Part shown: positions 1 to 64,000 of the stretch, in pieces
Layout of the letters: every line of letters starts with the position of its first letter
Position numbering within the stretch: position 1 is the stretch's first letter
From: Naegleria lovaniensis
Lineage: Eukaryota > Heterolobosea > Eutetramitea > Acrasida > Naegleriidae
NCBI RefSeq assembly: GCF_003324165.1
Contig: NW_025407825.1
Span: forward strand, 62,001-126,000
Length of the DNA: 64,000 bases
Reading direction: 5' to 3'
The notes under the pieces: generated by a model
Seen by the model: only the letters and a program-made list of their open reading frames with translations
Told to the model about the DNA's origin: nothing
Databases searched by the model: none
Program-made: the position numbers and the translations under genes

Positions 1-2
1 GA

Positions 3-671
3 GATAGGGAGGAACAATTTATTAGCTCTCCACTCAAGAGAAAACTCGATCATCGTTACAAGTCCATTCTGACCGCTATTCGAGACGATATTTTACGAGT
101 GAAGTGTATTAGTGAAATTATTCCAAAACTCAAGAATGTTATGGAACACAACGCCCAAATGTATTCATTTATTTTCTCTCTGATTAATCTTGGAAACTAC
201 AATGGGGATAAGAAATTTGGATACTTTTTATTGGATGTCGATAAGGTTATTGATTTAGATAATCTTTTTGCAGACATTATTTGGTATCGAAGACTCTATG
301 AAAAAGTCAAGAAGGAACTTGCCAACGCTGAAGATCGTGACCAAAACACGAGTCTCTATTACAAGTTAAAGGGAGCCATTGTAGAGTTGAAAAAGCAAAC
401 CACAATCATTGGCAATTCACACGAATCGAATGAAGACAAGGAAGTCATTTTGAAATTGAAACGAATTCTCAATGTACAGTACACACACGAGATTGTCAAC
501 GAATGTGAAAGTATGGTCTCACAATTGAAACAATATGTCAAGACGTTCCCTAAATTCCAAACACTTATCAATGAATTATGTATTGGCTTGAACGTGAAGA
601 GAATTGAAGACGTCATTCCAGCTGTGAAGCGACTCGTGAAAGTTTCTAAAAGTGTAAATTTATTACTGTAA
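3..671 (+). CDS. CEP70: CEP70-like centrosomal protein, C-terminal part (gene runs off the left edge)
   Basis: The frame is open from base 3, so the 5' part of the gene lies outside the window. The visible 222 residues are Lys/Glu-rich and probably helical. The last 45 residues match my memory of the vertebrate CEP70 C-terminus closely: a TFPKFQTLINEL stretch followed by EDVIPAVKRLVKVS, where human CEP70 has FFPAFQAFTNDL and DAIVPAVKKLKVLS. CEP70 is a centrosome/basal-body protein that binds gamma-tubulin and microtubules, and it is found mainly in organisms that build centrioles. That suits an amoeboflagellate that assembles basal bodies. The stop is followed after 45 bases by the convergent end of the next gene. 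A search of the full-length protein is needed to confirm the call. Confidence 0.7.
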   Translation, partial: DREEQFISSPLKRKLDHRYKSILTAIRDDILRVKCISEIIPKLKNVMEHNAQMYSFIFSLINLGNYNGDKKFGYFLLDVDKVIDLDNLFADIIWYRRLYEKVKKELANAEDRDQNTSLYYKLKGAIVELKKQTTIIGNSHESNEDKEVILKLKRILNVQYTHEIVNECESMVSQLKQYVKTFPKFQTLINELCIGLNVKRIEDVIPAVKRLVKVSKSVNLLL

Positions 672-716
672 CAAGTAAAACATAATGTCTCAAACATGGA
701 TGAAACATCTAGATCC

Positions 717-1745
717 TCACTTGAAAATCAGTACTTGATTTGTCAGATCATCCACAACAAACAATTCTCCAGTCATTTCATTCAAGCATAGGGCTGTTGG
801 ACAATCTAAATTGTCCCTCGATCGTTCTTCTCTCTGTCCAAATGATGAGATATAGATTAGTCCTTCTAACGAGAAGACAAAAATTTTGCCATTATTATGA
901 TCACACACAATCAATCGTTTTGCTGCAGAATCCATTACTATTGATTTTGGCCAGTGGAAGAGTTCTTGTTCAAACGAACGAATAGTCCTCCAATTAAGCT
1001 CGGCATCGAGTATTTCAATTCTGTTCACTGTACCTTCGCTGAATAGTACTGCTATTGTGTGATCATTAATAATTGCTAAATCAAACGCTTTCCAATCTAA
1101 ATCCACCACCTCCATCAATTGTCCAGTATCAGAGCTCAGTATTTTAATACAACGTTCATCAACGACATGTATTTTCTTGTTATAAACTTTAACTCCTCTT
1201 GGAAAAGTGAATTGATTCACTTGAAAAATACTTGAAAATTGCTTTCCATTCAGTGAGATCAATGTTTTCAAATCACATTTAAAAAGCACTCTCTCAATAT
1301 CACTCATCATTACAACAATGAATGCATCATTGTACTGTCCATCATAATTTTCTTCAATGCACAATGTCGTTGGATAGGTGATCGGAAGTGGTTTCATTTC
1401 GAATTTATAATGTTTCGTTTGTAAATCATAAACAGATATTCGTTGATTAAAACAATCAGTAATCAAAATGACCGAATGATTGTAAGAGATATCAATATCT
1501 TGTGGATATGATAAATTTGAAAAGGTGTGATGGATATCATTCTTTGAAGGGTGCACACGTTCAAATTTCATTTCGAATGGCAAGGAAGGATTTCTTAGCA
1601 CTCTTCGGCTCATCTTTTCTCTGAATTTTGAAATTCGATGATCACAGGATGTTGATGTTCCATTTAATTCATTCCGTGATGAAGATGGAGCAAAATCAAT
1701 GAGAAGTATCTCAACAAGGTCCAAAGAAGATTCCTCACCAAGCAT
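717..1745 (-). CDS. NHL-repeat beta-propeller protein
   Basis: A protein of about 342 residues. The first ATG in the frame is at 1745; the open frame runs a little further upstream without one. From about residue 70 to the end it shows repeated propeller blades of NHL type, such as SYPQDIDISYNHSVILITD, FPRGVKVYNKKIHVVDE, WPKSIVMDSAAKRLIVCD and CPTALCLNEMTGELFVVDD, each followed by a short valine/isoleucine-rich strand. NHL propellers bind proteins or RNA and usually sit in larger proteins. Here no RING, B-box or other catalytic domain is visible; the N-terminal 65 residues are polar and unrecognised. Its 3' end faces the CEP70-like gene. Confidence 0.7.
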   Translation of the reverse strand: MLGEESSLDLVEILLIDFAPSSSRNELNGTSTSCDHRISKFREKMSRRVLRNPSLPFEMKFERVHPSKNDIHHTFSNLSYPQDIDISYNHSVILITDCFNQRISVYDLQTKHYKFEMKPLPITYPTTLCIEENYDGQYNDAFIVVMMSDIERVLFKCDLKTLISLNGKQFSSIFQVNQFTFPRGVKVYNKKIHVVDERCIKILSSDTGQLMEVVDLDWKAFDLAIINDHTIAVLFSEGTVNRIEILDAELNWRTIRSFEQELFHWPKSIVMDSAAKRLIVCDHNNGKIFVFSLEGLIYISSFGQREERSRDNLDCPTALCLNEMTGELFVVDDLTNQVLIFK

Positions 1746-1874
1746 TTTTATTTGTGCAGTTGACCCTTGAAGCCAAAAGAACAATTACAGCAAATTCTTT
1801 CAAAAACCATCACTAAAACACAGTCCTGATGTATCTTCACACAACAGGCCAGCAAAAAAGTGTAAAAATTATTT

Positions 1875-1947
1875 CGCCCACCGTGGGGCTCGAACCCACG
1901 ACCACAAGATTAAGAGTCTTGCGCTCTACCGACTGAGCTAGACGGGC
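1875..1947 (-). tRNA. tRNA-Lys (anticodon CTT)
   Basis: The minus strand folds as a complete 73-nt cloverleaf. It has a 7-bp acceptor stem (GCCCGTC with GGTGGGC, two G-U pairs), a 4-bp D stem with AGTCGGTA loop, a 5-bp anticodon stem CAAGA/TCTTG around loop CTCTTAA, a 5-nt variable region, and a T stem GTGGG/CCCAC with loop TTCGAGC. The discriminator base is G. There is no intron and no encoded CCA. The A box (near TAGCTCAGTCGG) and B box (GGTTCGAGCCC) of a Pol III promoter are intact. Confidence 0.96.
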
Positions 1948-2346
1948 AGACATTCATTTAAATATTATTTCCAATATCATGACTATCGAACATTTGGAAG
2001 TCTGTGTTTGGTGTTGTTGTTTGGTGAATATTTTCATTGTGGAACAAAACGATGTTCGACAACTATGCAAGGAGACTTTCAACAAACATCTCGTTTTTTT
2101 GAATTCAATCAAAATAAAAATTGTTGTGAATTAAAAAATAATTGCCAAACTTTATCTAGAAGCTTGGACAAGGGCCCTTCGAATTATCGGATTGAATTAC
2201 AGAGTGATATAATAGTATTGAAAACAGCCAAATAACCACAACAAAATTAATCATTGGCATCCACACTCATTGATATCACCTGACCCGAATTCATTAATTT
2301 TCTTCATCATCCTTCAATATCCTTATCATCATCATACATTAACAAA
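1948..2346. other. Intergenic region upstream of Tim17
   Basis: About 400 bases between tRNA-Lys and the Tim17 start. An open frame from 2008 to 2235 lacks an ATG and has no recognisable protein feature. I see no RNA gene or repeat. The last 60 bases are CT/AT-rich and end in ACAAAATGG around the Tim17 ATG, as in other 5' leaders of this window. Confidence 0.5.
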
Positions 2347-2889
2347 ATGGGAGATAGACAACCATGTCCAGACCGTATCTTTGATGATTTGGGAATTGGT
2401 TTTACCATGGGTGGAGTAATGGGCTCATTATGGAATTTCGGTAAAGGAGCTCGTAATGCTGCCCGAGGTGAACGACTTGCAGGAGCCATCACGACCATGA
2501 AAGCTAGAGGTCCAATCAGCGGAGGTAATTTTGGAGTTTGGGGTGGATTATTCTCAACGTTTGAATGTGCTCTCATGTATTACAGAGGAAAGGAAGATTT
2601 CGTCAATTCTATTACATCAGGAGCTTTGACTGGTTTAGTGTTGGCTATCCGAGGTGGAAGAAAAGCCATGTTTAGAAGTGCATTGTTTGGTGGTATTTTC
2701 CTTGGTCTTATTGAAGGAGTGGGAGTTTTGATGAATAATTTAATGGCTCAACAACAGCAACAAATGATGAATCCTGAGGAGGTTCCTGAACCACCTCAAT
2801 ATGGCTATCCTGTATATAATATTAAGGAATTGGATAGCGAGTTGGATTTTGTGCCTTCACATGGTGAGAATGTGAGTGGAAGGTATTAA
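2347..2889 (+). CDS. TIM17: Mitochondrial import inner membrane translocase subunit Tim17
   Basis: 180 residues, single exon. Tim17 forms the core of the TIM23 presequence translocase in the inner mitochondrial membrane. The protein opens with the family hallmark (PCPDRIFDDLGIGFTMGG, residues 6-23). It continues with the glycine-rich membrane segments of the Tim17/22/23 family: GVMGSLWNFGKG, then GGNFGVWGGLFSTFECALMYYRGKED with the conserved aromatic/Arg-Gly-Lys-Glu end, then ITSGALTGLVLAIRGG and a fourth segment LFGGIFLGLIEGVG. The tail after residue 135 is Gln/Pro-rich and not conserved. Length and order fit Tim17 better than Tim22 or Tim23. Confidence 0.95.
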   Translation: MGDRQPCPDRIFDDLGIGFTMGGVMGSLWNFGKGARNAARGERLAGAITTMKARGPISGGNFGVWGGLFSTFECALMYYRGKEDFVNSITSGALTGLVLAIRGGRKAMFRSALFGGIFLGLIEGVGVLMNNLMAQQQQQMMNPEEVPEPPQYGYPVYNIKELDSELDFVPSHGENVSGRY

Positions 2890-3225
2890 TGTGATCTAAT
2901 TGGAAGTATTTACTGAAATTTTCCATGAATTCATCACTTACACACTCGTAGGAAATGTTCCATGATTACCAATCTTGGGATCTGACCTTCACTCGTGCAT
3001 CACTTCCATATATGTGTATCACACATGCACACCTCTTACTTGACTACCTTTTTAAATTCCATTTCAAATACATCCCCTTATTTTCGAGCTCTCATGTCTA
3101 ATAAATATTTCACTTTATAACTTCACCTTAGACCTCTTCTGTATATATGTGTGTTGATATTCATCCTACTTGGTGAACCTACCATTTCCTTATTAAAGTC
3201 CATATGGAAGCTCTACAGTATCATG
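2890..3225. other. Convergent intergenic region
   Basis: The 336 bases between the 3' ends of Tim17 and the G-protein beta gene hold only AT/CT-rich sequence with AATAAA-like stretches (for example CTAATAAATA near 3098) that could serve polyadenylation. I see no gene, repeat or structured RNA. Confidence 0.4.
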
Positions 3226-4680
3226 TCATTCATGTTTTAACAGATAAATACTCTTGTTCCATGAAGAACATGCCAAATATTCTCCATTTGGTGACACTCG
3301 CACTGCAGAAATCATATCCTTTCTTTTTCTCTTGGCAAACTTTTCCATACCTTCCAACAAAGTTCCTTTCAACACATCCCATGCGTAAACAGAGTGATCC
3401 TCACACGCACAAAATAACACTCTCCCGGATGCACTCAAACTCAAACTTCTGATTCCACAGACGGCGTTTTCATCAGGATTTTGATACTGTAACAACTCTC
3501 GTGAAGGAAATCGAAGGTCAAACAATCGACACACACCATCTGAACTTGCAGTCACAATAAATTGATCATTTGGAAAGAACTGCACGTCATCAACATCCAT
3601 CAGATGTGGAAATGTTTGTATACATGTTCCACTTTTCAAATCCCACAATTTTGCATTGGGATCACAACTTCCAGTTGCAAGCACTTGACCCATGATACAA
3701 TTTTCATTCTTGGGAATGCTCACACACATCACTTCAACAGAATGTCCAATAAATGTACAAATAACTTTTCCTGTTGGAATGTCCCATAACCTCGCTAATG
3801 AGTCGCTACTGGCTGTTACAAGATTTTGATCGCTCAAAAATTTACAAGAGCTTGACCAACCGAGACTGCCCTCGAGAATGATTTTGGGAACGTGATCTTG
3901 TGGTGTTTTGTCAATTTTTGAGGAAATGTCATCTGTCAAAGGAGGTCATAAGTACTCGTAAATAATAAAGAGAACTTACAAACTAACCAAAGGTTATCTA
4001 AGCCTCCACACGCAACCAATTTACTGGATGGACTAATATCACATCCCATTTTGAAAGGAGAATACATGAAATTAATGTTGGTTTCAATTGTTGATTTTTT
4101 CACATCCCATACCTTAATAATTTTAAAAATAAAAAATTAAGCAACCCCATTGCAATCACTTACAATAAGATGTTGATCTTTTGAAATGGAAATTAACTTT
4201 GAAGAATCTCTCGACCAAGCAATATTAAAGACCTTGCCTTGATGTTTCGTTAATTCTCGATGCAATGTTAAATTTAATTTTGGAAGAGAATAAATATTTC
4301 CAAATCGAACTAAAAGTTAATCATTGAAAATAATTGATGAAACGTTCGAACAGGTCAAAGTTATTTTCATGTCATGATTATCGATCCAATTACATTTTAC
4401 AAAATCGAAAAATATTTTATTAAAATATATTAAAATTAAATAAAACGTAAAACTTACAACAATTAGTCTTTTTCACTTGTCGAGCATGCTCTTCTTTGAT
4501 TTGTTCTAAAAGTTGTTTCTGGATCGTTCTTGCGTTTTCTCTTTTTTTCATCATTTCCTCATTCACGTTATGATCATTGATATTGTTCATTTCCGATGAA
4601 GAGCCAATATCATGATTCGGATCGACCATGCGTGAATATTCATCATCCACTTGGTCCGATGCCATACCTATCGAATCCAT
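3226..4680 (-). CDS. Heterotrimeric G-protein beta subunit (4 exons)
   Basis: Exons 4680-4458, 4309-4164, 4112-3980 and 3932-3226 join in frame to 402 residues. Every donor is GTAAGT and every acceptor AG. The open frame runs upstream of 4680 but without an ATG. Residues 1-75 hold a basic helical segment (RENARTIQKQLLEQIKEEHARQ) in the place of the Gbeta coiled coil that binds Ggamma. Seven WD40 blades follow, with clear Gbeta landmarks: LTKHQGKVFNIAWS, CGGLDNLWLVYDIS (animal CGGLDNICSIYNL), TGSCDPNAKLWDLKSGTCIQTF, and SSDGVCRLFDLRF before an ICGI-like VCGIRSLSLSASGR. The position and spelling of these motifs distinguish it from generic WD40 proteins. It probably works with the 7TM-RGS type of receptor encoded at 18.5-21.6 kb. 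Confidence 0.9.
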
Positions 4681-4797
4681 TATCGACGTCGTTGTGATCA
4701 ATTTAATAATTTTTTTTACTTCAAGTTCCGAAAAGTTCAGTTTATAAATTGACACTTGTGTGAAAATTAATAATTATTGAACCTCCAACAAGTGTGA

Positions 4798-6876
4798 TTA
4801 CTGAACAATTAATCTCACACGTTCAAAATTCCATGATATCAAGTCTTGGATATCCATGACAAATATAAAACTAAAAATTCTGGATGTTCCAAACAAATAC
4901 ATGTTTGTTTCGAGCAAGACCATGTCATTCTCACCAATTCCGTCATTTGAATTTGAAAAATGTCCTTGATATTTTCCAAACATGAATGGTTCTTCCATTC
5001 GTTGTAATTGAGTTCGAGTGGATGATAGTGAGCTTGTGACTCGTTCTTCAATGAGATTCAACTTTTCAGAGGTTTCAAATTTAGAAAAGAGACAAGTATC
5101 TAAGGTGACATTACTCTCCAATGTGATATCTTTTGAAAAGATGATGTACTCGTGATTTTCATGAAGTAATCCAGCATGTGCAACATGTAACGATTCTTCT
5201 TCACATGGAACATATTTCACATAACATTGTGTGTCCGTCACAATCAATTCATCCGATTCATCTGATTCATCTGATTCATCCAATTTCACATCCACAAAAA
5301 AGTATAGCATACCCTTCTCGGGTATAAATTCAAAACCAGGAAGACATTTGGAGCTTAATTGCTTACAATTCAATTGAGCAATAAATTGATAATTAGGTTT
5401 CCAAATGTCCAAAATGTTGCAATCTTTTGGTATCCAAGGAAGGGCTCCAACTTTTGAAACACAACCTGAATCCGTATTCATGAACTGATAAAAGGAGGTT
5501 ACTGAACTCGTAATACTCTTTCTTAACATGCTCTCCGTAGAAGCATTCTCTAGCAAATCAAGATCTATCATGCAATCTGTTTTCACGCTCCATTTCTTTT
5601 CTTCCATGATGGAATCTCTCAATTCTAAAAGAGGTTGCACTGATGTGAAAAAGTATTCCATCCATGTGGCATCTTGAGATGATGGCTTTTTCAAAGCATG
5701 TACTCGAGTTCGAGAAGTGAATGTTTTGAATAAATCATCTGATAAAAGAGTCAGGTAGGTACAATATTTCCAAATTTCATCATTTTCAACAATCATGGTA
5801 TTCCAATACCGACACACTCGTCTCATTTTCAATAATTCCCTGTAATCGCCCACATATTTTAAAATGTGAACATGAGTATCCAATGAAATTTTTGTAAAAT
5901 CGCCAATTTCATGATGTGAACTCTCCTCGTTTTGAATGGTCATGGTCTGATGGGCCTCCGTGTGCACAACACATAAACTTTTCATTTTCACTAAAAACGT
6001 CATTCCATTCCAATGCATGAATTTTCTAGAAATACTCTCGAGTAATTCATTATCGAGAAATATCGAATAGTGTCCAATAATGTCAGAAAAACTATCGATG
6101 GTGAAGTTCATGGAGAGCTCAATAATTTCAGACAGGCAAAATCTAGTCAACGAGTAAAGCCCCATAATGAATAATTTCATGTCGCCATCATGATTCACCT
6201 TTTCATTCAATACTTGCTCATTCCATGTAAAATGCTCATTCAATAATTTTAACACGGGTTCGAAAAACTCAGGTGGACATTCTTCCTTTTCCAATTGTTC
6301 CAAAGTGAGAAAGTAACGAATTGGATATCTTCCTAGCTCTCCTTTTAAACTCTGTTGCGAGAGTTGATGCAATAATTCAATGATATTTTTCGGTGGCGAT
6401 GTGGCGTCGTCGTTTTGTGGTGCCATCATGACTGCAGCTCCTCCTCCAAAGCCAACTGCAGCTCCCATTCCTCCTCCTCCTACGAATCCAGGTATCTTGT
6501 GAGCTGTTTCCACTTGCTCAGCATAATCTCCGAGTTGATCCATTATGGTCATTGTGCGAACAGATTTTGGAATCAAGAGTTTGAATTTCTTATGGCATGT
6601 ATTCAATAATTTGATCAAGAATAAATAAATCATGATTTGAAGAGACTTCTCGGTGTATCGTGAGATGTGTACATTGGTATGGAGATTGTTGTCGGATATC
6701 ATCTCACTTAAGAGTTTGGATGGGGATAGAATATGACATATAACCGAAGGAGAAAAGATATCTACTCCAAAACAACAATTCGTGTTCAGGTCATTCGGAT
6801 GCTGATTTTTGATTTTCTTGGCAAGGGGCTGGTGTTGATTGTCGTGTGGATTGTTTTCGTGCTGTGGTTGGGTCAT
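4798..6876 (-). CDS. F-box protein, large, otherwise unrecognised
   Basis: 692 residues from the ATG at 6876 (MTQPQHENN). An F-box-like segment lies near residues 345-395 (ISLDTHVHILKYVGDYRELLKMRRVCRYWNTM, followed by EIWKYC), which would link a substrate to an SCF ubiquitin ligase through Skp1. The N-terminal 130 residues are polar with one hydrophobic stretch, then a Gly/Ala-rich patch (VGGGGMGAAVGFGGG). The C-terminal 280 residues show no known repeat. A short SDE tandem repeat (DESDESDESDE, DNA near 5250-5285) is a likely length-variable microsatellite. Substrate unknown. Confidence 0.6.
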   Translation of the reverse strand: MTQPQHENNPHDNQHQPLAKKIKNQHPNDLNTNCCFGVDIFSPSVICHILSPSKLLSEMISDNNLHTNVHISRYTEKSLQIMIYLFLIKLLNTCHKKFKLLIPKSVRTMTIMDQLGDYAEQVETAHKIPGFVGGGGMGAAVGFGGGAAVMMAPQNDDATSPPKNIIELLHQLSQQSLKGELGRYPIRYFLTLEQLEKEECPPEFFEPVLKLLNEHFTWNEQVLNEKVNHDGDMKLFIMGLYSLTRFCLSEIIELSMNFTIDSFSDIIGHYSIFLDNELLESISRKFMHWNGMTFLVKMKSLCVVHTEAHQTMTIQNEESSHHEIGDFTKISLDTHVHILKYVGDYRELLKMRRVCRYWNTMIVENDEIWKYCTYLTLLSDDLFKTFTSRTRVHALKKPSSQDATWMEYFFTSVQPLLELRDSIMEEKKWSVKTDCMIDLDLLENASTESMLRKSITSSVTSFYQFMNTDSGCVSKVGALPWIPKDCNILDIWKPNYQFIAQLNCKQLSSKCLPGFEFIPEKGMLYFFVDVKLDESDESDESDELIVTDTQCYVKYVPCEEESLHVAHAGLLHENHEYIIFSKDITLESNVTLDTCLFSKFETSEKLNLIEERVTSSLSSTRTQLQRMEEPFMFGKYQGHFSNSNDGIGENDMVLLETNMYLFGTSRIFSFIFVMDIQDLISWNFERVRLIVQ

Positions 6877-7596
6877 TTTTCTTTCGAGGAACAAGACGGA
6901 GTTGAGTTTGGTGAACGCTGTTAAGTTTAAACAAAAAAATGGCCTTAATGGCTGCCGTAAAAGTATGACGACAAGTAAGAGTCGAATCTTTCTCTTTTAA
7001 TAGAGTTATGGACGGAAAGCCTGCCAGGAATAGGGCGACATTTCCGCTACAGTCTTTGACTGAATGAACTGCGAGTTTCAAAAGCGCGATTAAACACTTT
7101 TGTTTTTGTTTAGTGAAACAAGTGGTTGAAGATTTGAATGACGGATCAAACGTGTGCTTTTATTTTGGGAATATCTTGATGGAATTCAATACAAGACATG
7201 TGGTTCTGTGAAATTCATTGTGGTGCTTGTTGAACTGGTAAACTTTTGCAAGATGCGTTTTCGGAAATGCAGTGTGAGACAACAAACAATTTTATCCTAA
7301 ACCGTTGCTGTTTGGTAACACAAACGCTACAAGGTCAAAAAGCAATTGTAATACAAAGAAATAATATTGGTTTTTTAGGGTACTAAAGATACAACAACGC
7401 CAATCTGGAGATTACTTTTGCACTATGCTATATCAGGTCTGAATGAATATAAGATGAACGAATTTCTGCAGAGTAAATAGGTTGTAATTCAGGGAAATTT
7501 GCAAACTCTGAAGCGTACATGCAACGTTGTACGCCTCCAACGCAAGACATATTGTCATGGAACTAGATTAAAGTAACAAATTTACGAAAAATGAAT
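6877..7596. repeat. Gene-free region with a 5S-associated repeat block
   Basis: About 720 bases without a convincing gene. Bases 7009-7080 match 43447-43518, on the same strand, at roughly three quarters identity by eye and without gaps; both contain a GGACGG..GCCTG.CAGGAATA core. The other copy also lies within a few hundred bases of a 5S sequence. The rest of the region is AT-rich. Just before the 5S gene, bases 7550-7596 resemble 43195-43236 upstream of the second 5S copy (CATGGA..TA.A.TAACA..TTTA), which suggests a shared 5' flank. Confidence 0.55.
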
Positions 7597-7715
7597 GGCT
7601 ACGGCCATATCACGATGAATGCACCTCATCCCGTCCGATTTGAGAAGTTAAGCATCGTCGAGCTGCATCAGTACTGAGGTTGGAGACAACTTGGGAACCT
7701 GCAGTGCTGTAGCCT
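7597..7715 (+). rRNA. 5S ribosomal RNA
   Basis: About 119 nt beginning GGCTACGGCCATATCACG and ending GTGCTGTAGCCT. The ends pair (GGCTAC with GTAGCC) as helix I. It carries eukaryotic 5S landmarks: CACCTCATCCCGTCCGATTT, GAGAAGTTAAGC (A-box region), and GTACTGAGGTTGGAGACAAC with TGGGAACC (C-box region). A run of six T bases follows directly, a normal Pol III terminator. No second 5S unit follows in tandem, so this is a dispersed copy. Confidence 0.95.
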
Positions 7716-7839
7716 TTTTTCTCTTTCGCTTATGATGCTTTTTGCTTATGATGCTGGGCAAATAATCGCCTAGTTTTTGTTGATTTTGAAAAGAGTGGAA
7801 GCGTTCTTTTCACAAAGAAATCATGTACTCTTTCGTGGT
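7716..7839. repeat. 5S 3' flank with a conserved spacer block
   Basis: Bases 7773-7810 (starting TTTTTGTTGATTTTGAAAAG) recur at 43351-43388 with about one mismatch and one indel, at a similar distance downstream of the truncated 5S copy. Near 7730-7755 the motif GCTTATGATGCT occurs twice. The conserved block shows that the two 5S copies derive from one larger unit, not only from the RNA gene. Confidence 0.65.
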
Positions 7840-8680
7840 TTATTTGAAAATCTTACCAGAGGCATAGGAGAATCCGTCAAAAGTGCCTGGAGTTTCATTC
7901 CACACAAAGTAATCGATAATCTTTTGCTTGTCAGCCTCGTTGGTTGGGTCCAACTTGACCAAATCAAATCCTTCACAGATCTTTGATCCAGCAATCTCTG
8001 GGCTGTTGAATTCAGCTGGGTAGGTTTGAGTTGGGACCAACCATATCATGGAGATTCTTTGAGCAGAGTCCTTGGCAAGAACCAAAGCAGAAGCAAAGCA
8101 ATTCTTGTGCAAAGCTTCCAAGTTACGGAAGTAACCTTCAACCAAGTTGGCTTGCATCCATGCTGGGCCGCTCACTGAATTTCACGGAACATGATGTGGT
8201 AGACCATGAACAATATCGAATTGATTGAATTTGTTTTTGAGAAATTCATTGTTGTTTGATGAAGACGAAATTTCAATATTCATTTGGTGGGCAATATAAT
8301 ATGAACAAGGATACGAGTCAAAAAACAATGTAGGAGTGGTGATTAAAGAAACCGAGTCATTCAATAATTAAATTCATCATGATGATTCATCAATAAATAC
8401 ATACATTCATCATTGTACTTGTAGTCAGCTTGCCAGAAAGACCAAGCTTCTGGAGCAGAAGAAATCTTTTCAAACATCCAATCACAGACAGCCTTGGTGT
8501 CGCTTTCGTTGGAGTACTTTCTCTGTTGTTGTTGGTATGGGACGAAGAAGTTTTCATCATTGGTTCAATAATTTTTCATCATAACACGGAAATGATAGTG
8601 AGTAGCATTGTTAAGCCGCAAGATAGGATCCAAAACTCATGTTGAGGTCTTGTACGTACCTTGAATTCGTTGATGTCCAT
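7840..8680 (-). CDS. Stand-alone eEF1B-gamma C-terminal domain protein (3 exons)
   Basis: Exons 8680-8660, 8522-8405 and 8174-7840 (donors GTACGT and GTATGT) join in frame to 157 residues. The whole protein is the EF1G C-terminal domain: DINEFK/RKYSNESDT (human LDEFKRKYSNEDT), AWSFWQADYKYNDEL (human GWSLWYSEYRFPEEL), NLVEGYFRNLEALHKNCFASALV (human [23 protein letters not shown]) and a C-terminus ending ASGKIFK (human QGKIFK). Normal eEF1Bgamma has N-terminal GST domains and a Lys-rich linker before this domain; here the ATG sits at the domain border, with a leader ACACAATAACAATGG and no acceptor site before it. The codons look like those of a highly expressed gene (many AAG, TTC, CCA, GTC). 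It may be the true translation factor in split form, a paralogue, or a partial duplicate. Confidence 0.88.
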
Positions 8681-8941
8681 TGTTATTGTGTAGAAGGAGG
8701 TGTTGAACTATTTTTTTCGACAGAGAAAAAACCAATTTATTGTAAACTTTGTTGTTGGTGAAAAGGGCCAAGCCCTTGATGCATTTTCTAACTCAGAGAT
8801 GTGCAAATTCGATAAAAGTGAAGACGGTTCTTTTAGATGAGCTGACAAGATGAACTTATCAACAAGACGACAACGATATCAAAAACTTTTGTCTCCCGCC
8901 GGACGCTCCTACAATTAGAATTATAAAAAAAATTGCACAAC

Positions 8942-9688
8942 ATGAACGACACAGATCCCTCGAATACAACGCTCTCGGAGTTGGCACTATTTCAATTGAG
9001 ACCAAATTTTAGGCACAAGTATGTATCAATATCGTATGGTGTGGAATATTCAGTTGGACGGATCTCCTCGGAAATGCTTTTCAACATCTTGCTCTCGGTT
9101 CCGATATGAAACAACTCATTGTCAACAAAATGATACAATTTATTACTGTGGTTACGATCATTAATTTCATGTGCTGAACGATACAGATTTAAATCATCGG
9201 AAGTGAAAGAAATTATTAAGGAAGTGGTAACAAATCGATTAAAAGGAAAGGACTATCAAATGGAACAAGTACAACAATGGATAAAAGATATTTGCAACGA
9301 AATACGAGACAAGTGTATGGAACTTAAATATGATCGATATAAATTTATAGTCAACGTCATGATAGGAGAACAACGAGGAGAAGGAGTCAAGTAAGTGCAT
9401 TGCGTGTGGATAGGTCAAAATAACTGACACTACTTCTCCATAACTTTTCAACATTTGAAAATCATATTTTTCAGAATGGGCTGTCGTTGTTTTTGGGATG
9501 AAGATTGTGACTCGTATGCCACACATACCTTTATGAATGTAAGTTCTTATTGAGAATCTTTTGCAACTCACTTTTGTTGGACATGCATTTTTCACTCACA
9601 CCAATATTGAATCTCGTTCATTCAAATTGTAACGAACCAGCACTCATTATTCTGCAGTGTCACCACCTTTGGTGTGTATAATTACTAA
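8942..9688 (+). CDS. Tctex-type dynein light chain, DYNLT2B/TCTEX1D2-like (4 exons)
   Basis: Exons 8942-9018, 9187-9390, 9475-9538 and 9641-9688 join in frame to 130 residues. The Tctex1 domain fills the protein: LRPNFRHKFKSSEVKEIIKEVV, then DRYKFIVNVMIGEQRGEGVKMGCRCFWDEDCDSYATHTFMN and the short last exon HSLFCSVTTFGVYNY. The GEQRGEGV, RCFWD..D.Y and FMN.SLFC signatures are those of TCTEX1D2, a light chain of cytoplasmic dynein-2 and of axonemal dyneins, used in cilia and flagella. The start is at the edge of a 260-base divergent promoter region shared with the eEF1Bgamma-domain gene. Confidence 0.9.
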
Positions 9689-9768
9689 TATTTTCTACTT
9701 CAACATGAAATAAACTGTTCGAGTGCATTTATCCAACCACTCCCTCTCGATTTGACCGTTACAAAAAA

Positions 9769-12700
9769 ATGCCCAAAAATTCCAAATCTCCTGCCAAAAC
9801 GAAAACACCCAGAAAGAGCAAATCAGGCAGCGTGCGAAAACAGCCTTTAAATTTTGTGATGAAAGGAAGCGATGATGAAAATAAGAATAATACACCATTT
9901 CAAGGTGGAGGAGTAGTATCATCCGAAGCTATTCCGATTACTAGTAGTAATAGCAGTCATGACGATGATGCGCTTAATAGTGATGATGTGATGATCATTC
10001 ACGAACCATCATCTAGTGAGAAATTAAACACGATTGATATTGATCAACAACAACAACCAGAAATTCATAATGATCATAGTCATACCTCATCGACGACGAG
10101 TCGTAATAATTCCATTTCCACTCCTCTTCATTCATCTCCTAAGAAACGAAATCATTCTTCGACAACCAAACAACAACAGCAGCATACAATCACGAATTTC
10201 TTTTCATCACCATCTTCTTCTTCTTCTGTACAAAAGAAAAGTGTGGATGATGTAGAATTGTTAAATTCTCAGGCATATTTTCCTACTGAATTATTGGCAA
10301 ATTCAACAATGCTGTCTCAAAACTCAACAGATTTTCAAGGTATGCAACAAGAGGATACATTCTCCATTCCAAGCTTATCTCAATCGTCTAAACAAAATAC
10401 TCCTCCTAAATTAACAACAACCCTCACATTCAAACAAAAACCATCACCAAACAATCATTCTACATTGACATCGCCAGCAGTCACAACAAACGACACATCA
10501 TCGTCAATGGTGACACCCAAAAAACCTGTCAAGACATTAAAAATGAAAGATGACACTACTTCCTCGAAAAGCAAGAAGAAAAACGAGTCCACCAAACGAA
10601 AGAGAAGTGAAATACCACATGTCGAAAGCATCAACAGCTCAGACAGCAGCGAAGAAAATCAACAGTTTGTCTCGACCAAGAACAAAAACACAGATGAAAT
10701 TGTTGGCAGTGTCGCTTCCATATTTTTGACAAAGGAACAAAAGAAAAGGAAAAAGGAACTACAAGTTCAAAGTGAGCATCAAAAAAATCAAGAAAAACGA
10801 AAGGAATTGAATGAATTATTTTGTAAAGGTTCAGGCGAACATCCCTTAATGGCATTTCAGAGAGAACAAAAAAAAGTACAAAAAGAAGCTAAAAAAACGA
10901 CTCATGCTGAGGATCATGACTTTTGGCAAGGTGTAAAACCAATCACCTGTAATGTGACAACACAAGCTTTGAAACATTTTGGAAATTGTCAACATGTGAA
11001 TTACGTAAATAAGATTTCCGTGGAATGCTTGTGTACGACGAGTAATAGCAACACAATGATTAATATTGACGACCTTCTTCCAGAAGACGATAGCAATGAA
11101 ATATCTACTACCTATGAAAACACTCAAATAATTCCACTATTGAACAAATTAACATCAGCATCCATTGAGCAACCTAAATCAAGTAGAACATTTGAAAAGA
11201 AAGTCCATGACTTGAGCACAGAAAACACCTTAGCCACGGAGAACAAGCTACCACAGATTGAGAAAGCTGTGGAGATTTTGTATCCCAAATCAATGTGGAA
11301 CACAGAGAAACATCGTTTCACAACTGAATTCAAAAATCTTGAAGAAAAGAAATGGAGAAAAGCTAAAGCTCTCCAAGAACAACAACAGAAACTCCAACCA
11401 ATAGATCTTGACGCTGAAAATTCAATGGAAAGCTCCAATAGCAATAGCGGTTTTGAAAGACGAGAGGCACGACGTGAAAATCTCTCTGAAGATTTATGGT
11501 TTGTCAAATACAGACCTACTCATTCCAAACAGGTCATTTGTAGAAATTCAGAAGCCAATGAACAAATTCATGAATGGCTCGAGTCATGGAAGAACATGTT
11601 AAGCTCATCAAAACCATCTTTGAAACAATCCAAACGCACCAAAAAGAGAAAACCAAAAGAAGAAGAAGCTAGAAGAAAAAGCAAAAAAGAAAAGGAATTT
11701 TTCGATGCCTTCACGGATGACGAAGAGGAAAATGATTTGGAAAATTGTCTCATTATTTATGGTCCCAATTCTGGAAAGACTGCTTCTGTGAGTGCAAATG
11801 CCACTGAACTTGGATTTGCAGAGTTAGGATTGGATGCCTCGAAGGAACGAACCAGTAAGAGTGTCACCGAGTTGAAAGAAACCACGCAATCACGTGGCCT
11901 ACGAGAATCTCACGAAACAATTATCGTCATTGAGGATGCAGATGTCACTTTTAAAGAAGAATCCTATTCATCGTTTGTGAATGGTGTTGAAAAATTGGTA
12001 AAAACATCCAAACGACCGATTATTCTCGTTGCAGATCATTTGAAAAGTGATTCCCCACTGAAATCATTTTGTAAGAAGTCCATTTGTTTTTTAAACGAGA
12101 AACCCTATTTGAATCATAGCATTGACAAAGATACGATCGATCAACATTGTAAATACTTGCTGGATGTGACATGCTACATCTATTCGATATGTCTATGTGA
12201 AGGACTTTCTGTAGATTTAGAGAGAGACATTCTACCAGTCACCGCATACTTTTTAGGAGACTTAAAGAAAATACTTTTAATGCTTCAATTTTGGCTTTGT
12301 CACGTTCAATATCATGACACATTAATGAATGAAAGACCAAGTCTATTGGAAGTGATTTTAGGATTGAATCGACTTGAAAATTATAGTACTACTATTACAT
12401 CATTTCGTCATGCTGAAGACGATTTTGAATTAATGGATCAATTGGATCTGCCGTTCAATAATTATTTATATAATGGAAATGCAGATTCAAAGAGAATTCC
12501 TGCAGATTTTATTTCTCTCTTGTCACATGCTGACACGGTACGAAACTATCATGACCAACTCTCTTGCAATGTAAGTTGAAACCAAGATTAATTCAGTTTT
12601 TCGATTTTATCATTTTCATGATTTTCTGTTATTGAATATTATTATGATTTCAAATAATGTCAACAACAACAACAGATTTATTCGACACTGGAAATTTTAT

Positions 12701-13215
12701 CCATTCATACATTGCTTCCAAACAAACGACTTCAATCCAATGCAACAACAATACAAAGGCCATCAAGTGAAAGTAACAATGATAACGTGTCTTCTTCCAT
12801 CATTATTGAACGCATAATTGATCCGTCCATGATCCCAATAATCAGAAACAATGGTGAGAATATGACGCTTACTACGCAAAATATTCTATTTAAATTCAAA
12901 AAGCAATGCTTTGAGTCGTACATGAACTCTGTGATACAACATGTCATTTTCACACCGAAAGAAGATCAACTGGTCATACCAAGTGTCTATCTCCTTAAGA
13001 AGGAACATAGTGTACTGTTGCAGCATGTATTTACACTGTGCAACTTGGAAGAAAATAGAAGAACCGAAGGACGTACGAGAAGATTCTTTCACTACCTCAA
13101 AGATTTGCTGGAAAGTCATATTGAGACGTTAGACAAGCTAGCAAAACCGTTCAAGATTAAGGGTATTGAAAATTCCAAACGCATGGATGATGACGAAGAT
13201 GATGATGACGTTTAA
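9769..13215 (+). CDS. ATAD5: Elg1/ATAD5-like RFC subunit, PCNA unloader (2 exons)
   Basis: Exons 9769-12570 and 12676-13215 join in frame to 1113 residues. ATAD5/Elg1 replaces RFC1 in an RFC-like complex that unloads PCNA. The N-terminal 550 residues are disordered and Lys/Ser-rich, with a canonical PIP box QHTITNFF at residues 138-145. The AAA+ part starts near residue 575 (LWFVKYRPTHSKQV, NEQIHEWLESWKNM as in ATAD5), then a charged insert. Then comes a P-loop IYGPNSGKTASVSANATELGF, a DASKERTSKSVTELKETTQS segment and Walker B IIVIEDAD. The C-terminal exon holds the helical collar and an acidic tail. Odd point: the P-loop GPNSGKT is one residue shorter than the usual GxxxxGKT. The gene converges on PhzF with only 68 bases between stops. 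Confidence 0.85.
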
Positions 13216-13283
13216 TAATAAATTAAAATTTGGACGTGTGATATTACACACGTCATTATTTGTCACTCCATATTCAAGATACA

Positions 13284-14391
13284 TTAAATAAACATTTTTG
13301 CAGTCATCATGGTTTTAGCATAACCTCCGATAGACACTCTTCCTCCTGAAATTGGTTCCGCAAAGAGAATACCACTTCTCTTTGATGCTTGGAAACAAAC
13401 TAATTTTTGTTTTCCTAACTTGTTGGAATAATAAGGACACAACGATGTTTGTGAGCTTCCATTTACAGGATCTTCCTTAATTCCATTCCTGTCCAATACA
13501 CACGTGTGTAAATAAAAATCCAACTCGTGTAACACAACAATCCACTTACCAAGGTGAGAAATATCTTGTGACAAAATCAATCTTATCCACCTCAACATCA
13601 TTTCCAACAAGTTTCTTCAACTCCATTTTACTCTCTTCATCCATCTCATTCACTGGCATGTTCACTGCTACGCCCTTGACATGATTCTGTAAATCTTCTG
13701 ATTCAAAATTCATAGCTAACAAGGCAGATTCATTGGGCTCTACTTGCAAGACTTGTCTCAAATCTTTCACAACCAGTAATAATTTCTTGGTTTTACGACA
13801 CAAAATAGTCTCTTTCACAATCGAAGCAATTTTCTCTTCAGCAGTATTCATGTCATGATCATTGGTTGACAATAAATTCAAATGTTTCAATAAGTTCAAC
13901 ATGACACTTGTTGGAAATTGAACACGCTGAGGATCTCCTGCAGGAAAATTCAATTTCAACAACTCAGAGTCATTTTCATCTTTTTCAACACTCAATTCTC
14001 CACTTCGAGTTTCAAACACGAGTCTTTTTGGAGAATTCTCATTGAATTTTGAGAAAATCAAATGAGCAGCTGCCAAAGTGGCATGACCACATAAATTGAC
14101 TTCAACTGTCGGAGTAAACCATCGGAGTTGAAATCGTCCATCCTGATCATTCAATGATGATGAGAGACTTCTTCTCAAAAAACAAGTCTCAGATAAATTC
14201 ATTTCTCTTGCAATTAATTTATAGAGATTTTCCTTGTCGAGATCGGAAGGAAATCTCTCATCGAGTTGAGCAACAAGATTTTCATCCGTTAAAAAACACA
14301 CAGCTGCTGGATTACCTCGGAATGGAGATTTAGTAAAGGAGTCGACTGTAAAAAGTTCGAGAGGGATTAAATCGTTTCTGGGTGATGACAT
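13284..14391 (-). CDS. PhzF-family isomerase-like protein (2 exons)
   Basis: Exons 14391-13550 and 13488-13284 join in frame to 348 residues. PhzF proteins have two similar diaminopimelate-epimerase-like halves; the founder isomerises a phenazine precursor, but most eukaryotic members have no proven substrate. Seen here: FTVDSFTKSPFRGNPAAVCFL near the N-terminus, NLSETCFL with the likely catalytic glutamate at residue 68, LRWFTPTVEVNLCGHATLAAAH, and across the splice site the second-half motif TRYFSPW/NGIKEDPVNGSSQTSLCPY. GGRVSIGG near the end is also typical. All key motifs are present, so the enzyme looks functional. No phenazine genes lie nearby. Confidence 0.9.
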
Positions 14392-14589
14392 TTTTTTTTG
14401 TAAGAAAACCGATAGTTTTCATCGTTTGTTTCAATTGTTCTGATAACGAAATTCTTCTTTATAGCCAACAATGAGGGGAGTAAATAGGTAAGAAACAGTC
14501 TACCAGATAAGGAACAAGAAAAGGAACAAGTTATGAAAGAGTTTGAAAAAAAACCCTTAAAAAAAATATCTCCACACTAGGGTTAGAAA

Positions 14590-15975
14590 ATGAAGATAGA
14601 AGAGTTTAAGAGAACAGACACCACAGTCCTTCTGATCCTCGTAAAGAAAATTATTCCATGTGGTCATTCATCCAAAGCTTTTGAAGTATTAGCGTTGGTG
14701 CTTTCCACCTTGGTTACAGTCCCATCCACAATCACAGTGCTGGAAGCCCATCATGATCGAGATTATTTAAGGAACAAGTATCCCGAATTTATGAAGCTCC
14801 TTACAGAATTGTGTACCACAGATAGGAAGGAACAAGTACTGGTCCGTCTTTTGTGTTATTGTGTTCTTACCTTACGCAATGCCGATGGAGAGGCATTCAT
14901 ATTGGAAAGAAAAGAGAGGCTCATTGCTCTGTGCCAAGAGAGAGTGTCGAAAATGCAAGGATCTACCCCAATGTTCTTTTTCTTACTTTCGGAAACAGTT
15001 CAGCAAGCTGTAATCGAGGAAATCTATTCTGCAATGTTCTCAGAAGTTGTGGGAAACATTGGTCATGAGGATGTTCAAGGAAACAAAACAGGAAAGTCTA
15101 AAAGAAAGAAGAAAAAGAACAAGAACAAGAATAAGAACAATGGTAAACAGGAAGCAACCGTATTGTGCGCGTCTGAAACTGAGCTCGAGAGAAGTGGATC
15201 TGTAAAGGTTGAGGAACCTCCTTCGGAATTAAAAGAGGCCGAAAAGAAGTTTGTTGATCCAACCAGTAATGAGTTAGAAATACATATCCAAAAAGAAGAA
15301 CAAAGACCATCTCCTTCTGATGTCGGTAACTGTGGAGGAGAAGTATTAACTAAGGAAAATAAGAATGAAAAAGACAAGACAAGGAATGTTGAAGACACAG
15401 AAATTTTGTCAAGTTATTCCTATCCAAGTTATTACGATGAGTTAATCACTCAAGCTCCAAGCCAAGAAGAATTTCCTTCTCCAGAAAGCACCATCAAGGA
15501 AGCAATTAAGGACACCATTTCCGATTCCGATTCAGATGGAAAAATGACTTTACATCAACAGATTAAGGTATTGTTGGAGGAAGAGAAAGGTATCAGAGAG
15601 CAATATCAACGGCAGGTGGAAGAATCAGAGAAGAACATTCGTCTTATGTTTGAGGCTCAACAACAACAAAATTCGAAATGGCAACAACAAATGGAAGAGA
15701 AGATGGACCAACGCTTCCGTGAGATGAGAGAGCAAGACCAAAAAACGAGAGAACAACATTGGGCAGGATTGGTTGAGCACTTGATGGAGCAATTTCAAAA
15801 ACGACTGGATCAATCAGAGAAGAAAATTCTTCAGCAGCTGGATGCATCAGAGAAGAAAACTCATCGAATAATTGAGGATCAACGTCGCCAATTATTGCAA
15901 GAGTTCCAAAATCAAATGGCAAAGAATGATCATGCAAGCGCCTTGCTCTCCATTGAAAAACAACACAAGAAGTAA
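14590..15975 (+). CDS. Coiled-coil protein, unrecognised
   Basis: 461 residues, single exon. Residues 1-155 look like a folded helical domain (many Leu/Val, several Cys). Residues 160-310 are charged and probably disordered, starting with a strongly basic patch (SKRKKKKNKNKNKNN) that could act as a nuclear or nucleolar signal. From about residue 315 to the end a Gln/Glu/Lys-rich segment with recurring EKxxR and QQQMEE patterns should form a long coiled coil. Two nearby copies of a short LDxSEKKI motif (RLDQSEKKILQQLDASEKKTH) suggest internal duplication. I do not recognise the family. Confidence 0.6.
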   Translation: MKIEEFKRTDTTVLLILVKKIIPCGHSSKAFEVLALVLSTLVTVPSTITVLEAHHDRDYLRNKYPEFMKLLTELCTTDRKEQVLVRLLCYCVLTLRNADGEAFILERKERLIALCQERVSKMQGSTPMFFFLLSETVQQAVIEEIYSAMFSEVVGNIGHEDVQGNKTGKSKRKKKKNKNKNKNNGKQEATVLCASETELERSGSVKVEEPPSELKEAEKKFVDPTSNELEIHIQKEEQRPSPSDVGNCGGEVLTKENKNEKDKTRNVEDTEILSSYSYPSYYDELITQAPSQEEFPSPESTIKEAIKDTISDSDSDGKMTLHQQIKVLLEEEKGIREQYQRQVEESEKNIRLMFEAQQQQNSKWQQQMEEKMDQRFREMREQDQKTREQHWAGLVEHLMEQFQKRLDQSEKKILQQLDASEKKTHRIIEDQRRQLLQEFQNQMAKNDHASALLSIEKQHKK

Positions 15976-16019
15976 AACATGAATGTTGTCGAAATTTCGG
16001 TGCTTCTTGATCAAAGAAA

Positions 16020-17585
16020 ATGCCCACACGACACCTGAGCCACTATGTCAAACCCAAAAAGAGAAAATTATCCTTCTCATCGTTTTCATCGACAATTATG
16101 ATTACAAACAAATTAACACCAACCAACAATGAAATTCAGTACGATGTTTTGAACATGAACGGACCGTTTTGTGATGATATTATTTTGGAAATTGTTCAAT
16201 TTCTTGATTCCGTGTTCATCATCAAAATTTGTATGAAAATTTCAAAGCAATGGAGAGAAGTATCGGAACAAATTCCTTTGACCTTGTCGTCATTCGATCA
16301 TACAATCTCACGCCATGTCAATGGATCATCAACATTTGTAAAATGTATTGCCACGAGTTCAACCCTTCAAAACTTGACATCATTGAATTTGTTTGGGTTA
16401 GAGATTGATTCTACAGAGGTCGCATGTATTGTGAATAGCGAATATTTGAAGCGATTGACATTACTGAATTTAGGTTTTACCAGCATTGGTGAAGAAGGGG
16501 TGAGATTGATATCCAATAGTGAAAATTTGAAGAAATTAACTTCACTGGATTTGAGTGAAAATGGAATTGGGTTTAAAGAAGTTGAATTTATTGCGAATAG
16601 TGAAACTTTGAATAACTTAAAGGCGTTAAATTTAAGTCATAACCCAATTGAAGACCAAGGTGCACAATTCATCGCCAATAGCAATAATTTAAAGAATTTG
16701 ACTTTGCTTAACTTGCGGAGGACTAGTATTGGTCATGAAGGAATCAAACTCATCTCTTCTAGTGTATATATGAAAAATTTAACGTCTTTAGATTTAGGTA
16801 TTAACAATATTGGCTCTGATGGTGTCCAACTCATCGCCAATAGTAGCAATTTAAAAAATTTAACTTCCCTGAATTTACAAAGAAGCAGTATTGGCTCGAA
16901 CGGTGTTAAAACTATGGCAGACTGTGAAAATTTAACGAATTTGACTTTATTGGATTTGTTTGATAACAATATTGGATCTGAAGGGGCGATATTCATTTCC
17001 ACCAGCAAGAATCTGAAGAATTTAATTTCTTTAGAGTTGAGTAACAACAATATTGGCTCTGAAGGCATTAAATCTATCGCCGCAAGCGAAAATCTGAAAA
17101 ATTTGACTTCATTAGCATTAGCTGACAATAATATAGGTTATGAAGATGTCACATCTATTTCCACCAGTGAATACTTGAAGAATTTAACCTCATTGGATTT
17201 GAGCTATAACAACATTGGCCACAAAGGCGCTCACTCGATCGCCAATAACAATTTTACACGTTTACAGTTACTGAATTTACGTGATAATCATATTGGCTAC
17301 ACAGGTACCACATTCATTTCCAATAGCGAACATTTACAACATCTCACATCATTGCATTTAGGTTATAACAATATTGGCTCTGAAGGAGTGAAATCGATTT
17401 TCATGAGTAGAACTTTGAACAATTTAACGTTATTAGATTTGGAACACAATAATATTGATGATGAAGGAGTCCATGCTATCGCCAATAATATTATCAATTT
17501 GAACAAGTTGAGGACATTACAATTGCGAGGAAATAACATGAGTCGTGAGGATAGTATGAGTTTCATTTCCAAAAGTGAAAATTGA
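16020..17585 (+). CDS. F-box/leucine-rich repeat protein (RNI-type LRR)
   Basis: 521 residues, single exon. An F-box-like segment (DDIILEIVQFLDSVFIIKICMKISKQWREVSEQ, near residues 53-85) is followed by about 16 leucine-rich repeats of about 24 residues reading NLTSLDLSxNNIGxEGxxxIAxSENLK. They run from about residue 110 to the end. The repeats are unusually uniform, with the IG.EG core in most of them, as in ribonuclease-inhibitor-type LRRs. F-box/LRR proteins usually present substrates to SCF ubiquitin ligases. At DNA level the array is a degenerate 72-base tandem repeat, so unequal exchange can change its length. Confidence 0.8.
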   Translation: MPTRHLSHYVKPKKRKLSFSSFSSTIMITNKLTPTNNEIQYDVLNMNGPFCDDIILEIVQFLDSVFIIKICMKISKQWREVSEQIPLTLSSFDHTISRHVNGSSTFVKCIATSSTLQNLTSLNLFGLEIDSTEVACIVNSEYLKRLTLLNLGFTSIGEEGVRLISNSENLKKLTSLDLSENGIGFKEVEFIANSETLNNLKALNLSHNPIEDQGAQFIANSNNLKNLTLLNLRRTSIGHEGIKLISSSVYMKNLTSLDLGINNIGSDGVQLIANSSNLKNLTSLNLQRSSIGSNGVKTMADCENLTNLTLLDLFDNNIGSEGAIFISTSKNLKNLISLELSNNNIGSEGIKSIAASENLKNLTSLALADNNIGYEDVTSISTSEYLKNLTSLDLSYNNIGHKGAHSIANNNFTRLQLLNLRDNHIGYTGTTFISNSEHLQHLTSLHLGYNNIGSEGVKSIFMSRTLNNLTLLDLEHNNIDDEGVHAIANNIINLNKLRTLQLRGNNMSREDSMSFISKSEN

Positions 17586-17735
17586 CCATTGTAAGCTTGT
17601 ATCGTCCGATGAGATGGTATCATACTACAATCAAAATTGAGATAAATTCTCCTTCTTGACCTGGAAATGATGATGAGTTGAATTCGCCTCGATTTCAAAA
17701 AAAAAACTTGACTTTTATCTCCCTGTTGCTACAGT

Positions 17736-18383
17736 ATGGTCCAAACTCAATCTCACAACAGAATATTTGAGCATTTCTCACTTGTCCTTTTGGTTGTTGT
17801 ACTCCTTTCATTGACAACACCAAGATACCTACATGCAAGTGACCATGTACCGACAAGGCAGTTGGGTGAAACAGAATCAACTAATGATAACCACAACATA
17901 CATTTAAAGGTAGAGCCATTAATTTCGAATGACCTCATCATTGATAACCTCACACTTGATTCAGCCGAATATGTTTATTCCAATACAGGGAGCAAGTATT
18001 ACAAGCTCCTATTACCTCCATTGACTCTAGCGACCATTTCCATTTATAGTGTTGCAGGAGAGGGTTTGTGTCTGGTTCAATTCGATCAGCTTCCAACATT
18101 GACTCATTTTGGAGTGCTCCAAAGATTGAATGCCACCACTGCATCCACAGTGTCTGTGAATAATTATGACTCGTTTCAAACTCGAGAAATTTACATCATG
18201 ATCACTACTTTAACAGATTATATGAGTTTTCGAATTAGTACAACTTCACAACTTGCGTATAGGGCCGTCATAATTACAGGAATTGTATTTGCATGTTTAT
18301 TTAGTATATTTTGTTTTGCAGCATTCGTAGTGGTGGTTTTTGCCATCCCCTTCAAAAAGAGTACATTTGACAGACAATGGTGA
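17736..18383 (+). CDS. Small type I membrane protein, unrecognised
   Basis: 215 residues. A signal peptide (FSLVLLVVVLLSLTTPRYLHASD, cut probably after residue 36) is followed by an extracellular or lumenal domain of about 125 residues with N-glycosylation sites (NLT, NAT) and a single cysteine. A strong transmembrane helix (AVIITGIVFACLFSIFCFAAFVVVVFA) and a short basic tail end it (IPFKKSTFDRQW). The ectodomain resembles no family I know. It lies between the F-box/LRR gene and the convergent 7TM-RGS gene, which gives no functional hint. Confidence 0.65.
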   Translation: MVQTQSHNRIFEHFSLVLLVVVLLSLTTPRYLHASDHVPTRQLGETESTNDNHNIHLKVEPLISNDLIIDNLTLDSAEYVYSNTGSKYYKLLLPPLTLATISIYSVAGEGLCLVQFDQLPTLTHFGVLQRLNATTASTVSVNNYDSFQTREIYIMITTLTDYMSFRISTTSQLAYRAVIITGIVFACLFSIFCFAAFVVVVFAIPFKKSTFDRQW

Positions 18384-18543
18384 AATCATTCACTATTTCA
18401 CAATGATCTGTCTGTGTGCGTCTTCACACAAAAACAAGAAAATGACCATGTTGAGGTCTCAACAACAATTTGAATGATGAGTACACTGTTTTTATACACA
18501 CATAGATCTACTACAATAACTCAAAGAGTTATTACTATCTTCA

Positions 18544-21500
18544 TTATTTCTTCTTGGATAAGGTAGACAAGCTTTTCAGATTGGGTTCCACATAAATTTG
18601 TCTAAATTCTTTGCATTCCAAATAAAATCGAGTATAGGCATCTAGTAAATTGAATAACACTTCATCTCTCAATTCTAACATGATTTTTCCAATCTCTGCC
18701 GATTGTTGATTGGAAATGGTTTCAGATTTTTCAATTTGATTCATTAATTGTGTGAAACGAGATTTCAATTCTGGACTCAACCATTCAGAAATGTTCAATA
18801 ACGAAGAGGATGCACTTGAATTCAAAGGAGGTTCTATCTGTGAGTCATTGTGTGACATTTCTGAAGAGGTTTGCTGTTGTTGGTTGGTTTGCGAAATCTT
18901 CTTCATTCTCAAACCTCGTGGTTGAATGAAATTGTAATAAATGTGATACAATTTTTGTTGAGCTTGTTGAGTCTTTTCCATTTCTTTCAAACTCAAATAT
19001 TCATTGACACACTTGTAAAAGAGTAAATTTCCAATCGACCATTCCCTTTGTAAAAATTCTTGAAACATTCGATTCAATTTAGAGTGTTTCAATACTTGTC
19101 GTAAGATGGTCTCTGTTGGATGATACACTGAAAAGTCATACATTTGTTCAATCAATGCATCTCGATTCGCTGCACCATTCAATGACGATGACGAAGGAGC
19201 AAACGACAAGTTATCATTAATTTGGTCCTGTCTTACACTCTTTTTCACATATTCATCATGATTCTTAATGTAATGACTTTGAAGTCGTGAAATGTGAAAT
19301 TGTCTCTTCATTGTGAAACAACTGGTCATGACTGGTGAAATGAGCACAAATGGCAATTCAAACAAGACAGACATGACAATCTTCAAAATACAAATTTTCA
19401 TCACTAAATCTTCTGCTCTCAATGTGAACACCAACACATCAGTCACTGCAATTCCAATACATGCAATAATGAACATGGAACTATACAACAAGGCCTCTCT
19501 TCGACAAAATTGTAAATCATGATACCACCAATAATTCATGAAAAATCGAACGAATCTGGAAAGTCGTTTTTTGGATAAAGTAGTTTCAGATTTCTTTTTT
19601 CCTCCATGTTCTGAATGTTTCAAACTGGAATGTCTTTCATTGATGATCATGTCCAAGAGTGTTAATAGCAATAAGGTCAGAGCTCCAATCACCAAGATGG
19701 CTCCATACCAAACTCGTTGAGTAATGAACCAGATCGAGTCACAACTGGTCACTTGTTGGACTTGAAGAGTAATTGCGAGAATGACACCACTAATACCAAG
19801 CCATGCTGAGGTGGTGAGTCCAGAAAAGAGAAATTGAAAGAGAACTGGATGTCTGATAATAAAATTCAATAAGAGAACGGTCTTTCTCTTCTCAAATTTG
19901 GAGATTAATTGTTGCTCATTGGTATGAGTAACACTGGCATTTGACATGGAAGCTGTAAATTTGGTGGTGGTCTTGTTATTGGAATTTGAAACAGTATTCG
20001 AAAGTGAGTCACTGTCATGAGTGGTCTTATTCGCCTTGGTCAATCCCAACACCGTTTGAGATAAATTCCCATTATAAATGACACTTGAACTGGTCAAATC
20101 TTCTTCCTCAGCAGCTCCTGACATGTTGTCAGAAAATGTTTGAGAACCTCGTTCCAATGGTTGAGACGTATTAGAATGATACGTCAAATCTTTGTAACGG
20201 TGAGGATTCCTTCTATGAGCTACATCTTTATCGACTCCTCCTCGATGATCCACTGCAGTCGAGGTCGAAGGTTGTGGTTGTCTCAAAAAACTAGTTCCAA
20301 AACTTGAGAGATTATCTGAATCAGAATTTTGAGCTGATTCCGAATACGTATCTAAAATACTATTTCTTGAAACAGTCGAATCTCTCGGCACTTGGAAACG
20401 GTGTTGACCATGGTGGTGGTGGTGCTGTTGTGAAACGTTTGGGTTATAATGACTTGCATTGGAAGAGGAAATTCCAGATGCAAATGAATCACCAAATAAT
20501 CTCGAACCTGTTTGTGGAAGATGTGAAGTGGTTCCTGTCATGGTATGATTGTTTGCATGCTGACGATGACTTGCATTTCTATACAGAGGTCCAGAAGTGT
20601 CACTACTTGCCACACTACTACTTGCAATAAATGATTGTAAATCTGAAATTTGATGATGAGGACGAATACCACCATACGCTCCAGACATACTTGGATTGGA
20701 TCGATCTGTAGAATCTAAGGGAAGGCGTGACAAGAAATTTTGATGAACCTTTTGATTTTCCTTTTCAATATATTTCACAAGTCTCAATTTCTTTCTTTCA
20801 AGATACGAACGAATGATGAAATTCATGAACCCAAATACGGGTAAGCAAAAGATCATGAGCCAATGCAACAAGGAGGTCGTTCCCAAGTGTATAAAGCAAA
20901 TAGACTCTGAGAGAAGCTCATTGGGTTGAGCTTTCCACATGGCTGCAGTTCTTTTCACTAATGGAATGGTTCTCAAATTCACTTTGGAATAATCGGTTGT
21001 TGTGGTATTTGTTTTTGTTGAGGTGTTGGTGGCTAGTTGTGATAATAAGCCATTCACAACATGTTGATCCAGAATGTTATAAAGATGGTTTGAAAAGTAA
21101 GAATTGAGTTGTTGTTGAGTTTGTTGAGAATGTGTGAATGGAGAATTCCAATCATTGTCATACTGTGACGTCACGTAATGTAAACTCTTCGTTGTACTAT
21201 TTCCAATCGTTGTTGAATTTGAAGTGGAATTAGAGACAGGTGAAAAATCAATAATTCTACTCGGAATTAAATCTACCAACAGCAGTCCGTTCATGGCTGC
21301 CAATAAGAGAAACAATACAAATCCAAAAGCACACCCCAACCGATTGTACATTAAATACTTTGAACGGCGGAACACAATAAAGCTGATGAGGCATAGGACA
21401 AGGAGAACAAACACTACAATCCTCGTCACTCCAAGTATTGAAATGCTTGAAATGTAAGTATTCGTTTGCAAGCTTCGAATGAGTCGATTGTATTCGGTCA

Positions 21501-21615
21501 GGGGAATACATTTTCGGGTGGTTATGAAGGTATTGAGAGGGTTTTGGCCACCATCACAAATAAATGTAGAAGAGGAGCTAGCAGGTGAGGTCATTGGGCC
21601 AATCTCTTTTTTCAT
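18544..21615 (-). CDS. Seven-transmembrane protein with C-terminal RGS domain
   Basis: 1023 residues from the ATG at 21615 (upstream codons in frame lack ATG), single exon. Hydrophobic helices: SILGVTRIVVFVLLVLCLISFIVF, CAFGFVLFLLLAAMNGLLLVDLI, LLHWLMIFCLPVFGFMNFII, then a 300-residue Ser/His/Asn-rich cytoplasmic loop, and four more (LFQFLFSGLTTSAWLGISGVILAI; YGAILVIGALTLLLLTLLDMII; YSSMFIIACIGIAVTDVLVF; CILKIVMSVLFELPFVLISPV). The C-terminal 185 residues form an RGS domain: LRQVLKHSKLNRMFQEFLQREWSIGNLLFYKCVNEY, KLYHIYYNFIQPRG, and LFNLLDAYTRFYLECKEF. RGS domains speed GTP hydrolysis by G-alpha. The layout is that of plant AtRGS1 and amoeba receptors. It likely acts on the pathway that uses the Gbeta encoded at 3.2-4.7 kb. 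Confidence 0.85.
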   Translation of the reverse strand: MKKEIGPMTSPASSSSTFICDGGQNPLNTFITTRKCIPLTEYNRLIRSLQTNTYISSISILGVTRIVVFVLLVLCLISFIVFRRSKYLMYNRLGCAFGFVLFLLLAAMNGLLLVDLIPSRIIDFSPVSNSTSNSTTIGNSTTKSLHYVTSQYDNDWNSPFTHSQQTQQQLNSYFSNHLYNILDQHVVNGLLSQLATNTSTKTNTTTTDYSKVNLRTIPLVKRTAAMWKAQPNELLSESICFIHLGTTSLLHWLMIFCLPVFGFMNFIIRSYLERKKLRLVKYIEKENQKVHQNFLSRLPLDSTDRSNPSMSGAYGGIRPHHQISDLQSFIASSSVASSDTSGPLYRNASHRQHANNHTMTGTTSHLPQTGSRLFGDSFASGISSSNASHYNPNVSQQHHHHHGQHRFQVPRDSTVSRNSILDTYSESAQNSDSDNLSSFGTSFLRQPQPSTSTAVDHRGGVDKDVAHRRNPHRYKDLTYHSNTSQPLERGSQTFSDNMSGAAEEEDLTSSSVIYNGNLSQTVLGLTKANKTTHDSDSLSNTVSNSNNKTTTKFTASMSNASVTHTNEQQLISKFEKRKTVLLLNFIIRHPVLFQFLFSGLTTSAWLGISGVILAITLQVQQVTSCDSIWFITQRVWYGAILVIGALTLLLLTLLDMIINERHSSLKHSEHGGKKKSETTLSKKRLSRFVRFFMNYWWYHDLQFCRREALLYSSMFIIACIGIAVTDVLVFTLRAEDLVMKICILKIVMSVLFELPFVLISPVMTSCFTMKRQFHISRLQSHYIKNHDEYVKKSVRQDQINDNLSFAPSSSSLNGAANRDALIEQMYDFSVYHPTETILRQVLKHSKLNRMFQEFLQREWSIGNLLFYKCVNEYLSLKEMEKTQQAQQKLYHIYYNFIQPRGLRMKKISQTNQQQQTSSEMSHNDSQIEPPLNSSASSSLLNISEWLSPELKSRFTQLMNQIEKSETISNQQSAEIGKIMLELRDEVLFNLLDAYTRFYLECKEFRQIYVEPNLKSLSTLSKKK

Positions 21616-21894
21616 AAAGAATTTCCTCAAAATTAGTGAGCGTTTGGTTGGTGGCTTGTCACTTGTCGACCTTAATTTTTACTTGTTCCAAAAAAAAATT
21701 TTGTGCTGAAGGACACACATTCTGAACTAGGTTTGTTTCTCGTGTTGCTAAAACATGTCATAATTCCAAATGTGAAGAAGTGAGCTGAAAGGAACTACTT
21801 AAACAAGAATATTTGCAGATATGAGTGTTTTTGGAAAGAGAAGTGTACCGTCACATCTCGAGCGTCAATGAGCAATTACAATGGAAGTAATTAA

Positions 21895-23724
21895 TTAATT
21901 GGTGGGCTGTTCATTTACACCACCATCTGTATCCCCGGCTTGTTCGACCTTACTGTTGTTGTTCTTGCTACTCTGTGAAGTATCTTCTTGTGATTTCTCT
22001 CGCCAACAACACAATTCGATCACCTCAACTAAGGCACCAGGTGTTTCTGTTTGTTTTGCAAACTCGATAACTCGTTGTCTAGCAGATTCTCTGAGAGTCA
22101 AAGGTTCCAAATGGTTAATGATGGAAAATATTGGATTCAATGCCTCACGTTTCAATAAAACTTCAGTCGTTGGGTCACAATAAAGTTGTAACAAAAATTC
22201 GAGTAGCATGCCAGTCTCAAATATGGATGCTAAATGTTCAGTATATACAGTCATGTTGCTCACAACCCAAGTGGCTTCCTTCTTTAAGGAATAAATTTCT
22301 CGACCCACAAACAAAGCATCACTCGTTCTGAAAACGACTGAAATGACGTCGGTAAGGACATGATGATCAAGGAGGGTCTTGACTTGTTCTGAAGTTCCAG
22401 CTGCAATATTACTCAAAATGTACAGAGATTCTTTTTTCACAGAAAAGATGCCAGATAGGGCACACAGTTTCAAACCATTCATAAATCCCTCAGTATCCAA
22501 AATTCGTTGTGTGATGGTGCTATCGTCGAGTCTGATGAAATTTCCAATCACTCGTAGAGATGGTAATAAAATGGATTGATGGGTTTGAGTGGAAATATTT
22601 CGAACGAGTAATGGTATGAGTGTATCGTTGAGGAAGAGATTGATGAGATTCATGTCCGGTGTATCAGTTCCATATGCAATGCCCCATAATGCGTCAGATA
22701 AGACGTCAAAATCGGTCGACGTTTGTACCATTTCTTGCAGAACCGTTGCTACTGTGGCAGCATTTTTGATATCAACATTGACTGGTTTTCCACGAAAGCA
22801 ATTTGAAAAAGTCCAAGCAATAATTCTACTCATTGAAAGTGATTTCTTGGTTTCCACATAAATGTTGTTAATAATGTCAATGGCTGACGTAATTGGGCAT
22901 GGTGACTGTGAAAATTCAATATTTTCAGTATTGAGTGATCGGTACAGATATTTGGCACCTTCCAATGAACTTGGAATGATTGCATAAATGACAGCATCTC
23001 TATATGTTGCATTGTCTCCAGTAATGTTGGCCAAACTCCACAATGTTTGTTGCTTAATTTCTTGAGAGTCAATATGAAGCAGCATGAGTAAGGTCTGAAT
23101 GGATGACATTGAGGTGATGCTTGGCTCAGTATTTCCAACCACGGTTTGTGTATGAGCAGGTGCACCTGACGCAACATTGGTCAGAATCCATGACGCTTCA
23201 AAAATTAATTCTCTCCAAAGCGTTACCAATACAGAAGAGAATGAACTTGTTGGATCGTAGAGTCTTCGATATTCTTGAACTATTCCAAAATGTAAAATTT
23301 TGAACAGAAATGGAACCAAGTCACAATTTACAACGTCATTGAGTGGTGGATTAAATTCTAACGAGACTAATTTTCTAACAATCATCAACAATGCCAACAC
23401 ATGTTGCATGGCTTGAATATTATTTTGTGATGAAGAAGGAATGGATGTTTTTGATGAATTGGAACATTCAACAAAGGTAGAAAACATGGGAGTATAGGAG
23501 AGAAGGGTTTTAGCCACTTTGAACACATTTTCTCTGTATTCGGAAACGGGTGTTTGTTTCCGAGCCACTTTGTTGGTGGGTGCTGATTGGAGTCGAATGG
23601 AACGAATCAAATTCTTTGTCTTGTAGTCCTTTTGAATCTTTTCAATCATTTGAATGGGTTTCATGAATGTTGGTTCGTTTTCAATATCTTTAGAAATTAA
23701 TGAGTATTTCCAGCCAAGATTCAT
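21895..23724 (-). CDS. Importin-alpha-like armadillo repeat protein
   Basis: 609 residues from the first ATG in frame (23724). Importin alpha binds nuclear localisation signals and links cargo to importin beta. Armadillo repeats from about residue 60 to 560 carry the family signatures: LIFEASWILTNVASGAPAHT, QEIKQQTLWSLANITGDNATYRD, SMSRIIAWTFSNCFRGKP, LSDALWGIAYGTD, LLPSLRVIGNFIRLDD, KKESLYILSNIAAGT and KKEATWVVSNMT, with the Trp/Asn ladder that grips the NLS. The N-terminal region is short and only weakly basic (KDYKTKNLIRSIRLQ), so a classical Arg-rich IBB domain is not evident. The C-terminus is acidic/polar as usual. Possibly a divergent isoform. Confidence 0.85.
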   Translation of the reverse strand: MNLGWKYSLISKDIENEPTFMKPIQMIEKIQKDYKTKNLIRSIRLQSAPTNKVARKQTPVSEYRENVFKVAKTLLSYTPMFSTFVECSNSSKTSIPSSSQNNIQAMQHVLALLMIVRKLVSLEFNPPLNDVVNCDLVPFLFKILHFGIVQEYRRLYDPTSSFSSVLVTLWRELIFEASWILTNVASGAPAHTQTVVGNTEPSITSMSSIQTLLMLLHIDSQEIKQQTLWSLANITGDNATYRDAVIYAIIPSSLEGAKYLYRSLNTENIEFSQSPCPITSAIDIINNIYVETKKSLSMSRIIAWTFSNCFRGKPVNVDIKNAATVATVLQEMVQTSTDFDVLSDALWGIAYGTDTPDMNLINLFLNDTLIPLLVRNISTQTHQSILLPSLRVIGNFIRLDDSTITQRILDTEGFMNGLKLCALSGIFSVKKESLYILSNIAAGTSEQVKTLLDHHVLTDVISVVFRTSDALFVGREIYSLKKEATWVVSNMTVYTEHLASIFETGMLLEFLLQLYCDPTTEVLLKREALNPIFSIINHLEPLTLRESARQRVIEFAKQTETPGALVEVIELCCWREKSQEDTSQSSKNNNSKVEQAGDTDGGVNEQPTN

Positions 23725-23963
23725 GATGACAAGATAGGTTTTGAAATAATAGGAAAATGTAAATTCGGAATGTCTTGACAATGCGACACTCACAACAGAA
23801 TCCAAATATATTTGAAAAAGTAATCAACAATCCTAATAATCTAATATCGAATGATGCAAATATTATTTCTTGTCAACCAAAAAACAAAGGCTTCCAACTT
23901 GATATCTCTGAATTTTTTTCTTGTAATTTTAGCAAGACAATTTTGTAAACGTTTGTGATTCTT

Positions 23964-25814
23964 TTACTGCACCACACCTGCGATTGACCCTTGATGATAG
24001 AGGTGAGCAGAGAGAGGGTCGACATGTTTTGGTGTTCCATGAATTAAATGAGACCAATCCCAACGACTTAACGTCTCTCTGAAACAAAAAGGTGCTAAAA
24101 GCGAAATCAAAACACAAACAGTTCCTGGAAAGTAGATGAAAATCACAAATTGCACAAAGCCCATCTCTGGAAAGAAAAAGTACATCAATGAAAATGTAAA
24201 CCAAACAGCAAATATTTGCACCCCACAGAAATATTTGAAAATTGTGTCCCAATCATCTTCAGATGCATTCCAAAGTTCTCTTATAAATTCAGTGTAGGAA
24301 TGTGGTAAATTTTTCAAGTGTTTCAATAAATTAATAAAGGTTCTATGTTTTTGAAAAACAACGACATGGCCATTTCGTTTGTGATGAAAGAGTGAGTGGT
24401 GTTGATTTGGATGAGCAGGTTTTGCTTCTTCCTCAATTTCATGATTCTCATTCAAGGATAAACCCACTTTTCCTATTTTTCTTCTATAATATAATATGGC
24501 AATATAAAATAAAATCTCACTGGTATGATCACAAGTCATAATCACTTTTTGAACCATTGGAGAATATTTGAAATTGTCATACAAGTAGAGCCATGGAATT
24601 TCACAGAAAATTTCCTCACCATAAATTGGCCAAAATAATTTGACACCTTTCATGTAAATCACATCTAAGAAAATGTGGAAGATAGCTCCAACGAGGAATC
24701 CAATTGCAAAAGGTAAATTCAACCATTTGAAATCTCTCATAAATTTTCCCCACAGTGGTAATTTGCTGTAAGGCTGAGATTTATGGCCATGATGATGATG
24801 ATTGGTAATGTGTGAGTGAGTCACGTGCTCGCTTGTTGCTCCTACCTGAGATGTTGTTGAAAAGTTATTGAGAGGAGCAGCTGCCTTTAAACCACTTGGA
24901 GCATCATCATCAATACTCGGCGAGTGTTCGTGCAAGTGAGGATGTTCATCACTCAACACTCGTGACGATATGAGAGTACTTTCCTGAATCATGTCTTCAT
25001 CATTGGTCGTTTCTGCAGATGTTGTTGAAATGTTGTCATTGGTAGTAGTAGTGGTCGTTGTCAAACTTTGAGCAGCTCCCTCTTCATTCAGCTGATGTTG
25101 TTGATGATGATTCATAATTTCGGAATTATGGCCAGATGTGTCCGTGACTCGAAGATGAGCGGTCATCATGCTACTAGTATTGTTACTGCCACTACTAATA
25201 CTCGTCGAATGGTTTTTTGTGGATAAATTGAGTGGTGATTGTTTCTTCTTGTTGAGAATGTGATAATCTCTCTTATTATACATATAAATGAATAGAATCA
25301 GTAAAGGAACACAAAGGATGAGAGAATGAGTGGCCGTCCGATGCACGGCTTCAGCCACTTGTCTATTATCCTCACCATCATAGCCTAGAAAGAGGTAACA
25401 AAACACAATGGAAACAATGGCAAGACACAAATCCACATCGGGCATGACTGAGCCTACAATAATACCAAATTGAAACCATTCTCGATCAATCCTTCGGTGG
25501 TAGATTCGATGAAGAAGTGGTGCTAGAGGTGTTATTGTTGTTGTTTGTGAATGATGATCTTCATTGATTTTCAAATCGGAAGACGGCGACAAGGAAGATG
25601 ATGGATGAGGCTTCATGCCATAAAGTTGAATTTTAGTATCCATAGTAGAATGATGAGGGGTTGATAATGTGCAATTATCATGATTGGTGTCTTGATGTTT
25701 TCGTGAAGATGTTGATGACTTGGTTTGTTGTTGTTGTTTCCGCAGGAAATAGGCTATCCATTGGAGAATGTAAAAGAGAATGAGGCCAAATAGAAAATGA
25801 ATTCCTCCAGGCAT
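23964..25814 (-). CDS. YdjM-like integral membrane metal-dependent hydrolase
   Basis: 616 residues from the ATG at 25814 (MPGGIHFLFG). Seen: an N-terminal transmembrane helix and the pattern PDVDLCLAIVSIVF, HRTATHSLILCVPLLILFIYMY (HRxxTHS), and GFLVGAIFHIFLDVIYMKGVKLFWPI (GxxxHxxLD..T/KGVxLFWP). This combination defines the YdjM/YfhO-type 'LexA-regulated, membrane-bound metal-dependent hydrolase' family, known mainly from bacteria and archaea. His- and Asp-rich motifs suggest a metal site. A 200-residue Ser/Thr/His-rich insert separates the HRxxTHS and HxxLD parts. At least two further helices lie near the C-terminus (FAVWFTFSLMYFFFPEMGF and FVIFIYFPGTVCVLISLLAPF). Biochemical role unknown in eukaryotes. 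Confidence 0.65.
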   Translation of the reverse strand: MPGGIHFLFGLILFYILQWIAYFLRKQQQQTKSSTSSRKHQDTNHDNCTLSTPHHSTMDTKIQLYGMKPHPSSSLSPSSDLKINEDHHSQTTTITPLAPLLHRIYHRRIDREWFQFGIIVGSVMPDVDLCLAIVSIVFCYLFLGYDGEDNRQVAEAVHRTATHSLILCVPLLILFIYMYNKRDYHILNKKKQSPLNLSTKNHSTSISSGSNNTSSMMTAHLRVTDTSGHNSEIMNHHQQHQLNEEGAAQSLTTTTTTTNDNISTTSAETTNDEDMIQESTLISSRVLSDEHPHLHEHSPSIDDDAPSGLKAAAPLNNFSTTSQVGATSEHVTHSHITNHHHHGHKSQPYSKLPLWGKFMRDFKWLNLPFAIGFLVGAIFHIFLDVIYMKGVKLFWPIYGEEIFCEIPWLYLYDNFKYSPMVQKVIMTCDHTSEILFYIAILYYRRKIGKVGLSLNENHEIEEEAKPAHPNQHHSLFHHKRNGHVVVFQKHRTFINLLKHLKNLPHSYTEFIRELWNASEDDWDTIFKYFCGVQIFAVWFTFSLMYFFFPEMGFVQFVIFIYFPGTVCVLISLLAPFCFRETLSRWDWSHLIHGTPKHVDPLSAHLYHQGSIAGVVQ

Positions 25815-26649
25815 GGTGATGTATATGGAGGGAGAGAGGCTAGTAAACTGTGAGAGTAGTGTTTCTACTTTCTTCAATAATCAATGTAAGAAAATATATA
25901 ATTGAAATAACAAGCGGAAAAAGGAAGGCACTAGAAATATGTGTTTATCCTTCTTTAGGATTTGCTCAAAAACCGTGATGGTGTTGTGATATTGTGTCGG
26001 GAGGAACACAAAGATGAGAGAGGATGGCGATGGTCGAGTATTGGAGCTGGTGATGAGGGTTTCAAAACTTCAGCAAGGTGATGATATTGAGAGAAAAAGG
26101 ATGATGATGATGAACTATCTCAACTTATTGTCTCTCCATGCAGGAATGAACGGGATGATATTGAAAATGTTCTTCCGAATGTCAATATCACACAACAAGA
26201 TCAATTCTCTCAAGCTTGATTGTGAAAGATGCCGTTTGTGAAGGACTAATGAATGTGGCTGTTTGTTTTCGTTCGTCGTTGTGAATATTTTGACGAATCT
26301 TTGTGAATCATGACCGAAGGCCTTCGCACTCCTGTGAGTGGTTGCCGCAAACGACTACTTTTTGCTTCTTTCTAAATGGAAACAACCACTCGAAAACGAG
26401 GTAAACACTTGATATGGAACGATTTCCTTGTGAAATCGAAAGAAGTGAAAACATGATTGAGTAAGCACAAATAATGCTCCAGAAACATGTTCCTCTTCGA
26501 TCTGATATTTTGCGCTCGTTGGCCAAAAACATCAAAGGCAAGCGAAATGAGAATTGTTCAATTCCAGTTCCAGCCCAATTAATGGCATAGATTTTTCTCG
26601 TTCCAATTTAACAACTCTATTCTGCACAAGACCTCTGTTTTTAATAATA
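25815..26649. other. Long intergenic region
   Basis: About 835 bases between two minus-strand genes. Open frames at 26014-26241 (+) and 26308-26541 (-) look random: skewed composition, no domain, no splice context. The region is AT-rich with a few purine runs. It probably holds the promoter of the YdjM-like gene (toward 25815) and the 3' flank of the GtrA-like gene. I see no RNA gene. Confidence 0.4.
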
Positions 26650-27543
26650 CTAGACGTTATTAGAGGATGTTGTGCCAGCACTAGCTGCTCCCAAACCATT
26701 CAAATTCAATTCATTTCCAAAGGCAAACCTAGAGACTGAGAAATAATTGAGCACACCCACTGCAATCAATGTCACAAACCATACCAAATTATGATCGAGT
26801 GCTAATTGTGCCACCAAAAGATAATTCAGCACTGTAGAAGCAAACATTGAAATTCCATAAATGATGTACGTCCGTGATAGAGTTTGCCAATATTCTGAGC
26901 TATTTGTTCGTTTCCCAAAAACAATTCTACAATGCAATTCATATTGACTCCAAATTGAAAGAGCATAGGACAGTAACCAACATAGACTCGATTTGACCGA
27001 GTCATCAAATGTTGATTTTTCAAAAATCGTCAAAAACAAAATTTCATAAATTACAAAGAAAATAAGAGTTCCTATCAGAGAGCTCAATTGAAACAATAGA
27101 ATGCGTCTTGTTTCCGTATGTGGTGAGGAGCCAATTGTTGTAGAAGCAACACTTGATGATATTGTTGTAGAATGAAGGATAGGAACATGATCCGACTCGA
27201 GTGTCTCATCCTCCGTTTCATGTGGTTCAAGTCCCGATACAATGGGTGATGAAGATCCTCTTGTATTCGAGGACGACAATGACGCCATCGGAGTGTACCT
27301 TTTCGTAATTCCACTACTACTACTGCTCGTTGTACTGTTGCTATTATTGATTTCTTCTATGGAATTAGTTGCCACTTGTTGAGAACCATTCATTGATTCT
27401 ACAAGTGGATCCACTTGTTTGCTACTATTGGTATTCATGAAAGGGTAGGTCTGAGTAAGTGGAGGATATTTTTTGTATCTCGAATCGTTCGAAATCGTTT
27501 TGGTAATTCGATAACACCCAAGACATTCCTCTAAGTGGTTCAT
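26650..27543 (-). CDS. GtrA-like membrane protein
   Basis: 297 residues from the ATG at 27543; a second ATG at 27438 would give 262. The N-terminal 150 residues are Ser/Thr/Asn-rich and probably cytosolic. The C-terminal half has four hydrophobic helices in GtrA order: LFQLSSLIGTLIFFVIYEILFLTIF, SSLCWLLSYALSIWSQYELHCRIVFG, RTYIIYGISMFASTVLNYLLVAQLAL and LVWFVTLIAVGVLNYFSVSRFAFG. The ending NYFSVSRFAFG corresponds to the NY...R.WVF end of GtrA proteins, which in bacteria help flip polyprenyl-linked sugars. In protists such proteins are poorly studied. A role in lipid-linked sugar transfer is inference. Confidence 0.65.
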   Translation of the reverse strand: MNHLEECLGCYRITKTISNDSRYKKYPPLTQTYPFMNTNSSKQVDPLVESMNGSQQVATNSIEEINNSNSTTSSSSSGITKRYTPMASLSSSNTRGSSSPIVSGLEPHETEDETLESDHVPILHSTTISSSVASTTIGSSPHTETRRILLFQLSSLIGTLIFFVIYEILFLTIFEKSTFDDSVKSSLCWLLSYALSIWSQYELHCRIVFGKRTNSSEYWQTLSRTYIIYGISMFASTVLNYLLVAQLALDHNLVWFVTLIAVGVLNYFSVSRFAFGNELNLNGLGAASAGTTSSNNV

Positions 27544-27748
27544 ATTGTGGAGAAATACTCTCAACAACTTGTATGCAGCTGACTTTAGCTTGAAAGCAAT
27601 GCATTGAAATGAGTCTCGATGTTAATAACGACGAATTCGTCATCCTTTTTGAAAAAAAATTCATGTAGACAAAGTAAAAAACAACAATAAAGCACAACAG
27701 ATTCAAGACCAAACAGTCAACCCTTTGGCCATCCTAGGTAAAAGGAGA

Positions 27749-27820
27749 TAGCAAAGCTAGGTTTCGATCCTAGGACCTGTGGGTTATGAGCCCACCGCGC
27801 TCCCCCTGCGCCACTTTGCT
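27749..27820 (-). tRNA. Initiator tRNA-Met (anticodon CAT)
   Basis: 72-nt cloverleaf on the minus strand. Acceptor AGCAAAG/CTTTGCT with discriminator A gives the A1-U72 pair special to eukaryotic initiators. The D arm is GCGC/GCGC. The anticodon stem GTGGG/CCCAC ends in three G-C pairs around loop CTCATAA. The T loop is ATCGAAA, with A54 in place of T54, again an initiator hallmark. No intron. The gene lies only about 47 bases beyond the 3' end of the next gene. Confidence 0.96.
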
Positions 27821-27866
27821 TTACATCTGTTTCTCTATCTCAAAATTTACCTGCTGGTTTATAAAA

Positions 27867-28520
27867 TTAATTACACAACTGGGATCCATGATTCACAGTA
27901 ACAAATATTTTCTCTTCGAAAGCAAGTGACGCAAAATTTCCTTCATGGATTTCACAATTATCACCATCCGTGAAGGTGAGAGCCGTATTTTCATTAATTC
28001 GAAATGTTGACCTGGCTTCGTTGACCAATTGTTGAAATGACTCTACCACAATTCTTTTTCTGCGTTGTAAAGAATTGGTGTTGAGATTGTTTTCTTGAAC
28101 AATCAAAGTCTTGATCAAAGGTTGTCCGTATTCCAAATAGTGTTTAAGGTGACGTTGAAGATAGATCATTTTTTCAGTAACATCTGAGTACTTTTGTAAC
28201 ATGCGGATATATATTGCATGATCATCATCCGCTTCATCATTAAAGACAAGATCATTAGGATCAAATTGAGCCTCCGTTTGAACCTCTTGAAGTAATGGTA
28301 TCATTATTTGAGGAAGAATTTGAATATTCGTAGTTTGTGCCAATAATTGTAAATTGTGCTGTTTCAGTTGAGTCATGTACTCCAATTGTTGTTCGATCAT
28401 TTGGAAATGGCTCAAACAACTCTCATTTTCAAATCCTGATGGAGGAGGTGGTGGTAGAGGTGGTAAAGGAAAATTCATCCCAACCATCACCAAGTGCGAA
28501 CAAAGTGTTTGAAGATCCAT
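27867..28520 (-). CDS. Protein with a CIDE-N/ubiquitin-like C-terminal domain
   Basis: 217 residues, ATG at 28520. The N-terminus has a proline run (PLPPLPPPPPSG), then about 110 residues of helix-rich sequence. The last 65 residues (from RRKRIVVESFQQLVNEARSTF to FEEKIFVTVNHG, with TFTDGDNCEIHEGNF) look like a CIDE-N/PB1-like beta-grasp fold: a basic first strand, SFQQLVNEA helix, a DGD.CEI turn and a final FVTV strand. CIDE-N domains in animals mediate head-to-tail assembly in DNA fragmentation and lipid-droplet proteins. The assignment is by pattern only. Confidence 0.4.
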   Translation of the reverse strand: MDLQTLCSHLVMVGMNFPLPPLPPPPPSGFENESCLSHFQMIEQQLEYMTQLKQHNLQLLAQTTNIQILPQIMIPLLQEVQTEAQFDPNDLVFNDEADDDHAIYIRMLQKYSDVTEKMIYLQRHLKHYLEYGQPLIKTLIVQENNLNTNSLQRRKRIVVESFQQLVNEARSTFRINENTALTFTDGDNCEIHEGNFASLAFEEKIFVTVNHGSQLCN

Positions 28521-28620
28521 CTCAACCGTTTTGGTTGTTTTAATTTTTTTTTAAATTTTTTTAAATCTCTAGCCGTTATCGCGCATGGGTTTCGAATTGT
28601 AGTAATGGATCACCCAAAAA

Positions 28621-30261
28621 TCAATAAGTTTTATAGACACACTGTGAAGAGGGAGGATCAAACAACGTCTTACTTCCACAAAAATCTAAAATGGGTTGAA
28701 TTCTCACACTATCATGATCGCTATTGTAGACAATGACTCCAAATTTCTCTTCGAGTTGATACATGTCCTTCATTTTGTGCTTTTTCATTTCTCGTTCCAA
28801 ATTTTCTTGTAAACGTCCAGATTGAATTATGGCTTGCAAACAGGGACAAAATTCTGGACATTGTTTTCCAATACTGTGAATGGCCACAGGTCGTTCTCGT
28901 CGTTCTGAGCCATTGGTTGTCGTGAAAGATTGGTCATCGTTTTTAGACTCTTCTTTGAATCCATTGGAAATTTCACATTTTGATTGTTTCATGTCAACCT
29001 TAATACTTTCACATGACATGATGGTTGGAATGGCAAGAGTAGCATTACAATCTCCAATGACTGGATACAGTTGTTGAGTCACATACATGTATTGAGTCAT
29101 GGCTTGATCATCGTTATGGATATTATTTGGATCAATGGTATTTTCAAATGCTTTTTGAAGATAGGCCTTGACATCGCGTTTTCTTGCCATGTACATGCCC
29201 GAGTTGAGAAATTTGAAAGTGGATTGAGCATTGCAATAGGGTCGTACTGGATAGTTTTCTTTACGGACATATTTTGTTACGACTGTTTGGACATTCATAT
29301 TCTGTTGTGTGAATTTAATGGAATGGTTCGTGTTTCGTGTATAATGACCAGAGTATTCATATAAATTTTTTTAAATAGTACAGTTGTATCAATAATAATA
29401 ATTATTACCAAATGATGCTTGCACGTACCTTAATGAGAGGAATGAATAATTTAGGAGACGGTGCTCGATTCTTTTCTGCATTAAATAAAAGTGGCCAATT
29501 GAGCTCTCGATCTCGTTCGACATCAATGCCTTCATCTTTCAAATATTTCCAATAAATTTCAATGGCATTTTGTAAATGGTCATAGAACATGACGTCTAAT
29601 CCATCACTGAAAAAAATATAATCTTCTTCATCAATGTAAGAACTTGCTTGACTATTTAGAAACTTTTGAAGAATGATGTACTTTTTCCAATGACCTAAAT
29701 AATTTCAAAAATGTCATGAATTTTTTTGTAATATATTTTCGCATCGTTAGATTTCACATTCAATGGTCCATCAGACACATGTCATAGGTTGTTAAAATAA
29801 TTTTACAATCACCTACCATAAATATTCACTCGTTCCTGTCCAATATAAGTTGGCATGACTTTTCCAATTTCATTAAAACTATAATATGAGGCCAAATAGA
29901 CTTGACAATTCGATCGTAACACATTCGATGTCAATGCATTTTCCAAATGTTGATTAATAAAAGTAATGGGATACACAATTCCTTTGTTTTTTCGAGTCGA
30001 CGGCGATGATGATGTATCTGTAGTGGTCGATGGCAAATGCATCGACGGTGACTGATCATTGTATTGTTGTTCCATTCTGTGTTCAAGAAGTATTTCATGT
30101 CGTCGTTGTATTAAATGGTTCAATGTTTCGTGTGAAATTTTTCGAATTCCACGTTGATAAGAAATGTATAAAATTACAGAAAGCGTGATCGATAGGAGAC
30201 CCAGCGAAAATAAATATTGTTGTTTTTTGAGGAAATTAGGGAATGGAATTTGGAAAGTCAT
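28621..30261 (-). CDS. PLOD-like glycosyltransferase, type II membrane protein (3 exons)
   Basis: Exons 30261-29817, 29694-29429 and 29301-28621 (donors GTAGGT and GTACGT) join in frame to 463 residues. A single hydrophobic helix near residues 15-33 (YLFSLGLLSITLSVILYIS) after a short basic-polar tail marks a Golgi/ER type II protein. The catalytic part has IFFSDGLDVMF at 175-185, the D-x-x-D metal-nucleotide site in the style of the TDSYDVVF motif of lysyl-hydroxylase/PLOD glycosyltransferase domains. A LFNAEKNRAPSP stretch corresponds to VFSAE, and FLNSGMYMARKRDV then IHNDDQAMTQYMY to FLNSGG..G and DDQ. No 2-oxoglutarate oxygenase domain is visible. Acceptor unknown. Confidence 0.75.
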
Positions 30262-30613
30262 TTGTGTGTGTTTGAAGGGAATTTTGAAATTATTTTACAA
30301 ATTAAAAAATTAATAATTCTAAGAATAATTGTTGAATGGAAATTTTCATGCGCGTGTCATCAATCGGGTTGTCATGTGTTTGAGTTAGGAGTGTGTCGTA
30401 ACGAGTTTATGCAAAATGGATGATGGCTCCTGTGACTCGATGAATATTTTTTTTGGTTGCTGTCATCAAGATGTCAATATTTCAAAAATTAATTAATTTA
30501 AACACTTGATACATCATCCCTAATTGCTGTATGAAGGGACATGTAAAGGAATGCAATTCATTCATGATGCCAAGTTCATTCCAATTCCGTTCAATTTAAA
30601 AAAACAAAAAAAA

Positions 30614-31348
30614 ATGAATTTTTTGTATCGTTTGTTCGGTTCGGGTGCTGCCCATCACACCTCATCATCAGGAAATGTTGAAAAAGATCTCCGAAAGAAA
30701 AGAAGAATGTTACAATTAACGGAGGATCAAATTCATGTTCAAGAAGAAACCTATGAAACATTAACCGAAACTATTAAAAATATGAAACTACATTTGGAGT
30801 CCATCAAACAACGAGAACAAGAAATGATTTTATTACAAATTGATACGGAACGTGAATTACAAGAGGATTATGAAAATTATTTACAAAAGGGTAAAAAGGA
30901 TGAGGAATATGAAAAGAAATATGAAGTATCTCGGAAATTCTTGGAAGAAACAATGGCTGCTAAGAAACAAGAAATTAAAGCTAAAATGGAAGAATACGAA
31001 GCAAGAATTAGGAGTTTGGAGTTGAAGGCTCAAGAAATTCTCAAAACAAAACAAGTCACAGAGGACACTAATTATTTGTTGAACGAAGAAGTTCAACGAT
31101 TGGAAACTCAACGACAGAAAGAATTTGTTGCTTCCGATAATTATGATCAGTTGGGAGCGGAGGAAGATTTGGAGGCCTCATCGAACATTCCTCTCACCTT
31201 GCAAACGGTATCAATTCAACCACAAGTGCATGACGAACAAGAACAACAACAGCATCCATCAACAATAGTATCATCATCCGAGAGCAGCAATATTTCTCCT
31301 AACAGTGCAGGAAAGGATTTATGGGACAGAAAAGATGACCATGTGTAG
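30614..31348 (+). CDS. Coiled-coil protein, unrecognised
   Basis: 244 residues from the ATG at 30614 (MNFLYRLFGSG); an in-frame ATG lies at 30551, but the poly-A-rich leader right before 30614 fits a start. Residues 25-185 are almost all Glu/Lys/Arg/Leu with heptad spacing and predict a long coiled coil. The C-terminal 60 residues are Gln/Ser-rich. The short N-terminal LYRLFGSG recalls the start of ESCRT-III Snf7/CHMP4 proteins, but the rest lacks ESCRT-III features, so I do not assign it there. Confidence 0.55.
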   Translation: MNFLYRLFGSGAAHHTSSSGNVEKDLRKKRRMLQLTEDQIHVQEETYETLTETIKNMKLHLESIKQREQEMILLQIDTERELQEDYENYLQKGKKDEEYEKKYEVSRKFLEETMAAKKQEIKAKMEEYEARIRSLELKAQEILKTKQVTEDTNYLLNEEVQRLETQRQKEFVASDNYDQLGAEEDLEASSNIPLTLQTVSIQPQVHDEQEQQQHPSTIVSSSESSNISPNSAGKDLWDRKDDHV

Positions 31349-31571
31349 TGACCATTTGACGTCACATATTTCGCAATTAGAGAAGCCTCCGTTCCGAGAG
31401 GCCTCAAACCACCATGTGTGTTTAAGGTGATCCATCAATATTGACCTCGTTTTGGGTGATCTTGTCACATTTGGCTTGTCACAAAACCATGACTCTGTAC
31501 AGAAACACGCACTCATTCTTGCAACATAATAGCTCCAAACCTCAATCTTAAAATAATTATATATCTATTTA

Positions 31572-32498
31572 TTATTTCGATGAAACACTCTCATTAATCT
31601 TCTTTTGCAATTTGTTTCGTATTTTCCTCAAATAATCCTTCTTATTCTTCTTTGATTTCTTTACAATCTTGGAAGCATCATTTCGAGCAAATCCACTGAA
31701 CAATTTTTGTTGCTTCTTCAACTTGGCAGCTTCTCCGTGAGCCAATAATTCACTAGTGCTATCCTCCTTTTTAAATTTGAAAATTTGTTTTTGTCTTGCC
31801 ACTGGATTATCACCATCCAACATGGAGACACGAATCACTCGATCATTTAGTAAATAATAATCAAAAGTTTCAACAATCATTTGAGCAATTTCTGGATCTT
31901 CCATTTGAACGTAGGCTTTAAAAAGAGGATGACCTGTTTTCTTACTTTTTGGAATTCTGACATTGAGAACGGTTCCGACCTGGGAGAAGAATTTTGTAAT
32001 TTCCTCTTCATAAAAACCATGAGGAAGTCTCTTAATCACAAAAGTTCTATTGGTATTTGAAAAATCAACAATATCATTGCTGCTAGAAGTTGATGATTGC
32101 TTATTGGAATCGGAAGATGAAAGACGACTTTGTTTCAAGTTTTCAAATATCGTTGCAATTCTATTCACTGCTTCTTCTTTCTTGGCTTGGAAGTGAGGAA
32201 CTCTGTCTTCCTCGATGGTATCTTCTTCTTCTGTTTTGGTACTATCTTGCACCACTTCTTCTTCCAATTCCTCTTCTTCCTCATCGGATGAATCATCAAA
32301 AGCCATCATGACATCCTTTTTAATTTCCTCCACTTCTTCTTGTTCCTTCTTGTCTTTATATTCTTGTTCTTGTACATTGAGTGTTTGTTGTTTTTGTTTC
32401 AAATCACGGAGTTTGTCTTTGAGAGAGGGTGTTGATGATGCGGTCGTTGATGCTGGCATGGCTGATGGAGAGAAGTGTGGTGAAATTTTTTTGTTCAT
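31572..32498 (-). CDS. NOP15: Nop15/NIFK-type RRM ribosome-biogenesis protein
   Basis: 308 residues. One RNA-recognition motif at about residues 150-225 begins TFVIKRLPHGFYEEEITKFFSQVGTVLNVRIPKSKKTGHP and ends FDYYLLNDRVIRV. The LPHGFYE.....FFSQ.G.V..VR..RSKKTG signature, with MIVETFDYYLLNDRVI in place of the yeast/human VAETMNNYLMFERLL, is specific to Nop15/NIFK. These proteins bind the ITS2 region of pre-60S rRNA in the nucleolus. The N-terminal half is acidic with long Glu runs; the C-terminal 60 residues are basic, ending KSKKNKKDYLRKIRNKLQKKINES. The first RNP position has a Phe/Val swap (FKAYVQM instead of GYAFVEF). Confidence 0.85.
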   Translation of the reverse strand: MNKKISPHFSPSAMPASTTASSTPSLKDKLRDLKQKQQTLNVQEQEYKDKKEQEEVEEIKKDVMMAFDDSSDEEEEELEEEVVQDSTKTEEEDTIEEDRVPHFQAKKEEAVNRIATIFENLKQSRLSSSDSNKQSSTSSSNDIVDFSNTNRTFVIKRLPHGFYEEEITKFFSQVGTVLNVRIPKSKKTGHPLFKAYVQMEDPEIAQMIVETFDYYLLNDRVIRVSMLDGDNPVARQKQIFKFKKEDSTSELLAHGEAAKLKKQQKLFSGFARNDASKIVKKSKKNKKDYLRKIRNKLQKKINESVSSK

Positions 32499-32639
32499 TC
32501 AAATTTTTGAATTTCTTTTCATTGGTTTGAACAATTGCTCGTAGAGACCAAGACCAGGAATGAATAGTAATGTATTTGTTAGAAAATAAATCCTCTCTAT
32601 GGTGAGATCCAATCAACACAGCAAATCGAAAATGATTGA

Positions 32640-35132
32640 ATGATTCAAATCAATGAAAAAATGAAAGCAAATGATAACAATGAACAACAGCCCTTTCAAT
32701 CAAATTCAACATCATTTCAAACTTTGAAGGACATTCCAATGGTGAACCAACAACAGCAACAACACAAGGTTGAATTTAATGATGAAATGTTTCAACCTCA
32801 TCATCAAGCTATAAAGAATGACCCTTCATCCCATTCCGATCCGAATCATCATCATTACAATTCGTCTTCTTTTGTGTCGGACATTATCACACCTCCTTCA
32901 CAAGAACCCAAAGATGATGATTCTTTACAAACATTGGAGGAAAATATCAATTTTACAAGACAAGACACTTTCAATAATTTTCTTCTAACTCAACGTCACC
33001 AAGAAGCATCAATCATGAATTCCGAAAATATTAATGATCATACGATCATTGTAAATAATCCTTCTCATGATGAACTGTTCCATAATAATAATGACAACCC
33101 AAATACTGTACCTAATAAGACCACATTACAGCAACTTTTGAAAGGAAAGGCTGTGCAAAGTTCGGCATCTTCGCTCACCATAGATGTCGATCGAAAATAT
33201 TTAACAATCAATGGTCATTCCACATTAAACCAGCTTATTGAAATATTCCTTGCCAGCACGCGAAAAGGAACGTTCATTGGAGATCACAAAATTCTTACTG
33301 CATTTGCAGGAATTATTTCCAGTATTGGATTATTTTCCATCTTTGAAAAATATAACTTGTCACAGAGCGCACTCTACCATTTAACATCCAATGCTGCCAT
33401 TTATACAGCATTTCCATTAGGTGGAGCCACTATTTATTTATTAATTGAGGATTTGTATATATCGTTGCGAAATGTTAATTTTGATATTGGTACATTGACA
33501 GAGTTAGAAACCATTTCGTCACTTGTAAAAGGTCATGCTGCACTTTGTGTCTTGTTGTTACTCATTGACGACATTGCTTTGCACAAGAAGCAACTGTGGA
33601 AAGTGGAAATTAGCAACTTTGGACTCGCTCATAACTTGGAGCTCATTAAGGCATGCTTTTACTTTACTAGTGCTTTTTTGTTAATGAACAAGATTGAGAT
33701 TAGTAATCCTCACATTATTGAAATATTTTTGCAGAACGGAGCAAAATTAATTCCCATTTCAAGTTTACTCATTCTTGGATTGAGAAGTATTGGATATTAT
33801 TTAAACGATCCTGCCCTTTCAAATATTCTTTCCAAGCTCTATTACTATTGTTTATTGATTTTGGGAGTTTTAGGAATTATTTCTGGATTTGGTTTTTTAA
33901 CTATGGAAACCAATCGTTTTTATGAGCTCATTCCAGTATTGAGCAAGCCGTTTTGTGATGATCATCCTCTCATTGCCAACACTTTTCAAACAGTGATATC
34001 CTCATTTGTGACACTCTTTGGAATTGAGTCCATTCAAAAACATTCAGGTATGAATGAGAGGACGGCACAAAGTGTGATCCAGTATATTGTCTCGACACAT
34101 TTTGGATCATTTCTAATAAGTACAGGACTTGTATACTATGGTGTCAAAGCTGTTGAATTTTCATATCCATCACTGCCTATTCATAGCATTCAAGATAGTA
34201 ACGTTTTTTCTGAGCTGCTTTCCACAGCAATCAATTCACTTGGTCTTTTATCTATTAGCAGTGGAGTGTCATTATTTGGACATGTTTTCGATGTTGAGGG
34301 CTTTAAAGGAGTACTGGAGTCTTCGACATCACTTATTGGTGCATTGACATTGTTTTTTTCAGGAATAAGTATTACCAAGCATGATGTTTCAATTTACAGA
34401 ACGGACTTGACTTCGTTGATCCAATTTAATGTGGACAAGGGAGTTGTTTTCAAAACTTTTCTTGATAATTTACCGACCTATAAGGATTCATTGAGTGCAT
34501 TGGCTGCATCTCTCTGCGCCTTGAAGGGCATCTCTTTAATTATTGAACGAATTACCTCGAGGTCCTTTGCAAACTGGATCTATCGTATGGGATATAGTTT
34601 ATTAATTTCATCCATTTGCTTTTATTTTGGATTCAGACTTTGTTATGATTTTTGGTCTCCAAACGTGGAAGCTCTTTCCATCAAATCATCTCTAGACCCG
34701 GTTGTGAAATTAATTGCATGTTCATTAAGCTCGAGTCTATTATTTGCTTCAGGACTCAAATCATTGGCAGACATGATTCAAGTACCTCATGTTCACACGG
34801 AACGAACAAAACCTCCATCATTGTTCACTCCTCGCAAGAAATCATGGAACGCCTCACTATCATTCCTTGACAAGTGCAAATATTTCACAAAGAAAACACT
34901 CAAACAAATTCATCAAACAACCTGTAATGCGATTGAGTATGTTTTGAGTTGGACATATTATGGAGTTTGCAAACCAATCCTGTACCATTCGAGGTCACAT
35001 CCCATCACCACACTTTCTGGACTCGGCTTATCGATTGGAGTTTTTTCCTATGTGAATCGATTGCAGTTCAATCAACAGCAATTGCAGAATCAAATTCACA
35101 ACTTGTCCAAGATGGGAAAATTGAACAAGTAA
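32640..35132 (+). CDS. Large multi-pass membrane protein, unrecognised
   Basis: 830 residues, single exon. Residues 1-180 are Gln/Asn/His-rich and probably disordered in the cytosol. From about 210 to 700 there are roughly a dozen hydrophobic segments, for example ILTAFAGIISSIGLFSIF, AALCVLLLLIDDIAL, LIPISSLLILGLRSIGYYL, YYYCLLILGVLGIISGFGFL and LIGALTLFFSGISI. Segments with small residues (LLSTAINSLGLLSISSGVSLFGHVF) recur, which suggests old internal repeats. The C-terminal 130 residues are basic with a last hydrophobic stretch (TTLSGLGLSIGVFSYVNRL). No transporter, channel or enzyme motif is visible. An orphan candidate. Confidence 0.6.
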   Translation: MIQINEKMKANDNNEQQPFQSNSTSFQTLKDIPMVNQQQQQHKVEFNDEMFQPHHQAIKNDPSSHSDPNHHHYNSSSFVSDIITPPSQEPKDDDSLQTLEENINFTRQDTFNNFLLTQRHQEASIMNSENINDHTIIVNNPSHDELFHNNNDNPNTVPNKTTLQQLLKGKAVQSSASSLTIDVDRKYLTINGHSTLNQLIEIFLASTRKGTFIGDHKILTAFAGIISSIGLFSIFEKYNLSQSALYHLTSNAAIYTAFPLGGATIYLLIEDLYISLRNVNFDIGTLTELETISSLVKGHAALCVLLLLIDDIALHKKQLWKVEISNFGLAHNLELIKACFYFTSAFLLMNKIEISNPHIIEIFLQNGAKLIPISSLLILGLRSIGYYLNDPALSNILSKLYYYCLLILGVLGIISGFGFLTMETNRFYELIPVLSKPFCDDHPLIANTFQTVISSFVTLFGIESIQKHSGMNERTAQSVIQYIVSTHFGSFLISTGLVYYGVKAVEFSYPSLPIHSIQDSNVFSELLSTAINSLGLLSISSGVSLFGHVFDVEGFKGVLESSTSLIGALTLFFSGISITKHDVSIYRTDLTSLIQFNVDKGVVFKTFLDNLPTYKDSLSALAASLCALKGISLIIERITSRSFANWIYRMGYSLLISSICFYFGFRLCYDFWSPNVEALSIKSSLDPVVKLIACSLSSSLLFASGLKSLADMIQVPHVHTERTKPPSLFTPRKKSWNASLSFLDKCKYFTKKTLKQIHQTTCNAIEYVLSWTYYGVCKPILYHSRSHPITTLSGLGLSIGVFSYVNRLQFNQQQLQNQIHNLSKMGKLNK

Positions 35133-35336
35133 TAGAGCATGTAAATATACATTATTCTGATAATAGAAAACCTTTTTATTGTGAAACCTCAAGAGCAGGT
35201 ATTCTCAGAAATTCTACAAGAATATTTACCATCCATTTGAGAATGGATGATGCACCTGCAGTACAACAGCAGATGAACTTCTTGAATGCGTTGGGAAATG
35301 TTGAGATTTCAAAGATGGCTGAAAAAATAAAAAAAA

Positions 35337-37303
35337 ATGAATTCATCATCCTCTTCACCTCCAAGAAAATTATTGAAAACGATGCCCAACCATCTCACTA
35401 ACTCATCGGAAGAGGACACTGAAGCATGTTCCTCCTCTCATACCAATTCTACAATGAAAATTATAACAAGCGGTTCCAATCATGATGCAGAATCCGATCA
35501 ACTGTTAATGCCCTCTCCTGCTGCACAAATTCCATCCTTCTCTCAACAACAAATGATTCATCATTTTACAAGCAACAATTCGAGTCAAAATCATTATTCA
35601 GATTCAACTCCAAAGAAGAGATTGTATGAAACGGCGTTGAACAATTACTCCTCGCAGCATCATTCTTCACGTTTATTCCCAACTAATTTAACTCTTCCGC
35701 CTGATCATTTTGAACATGATATTACTCAATCACCTGCTTTTCCTGTGTTGAAAGACCTGTTTGATGCTTGTGATATTAATAATAGAGATACGGAACTAAA
35801 ATCTGCTATGTCCTCATCATTATCCTCAGGGTCTTCAATATTTTCGGAAAACCATCAAATAGACTCACAGGGAGAGGTACAAGTGCCACCATCATCTCAA
35901 CGAGATGCGAGTGACAACATGGTTGATCAACAAACGTTGAACAATGTAAATTATTCAGCAACAAGTGTTGCGGCAGCAGTAGAGGCAAAACCATTAATTT
36001 GTAAAGAAATTGAACCAAAAGAAATCAAGCTGAATGTTTTGAATTTAAACAAAAAGGGTCATCACATCAGAATTTTACTTGTAAGTGTGCATTATGGACC
36101 ATGTACATGAATGCAATTAATTGTCAAATTCAAATATTCGACTATGGAAACACCATTCGAATGATGTAAATAACCCTTCCTCAACCAGGTTCGACATGGT
36201 CAATGTATCACCAATGTACAAAAAACCATTTTACAAGAGAAACCCGATCATTCAATACCATTAAGCAAAATTGGAGAAGAACAAGCAAAAGCAGCAGGTG
36301 TATATATTCGGAGATTCTACGAAGAAATGAATCGTAGACTGAAAGAACAAATCGATAAGCATAATTTAAATTATATTGACATTTCAAACAAAAAGTTTTC
36401 CAACACTGTGAAACACATTTCAAACGAAACAACCGAATTTAAATTTGATAACGATAGTGATACTGAGGAAGACGTTCAACATGCTTCTCACAATGGAAAC
36501 AATCATGGAAAAGTTGTGACATATCCGTTAAGAGTAAGATTATGGAATTCCACATATAACAGAGCTAGAATGACAGCTGAATATATCATGAAGGAAGCAT
36601 CCAACGTCATTCAAGACCAAAGGTAGGTGACGTGGCGTATTTTAAAAATTGCGACGTAATACGTGGTAACCACTCGTATCGACATGAAATTAACGTGATT
36701 AGGGAGAGCATTTTACTTGTGGAGCAGCAATTTGGCCTATTCGAAGGAGTACCTTTGGAAGAGTTGGCCAATCGTTTCCCTCAAGAATTCAGACATTTTG
36801 AAAAGCATATTTGTGCAACAGGTCGTTTTTATGCTCGTCCTCCTCTTGGAGAATCCAGATGTAAGTAACAAATATTTGGTAATCACATATTATTGTGACG
36901 GCTTAATATAACATGAAGTTGATGTTTCGAAACGAGTACAATTGCTGTTTGATAAATTTATTGAAGACAGCGAAAAAGAATGCATCAATGATATTGTAAT
37001 AGTATCACATGGTGTAACTGTTCGTTCTTTCACACAGAGTAAGTAATACTGAGATAATGTCAAAGGATTAACACAAACAACCATTGAATTCATAATTGTT
37101 TAGTGGTATGTTTATGATACATTGTTCTTGACATGAAGTTATTCATCATGGTTCATTCAAAATATTAGTGGCTTGACCTTAGTCCTGAATGGTTTGACAA
37201 GGAAATGAATCCCAACAATTGTGGCATTCGTTTACTGGATGGACAACACCGAGATAGAGGTTATGTATTTAATGGCTTTGGTCTCTCCCATCATCGAAAC
37301 TAA
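35337..37303 (+). CDS. Histidine phosphatase (phosphoglycerate-mutase-like), 6 exons with a 2-nt microexon
   Basis: Exons 35337-36080, 36189-36622, 36703-36860, 36919-37038, 37104-37105 and 37169-37303 join in frame to 530 residues. The first 240 residues are Ser/Asn/His-rich and disordered. The catalytic branch-1 motif VRHGQC starts exon 2 (Arg250, His251, Gly252); RVRLWNSTYNRARMTAEYI gives the second conserved arginine region. ESILLVEQQFGLFEGV is the usual RE...EQ.FG..EG segment, PPLGES..DV..RV the GES motif, and VSHGVTVR (His476) the second histidine. It ends MWLDLSPEWFDKEMNPNNCGIRLL, matching MRWF.WS...F....NPGNC.V. Substrate unknown. Between exons 4 and 6 the frame needs a 2-nt exon that completes Met486. 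Confidence 0.85.
37104..37105 (+). other. Predicted 2-nt microexon (TG)
   Basis: The flanks read TTGTTTAG before and GTATGT after, giving 65-nt and 63-nt introns of normal size on either side. Exon 4 ends with a lone A and exon 6 starts TGG CTT GAC. Joining exon 4 straight to exon 6 gives A-TG-GCT-TGA, an immediate stop. Inserting TG completes ATG and restores the conserved M-W-L..P.WF end of the histidine-phosphatase fold. Confidence 0.75.
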
Positions 37304-37420
37304 TCCATAGCAACTTATTCCTTGATCCTATTAATTTAAAAATTATAAATATAATATTAAATATTATTATATTTGAGTCATTCAAATGTATTGTTGAATT
37401 TCAAAATTAGCAAGAAAAAA

Positions 37421-38806
37421 ATGCCAGGACATTCACAACGTCGTAAACATACTTCAAACTTTCGAGCAGGAAGCAGCTCATCAAGAAATGGCAACAACAA
37501 GGCTTCATCATCGTCGGCATCATCATCGGGACCAAACACGATAGATGCTGTGGTTGAGAAAATCATGATGTGGAAAGAACAATTTATGTTTGATGATTGC
37601 ATCAAGTTATTGAACAAGACGATAAAACAATACTCGTCAAGTCCGAGAGTGGTTGATTTGCTTTTCTTGATGGGGGAGGTGTATTTACAGAATGGAGATT
37701 CTTTGAACGCAAAACATTTCTTACAACAGGCTGTTCAAGGTAGGTTTGTGAGAGAGAAATTTAAATTGTCAAGGTGATGATAATGACGCTTAAAATATTA
37801 TTCCCTATCAAATTCGACTGATAATCAACAATCGCTTCAAATTTATTCAATCATTGATGATTCAATGACAACAATTACAACAACGAAATCAAATCATTCA
37901 TGAACTGAACCTGACCTTGTGTTAAAATTAATTAATACCGATTACTATTATTGTAATACAGTAAATCCAAAGCATTACCCATCACTCATGTATTTGGGAC
38001 AAGTTTCGGAAGCTAACGAAAGTGCTCAATATTTTTCTCAAGGACTCACAGTCATGCAAGAATCATTGAAATCTAATTCAGGAAATATTGAGGAAATTAA
38101 ACAGTTGTATGTGCAAGGTCTTTGCTCAGTATGTGAATTATACATGACAGATTTATGTTTTGAACCCAATGCAGAACAGGAGTGTGAAAAATGTGTAGGA
38201 ATGGCACAAGAATTTTATCAAAATGTACCCATTCAAAACTGGGATGTTGGTTTGTTGCAAACCTTAGCTCATTTAAGAATGTGTCAATGTAAACCAGAAG
38301 AAGGAAAGCAATTCATGCAAGTTGTTGCTCAAAAAGTGATCGATGAAGGAAACAGACTGAAAGAGTCAACAGATTCCTCATTCAACGATTTGGTCATGGG
38401 CTATGATTTTAAACTCTCGACGGCAAAGAATCTCATTGAATTACAAATGCACCAAGAGGCAAAAACAATTTTGGAACAATTGAAGGACCAATTCGACCAA
38501 GTTGTTGACTTGTGGTACCTTCTGGGAATTTGTTATGATTCGTTAGGACAAAGTGACGTTGCAATCAAATATCTCGAAAAGGCCTTAAAAATTGGAAAAC
38601 AAATTCAAGAAGATGGCATGTTTTTGAAAGAAGTGAAAGACGAATTGAATTTGGTCAAACAAAAATTGTCACAATCTGGCGTGCAAAATCCTGGAAGTGA
38701 TTTGATCGATGAAGACGATGATGAGTGGGAAGATGTTGTGGAAGATTATCTCGAATCCAACAATGAAGTTGTTGATGACGATGACGACGCCGAAATGAAT
38801 GGATAA
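37421..38806 (+). CDS. TPR protein, Acl4-like ribosomal-protein chaperone (2 exons)
   Basis: Exons 37421-37739 and 37962-38806 join in frame to 387 residues. After a basic/Ser-rich N-terminus, TPR-type helical pairs start near residue 50 (VVDLLFLMGEVYLQNGDSLNAKHFLQQAVQVNPKHYPSLMYLGQV). The segment LCSVCELYMTDLCFEPNAEQECEKCVGMAQEF matches the LYLTDLC.EP.AE..CE signature of yeast Acl4, and LQTLAHLRMCQCKPEEG its following ASLRISQ..PEEA segment. LVDLWYLLGICYDSLGQSD forms a late TPR and the C-terminus is strongly acidic (DEDDDEWEDVVEDY), as in Acl4. Acl4 escorts newly made ribosomal protein L4 to pre-ribosomes. Confidence 0.75.
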
Positions 38807-38862
38807 TTCAATTGAAATGACCGTTACAATTGTTAATTTGAAAATTAAATGAATTTAAAAAA

Positions 38863-41133
38863 ATGTTTAACTCTCCGTTGAAGCCTGTTGTGAAGAGACC
38901 AGTAGTGAAACAGCAACTTCGTCATCACAGTCAACGATTTTCAACCTCTCTTTCATTGTTTGATCCTCTTCCATCTCAAAACGATTCTGAAACAGTTGCA
39001 GCAAAAAAGCCTTATCGTCTTGATTTATACATTTCCTATTCATCCCGATTAACAAGACATTCATCATCAAGCTCTTCTCAATCCAAAGAATCTTCATGCT
39101 CCACTCCCTCTTCATTCACTCTTCATCATGAACTCATGTTCCGAAAATTCATTCCTCTTGAAAAACATTTCCATTCGAATTATGATCATCATTATCGGAA
39201 TGTGTGCATGAAAGCCTTGTTTCATTCTCGACTTGAAAAGAATTTGGAAGAGACCTCTCGAGAGACTCATGCAATGAATTCCAATATTTCAACTCCTCTC
39301 TCTTCTTCATCAGAGCCTTATTCTCCATTTTCCTCTTCTTCCTTTCCAACCATGAAGAACAACACTTTACACTCTTCAACACCAAGTCATAGTATTAACC
39401 GTATGTCACCAAGAAAAAACTCTTCTAAAAAGAAGGAACATTCAACATTCTCGGCAGGTATGTCATTCCACTACAAGGGAAGAATGGGTTTTACGAGTAT
39501 GCAATTTATTCCAACAACGAGTGCTTGCATGTCTCCTCCAATTCTTGTCACTGGAGATGCAGAGGGATCGATTCAATTATTCTCCATTGGTCACGTCCAT
39601 GGCTCTCCAAAAACAATGATTGAGAAACCTTCTTTGAAAATTTCAGTACCCATGAAATCTTTTGTCAATAGAATTTGTACAACAAAGAGTGGAGGATGTC
39701 TTGTGGCAAGTGATGATTCTACCTTGTTTTTTTATGATTTATGTCGACCAGCAGTGGAAGGATGTCAACCAACAGTGAAATTCGAAGGACACACCAATGA
39801 CTTGACCGATGTCAAGAAAAATACTTGGGAAAATTTATTTATGAGCTCATCGATGGACAAGTCTGTGAAATTATGGTCTCCTCAACTCTCCAAACCGTTG
39901 TTTTCGCTCAATATTAAGGAATATGTCCATTCGTGTTGCTGGATGCCTTACAGTAATCATTACTTGTTGACATGCTCACAAAAAGTCATTACTGCACCTT
40001 GTTCGGAGAGTTGCATCAAAATTTGGGATTTACGAAAATTATCGAGTCATGTTTGTGAAATTATTGAGAATGGAAAATTCAATGAGTTGCGCTCGTCTTT
40101 AACGACTTTCAATGATGACGATTCAGAAAGTGAGAGTGATGGAGACAATTTTGGAGGATCTTCGTTTTTTGGATTCTGGTCTGCCTCATCCTCGTCGTCA
40201 TCCTCGAGAAAATCTTGGCAACGCGCTGCCTTAACAAGTTTTGGAGCAGCTACATCCATTTCAGAACCAGAATCGTACTATGATTCGACAGCACAAATGT
40301 ATGTGGAGCCATTCCTGCCACATCGAGCCTCAGAGAAGATTTTTGACATTCAATTTTTGGACGAGTCACACTTGTTGTCCTCCTCACCGTTTTGCACCAA
40401 GATTTGGAACATTCAAGAATTGTGTGGTGTTGATGGTCGTACAAAGGATGAGCAGAGCAAGATGAAGGTCACTGGCATGTGTACTCTCTCACACAAATAT
40501 TATTCAAATTATGATGACACTTCAGTTCAATCCTGTAATGTTGTACCTGCTATTCATTCACCAACAGGTCACTTGCTGACTGGTTGCAAAGATGGTCATT
40601 TATACATTTGGAATACAGCAATTCACACTCAAAACACAAATAAGAGAACGAATTTCACAACACGAATCAAACAAGCTCATGTAGCAGCCATTCGTTCCCT
40701 ATGCTGTAGTCATGAAGGCGATTTGTTTGCATCGTGTGATCAATTAGGTCATTTGTACATTTCATCCATTTATGATGGTACGAGTGACGACAATGCCAAC
40801 AACATGAACGACAATAATTGGATAGACTTGAATTGCAGCTTTGATTCCAACTCCTCTCGCAACAATACCTCTCAAATAAGTATCGACATGAGCTCAATAT
40901 TTTTTGAAGATGATCGAATGCCAACCACTACGAGATTGACAACCGATCCAACAACTGTGGCTGGATCTGTTGGTAGTGGCAGTAGCAGTAGTGGAGGAGA
41001 GGAGCAGTATTATTCTAATAGTTCTAATGAACATAACTATTCGAATTTATTTACAATAACATCTAGTCCGCAAAAGAGGTCAAAAGATGCCGAGCTAGAG
41101 TCATCATCAAGAAGAAAGAAGAAAAAGAAATAA
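38863..41133 (+). CDS. WD40 repeat protein, unrecognised
   Basis: 756 residues, starting 57 bases after the Acl4-like stop. Residues 1-200 are Ser-rich and disordered. WD40 blades appear from about residue 205 (FHYKGRMGFTSMQFIP..., LVTGDAEGSIQLFSI, GGCLVASDDSTLFFYDL, EGHTNDLTDVKKNTWENLFMSSSMDKSVKLWS, YLLTCSQ...CIKIWDLRKL). After a 100-residue acidic/Ser insert they resume (KIFDIQFLDESHLLSSSPFCTKIWNI, HLLTGCKDGHLYIWNT, AAIRSLCCSHEGDLFASCDQLGHLYIS). The C-terminal tail ends in a run of lysines, possibly a nuclear signal. Seven or more blades are plausible; no specific orthologue recognised. Confidence 0.7.
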   Translation: MFNSPLKPVVKRPVVKQQLRHHSQRFSTSLSLFDPLPSQNDSETVAAKKPYRLDLYISYSSRLTRHSSSSSSQSKESSCSTPSSFTLHHELMFRKFIPLEKHFHSNYDHHYRNVCMKALFHSRLEKNLEETSRETHAMNSNISTPLSSSSEPYSPFSSSSFPTMKNNTLHSSTPSHSINRMSPRKNSSKKKEHSTFSAGMSFHYKGRMGFTSMQFIPTTSACMSPPILVTGDAEGSIQLFSIGHVHGSPKTMIEKPSLKISVPMKSFVNRICTTKSGGCLVASDDSTLFFYDLCRPAVEGCQPTVKFEGHTNDLTDVKKNTWENLFMSSSMDKSVKLWSPQLSKPLFSLNIKEYVHSCCWMPYSNHYLLTCSQKVITAPCSESCIKIWDLRKLSSHVCEIIENGKFNELRSSLTTFNDDDSESESDGDNFGGSSFFGFWSASSSSSSSRKSWQRAALTSFGAATSISEPESYYDSTAQMYVEPFLPHRASEKIFDIQFLDESHLLSSSPFCTKIWNIQELCGVDGRTKDEQSKMKVTGMCTLSHKYYSNYDDTSVQSCNVVPAIHSPTGHLLTGCKDGHLYIWNTAIHTQNTNKRTNFTTRIKQAHVAAIRSLCCSHEGDLFASCDQLGHLYISSIYDGTSDDNANNMNDNNWIDLNCSFDSNSSRNNTSQISIDMSSIFFEDDRMPTTTRLTTDPTTVAGSVGSGSSSSGGEEQYYSNSSNEHNYSNLFTITSSPQKRSKDAELESSSRRKKKKK

Positions 41134-41280
41134 CAATGATGAAATAGATACGTCAGTCCTTGCAAGAAGTATCCTCTTTTGAGTGCGTAAGTGAAATGAT
41201 TAATTTCAGTAATTGTTGTGAAAATTTTCATCATCACAATTTAAAATTAATTCCAAATTGAATTATTCATAAGTCCTGAC

Positions 41281-41604
41281 TTAACAATTCTTCTTCACTC
41301 TCTCCCGAAGTGCATCCTCACTACTTCCAATGAATCTATCCACCTCTTCATTGTCTTTGATAAACACAAACGTCGGCATTTGTCTCACTTCATATTTATC
41401 GGAGAGTTCTTCATGAGAATCAACATTTACTTTCACCACTGTCATACAATGTTGGTAGGTTGTGGCCAATTCCTCTACCACCGGAGCAATTTTACGACAT
41501 GGAGAGCACCAATCGGCATAGAAATCGGCCAAGACAACCTTCTCCGAGGATTGGGTTTTCACTGTTTCTTCAAATTGAGCGGAATGGCTAATATGTTGAG
41601 ACAT
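41281..41604 (-). CDS. Thioredoxin
   Basis: 107 residues, single exon, no targeting peptide, so probably cytosolic. The fold is complete: FEETVKTQSSEKVVLADFYADWCSPCRKIAPVVEELA, VVKVNVDSHEELSDKYEVRQMPTFVFIKDNEEVDRFIG, with cis-proline in MPTF. The redox site is WCSPCRK rather than the common WCGPCK; the Gly-to-Ser change leaves the CxxC pair intact and may shift redox potential. Confidence 0.93.
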   Translation of the reverse strand: MSQHISHSAQFEETVKTQSSEKVVLADFYADWCSPCRKIAPVVEELATTYQHCMTVVKVNVDSHEELSDKYEVRQMPTFVFIKDNEEVDRFIGSSEDALRERVKKNC

Positions 41605-41790
41605 TTTTTTGGGTTGTGTTTGTTGTGCTCAACAATTCACAAGTTATCCTTGTAAGTATTGAGGTGATTTCGTGATTTTGATTGGTATTGGGCGTGAAAT
41701 AAGGGAATTTCGAGTGTCCAAGATCATTGAATTCTTTGATATTGATTGATATGTACATGTTTATTTCACACGTAAGTCATCACATTCAGC

Positions 41791-42842
41791 TCAATTTAAA
41801 TAAGGTGCCAATTGAGACATGGTCAATTCCCACAATCGATCCTGATACTTTTCCGAATAAGTGTCATTCAAACTCTTCTTTTCCTTCCATTGATCATAAA
41901 ACTTCATTCCATAGACTCCTTCTTGCTTCTCATCCATAGCATGATACGAAATACATCCACTTGCATATTCTGGCGTTTGGAAAAGCAATGATGTCAATGG
42001 TTTGATCCATGAAGGGAAGGCCTCTCTCAATAATGAAGTACTGACCACTCCTGGATGCAATGCATAAACACTTACTCCGCATTGGGGAAGATTGTGGTTC
42101 GACGAGGACGCTTGTTGAGTCAATCTTCGAACTAAACCATAGGCAAAAAGAACATTGGCCAATTTCGAATTATTGTAAGCTTGATTTCCAGAGAATTTGG
42201 AAACGTGTTCAAAATTAGGATCTTGTAACAGGTCTTGAATTTTGCCTCGTTTATGGAGACCAGATGCGACAATGACAACTCGAGAAGGAGCACTTTCTTT
42301 GAGCTTATCGAGGAGGAGATGAACCAATAGAAAGTGACCTAAATGGTTGGTTCCTATTCATTGACATTTCATGTAAACAATTACCATTCATGAATCACTT
42401 GGAAATTTTGAAATTTTAAAAACCACCTACCATAGCTCATTTCAAAACCTTGCTTGGTTGTTTTGCGTTCATTTGAACTCCAACACCCAGCATTACACAC
42501 CAATGCATGCAGTGGTAAGTTTTTTTCAAGGAATTTCTTGGCAAAGTCTTTCACACTTTCCAAATCCGATAAATCCAATTTCATAAACTCCATACTTCCC
42601 TTACAGAGATTTTCAGAAGATGCACTTCCCTTGATCGTACTCAATTCATTTTCAATATCTTTGATAGCATTCAAAGCCTTTTCTTCGGAACGACATGCCA
42701 TTATTACATGAACCGAAGGATTGGAATAATCGGAAAGTAAATGCTTGACAGCACCCTTTCCCAAGCCATCGCTAGCCCCAGTTAAAATTACAATCTTTTT
42801 CATTAAGGAAGAGGATGATGATGCGGCCGATTTGGAGATCAT
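41791..42842 (-). CDS. Short-chain dehydrogenase/reductase, retinol-dehydrogenase/WWOX type (2 exons)
   Basis: Exons 42842-42431 and 42353-41791 join in frame to 324 residues. The Rossmann nucleotide site is VILTGASDGLGKG near residue 17, with MACRSEEKA favouring NADP(H). LVCNAG and, across the splice, FEMSYGTNHLGHFLLVHLLL follow; then VVIVASGLH as the catalytic Ser region, YNNSKLANVLFAYGL (YxxxK) and LHPGVVSTSL. This order is that of the retinol dehydrogenase/protochlorophyllide reductase/WWOX branch of SDRs. Substrate cannot be read from the sequence. Confidence 0.9.
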
Positions 42843-43236
42843 TGATTGATACGAGGATTGTGGTTGTTGTTGAGTTTTGGGTTGATGAATTTTTTTCTTG
42901 TTTGGGAATTAATCAAACAGACTTTTGGAGAGATCTCTCTTGAATTCATACGCACAGCGCACTAAAAAAAATTGTCCACATTCCAACACTTTTTATTGAG
43001 CTGTTTGGAAATTAGCTATTTAACGCCCCGCGGCTGCTGCTTGAATGGAGAGCAAGCCACGCGGGGATGAACATTGGGGAGTTGCCTAGTTCAAGTTAAA
43101 AACTGCAGGAATTCAGAGAATTTGTTATTCTCTGAAAAATACATGAACTGAGCACTTCCAAACTTCCAATGCAAAAACATCAGAAATACTTACGTTATTG
43201 CCATGGACTAAAATAACATGTTTAAGATAAATGAAT
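42843..43236. other. Intergenic region upstream of the truncated 5S copy
   Basis: About 394 bases. Near 43020-43080 there is a GC-rich pocket (ACGCCCCGCGGCTGCTGC and CACGCGGGG), unusual in this AT-rich DNA; CCCCGCG at 43025 and CGCGGGG at 43062 form an inverted repeat able to fold into a hairpin. Bases 43195-43236 resemble the 5' flank of the intact 5S gene. No open frame is convincing. Confidence 0.5.
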
Positions 43237-43310
43237 GGCTACGGCCATATCACGATGAATGCACCTCATCCCGTCCGATTTGAGAAGTTAAGCAACGTCG
43301 AGCTGTTGCC
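43237..43310 (+). pseudogene. Internally deleted 5S rRNA copy
   Basis: The first 63 bases are nearly identical to the 5S gene at 7597 (one visible change, AACGTCGAGCTG for ATCGTCGAGCTG). About 45 bases are then missing and only a TGCC end remains before the T-run terminator. The lost part includes the IE/C-box promoter area and one side of several helices, so the copy should be dead. Flanks on both sides also match the intact locus, so the whole unit was duplicated before the internal loss. Confidence 0.85.
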
Positions 43311-43720
43311 TTTTTTCTCCTTTGTTTCGTGGCAATTATTATTAATCATGGTTTTTGTTGATTTTGAAAAGAGTAGAAGCGTTCTTTCACACTTCTTTGC
43401 GAGAAAGACGTCATAAATTGGCTAAATTGCATTCTCTTTATAATTTTGGACGGGATGCCTGTCAGGAATATGACGACTCTCCCGCTACAACCTTTGGTTG
43501 TATGAACAGTGAGGTACAAGAAATCAGGACGATTCTTGATGTTCTGGTTGGTGAGACAACATGCTGTCTGGCACGTCTTGTTTCGCAAACAAAGTGACCA
43601 TATTCAAACCATTTGTTTTGTGGTTTATGAATATTTGATCTTGCTTCGATACTTCAATTTCAAATAACCAGCGTCACGATGAAGTTTCGAAACCAAAGTA
43701 CAAGAATTTTATTTCATTAC
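43311..43720. repeat. 5S 3' flank copy with repeat block
   Basis: Bases 43351-43388 repeat 7773-7810 almost exactly. Bases 43447-43518 repeat 7009-7080 at about three quarters identity. Here the order is 5S, spacer, block; at the first locus the block lies before the 5S gene. The rest, to the stop of the next gene, holds nothing I recognise. Confidence 0.6.
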
Positions 43721-45105
43721 TTATTGAATTCTCTTGTACACACCATTGGTATAATAAGAAATGGTATTCAATGTCTCTGCTCCACCATCTCTTGCTTTCA
43801 GTTCCAAATAGGTTTTAGCATTTCCACCCAATGTTAAAGCAAAAGTATTCACTGAAGCTTTGTATCCTTTGAGGAGTTCTAACGCAATGGATCCCAAAGA
43901 GGCACCGTACGTTTCACCAATGGTTGCAACTCCACTCGAAATCAAATGAATCGAGTTTGTTTTTCTAATCAATTCTGGAATTGGAGTGAGAGAAGAAACT
44001 GACTTCTTAATTCCCATTTCAATATTGGAATTCTTGCATTGAGAAGTGTAGGAAGAAACAACTTGGGAATAACTGAGATAATCCAAAGCGGTGTGAATAT
44101 TTGCTGTAGTGGCATATACAGTTTTACCAAAAATGGGATGAGCATCTCCACAAAAACAAACAACATCAAATTTTTGTGTTTCCTTTAAAGTAGAAAGAGT
44201 TCTAGCTAAATGCTGTAATGCAAAATCCAAACGAGTGACTCTTCCAGTACTGGATGAAGTCGATGAAATTTGTGTGGACATGGCAGGTCCAAAATCCACA
44301 GCAAACACAACGTCATCGGCCATAACTTGTCCAAAAGCACAATCATACATTTGTGTTCGATCAAAATGATAGGTAATATCCGACTTGTCACTCTCATAAA
44401 TGTTCTTGTTTTTGAAAACAGTGTTAATCAACTTGACAAGACCTCTTTCCTTTTCCTCCTTTGAAAATCTATCCAAATAGCTAATAATTTCCTGTTCATC
44501 TCATGCCTGGATTCGTGGTTGTTATAAGGATAGAGTGTATGAATGGCTTGCATGAAAGGAATTCCCTGTTCAATGGTCAAATAGGAAACTCGATTCAATA
44601 AAAAACGTGCCGTGTCCAAATGGCCATTATTCAATTCAAGAACACGAACAGCTTGATCTCCAGTGAGTGGATAGGAATAGGCTTGACTCAACATGAAACT
44701 GACAATCTTGTCGAATTTGGCTCTTCCAACACTAGCTGGAGCAATAAAGTTTAACATTTTGTTGAAATCTTCATAGGACATGAAGGAAGCTCCTGAAGAT
44801 GGACATGGATAGGCAGCAACATTAATTTCACTTCTAGTTTCAGAATCACTCATTGGAGCGATTTCAGTAGTAGTGTACATGTTCATCATCTTCTTTCGAT
44901 GACTAGTCGTGTGAGAACGAAGTTTTGAGAGGACTTGTTTCACAATTTGCTCAATTTCTTGATCACTCAATCGAGCAAGTTGTTGAAAAAGACCATTGGA
45001 GGTTGTTGATCTTTTGGTTGTTGTTGGAGTGGCAGATACATGCAAAGAGCATGCGAAACATGCAACCAACAACACGAAAAGAGTTGTTCTTGTAGTTGTG
45101 GACAT
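43721..45105 (-). CDS. Secreted DUF4476/vWFA-like protein with an unresolved frame change
   Basis: The frame from ATG 45105 begins with a signal peptide (TTLFVLLVACFACSLHVSA). A helical region follows, then a DUF4476-like domain (MSYEDFNKMLNFIAPASVGRAKFDKIVSFM, LTGDQAVRVLEL, LDTARFLL). Near 44495 coding shifts to another frame, which runs to 43721 and holds a vWFA-like domain (VVFAVDFGPAMS, FALQHLARTLS, KFDVVCFCGDAHPIF, SIHLISSGVA). The first frame ends at 44428. Two readings fit: an extra GA in CATGAGATGAAC near 44500, or a weak intron from about 44595 (donor GTTTCC) to AACAG at about 44491, which would also keep frame. The vWFA metal site is degenerate (DFGPAMS rather than DxSxS). If real, the product would be secreted or enter the secretory pathway. 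Confidence 0.65.
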
Positions 45106-45371
45106 GACACACCTTTTTTTATAATATGGAAAAACACGCTCAGAAGGTGATGTTTGTTTAAAGAGATGTTGAAGTGTGACTGGAACAGGAGGGAACATGC
45201 GGGAGGAAGGACCAGAGATCCAATGGTTGGATAGGATCAAAAATAGCAAGCTTTTCTGCTGTCATTTGAAAGAAGGTAGTAAATTCTGAGCTTTTTTCCT
45301 CAACGACAACACAATTTTAACAAACTAAATTCGGCTTTCCATGATTGTAAACTTTAACTTGTAGAAAAAAA

Positions 45372-46259
45372 ATGGAAAGGACGACACTGTTACATGAAAT
45401 CCTGTCGAGTCGGGATGTTTGGATTCACTTGTTGGAAATGCTTGAAGTAAAGGATTTACTACTCTCTATGGCATTGGTGAATAGAGATCATTACCATCTT
45501 GTTCATGGGTAAATATATAAATTTCCATCTTCTGTTTTAGATTCAGACTTTACCTGATGGTGTTTTCTTCATATATATATGGACGGACATGATGATTGTA
45601 CTGCTCTCAGAAATTATTTGATGAATTTTATATTGCATAGAGATTTTAAAGAATTAATTCTAAATCATGATGAATATTCCTCGGAAAATAATAATGGCAG
45701 CCTTAATGGCAATTCTAGCCATATGGCAAGACCAAGTACCCACCATCATACATCATGCAATTTTTATGGTATTAATGAGAATGGATATTATAGATTACCA
45801 GTTCCGAGTTGGACCGAGCATTCAATCATCCCTCCAACTGTGTTTAAAACAATATATTTACTACTTAAGAGTGAATTGAAATATAGAAATCAATGTTGTA
45901 GAGGATTTATTTGCGACCGAATTTTCTCTACCATGTGGAGCTCGAAACTGAAAAGCAATATCGTTGAGTGTCGACATGATGAAATGGTTCAATGCAAGAT
46001 CGATGAATCAATACCCATAACCAACCAAACTGCAGCTAGCAGCTCAAATGAAGTATCTGCTGTTGGTGAACAAGTACTGGTGTCACGGGCAACACGTAAT
46101 TATCAATTTAAATGCAAGCAATGTGGATTAACTCTCTTCACAACAGGTTTTCATCCGTGTGAAATTACAAAAAGTATTTCGAGTGGAAACGTTTACTATT
46201 GGCTACAACCAGGCCACAAGTATCGAATTGAAAATGTTCAGAAAGAAGATGATGAATGA
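45372..46259 (+). CDS. F-box-like protein with Cys-containing C-terminus (2 exons)
   Basis: Exons 45372-45508 and 45611-46259 join in frame to 261 residues; the 102-nt intron starts GTAAAT and ends CTCTCAG. Exon 1 encodes an F-box-like opening (LLHEILSSRDVWIHLLEMLEVKDLLLSMALVNRDHYHLVHG). The second half has several aromatic-rich segments and near the end FKCKQCGLTLFTTGFHPCE, a CxxC that could bind zinc with the later HPC. I do not recognise the fold. The first ATG in exon 2's frame (45579) lies inside the proposed intron and is probably not used. Confidence 0.6.
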
Positions 46260-46540
46260 TACTTGGACGTCCAAGTTAGTAGAGAACATCTTTACAAATT
46301 GATTTGAAATTAGGCAACTTTCCCATACGGTACACTTAGTTCAAAGAGGTAGTCAATCATTTATTGAAAGACATTTTAAGAAATTCTTAATTGGGAAATT
46401 ATACATTTGTGAAGGCACAGGTTCCAAGAAGGTGTACTTTTTAAAATAGGGCCTGCTCTCAACAAAAAAAACTAGTATCATTGTGAATTCACTTCAAAGT
46501 ATTATTTGGCTCAAATTTCACACAACCAACACACAAAGAA

Positions 46541-46921
46541 ATGGTAAAGACTGATCACGTAAAATTTATCGATGACTGGGATAAGCAACATGGTAGGTAG
46601 AACTCCCTTATCATTGACGATTTCATTAACAAAATTTGACAACTTGGTAAAACAGCTCCAAAGGATCATGTATGGCATCCCATGACAAAGAAGGAGCTTC
46701 GTCACTACCAAGAACAACCTTTCCTTTCCAAAGTAGGTGAAACGTTAACCTCCAATCTAAAGAACATTCCAATAATTGGAGAGTCATTAGAGTCGCAGAA
46801 GAACGCATGGCAAGAGCAACATTTGAGAAAGCAAAGAAAAGAAGAGGAAAACATGGGATATGCTGGTATCGATTTAGAAGATACAGCCTTCCTTAAAACT
46901 CTTGATGAACCCCATTATTAG
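46541..46921 (+). CDS. Small charged protein, unrecognised (2 exons)
   Basis: Exons 46541-46592 and 46656-46921 join in frame to 105 residues (intron 63 nt, GTAGGT to AAACAG). The protein begins MVKTDHVKFIDDWDKQHAPKDHVW and is rich in Lys, Glu, Gln and His with no hydrophobic helix. KKELRHYQEQPF and NAWQEQHLRKQRKEEEN look helical. Good splice sites and a smooth charge pattern across the junction support it as a real gene. Function unknown. Confidence 0.65.
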
Positions 46922-47102
46922 GTGTAAATGAGTAGCATTAATATGTGCATGCATACATATCGCACGCTCTTGCTGCGTTGTTGAATGTAAATAAACAAGT
47001 TCTCCAATTAATTGTGTAAAAATAATGTATTGACTTGTGATATTAAAAATAAATAGTTAAAACTTTGTGTAAAAGTGATTGAGTCCTGCAATTTAGGGGC
47101 AA

Positions 47103-48344
47103 TTACACTTTCTCATCCGTCTTGTCAGCTTCAGTAGTCACATCGTCCCTATCAGCAGTGGTAGCGATTGGGGTGTCAACTTCTTTTGGAGTTGTTACCG
47201 TTGCTGGTTTTTGTTCTTTCATCTTGATGTAGGAGTAGTAAATGGTACCACCTAGGGCAATGACAACTCCGAAGAATTGAGTCCAGTTGAGTGGAGTGTT
47301 GAAAATCAAAGAACCAACATAAATGATCACAATGGTCTTGGAGTGGCCAACCACTTGGTAAGTCAAAGCAGAGAGTTTACCAATCACCAAGAATGATCCC
47401 AAATTCACATAGAATGCAATAAAGCATGAGAGCAACACAAAGGACTGTTGTGTCAATGGATATTCACGAATTCATGTCAAAAAAAATTCATCGGGATTGT
47501 CACGTAAAAATAATGCAACAAAAAGTATTCACGTTTCCAAAACAAATATTATCGCATATCAAAAAGTAACATATGATCGTGTCAATAATGTCAACAAAAT
47601 CATTCGTCAACTTACAAAGTATGAACGATCCGAAGTCATTTGTTGCCAATCGTAGGCAATGACATCGGTTCCATCAATGAAAGGAGCACACAACAAAACA
47701 ATCACGGAAGCAATTGGAGCTTGATAGATGAGCAATTGGAATGGGTTAGCATTTAAATCCTTGTTCTTTCTTTGGAGAAGCAATTGCTGAATAGCAGTAG
47801 CCAAAATGGCCAAGAAGCAAGTAAAAGTACCAAAGAATGTAATTCTCACTTCGGCAGTCACAGTAATAGCCAAACCAATAATGATCAAAACAACAGATAA
47901 CAACAATTCCTTTGAAGCAGTTTCCTTATAAAACAAATAGCTCAATCCCAAAATGGTTGGCATAATGACAAGCTTGGAAAGTTGATAAACACCAATTGTG
48001 TTAAATTGTAAACTCAAATTGTTGAACAAAACAGAGAGAGCCAGCAACAGGCCCATAACGAAAGCAGAGGACCATTCCAACTTCTTCATTTTGAACATTT
48101 CCAATGCTTTATATTTAGGGAAGATATTGTGAGCCTGAGCAAGAGCATAACTGAATACAGCAGTGAATAAAAAGTGGAAACCCATCAACAAGGTACCTGC
48201 TTGGAAGTTATAATACTGATACAAGTACTTGTTACAAAAGATGATGGATATAGAGGAAGAAAAGGAAAGGAAAATATATCCAAAGCTATGCAGGAAGGAT
48301 TGTACCTGTGAGGTTGGTGGTGTTGTTGAATCGGATCCAGTCAT
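47103..48344 (-). CDS. Nucleotide-sugar/triose-phosphate transporter family protein, SLC35E-like (2 exons)
   Basis: Exons 48344-47616 and 47444-47103 join in frame to 356 residues with about ten transmembrane helices. Family features include SISIIFCNKYLYQYYNF near the N-terminus (the (N/C)K.L motif of the TPT branch), NNLSLQFNTIGVYQLSKLVIMPTILGLSYLFYKE, VLIIIGLAITVTAEVRITFFGTF, AIQQLLLQRKNK, and in exon 2 VVGHSKTIVIIYVGSLIFNTPLNWTQFFGVVIALGGTIYYSYIK. The GH.KT...I motif is typical of SLC35E/TPT transporters, which exchange sugar phosphates or nucleotide sugars across Golgi, ER or plastid membranes. A Golgi/ER site is likely here. The C-terminal tail is acidic/Thr-rich. Confidence 0.88.
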
Positions 48345-48985
48345 TTGATGTCAATGATGATGCTGATGTCCAAAATGGATGATGAGTAATGATTAAAAAA
48401 TTCAATCAAGTAAATAAATATATCAACTATTTGAAATATCCAATGTTGCCGGAGGCTGGATGATCGTGATGGTGGAGTTCTCTCTTTAAAAAAGATAACG
48501 TGGAGGTGATGATACAACAGCCAGTTTCGGAGTGAAGCGAGATTGGTGATGTTGTTGTTGTATTTTTTTAAAGGTTGTTTCATCGCTCAATACAACACTA
48601 CAAGATAATAATACAACAATCGCCACAGGATTTGTAGTTGAGTAATGAACTGTGTGATGCTAACACTGTCATTAAATTGAAATTCCATTTTTCAATTCCG
48701 TATTTGAACTATATTTTATAACAAGGTTTCTGTCCTCCTTCGAAAAGCCACGAGAATCACTTTTAGAAAACAACTAACTTATTCCAGCAAAGGAGCCTGA
48801 CTTGCCGCAGGTTTGGAATGACGACCACTTCTACCTCTTCCAATCCAAAGCCACGATTCGTTGTGCTGTTCAAGTGTTGTCTCATGGACCAATCATACAG
48901 TGGTTGGACATGAGTTGGAAACCAACTCCAACCTCCACCGGCTTGTCACGTTCCTGCCTCACGTTCCAAATCAAAGACCAGAAAA
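48345..48985. other. Divergent promoter region between two transporter genes
   Basis: About 640 bases between the start of the SLC35-like gene and the start of the ENT gene. Bases 48688-48738 (TTTTTCAATTCCGTATTTGA ... GGTTTCTGTCCTCCTTC) resemble 50517-50560 downstream of the ENT gene (TTTTTCAAGTCCATATTTGA ... CGTTTCTGTCATCCTTC). No other gene or RNA seen. Confidence 0.45.
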
Positions 48986-50440
48986 ATGCAACACTCTGGT
49001 TCTTCCGTCACGAATCCGTCCGAGTCTGGACTGTTGGTTCATGGAGATGAAGAACTTCGTCCGTTGACAGCCACGCCTTTTTCCTCCTCGTTGGAAGATC
49101 CATTATCATCAGGTCAACTCAATTCTGGGGAACAACCACAAGATGAAAATCCTCCCCGCCTCATGCTAGTCATTTGTTTGTTACAAGGTTTGATTTATCC
49201 CATGATTTTCAATATTTTCATCTTGTCTTGGGACTATTTCATGTATCTGAATAACGAGGCTGAAATTACTTCTCGTGCATTGCTGCTCTCTGCACTTGGA
49301 ATTGGTCATGCTGTCTTTTTATCGGTCTATTGGGTAATTTGCTTGTTTAGGAGTGGAAAACAAGCTGATAACCGATGGATGATGGCCATTCTCACTGGAT
49401 TTCCCCTTGTTGTATCATGTATTTTATGGTTAGTGGCAATTCTATTCAGAACGAATGATTTTTACAGCATCGCTCCTCTCTTCTTCTTGGCATTGGGTCT
49501 CTGCATGTCCTGCTGGAATAGTCAGATCTGGCTTGCTGTTCGAGTGTTACCTATGAAGTGTATGCGTGCAGTTGTTTATGGCATTGAATGCTCTGGATTT
49601 ATGTTTGGTGTTTTACGTTTGGCAACAAAATATGGATCTCTATTGATTTCTGTCAATGAACAAGCTAGTAATAACGAATTCATCTTTTTGATGGTCTTTT
49701 TGACCATGTGTTACGTAATAGCCTTTGCCATGACCATTCCTTTTTTATGGATGCTTGTGAAATCTGAGTATTATGTTACCAAATGGAATCATTATCAACA
49801 AGAATTGGAAATGGCGCTTGAAAAACAACGCGGAACGAATTTGCAAACACATTCAACTTCTGTGGCTGCTTCTAATGATGAACAGCAGACACAATCAACT
49901 TCTGGTGCTACTTCTAATCAAACCGATTCTCAAAATGTGTTCCTTCTTTCCTTTCCCTCCAACGTCATCACAAGCCTTGTGTTTCCAGTCTTGTTGGTTT
50001 TTCTCAAAAGCAATCTTTTAGTCTTCAAGAATAACATATTTCCCATTGTTCTCGTGACTGTGTTTGCTTTTACTGCCATGATGGGTTCGTTTACATCTTT
50101 CAATTGTGCCTTCCCAAGACGATGGATGAGCGTATTGTTAGGTCTTTCACGATTACCGTTGGTTCCGCTGTTCTTTCTATTGTGTGGAGAAGTGGTTCAA
50201 TTTTTCAATGATCATATTGAAGTGATTGCCTTAATTATAACCATGCTCTTTTCATTCTCTCATGGTTATTCTTCCACCTCCTTGTACTTGAGAACGTTTA
50301 AGGAATATTCTCAGATTGAAGATTACAAACGTAAGAGTGTTATGTTTTCCTTCAATATTTTCCTTGTAGAGGCTTTTAAACTATCGTTGGTTATAATTAG
50401 TGTCTTTCTGTTGACAATTACCTTGTCACTAGTAAAATAA
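48986..50440 (+). CDS. Multi-pass membrane protein, equilibrative nucleoside transporter-like
   Basis: 484 residues, single exon. Residues 1-55 are polar. About eleven hydrophobic helices follow, starting LMLVICLLQGLIYPMIFNIFIL; the largest loop is Gln/Thr/Ser-rich and sits between helices 6 and 7 (KQRGTNLQTHSTSVAASND...), as in SLC29 proteins. NVITSLVFPVLLVFLKS, RWMSVLLGLSRLPLVPLFFLLC and LIITMLFSFSHGYSSTSLYL fit the second half of ENT proteins (the R..L.PL and GY..S motifs). The N-terminal half is less typical, so the family call is by layout and a few motifs. Confidence 0.6.
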   Translation: MQHSGSSVTNPSESGLLVHGDEELRPLTATPFSSSLEDPLSSGQLNSGEQPQDENPPRLMLVICLLQGLIYPMIFNIFILSWDYFMYLNNEAEITSRALLLSALGIGHAVFLSVYWVICLFRSGKQADNRWMMAILTGFPLVVSCILWLVAILFRTNDFYSIAPLFFLALGLCMSCWNSQIWLAVRVLPMKCMRAVVYGIECSGFMFGVLRLATKYGSLLISVNEQASNNEFIFLMVFLTMCYVIAFAMTIPFLWMLVKSEYYVTKWNHYQQELEMALEKQRGTNLQTHSTSVAASNDEQQTQSTSGATSNQTDSQNVFLLSFPSNVITSLVFPVLLVFLKSNLLVFKNNIFPIVLVTVFAFTAMMGSFTSFNCAFPRRWMSVLLGLSRLPLVPLFFLLCGEVVQFFNDHIEVIALIITMLFSFSHGYSSTSLYLRTFKEYSQIEDYKRKSVMFSFNIFLVEAFKLSLVIISVFLLTITLSLVK

Positions 50441-51150
50441 TTAGTATTATGTAACAAGGCATCAGTTCAAAAAGGATTGTTGTGGCTGAGAGAGGATTTC
50501 ATCAAGGTTAATTCTATTTTTCAAGTCCATATTTGATAACCACGTTTCTGTCATCCTTCAATTTTCAATAAAACCATGTCAAGCATCCAAATGAAAAACT
50601 TCTCTCATAAAACATCTCATGAGCTGCAATGAAATCCCAATCCGGTTGAAATTCAACTTTTCAAAGAAAATAGAGTGTGTCGTTGCCAAAGCCCTTCATC
50701 AAAAAAAGCCGAAGGAAAAAATTTCTGAAACATCTTCGCGTCTGCTGTGCGAACGAAGAAGAACCCACCGTGTTCTCTCTCGTTGAAGACACCATCCTCG
50801 CTGGAGAGCAGCTTTTGAATTACAATAGTAGCAAGCCGTTCAAAATATTATTGTATCACAAAAACAGAGTGTTGTTGCATTGAACATTGTTAATTTTCGG
50901 TTGACTCTGTGTCATCGGATTTATTCAAGATTGCAATCTTTTCAATAACAAAATTCCAAAGAATTTAGTGTGTATGGATTTTGTGGAAGCCCATTGATAT
51001 TTAAATTATATTCAACACAATATCACAAAACAAGATCAAGTTAAGAGCTAGTTCCCTAAATTCTGAATTTCAATTATTATTATAACAAACGTTCACCAAC
51101 ACCAACAACATTCCATTCATTAGAACTTGATAATACATTTTGCAAAACGG
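50441..51150. other. Intergenic region downstream of the ENT-like gene
   Basis: About 710 bases. It holds the partner of the short repeat described upstream of the ENT gene. An open frame at 50677-50883 lacks an ATG and resembles nothing I know; it could be a remnant of a second ENT-locus segment, but nothing shows this. The last 150 bases are AT-rich with ACAAC runs, a likely 5' leader of the next gene. Confidence 0.4.
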
Positions 51151-54123
51151 ATGGGACAACATCAGGTTTCTTCCATCACGCACTCGGATGAAGTGCAAGA
51201 TATGAAAGCCTCATCCTCCGTACCTCTCAACCGAAGAACGATTCGTACGGCAGCATCTTCGCCACGAGGAGGAGGCGTAACCAAACAACAACAAGGTGCA
51301 GATTCAACAACTCCCATCTCTACCTTCCGATCATCCATGCCACCTACGAGCGACATCAACCCTTCTGTGGGCTCGGCTGGAGGAAAGACTTCTTCACTGC
51401 CTATTCATCAAGCGAACAACACAATGGCCGCCACTTCTCTTCCATCTTCATCCTCTAGTTCAAGAAGAACACAAAAATCAAAAGGTAAATTGGGAGCTGG
51501 CAATTTACTTGCAACATCCTTCTCGAGAAGACATTTCAATGACGATTTAATTGGCGATGAGGAGGAAAGTGAAGATGAGACATATGATGAAAATTATGAT
51601 GGAACCATCGATAATAATCCTCATCATGCTGATGATATTGAACATGATGGGAACGGCGAAGAATCTCTTCGAAGAAAATTACGATCGAGCCATCGCAGCG
51701 GGAGGGACATGATCTTTGCATCAGCATTGTCAACAACCACAAGTTTGCACAATCTCTTACAAGACCCAACAACAGCACGAAATGAAGATCTTGTCAACAC
51801 ACATGAATTTCACAACAAGAATCAACAACGAAACATGACGCTGACAGCTCACACGAGCTCACAACCACTACTCTCACAACATCATAGTCAACGGCATACA
51901 GTTCATGTATCAAATCATGCAATTACGATGGATGGGATCAATCATCTTACAAATACCACAATGTATCCTAAAACACATTACAGTTATTATTGGAGACCAA
52001 ATGTATACAAAGATTGTTTCATGCCAACCACGTCACGATCGTCAACTGCATATCAATTTCGAAAACAAACAAATAGTGACCTATATGCATCGTTGGCAAC
52101 TGACGACAACTCTCAATGCTTGGAATGGACCATTCGATTAGATCCAGAGAATGATCCTCAATTTTATGAGCTTGCTTTTTCTCTTTTTCACTTTGGAAAG
52201 CAAGACGATGAGCATGACGACGCTGTCATTCCAACCTCTCATTCAACGGATGACGATCAACATGCAGACGACTCCAAATTAGCATTCAGTACGGTACATA
52301 TAACCACTGCCACCTCTCCACAAAACATCCACACCTCAAATCATACATCTCCCAAAAAAAACCATCACCGTGAAAATGGTGTCACATCACCTCAGTCCCT
52401 TACTGCCACTACTCCCAACTCAGACGCTCCTACATCCGTTCCCTCTTCTCTTCTCATGGGCAGTTGTACGACAACTACGACCACAAGTAGTACCACTACC
52501 ATGGGTACTGATTCGTCCTCGATTGGGCTTGGAACCTCATCGAGTACGTACCTTAATATTCCTTCGCCTTCTCCTTCCTATCATCGACCAAGAGGAAGAG
52601 CATTCCTCATTGGCTCACAAACCTCTTCATCACCCAATCCTCATACATCCATCAATTCTTCATCGTCCAATCATTTTTATCCATTCGAATCAGATAGAAA
52701 CAGTAGGGATATTGCCTCGTCACCACTCCTAAATTCTGGTGGTATCAATCATTTACATGTTCACAATCAATCTAGTCGACTCTCTTCCAACTCGAATATT
52801 TATTTGGGCGAGAAGAGAAGGAAATCTCTTGAACGCACCTCACGAGACTATCGGAGAGAGATGTACTTGCAAGTATTGCGGACTAGATTTGAAAACAGAG
52901 GAGTCATACCCAAAGAAGATGACGTGCACAACAAGAAACGCCAACAACCATCGTATTACATTTCAGCTAGTCAACTCGAGCAAAGAGTACCATTTGAAAT
53001 TATGTTCCAGATACTGACCTATCTGACTCCAGACGATTTGATCAAGTTGGGAAATGTGAGTCGAACATTTCGGTACATATGGACAGAACACCCACTTTTA
53101 TGGGTGCGATATCCATACATCATCACCAATGAGAATGGAGATTTGAATTTGGGAGAAATGGTAGAACAAGAAAAATCTAGAATTGGGTCATCATTTATTG
53201 ATCACGCGTCATTACGAGAACTCATTGAAGAATCTCCATTCACCACTGAAAAAACTAATATTGTCCTTTCGAGTTGGAGCAATATTTATAGAGCCATTTA
53301 TCTTGGATATTCGAAAGGACCATGGAATAATTATTGTACTTTTTACAACAATGTAAATACTCAAAGCGTAGAATATCGATTAAGCATGATTGAAATTAAG
53401 GTTTGCTTGGTTGGAGGTTCAGGTACTGGTAAAAGTTCATGGGTCCTCATGCTCAAAGATGCCAACAATGGAGAGACGCCAGAAATCTACAAGTCTAGAT
53501 CTAAAAAGATTGAATATATGGAGGCAACTATTGGTGCTTCCTACACTGTAAAACATATCAAGGTGACACTTCCACATTCTGCATCCTCGAGCAATGATTC
53601 TCAAGATGACGACTCCATTTCATCAGAAACTGATAGTTATATTATGAATCGTTTCGTACCAATTATATCAGAAAGTATTTGGGACACTTCTGGCGTTAAA
53701 AGATACTTTCCTTTAATTCCACTTTATTTGAAAACATGTAAAGGCATCATTTTATGTTTTGACCTCAACAGACCAGAGTCATTTGATGAAATGATTGAAA
53801 TATTTGAGGAATACATTTTTAAACAACAGGCAAACAAATGTGAGACCATGGACTTGTATGAAAACAAGCATTTATTCGAAAAGAGTCTTCAAGAACAAGA
53901 CACCTATGTCTATGTTTGTGGAATGAAATGCGACACTGAGAGACATGTATCCAACGACAGAATTACACAATTTTTGCACAAGTATGGAGGATCTAGAATC
54001 AAGATATTTACCAACAATTTTCTCTATTTTGAGCTAAGTCCACTCACAGGAGAAAATGTGTACACTCCTTGGCTACACTTGGCCTATTGCGTGGCTTTGA
54101 ATAATCAGAATGATCATGCATGA
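51151..54123 (+). CDS. F-box protein fused to a Ras-like GTPase domain
   Basis: 990 residues from ATG 51151. Residues 1-600 are Ser/Thr/His/Asn-rich and disordered. An F-box lies near 611-655 (VPFEIMFQILTYLTPDDLIKLGNVSRTFRYIW, followed by PLLWVRY). About 100 residues later a small-GTPase domain starts: EIKVCLVGGSGTGKSSWVLML (P-loop near 752-762), a TIGASY switch-I-like segment, WDTSGVKRYFPLIPLYLKTCKGIILCFDLNRPESFDEM (G3 as DTSG near 845), VYVCGMKCDTER (G4, with Met in place of Asn of NKxD) and FELSPLTGENV (G5). It has no C-terminal prenylation cysteine. An F-box on a GTPase suggests nucleotide-controlled recruitment of the SCF ligase; this is inference. Confidence 0.8.
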   Translation: MGQHQVSSITHSDEVQDMKASSSVPLNRRTIRTAASSPRGGGVTKQQQGADSTTPISTFRSSMPPTSDINPSVGSAGGKTSSLPIHQANNTMAATSLPSSSSSSRRTQKSKGKLGAGNLLATSFSRRHFNDDLIGDEEESEDETYDENYDGTIDNNPHHADDIEHDGNGEESLRRKLRSSHRSGRDMIFASALSTTTSLHNLLQDPTTARNEDLVNTHEFHNKNQQRNMTLTAHTSSQPLLSQHHSQRHTVHVSNHAITMDGINHLTNTTMYPKTHYSYYWRPNVYKDCFMPTTSRSSTAYQFRKQTNSDLYASLATDDNSQCLEWTIRLDPENDPQFYELAFSLFHFGKQDDEHDDAVIPTSHSTDDDQHADDSKLAFSTVHITTATSPQNIHTSNHTSPKKNHHRENGVTSPQSLTATTPNSDAPTSVPSSLLMGSCTTTTTTSSTTTMGTDSSSIGLGTSSSTYLNIPSPSPSYHRPRGRAFLIGSQTSSSPNPHTSINSSSSNHFYPFESDRNSRDIASSPLLNSGGINHLHVHNQSSRLSSNSNIYLGEKRRKSLERTSRDYRREMYLQVLRTRFENRGVIPKEDDVHNKKRQQPSYYISASQLEQRVPFEIMFQILTYLTPDDLIKLGNVSRTFRYIWTEHPLLWVRYPYIITNENGDLNLGEMVEQEKSRIGSSFIDHASLRELIEESPFTTEKTNIVLSSWSNIYRAIYLGYSKGPWNNYCTFYNNVNTQSVEYRLSMIEIKVCLVGGSGTGKSSWVLMLKDANNGETPEIYKSRSKKIEYMEATIGASYTVKHIKVTLPHSASSSNDSQDDDSISSETDSYIMNRFVPIISESIWDTSGVKRYFPLIPLYLKTCKGIILCFDLNRPESFDEMIEIFEEYIFKQQANKCETMDLYENKHLFEKSLQEQDTYVYVCGMKCDTERHVSNDRITQFLHKYGGSRIKIFTNNFLYFELSPLTGENVYTPWLHLAYCVALNNQNDHA

Positions 54124-54269
54124 GCTAGTGTTTTGTTTTGAAATACTTTCAATTTTGCTAAATTTTTGATCGAGGTGTTTGTTTGGTATTCATAATACTG
54201 TTCATATAATACACAACAACAATCGTCATTCCATGTGTTTATTGCTGATTTTTAGATGGTGTTTTTGAA

Positions 54270-56048
54270 ATGATGACACAAAAAAGGAATCAATTTAAAA
54301 AAAAATTGTCGATCAAGAACATCTCAATGTATTCTTTAATCGCTCTCTCCGAGGAGTATTATACTCACCCTCCAAGTGGTCTTTCAACCTCTTCATCGTC
54401 ATCACAGGAAGAGGGATGTACGAGCCCGAACACTCCCTTCTTTACATACAGTAAAATGTTGAGCCAAAATTTAAAAGAACGAAATATTAGAATAAAGGAG
54501 GTAGTGGCCGGAACAGATCGGTTAGTGTTTTTCATTGCAGGTGGGTTCGAATTGTTTATTCAAACGAGTAGTTCTCATTATCCTTTTTGATTTGAAATTA
54601 TTTTTTGTGGTCATCAAACACCGCTGAACCCATTTCTAATTATTTCATAATAATCATCATGAACTATTTCAAATATGAAACGGATTGTAATCTATTTTTG
54701 AATTTGTATACAGTGGACGGATCAGTGTATGTGTTAGGCAAGGTAGATAAGTGTACCAACGGAATGACAAAAGATGCTGTCGAAGATTGGAAATTGAAAA
54801 ATCCAAACAAAGAATTTCTTGACTTTCCTCAATGTATCGTCAGAGGATGCGACAAACCAATGGAAAAAGTGATTGTTGGATTCAAGCATACATTATTCCA
54901 TGCAAAAGATGGTGAAATTTACGGCTGTGGAGATAATGATCGAAGGCAAATGAATTTTGAAGGATTTCATGTCAGCAGAGCGTTTGGATTACGAAAAATT
55001 GTCCTTCCCAATGAGCCAAACACGAAATTCAAGTTGGCTTGCTCTGGATGTGATTTTTCAGTGTACATTACCAACGATGAAAGAATGTTTTCAAGGTAGG
55101 AGACAATGCTTATGGCTTGGATTTTATCATGTTGAAAATTATTGCTAATTTAACAAATTGTGTGAAATTTGAATCAATTGTTGTTGAACACGAATTCGTA
55201 TGAACAGTGGTGGAAACTATAGCGGCCAATGTGGAATTGGAGTCTACAGAGATGTTCTCATGGCAGAAATCAATTACAAAGCTCAGCTCGAAAGCTTGCA
55301 TGCTCCATGCACAACCATAACAAAAATTAACGCCACGTATAACACAACCATTTTCTTGACTGCTGATCAAAAATTATATGGTTTTGGAGATGATTCGTAT
55401 GGATGCCTTGGATGTGGAGAATTGTATCAACGAGATAACTACAAGATTATTCGAGTTGGAATTTCCAGTGCAGATTTTCTAAAGGAACAAATTGCTGATT
55501 TTTCATGTGGATTGTTTTTTGTTGGAGTTATTACTTGTAGCAATGATTTATATGTGCTAGGTTTGTTTTTTATTATCACAATTCCATGGCCATTGTTCGA
55601 ACAATGACTTTTTATTGTTTTCACAGGTTACAACAATTTTTGTCAAATTTCATGTAATGAAACGTCACAAATATACATACCCACAAAGATTACTCCATTT
55701 AATGGAATTGCCCAATCAATCTCATGTGGCGGCTATCACTCATTATTACTCACAACAGATATGCGAGTGTTTGGAACTGGTGACACCTCAGATTATGCAT
55801 TTTTTAAAGTTGGTGCCCAATATCATCATTTTACTGAGCTTAATTTGAAACCCATTTTTGCAAAGCGCAAGCAGGACAGAGTTAAAACCTTATCTATCAG
55901 TGCCGGTGTTTCACACTCAGTGGTTTATACTCTTTCGACTTCTTTAACATTATGTTTTCCTTTCATGAACAAAATTTTGAGATCAGCCAACCATCTATCA
56001 GATGTGGATATATCATTTTGGAATGAAGATGTCGAAATGAGGGTTTAA
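54270..56048 (+). CDS. RCC1-like beta-propeller protein (4 exons)
   Basis: Exons 54270-54540, 54714-55095, 55208-55560 and 55627-56048 (donors GTGGGT, GTAGGA, GTTTGT) join in frame to 475 residues. RCC1-type blades with the G.NS.GQLG pattern in divergent form are visible: VVAGTDRLVFFIAVDGSVYVLGK, VIVGFKHTLFHAKDGEIYGCGDNDRRQMNF, ERMFSSGGNYSGQCGIGV, NTTIFLTADQKLYGFGDDSYGCLGCG, FSCGLFFVGVITCSNDLYVLGYNNFCQIS, and SISCGGYHSLLLTTDMRVFGTGD. RCC1-like proteins often control small GTPases, but the Ran-GEF itself is more conserved than this, so I would not call it RCC1. The GTPase-fusion gene just upstream may be coincidence. Confidence 0.8.
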
Positions 56049-56294
56049 TTTCCACTCGTGGATTCTCTTTCATGATGTAAAGACGTATAATTGAGATTGT
56101 ACAACAATTTCACATGAATAAGGATTTTCACCAAGTTTTACTTTTTCCCATACAAGGTAATGTCATCATTGTCAAGCTCGCAATTGTTACCAGGTTGAAT
56201 CTTTTCACTTTCCTTCTCAACAAAAATCAACACTTGAATAACTCTCTCTCGTGAACACACCAAACATTGCAAGGAAACATATCATTATTCAAGA

Positions 56295-56525
56295 ATGGAA
56301 GGAATCAAAAAGACGGACGATTTCAATGCTCCCAAGCAAATGATGGGAGGAGGTGAGGATCAAAACATTGCTGGAAATCTCGCAAGTAACTTGTCAGCCT
56401 CTGGTGGTCAATACGTCGATGTTGGAGGAAGAAAAGAAAGTGAAAAATCAAACATTTCTCAAAATAAAGATCAACTCAGAGTAGGACCTCGTGACCAACC
56501 CATTGAACGTACCTCAAACATTTAA
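56295..56525 (+). CDS. Small hydrophilic protein, unrecognised
   Basis: 76 residues, Gly/Ser/Asn/Lys-rich, with no hydrophobic core and no cysteine; probably disordered. A good leader (TTATTCAAGAATGG) and low AT-bias in the codons support translation. The composition (GGGEDQN, SASGGQYVDVGG) recalls stress-linked hydrophilins, but no LEA repeat is present. Confidence 0.5.
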   Translation: MEGIKKTDDFNAPKQMMGGGEDQNIAGNLASNLSASGGQYVDVGGRKESEKSNISQNKDQLRVGPRDQPIERTSNI

Positions 56526-56777
56526 ATCTATTTAGGGTTCATCGGAAATGACAATAAAGTTCAACGATTCAATATATGCACCAGTAGCAACATCTGTTGA
56601 TTCTACCACCACTCGCTTGTCATCTTAGTTGAGTCACACACCTTAAACATTCATCCTAAGTACACAGAATGGAATTAAACAATCAAAATATAACTTCAAG
56701 TATATTTTTAAGCTGACGAGACCACTTTCTATCGAATTTGAATGACAACTAAAAAAATATTAAAAGTCAAATAAGAG

Positions 56778-58271
56778 ATGGAGAATGATGTTGAACTTTG
56801 TGTGTTGTTGGTAGATTTTACGTTACCATCATCATCGGATCATGATAATACGACTAGAAATTCTCTATCCGAAATGATGAGAAATAAATTTACAAGACAG
56901 CAAGCCGGAAAGAAAAAGTTTTTGGAAAATAGAAACCATTCAAGATCTCTTGATTTTTTACCTATTGAATTTATGAAGGATAAATCATTTGTTTTAAATT
57001 ATATTCAACATTGCAATCATGATAAGAGTTACGAATTTTTAAAAAGTGCAGCTATTGAGTTCAGACATGATCCACAAGTTATGATTGAAATTGTCAAACA
57101 TGCAGGTTATATGCTAGAATATGCTTGTGCAGATTTGCGAAATGATAAGGATCTTGTGATGGAAGCTGTCAAACAACATGGTAACGCGTATTCCTATGCT
57201 TCTGAAACATTGAAAAACGATAAGGATATTATTTTGGCAGCTGTCAAACAATGGAACCAGATTCGTTTCACTTTGGCCAACGAATGGAAGAACGACAATG
57301 ACATTTTTTTGTGTTCGATATGTCCCAATGTTGCTCACAAATATTCACATACACATTGGAATAATGACATGATCTCACTTTTCTCAACATTGAAAGATGA
57401 CAAGGAATTCTTGCTGGATGCTGTCGAAAGATATCCAACCGCTTTACAATTCATATCAGACGAGCTTAGGAATGATAAACAGTTCATACTTTCGTGCGTT
57501 AAACAAAATGGAGACTCACTACGATATGCTTCCGATGATTTGATAAATGACAAGGAATTGGTTTTAAAGGCATTGAAACAAGACGTGTATTTACTTGAAA
57601 ATGTTTCAGACGAGATCAAGAGTGACAATGAATTTATCATGCGAGCAGTTCAAGAAAACGGGTTTGCATTAGTGTTTGCACCACAAAGTTTTATGAACCT
57701 TTTGCAACATGACAGGAGTATATTATTACAAACAGTTAAATTATTTGGCTCTGCTCTTCAATATGCATCGTACGAAATGCAAAACGATAAGGAAATAGTA
57801 TTAGAAGCAGTTCAACAAAATGGACATTCTTTAGTGTTTGCTTCAGATGAATTGAAAGATGATCAAGAGATTGTGTTAGCAGCTGTAACAAATCAAAGAG
57901 CAGCATTTCAATATGCATCCACAAGGATTTTGAATGACAAGGAATTTGTGTTGCAATTAATCAGACAAAACTTGACGACAGTATTGGCGTTTGCTTCTCC
58001 CGAGTTGAGACAATGCAAAGAAATTGCTCTCGAAGCAGCCAGACACGTGTGCTTTGCATGGGATTGCATCATTAGTCATGATCCAGACCATCCACTCTTT
58101 CTTTATTTCTCGAATGAAATTCTATTTTCTGATCCAGACATGATGCTGGAATGTGCCAAGTATACAGGTTATGCCCACAAGTACAGTGATACCTTATACA
58201 AGGCTCGAATGGATCATTATTATGATGGAATTTATTTGGGAAACCATAGTAATAAGGTGTCGAGTGGATGA
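56778..58271 (+). CDS. DUF4116 repeat protein
   Basis: 497 residues. From about residue 55 to 425 it is built from eight to nine repeats of about 45-50 residues of the DUF4116 type, reading LRNDKExVLxAVKQNGxALxYASDEL. Examples: LRNDKDLVMEAVKQHGNAYSYAS, MQNDKEIVLEAVQQNGHSLVFAS, LKDDQEIVLAAVTNQRAAFQYAS. This helical repeat family is expanded in amoebae and some giant viruses; function is unknown. The N-terminal 55 and C-terminal 70 residues are not repeat. Single exon. Confidence 0.85.
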   Translation: MENDVELCVLLVDFTLPSSSDHDNTTRNSLSEMMRNKFTRQQAGKKKFLENRNHSRSLDFLPIEFMKDKSFVLNYIQHCNHDKSYEFLKSAAIEFRHDPQVMIEIVKHAGYMLEYACADLRNDKDLVMEAVKQHGNAYSYASETLKNDKDIILAAVKQWNQIRFTLANEWKNDNDIFLCSICPNVAHKYSHTHWNNDMISLFSTLKDDKEFLLDAVERYPTALQFISDELRNDKQFILSCVKQNGDSLRYASDDLINDKELVLKALKQDVYLLENVSDEIKSDNEFIMRAVQENGFALVFAPQSFMNLLQHDRSILLQTVKLFGSALQYASYEMQNDKEIVLEAVQQNGHSLVFASDELKDDQEIVLAAVTNQRAAFQYASTRILNDKEFVLQLIRQNLTTVLAFASPELRQCKEIALEAARHVCFAWDCIISHDPDHPLFLYFSNEILFSDPDMMLECAKYTGYAHKYSDTLYKARMDHYYDGIYLGNHSNKVSSG

Positions 58272-58557
58272 TGATCGAGTCAATGAGAAGGTGTTTATAT
58301 ATATATTGTACAATTTCAATCTCAATGGCGAATCTGTGTTTCATATGGGAATACCAGATTCGAATCCAAAGTATTTCCTTTCTAATTGTACACATATTGA
58401 AAAGAAAAATATTCAAGCTCTAACAGCTGTTCCCTCTCTTTGGCGCAACACCAACATAACCACAACTACAACTGAAAACGATAGCCTTGAGAAGAGGAGA
58501 AGGCTCATTCAACATTGATCAATATATTCATTAAGGACAAATAGAAACAACATCAAA

Positions 58558-61033
58558 ATGGTGAGCATTTTGGTAGGCACACAAGCTCGGAGAAAGCACA
58601 AGTTCCAATGGTGGTCCCTCAAATTGATATCTTTGATAATCATCACGACCACCATGATTTTGATGGGAAGTGTGGTCATTCCATCTATTAAGAAGTACGG
58701 TCTATGGAATGGAATGATGAGTTTTATCACGTCGGACTCGCGAGATCAACCACCCTTAACAATGATTCGTCCACTTCACGACCGAGAATTAATTCCTCAA
58801 TTACATCCAATTCCTTCTTTGCATGGACCATTGGACGTGGTTGTAGATAACAGCACCGATATCAACAACAGCACTGACAATAATCCTTATGCATCTTATT
58901 TTCTTGCCATCAACGCCTCAAAGGTATGTTATTCACATGATGCCACAACCATAATACCACAACCAAAAAAATCATTAGAGTTGTGAATTTTCCTCTGTTC
59001 CCTCTAATCTTAGTTGTTTCTACCTTAATTGGAATGGCTCGGGATGTGATGCCGACAATAGATATTTGCAAATGGTTGAATGTACGGCTCTCCATGATGC
59101 GCAACCAGTGTTTTATATTTTTGCCGTGGTGTTGATTCTCGTATGCTTTTATTTGTTGGGAGACACAGCAGAGACTTATTTTTCTCCGGCACTTATCAAG
59201 ATATCTCAGTACTTGCGAATGTCACCCAATCTTGCCGGAATTACCTTACTTGCATTGGGAAATGGAGCTCCTGATTTGAGTAGCATTGTAAGTATTTCAA
59301 TTATTAGGCATGGTTACAAATGTGTCCCTTAACAGATTGTGGGCATGTTTAATGGAAATGTGGATTTTGGTGTTGGTGAACCTATTGGTGCTGGCATGTT
59401 TGTCACAAGTGTGGTGATGGGATCTGTTGCCTTATTTTCTAATGTGAGAGGAATTGCCAGACGGCCCTTCCTTAGAGACGCTATTTTTTATCTTGTGAGC
59501 GTGTCGTATACATTCTATCTGTATATTGACGGTCGAGTATATATATGGGAGGCAATTTTATGTTTAATCATTTATGTTGCCTATGTGACCACGGTGATAG
59601 TTGGACGTATCATTTACAAGAGACTGAAAAAACGAAAAGAAGCAAAACAACAAAAAGAGCTCACAAGGACCAAAGGTGTCAAGTTAGAACTCAAGGATTC
59701 TCTCATACCCAATAGGAGGGATCCTGAAGAATATCAAGACGCTTCAATGACGTCTCCTCAAGAAAATAATGGTAGCGAGAACGCAGGAGCAACGCCTTCA
59801 ACACCTTCAGAAGCAATCACCACACCCGATTCAACCTTTGGTCCAGTTGTAGAAGAAGAGGGCGAGTCTGATGAAGAGGAATATGTTGGATGGACAAAAA
59901 CGATTGCAAGAGATGCGCAGTTCAAAGAAATTACAAGAGCAGAAGGCAACAAAATTCAAAGTCGTTTCTTTGTTCCCAAAATTGGTATTGTTGATTTCAA
60001 GAAGAAAGACGCTGAAAAACAATCGCAAAACAATTATGTCATTACCGATTACTTCCACAAAGACAATGAAGAACACACGTCATCACAGTACTACAAGGTG
60101 CAAGATCAGACTGAGGCCGTTCCTACCGAAGAAATTGCTCAGGAAGATCAAGACCAGGAGCCAGAAGAAACAAAATTCAAACGATATGTCAATAAGTTTG
60201 TAGAAAGCATTGAATGGAATGATAAGAAATGGTATCACAAAATATGGTTCATATTCGTTGAGTGGTACTGGATTTTGTTGAGAAATATCACAATTCCAAA
60301 GAGCGAAGAGACAGATTGGAATAAGTGGTTTGCAATGTGTATTCCTATTTTCTCACCCCTTGTACTATTGGTTTGTGCAGGCTATGACAAATTCATTTAT
60401 TTAATCAATGACGCATTTCCTGTGGCTGTTTTACTCGTCATGATAGGCTCTATTTTGTCCATTGTAATTTTCTTCACTTCACGAAGGAAAAAGCCTCCCA
60501 AGTACATGCCACTGTTTGTGGTGTATGCATTTGTGTTGTGCACAGCTTGGATTTACCTGGTTGCCAACGAACTTTTGTTAGTGCTGGAGGCCCTTGGAAC
60601 GGTAATTGGAATTCCAACCTCTGTTCTAGCAATTACTGTCCTAAGTTGGGGAAATAGTTTGTCTGACATGATTGCAGATGTTGTAGTTTCGAGACAAGGT
60701 TATCCATCCATGGCTCTTGGTGCAGTATTCGGTGGACCAATGTTGAATCTCTTAATTGGATTATTTGTGGCATTAACATTTGCCCCTGCTCAACTTACCA
60801 AACTATGTTTTAGTTTGGATTCAGATCCTACGGTGAACTTGAGTTTCATTTTCCTTATTGTGTCATTGCTTTCCTCCATCATTGTCATTCCAATTCTCAA
60901 GTTTAGAGCTCCAAAAGCTTTCGGTGTCTATATGTATTGCTTGTACGTTGTGTATTTGGTCATGGCCTTATTATCTGCTTTATTCCCACCCGTTCAAAAA
61001 GCATTTACTTGGAGAGGAGACGACCTGTGTTAA
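58558..61033 (+). CDS. Na+(or H+)/Ca2+ exchanger, NCLX/CCX type (3 exons)
   Basis: Exons 58558-58923, 58979-59287 and 59336-61033 join in frame to 790 residues. The intron after exon 1 uses the acceptor TTAG at 58978; the next AG (59013) would break the frame. The N-terminus has one helix and a lumenal part with Cys and Asn-glyc sites (NST). The alpha-1 repeat ends SPNLAGITLLALGNGAPDLSS (residues 205-224), followed by GAGMFVTSVVMGSVAL. A 200-residue charged cytosolic loop comes next, then alpha-2 ITVLSWGNSLSDMIADVVVSRQGYPSMALGAVFGGPMLNLLIGL. The GNGAPD and WGNS.SD...D pair and NWNGSGCDADNRYL.....C are typical of SLC8B1/NCLX and plant CCX exchangers. Location is not shown by the sequence. Confidence 0.9.
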
Positions 61034-61274
61034 ACACAAGTCGTAGAGGTATAGTTATCAATGATCATAAGGAGGAACCATGAACGTATGGGTGTGATAG
61101 ATGTTGGCAAATTTCCATTCTCGCATGTGATAGTCACACAAAAAATTAAAGATTGCCACTCTCGGAACATTTGTGCTGAGAAATTCCACAACTCTGGTCC
61201 ACACATTCGCTTGTATTAAAAAGACCGAGAACATAGTCTCTGGTGTGTGGCACACATGATTCACAACAACAAGA

Positions 61275-63401
61275 ATGAATTCATCATACGAACCTCAACA
61301 ACCTCCTCCACACCACTCCGATCAACACCATGTTGTTCACTCCCCTTCGGAAATGATTGAGACAAATTCACTCATGATAGGCACTCCCTTGTCACCATTA
61401 TCCATTCATTCCCAATCACTTCCTCATCATGAGCCACCATTATTGATATCTGAATCCATGGATGTCAACAACAACCCACCCTTCCTCACAAGCACCTCGA
61501 CACCTCACAGCTGGATTGGTTCTCCCTCTCAAAACTCCTCCGTCATCGGTTTTCTCGAAAAATTCAATCATCTTCTTCATCATGGTGACGATATATGGAG
61601 TGAGGCTGCCATGACCAATGCCGATTCGTTTTGCATGACACAAATATCGACACCAAATTCCATACCAAATCGGAAGAAGAACGAGTTGATTGCAAGTCAT
61701 CATCTCATAAATGATGGATCTGATCCAACATTATGGGAAAATTCAAGTGTGATGACCACAACAACGAGTCAAACGGATGCAAATTCTTCAATTCATGTCA
61801 TGGTGTCAAACTCAAGTATTCCAAATGATTCATTGGTTGATCATTATTCAAAAAATAGTGTGTTATTGGAGCCATTAGATTTACTAAAATTGGGAAACAG
61901 TGAAATTTGGAAAATTTTTGAATTTCTCATTGGGGACGTGCAAAGAGCAAAATCAGAAATGAATTCACAATTTTATTGGAATATCATTCATCAGCATTTA
62001 CATGGACACGAGTCAGAACATGATGCATTGTTGGCATTATTTAACGTAGTTCCTCCAAAAGAAAGTGTTCTTTCATTGCGATATTTATGTGAAATGAATA
62101 AGAGAACTGGAAAAATATTTTCGGTAAATGTCACTCGTCAAGATGGTGCTTTTTTCGAATTTTGGAAACTTGTCTATGTTCATTTCGAAAAGATTTTATG
62201 TGTGTTTCGAAGTTTAATTTTCACAAACATGACTTTGGCAATGGGAAGAATTTCTTGGTATGAAAGAGAACAATTAGCGAATATGCAACGATTGATCGTA
62301 GCTCATGAAATGGGAACGGCTCAACCTTTGAAGGTAGGAGAAACATTGGAACAATTCGATGATCAAGTAGAATTGATTGATCCTCCAGATGATGAATTCT
62401 TCTCGTCAGAACATTTACAAAATGAATTTTTACAAAAATTTAAGAGATTGGAATTGACTCCACTCAATGAACAATTCATCCTTCAACACCATGAGGATGG
62501 AATGTTTAACTTGGCCATTTTCAAAATGTTACAATTAAGCTTGAAAATGTTTCGAGATTTTGATTTGGATTTTAAAGATTTGGCATTACCAAATAATTTC
62601 AGAAATTCCCATGTGAGATTTGAAATGGATATTTTCAATGAGAGAACAAGAAAACTCGGTTTCTGTATGGATTACAACTCTTCTTATCAATTTGAAGTCG
62701 AATCTGAAGATGAACAAGATGAATTGATCAAAAATCTTTCGAAATTTGTCATTCTTGATCTTCGAGATGTGACCAACTTTTCAAAATATTTAGATTTCAC
62801 GCTTCCTTCAGAAATTCAATTTCTCAACTTTTGCAGCTCCATTCCATATAATTACGATTTAGGAAATGTCAAATTCTCAAATGTGAAATATCTCAGAATT
62901 AACATTGAGGGAAGTCATCATGAATGCGACGTTGGAGAAGAAAACCTTGTTGCTGACTATGGACATGAACCTGTATTTATCGAAGACACGACAAGTATGT
63001 TTTTAACAGAAATGCTTTCAACCAAAAGATTTCCCAATTTAATTCATTTGGTTTTGCGTGGAGCTCAAAGTTTATCCTTTCTCGAAGAAGAATCAGAGAG
63101 TGGTGTCCTTTCTCAATTATGGTTCTTGGAGTTGTTAATCAATGACGATCATAATGGGTTTTATGGAAGTTCACAATGTGTCGAAACATTAAGAAAGGTC
63201 ACCAGCCGAATGCCTCACTTGAAACAACTCGTTTTGAACGTCAATTTGGATGTCAGACGATCGTCCGGTATCGATTATGAAAAATTGAAGGATATTTATC
63301 GAATTGGAAATGGTAGATTTACAGTATCTGTGGGACGTGCCTCGATTGCTCGATTTTGTAAATATGCGTTTGCAAATGTGTATCAAAAAACCATACATTA
63401 G
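61275..63401 (+). CDS. Large protein, unrecognised
   Basis: 708 residues, single exon. The first 190 residues are Ser/His/Pro-rich and disordered. A helical domain follows (LLKLGNSEIWKIFEFLIG... could be a very divergent F-box), then a segment with many charged helices. The C-terminal 250 residues show repeated hydrophobic strands about 25 residues apart (FVILDLRDVTNFSKYL, EIQFLNFCSS, VKYLRINIEG, LIHLVLRGAQSLSFL, LWFLELLIND, LKQLVLNVNLDV), which fits a degenerate LRR solenoid. F-box/LRR-like is a guess. Confidence 0.5.
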   Translation: MNSSYEPQQPPPHHSDQHHVVHSPSEMIETNSLMIGTPLSPLSIHSQSLPHHEPPLLISESMDVNNNPPFLTSTSTPHSWIGSPSQNSSVIGFLEKFNHLLHHGDDIWSEAAMTNADSFCMTQISTPNSIPNRKKNELIASHHLINDGSDPTLWENSSVMTTTTSQTDANSSIHVMVSNSSIPNDSLVDHYSKNSVLLEPLDLLKLGNSEIWKIFEFLIGDVQRAKSEMNSQFYWNIIHQHLHGHESEHDALLALFNVVPPKESVLSLRYLCEMNKRTGKIFSVNVTRQDGAFFEFWKLVYVHFEKILCVFRSLIFTNMTLAMGRISWYEREQLANMQRLIVAHEMGTAQPLKVGETLEQFDDQVELIDPPDDEFFSSEHLQNEFLQKFKRLELTPLNEQFILQHHEDGMFNLAIFKMLQLSLKMFRDFDLDFKDLALPNNFRNSHVRFEMDIFNERTRKLGFCMDYNSSYQFEVESEDEQDELIKNLSKFVILDLRDVTNFSKYLDFTLPSEIQFLNFCSSIPYNYDLGNVKFSNVKYLRINIEGSHHECDVGEENLVADYGHEPVFIEDTTSMFLTEMLSTKRFPNLIHLVLRGAQSLSFLEEESESGVLSQLWFLELLINDDHNGFYGSSQCVETLRKVTSRMPHLKQLVLNVNLDVRRSSGIDYEKLKDIYRIGNGRFTVSVGRASIARFCKYAFANVYQKTIH

Positions 63402-63459
63402 AATTTTAAACTCTAGATTCTGAATCAGTTCCAGTTGTGGTACATTATTTCTAGCACAT

Positions 63460-64000
63460 TTAATGTGTCAATCTTCGATAACTTTCCGTATTGAGACATG
63501 TCATTCTCATTGTCACCACAACGAATACTACAATGACAAGTCCAACAAAATATCCCACTGATAATCCAGACACCACAGCAATAAATGTTGTGCTTGATAC
63601 ATTACTCGTTGGAACTGCATGAAATGTGTAAACTCCCTCATACAAATCTGTAGTTCCAATCATTTCCTTATTAATATATGGAATTCCAGTGAAATTAAAT
63701 TGTAAATGATTTAAGCAATCGGTATTGAGTTGATTGAGATTTCCATTGGCAGAGAGAAAACTATTCATGATTTGTAAGGAACAGTGAATATTGGAATTTT
63801 TCACAGGAGAGTTGATCATCGTAGAAGAAGCACTGAATGGAATGAGTACGAGCTTGTGGTTGACACCTGACAGTTGGGCGTTGAACTTTTGAGCTAGAGT
63901 GGATGGAATGAAAGGATCCATTTCTCCATGTAAGATCAAGATGGGGATGTCCTTCTTATTGGTAAAAAGGGGAGTAGTGTCACTTGTCAACGAACCCCAC
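63460..64000 (-). CDS. Alpha/beta hydrolase with C-terminal membrane anchor (5' part beyond the right edge)
   Basis: The frame is open to base 64000, so this is the C-terminal 179 residues. DIPILILHGEMDPFIPSTLAQKFNAQLSG is the usual Asp-bearing strand and helix near the end of alpha/beta hydrolases of the prolyl-aminopeptidase/TAP type. The catalytic His is expected near residue 75 or beyond but is not clear. Unlike typical members, a 120-residue tail with N-glycosylation sites leads to a strong transmembrane helix (FIAVVSGLSVGYFVGLVIVVFVVV) and a short basic tail, so it is a membrane-bound, lumenal or surface enzyme. Confidence 0.7.
   Translation of the reverse strand, partial: WGSLTSDTTPLFTNKKDIPILILHGEMDPFIPSTLAQKFNAQLSGVNHKLVLIPFSASSTMINSPVKNSNIHCSLQIMNSFLSANGNLNQLNTDCLNHLQFNFTGIPYINKEMIGTTDLYEGVYTFHAVPTSNVSSTTFIAVVSGLSVGYFVGLVIVVFVVVTMRMTCLNTESYRRLTH

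Follow-up and report, generated by a model that had tools for sequence, protein, structure and literature searches.

A two-nucleotide exon predicted between two short introns of a Naegleria histidine phosphatase gene

Whether two bases can stand as an exon of their own is the question raised by a histidine phosphatase gene of Naegleria lovaniensis, which lies on the + strand at 35337-37303 of the window (the whole 64,000-nucleotide stretch of contig NW_025407825.1 analysed here, in whose numbering all positions are given) and reads as six exons encoding 530 amino acids followed by a TAA stop (Table 1). Very probably the gene is intact and specifies an ordinary histidine phosphatase of branch 1, its introns 4 and 5 being divided by a constitutive exon consisting of nothing but TG. 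Frame logic, the spacing of homologous motifs and splice-site scores, all derived from the DNA sequence, indicate that TG is almost certainly an exon, which would place it in the mature mRNA. The window has a GC content of 36.9 %, carries GT-AG introns and encodes proteins of the WD40, RRM, LRR, TPR and Arm families; the published genomes of N. fowleri and N. lovaniensis have a GC content of about 36-37 % (PMC9928731), and in composition and gene style the window fits an amoeba of this kind. Elsewhere in the window, positions 56778-58268 encode a protein with eight DUF4116 repeats (Pfam 2e-101), and the minus strand at 23967-25814 encodes a eukaryotic protein that matches the bacterial YdjM inner-membrane family PF04307 (5.6e-15).

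Table 1. Exons and introns of the histidine phosphatase gene, with the basis of each assignment (a slash marks a splice junction)
Feature	Position	Strand	Content	Basis
Exon 1	35337..36080	+	low-complexity N-terminal extension, end ...HIRILL	open frame from ATG; donor CTT/GTAAGT
Intron 1, 108 nt	36081..36188	+	GTAAGT...ACCAG	independent gene-finder call
Exon 2	36189..36622	+	VRHG catalytic motif and lineage-specific insert	homology
Intron 2, 80 nt	36623..36702	+	GTAGGT...ATTAG	gene finder
Exon 3	36703..36860	+	...FYARPPLGESR	homology to FYARPPDGESR
Intron 3, 58 nt	36861..36918	+	acceptor ATGAAG	GESR-FDVSKRV against GESR-ADVAQRV, gapless
Exon 4	36919..37038	+	...IVIVSHGVTVRSFTQ + A	homology and frame
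Intron 4, 65 nt	37039..37103	+	GTAAGT...GTTTAG	sequence; frame; exhaustive alternatives
Exon 5, 2 nt	37104..37105	+	TG, completes ATG (Met)	frame restoration; 18-residue spacing 89/89; profile score; k-best parses
Intron 5, 63 nt	37106..37168	+	GTATGT...ATTAG; ACATGA element 37131-37136	sequence; splice scores; element enriched in window introns
Exon 6	37169..37303	+	WLDLSPEWFDKEMNPNNCGIRLLDG...HHRN stop	homology through NPxN motif

Exon 4 closes on TTC ACA CAG A, directly followed by GTAAGT at 37039, while exon 6 opens at 37169 with TGGCTTGACC (read as TGG CTT GAC) and runs to the TAA. Between them, in TTTAG/TG/GTATGT at 37099-37111, an acceptor AG and a donor GT directly border the two bases. 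A preliminary description of the locus had placed TG in exactly this way between a lone A and TGG, flanked by introns of 65 and 63 nt (37039-37103 and 37106-37168), and proved correct to the base. It had also stated that skipping TG brings an immediate TGA and that reading through either intron leads to stops as well, and the translations agree: skipping yields FTQMA-stop, retention of intron 5 FTQMVCL-stop and retention of intron 4 FTQSK-stop, so that a stop is reached within 2-4 codons in each case. Neither side permits readthrough: directly upstream of exon 6 an in-frame TAG is supplied by that exon's acceptor, and a TAA inside the donor (GTAAGTAA) shuts the frame of exon 4. With TG included the whole 530-codon frame is open, and this model is the only one to achieve it. 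An exhaustive search for single introns, covering all those with GT-AG, GC-AG or AT-AC ends that leave the frame open to the stop, returned 54 in-frame parses, every one of which deletes conserved residues; no canonical GT-AG intron preserving the conserved core was found among all single introns of the region. TG is thus needed for the reading frame.

The product falls into PF00300, histidine phosphatase branch 1, with 88.9 bits against a Pfam gathering cut-off of 21.7, which bears out the identity first proposed for the gene. Residues R8, H9, G10, R68, E95 and H171 are invariant in our alignment (A1), and we take them to be the catalytic RHG, Arg, Glu and second His of branch-1 histidine phosphatases. 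Rhizobium- and Clostridia-type members share the RHG, EQxFG, GESRxDVxxRV, HGVTxR and NPxN motifs at about 35-39 % identity, whereas the amoeba protein has in addition a long low-complexity N-terminus and, following FYEEM, an insert of some 70 aa. Plasmid-borne relatives (Rhizobium, Sinorhizobium, Methylobacterium) align at about 35-38 % identity over nearly the whole core, and an alignment-guided scan added 80 further loci in bacterial and archaeal genomes, with two in viral contigs. Among the prokaryotic and viral collections the closest relatives are bacterial, namely a Clostridia MAG (39 %), a Rickettsiales MAG (38 %) and Rhizobium (35-38 %), and the gene may have been acquired by lateral transfer.

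Across the junction itself the alignment is gapless with the Rhizobium, Methylobacterium, Clostridia-MAG, Kribbella and Streptomyces relatives. The strongest argument from homology is length: the distance from HGxTxR to NPxN is exactly 18 residues in all 89 relatives that carry both motifs, a set drawn from bacterial genomes, plasmids and two viral contigs which includes many close Rhizobium kin and comprises 52 distinct sequences from several phyla. The model with TG reproduces this count. It also obtains the highest score against the family profile (201.4 bits), and profile scores and spacing place the competing models in the same order. Second comes a non-canonical splice directly after CAG, a shift of the AG/TAAGT type that would join exon 4 to TGG as FTQ-WLDL; it keeps the frame and costs only 4.2 bits (197.2). 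However, it would require an intron with a non-GT start beside a perfect GTAAGT, and its spacing of 17 residues occurs in none of the 89 relatives, so we regard it as extremely unlikely. Third, a single intron from the donor AA/GTAATA (37043) to the acceptor CTTAG/T (37182) would yield FTQSNPEWF. Among the in-frame GT-AG single introns that retain exon 4 through SFTQ it is the least damaging, but it drops four positions kept in every relative (14 residues instead of 18), both of its site scores are negative (-2.9 and -5.8) and its profile score is 15 bits lower (186.3), which leaves it hardly credible. Skipping and retention reach at most 164.2 bits.

The residue created by TG calls for a distinction. 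The preliminary description had seen in the new junction the conserved M-W end of the family. For the tryptophan this stands in a broader form, the column being aromatic or rarely Leu (F in 63 relatives, W in 24, L in 2), whereas the Met column is occupied by N (63), R (23), A, S or T. What is conserved, according to the alignment, is the spacing and the following aromatic residue; Met itself is not a conserved residue of the family.

A different way of accounting for the locus is to suppose a single 130-nt intron (37039-37168), together with two bases lost by the assembly at the exon border or a frameshifted pseudogene allele. Such an intron would lie inside the size range of the window. However, the loss would have had to hit the splice junction exactly, the rest of the 530 codons is intact with all catalytic motifs present, and TTTAG-TG-GTATGT would have to be a product of chance. 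When the 130-nt stretch was dinucleotide-shuffled 5000 times, a pair of sites at least as strong enclosed an exon of 1-12 nt in 19, a frame-compatible one in 4 and one of exactly 2 nt in none; under much looser thresholds, exactly 2 nt was obtained in 17 of the 5000. This explanation thus appears very unlikely.

The splice scores are approximate, having been computed with a small home-made gene finder for which 26 introns of the window served as the training set. The training introns span 47-230 nt, so that lengths of 63-65 nt are normal for this DNA. Against the model, none of the 26 has scores as low as those of the intron 4 donor (AGA/GTAAGT) and the intron 5 acceptor (AAATATTAG/T), although the core consensus is complete in both and the weakness lies outside it. 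Left unconstrained, the gene finder ends the gene at 36868 and does not call exons 4-6, since three more introns cost more than such short exons gain. When the stop at 37303 was fixed and parses from exon 3 onwards were ranked by splice and codon scores, blind to homology, the 37103/37106 pair flanking TG was used in each of the 12 best. The two best choose a different acceptor for intron 3, and the top one also a different acceptor for intron 5; in both cases, judging from the protein alignment, homology overrules the choice. A further AG-2-GT site at 36859 was considered and is just the coding end of exon 3.

Within the introns themselves, one element recurs. A box of the form [AT]CATG[AT] is strongly over-represented in the zone that lies 10-60 nt before 3' splice sites, occurring in 11 introns against 1.4 expected, and plain CATG is found in the same zone in 14 introns against 3.1 expected; neither count was reached in any of 1000 shuffles of the 26 gene-finder introns of the window, in which a yeast-like YTRAC shows no enrichment. 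The box may be a branch-region element of this lineage. Intron 5 contains a copy, and another, again ACATGA, lies at 36911-36916, directly before the acceptor of intron 3, which departs from YAG and is fixed by homology. Against the model, intron 4 is without CATG, as are 12 of the 26 others; about half of the introns have it. A tandem duplication of introns 4 and 5 was rejected: their similarity exceeds that of shuffles by 2.1 s.d., an excess that may come from the splice motifs they have in common.

How could so short an exon be spliced? Introns 4 and 5 are short U2-type GT-AG introns, most likely recognised across the intron and excised one after the other. The U1 contact region of the intron 5 donor (-3 to +6) physically overlaps the acceptor AG of intron 4. 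Because of this overlap, U1 and the 3' splice-site machinery probably cannot bind together, so that splicing is probably sequential, and exon definition across TG becomes implausible. Since both introns are short and each has complete ends, sequential removal intron by intron would be the natural route. We infer that intron 4 leaves first: its excision would turn GTG/GTATGT into ATG/GTATGT, a better donor context, and the calculated score of the intron 5 donor rises from 5.95 to 7.96. The A and TG, once joined, would form the Met codon and carry the frame into exon 6. That this codon is built from two exons, one of only two bases, had already been proposed and is supported: the reading frame, the splice signals and the homology of the protein each require the two bases.

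The same arrangement would also be compatible with regulation, TG being alternatively included as an on/off switch and its skipping truncating the phosphatase after FTQMA. Skipping would use two functional sites, remove a normal-sized intron of 130 nt and give a product without the last conserved block. However, the sequence carries no regulatory sign: no special motif was found there, and the predicted RNA stem of 37039-37168, which holds TG and both splice sites and was considered as a hairpin joining them, is no stabler than shuffles (z = -0.69 and -0.20, the former being the fold score). A switch is therefore unlikely, and constitutive inclusion of TG remains the preferred reading. We hold as quite improbable the more far-reaching proposal that the lineage routinely tolerates sub-codon exons through pure intron definition and obligatory ordered removal, with inclusion or skipping of TG gating phosphatase activity.

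Exons below the length of a codon have been proven in plants. The 1-nt exon of APC11 in Arabidopsis was established by cDNA and reporter constructs; replaced by TT, the resulting 2-nt exon was spliced in Arabidopsis and mis-spliced in rice protoplasts (PMC4674806), which counts against the notion that 2-nt exons are handled everywhere. In land plants, 1-nt exons are conserved in APC11 and VPS55 (PMC8831610). Like TG, the exons of APC11 (PMC4674806) and VPS55 (PMC8831610) are sub-codon, essential for the frame, flanked on either side by a GT-AG intron and overlooked in normal annotation. The differences are that the TG exon has 2 nt, occurs in a protist and is predicted here, whereas those cases were validated by cDNA, and that the APC11 exon is found 333 nt inside an intron region of 422 nt, while the introns flanking TG have just 63-65 nt. 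The earlier remark, which put exons this short at the limit of spliceosomal definition, holds for exon definition. If introns of 63-65 nt are spliced one by one, the exon need not be recognised at all, and 1-nt exons are already proven in plants.

Fungal stwintrons (PMC12403724, PMC6616335) likewise involve two consecutive excisions at one place. There, however, an inner intron interrupts one of the signals of an outer intron (donor, branch or acceptor) and no exonic base remains, whereas TG leaves two coding bases and needs no nested donor or acceptor. A twin-intron reading was rejected here, as removal of everything between the outer sites causes a frameshift and both introns are complete in themselves, from GT to AG. 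Animal neural microexons of 3-27 nt (PMC7935315, PMC8378409) are likewise very short internal exons, but most are regulated and depend on dedicated splicing factors, while the TG exon is probably constitutive and intron-defined.

The length of the exon is thus within proven limits; the novelty lies in the lineage and in how short the flanking introns are. No paper on 2-nt exons, nor any on microexons in Naegleria, was found in the literature searched, which omits most subscription journals, and the nuclear cases below 3 nt found there are from plants. Ordinary annotation and read mapping easily overlook exons of 1-2 nt, and the locus is a warning that genes in such organisms may carry truncated annotation. 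A 2-nt exon between introns of 63-65 nt in a protist would offer a simple natural case in which to test to what extent intron definition is sufficient by itself.
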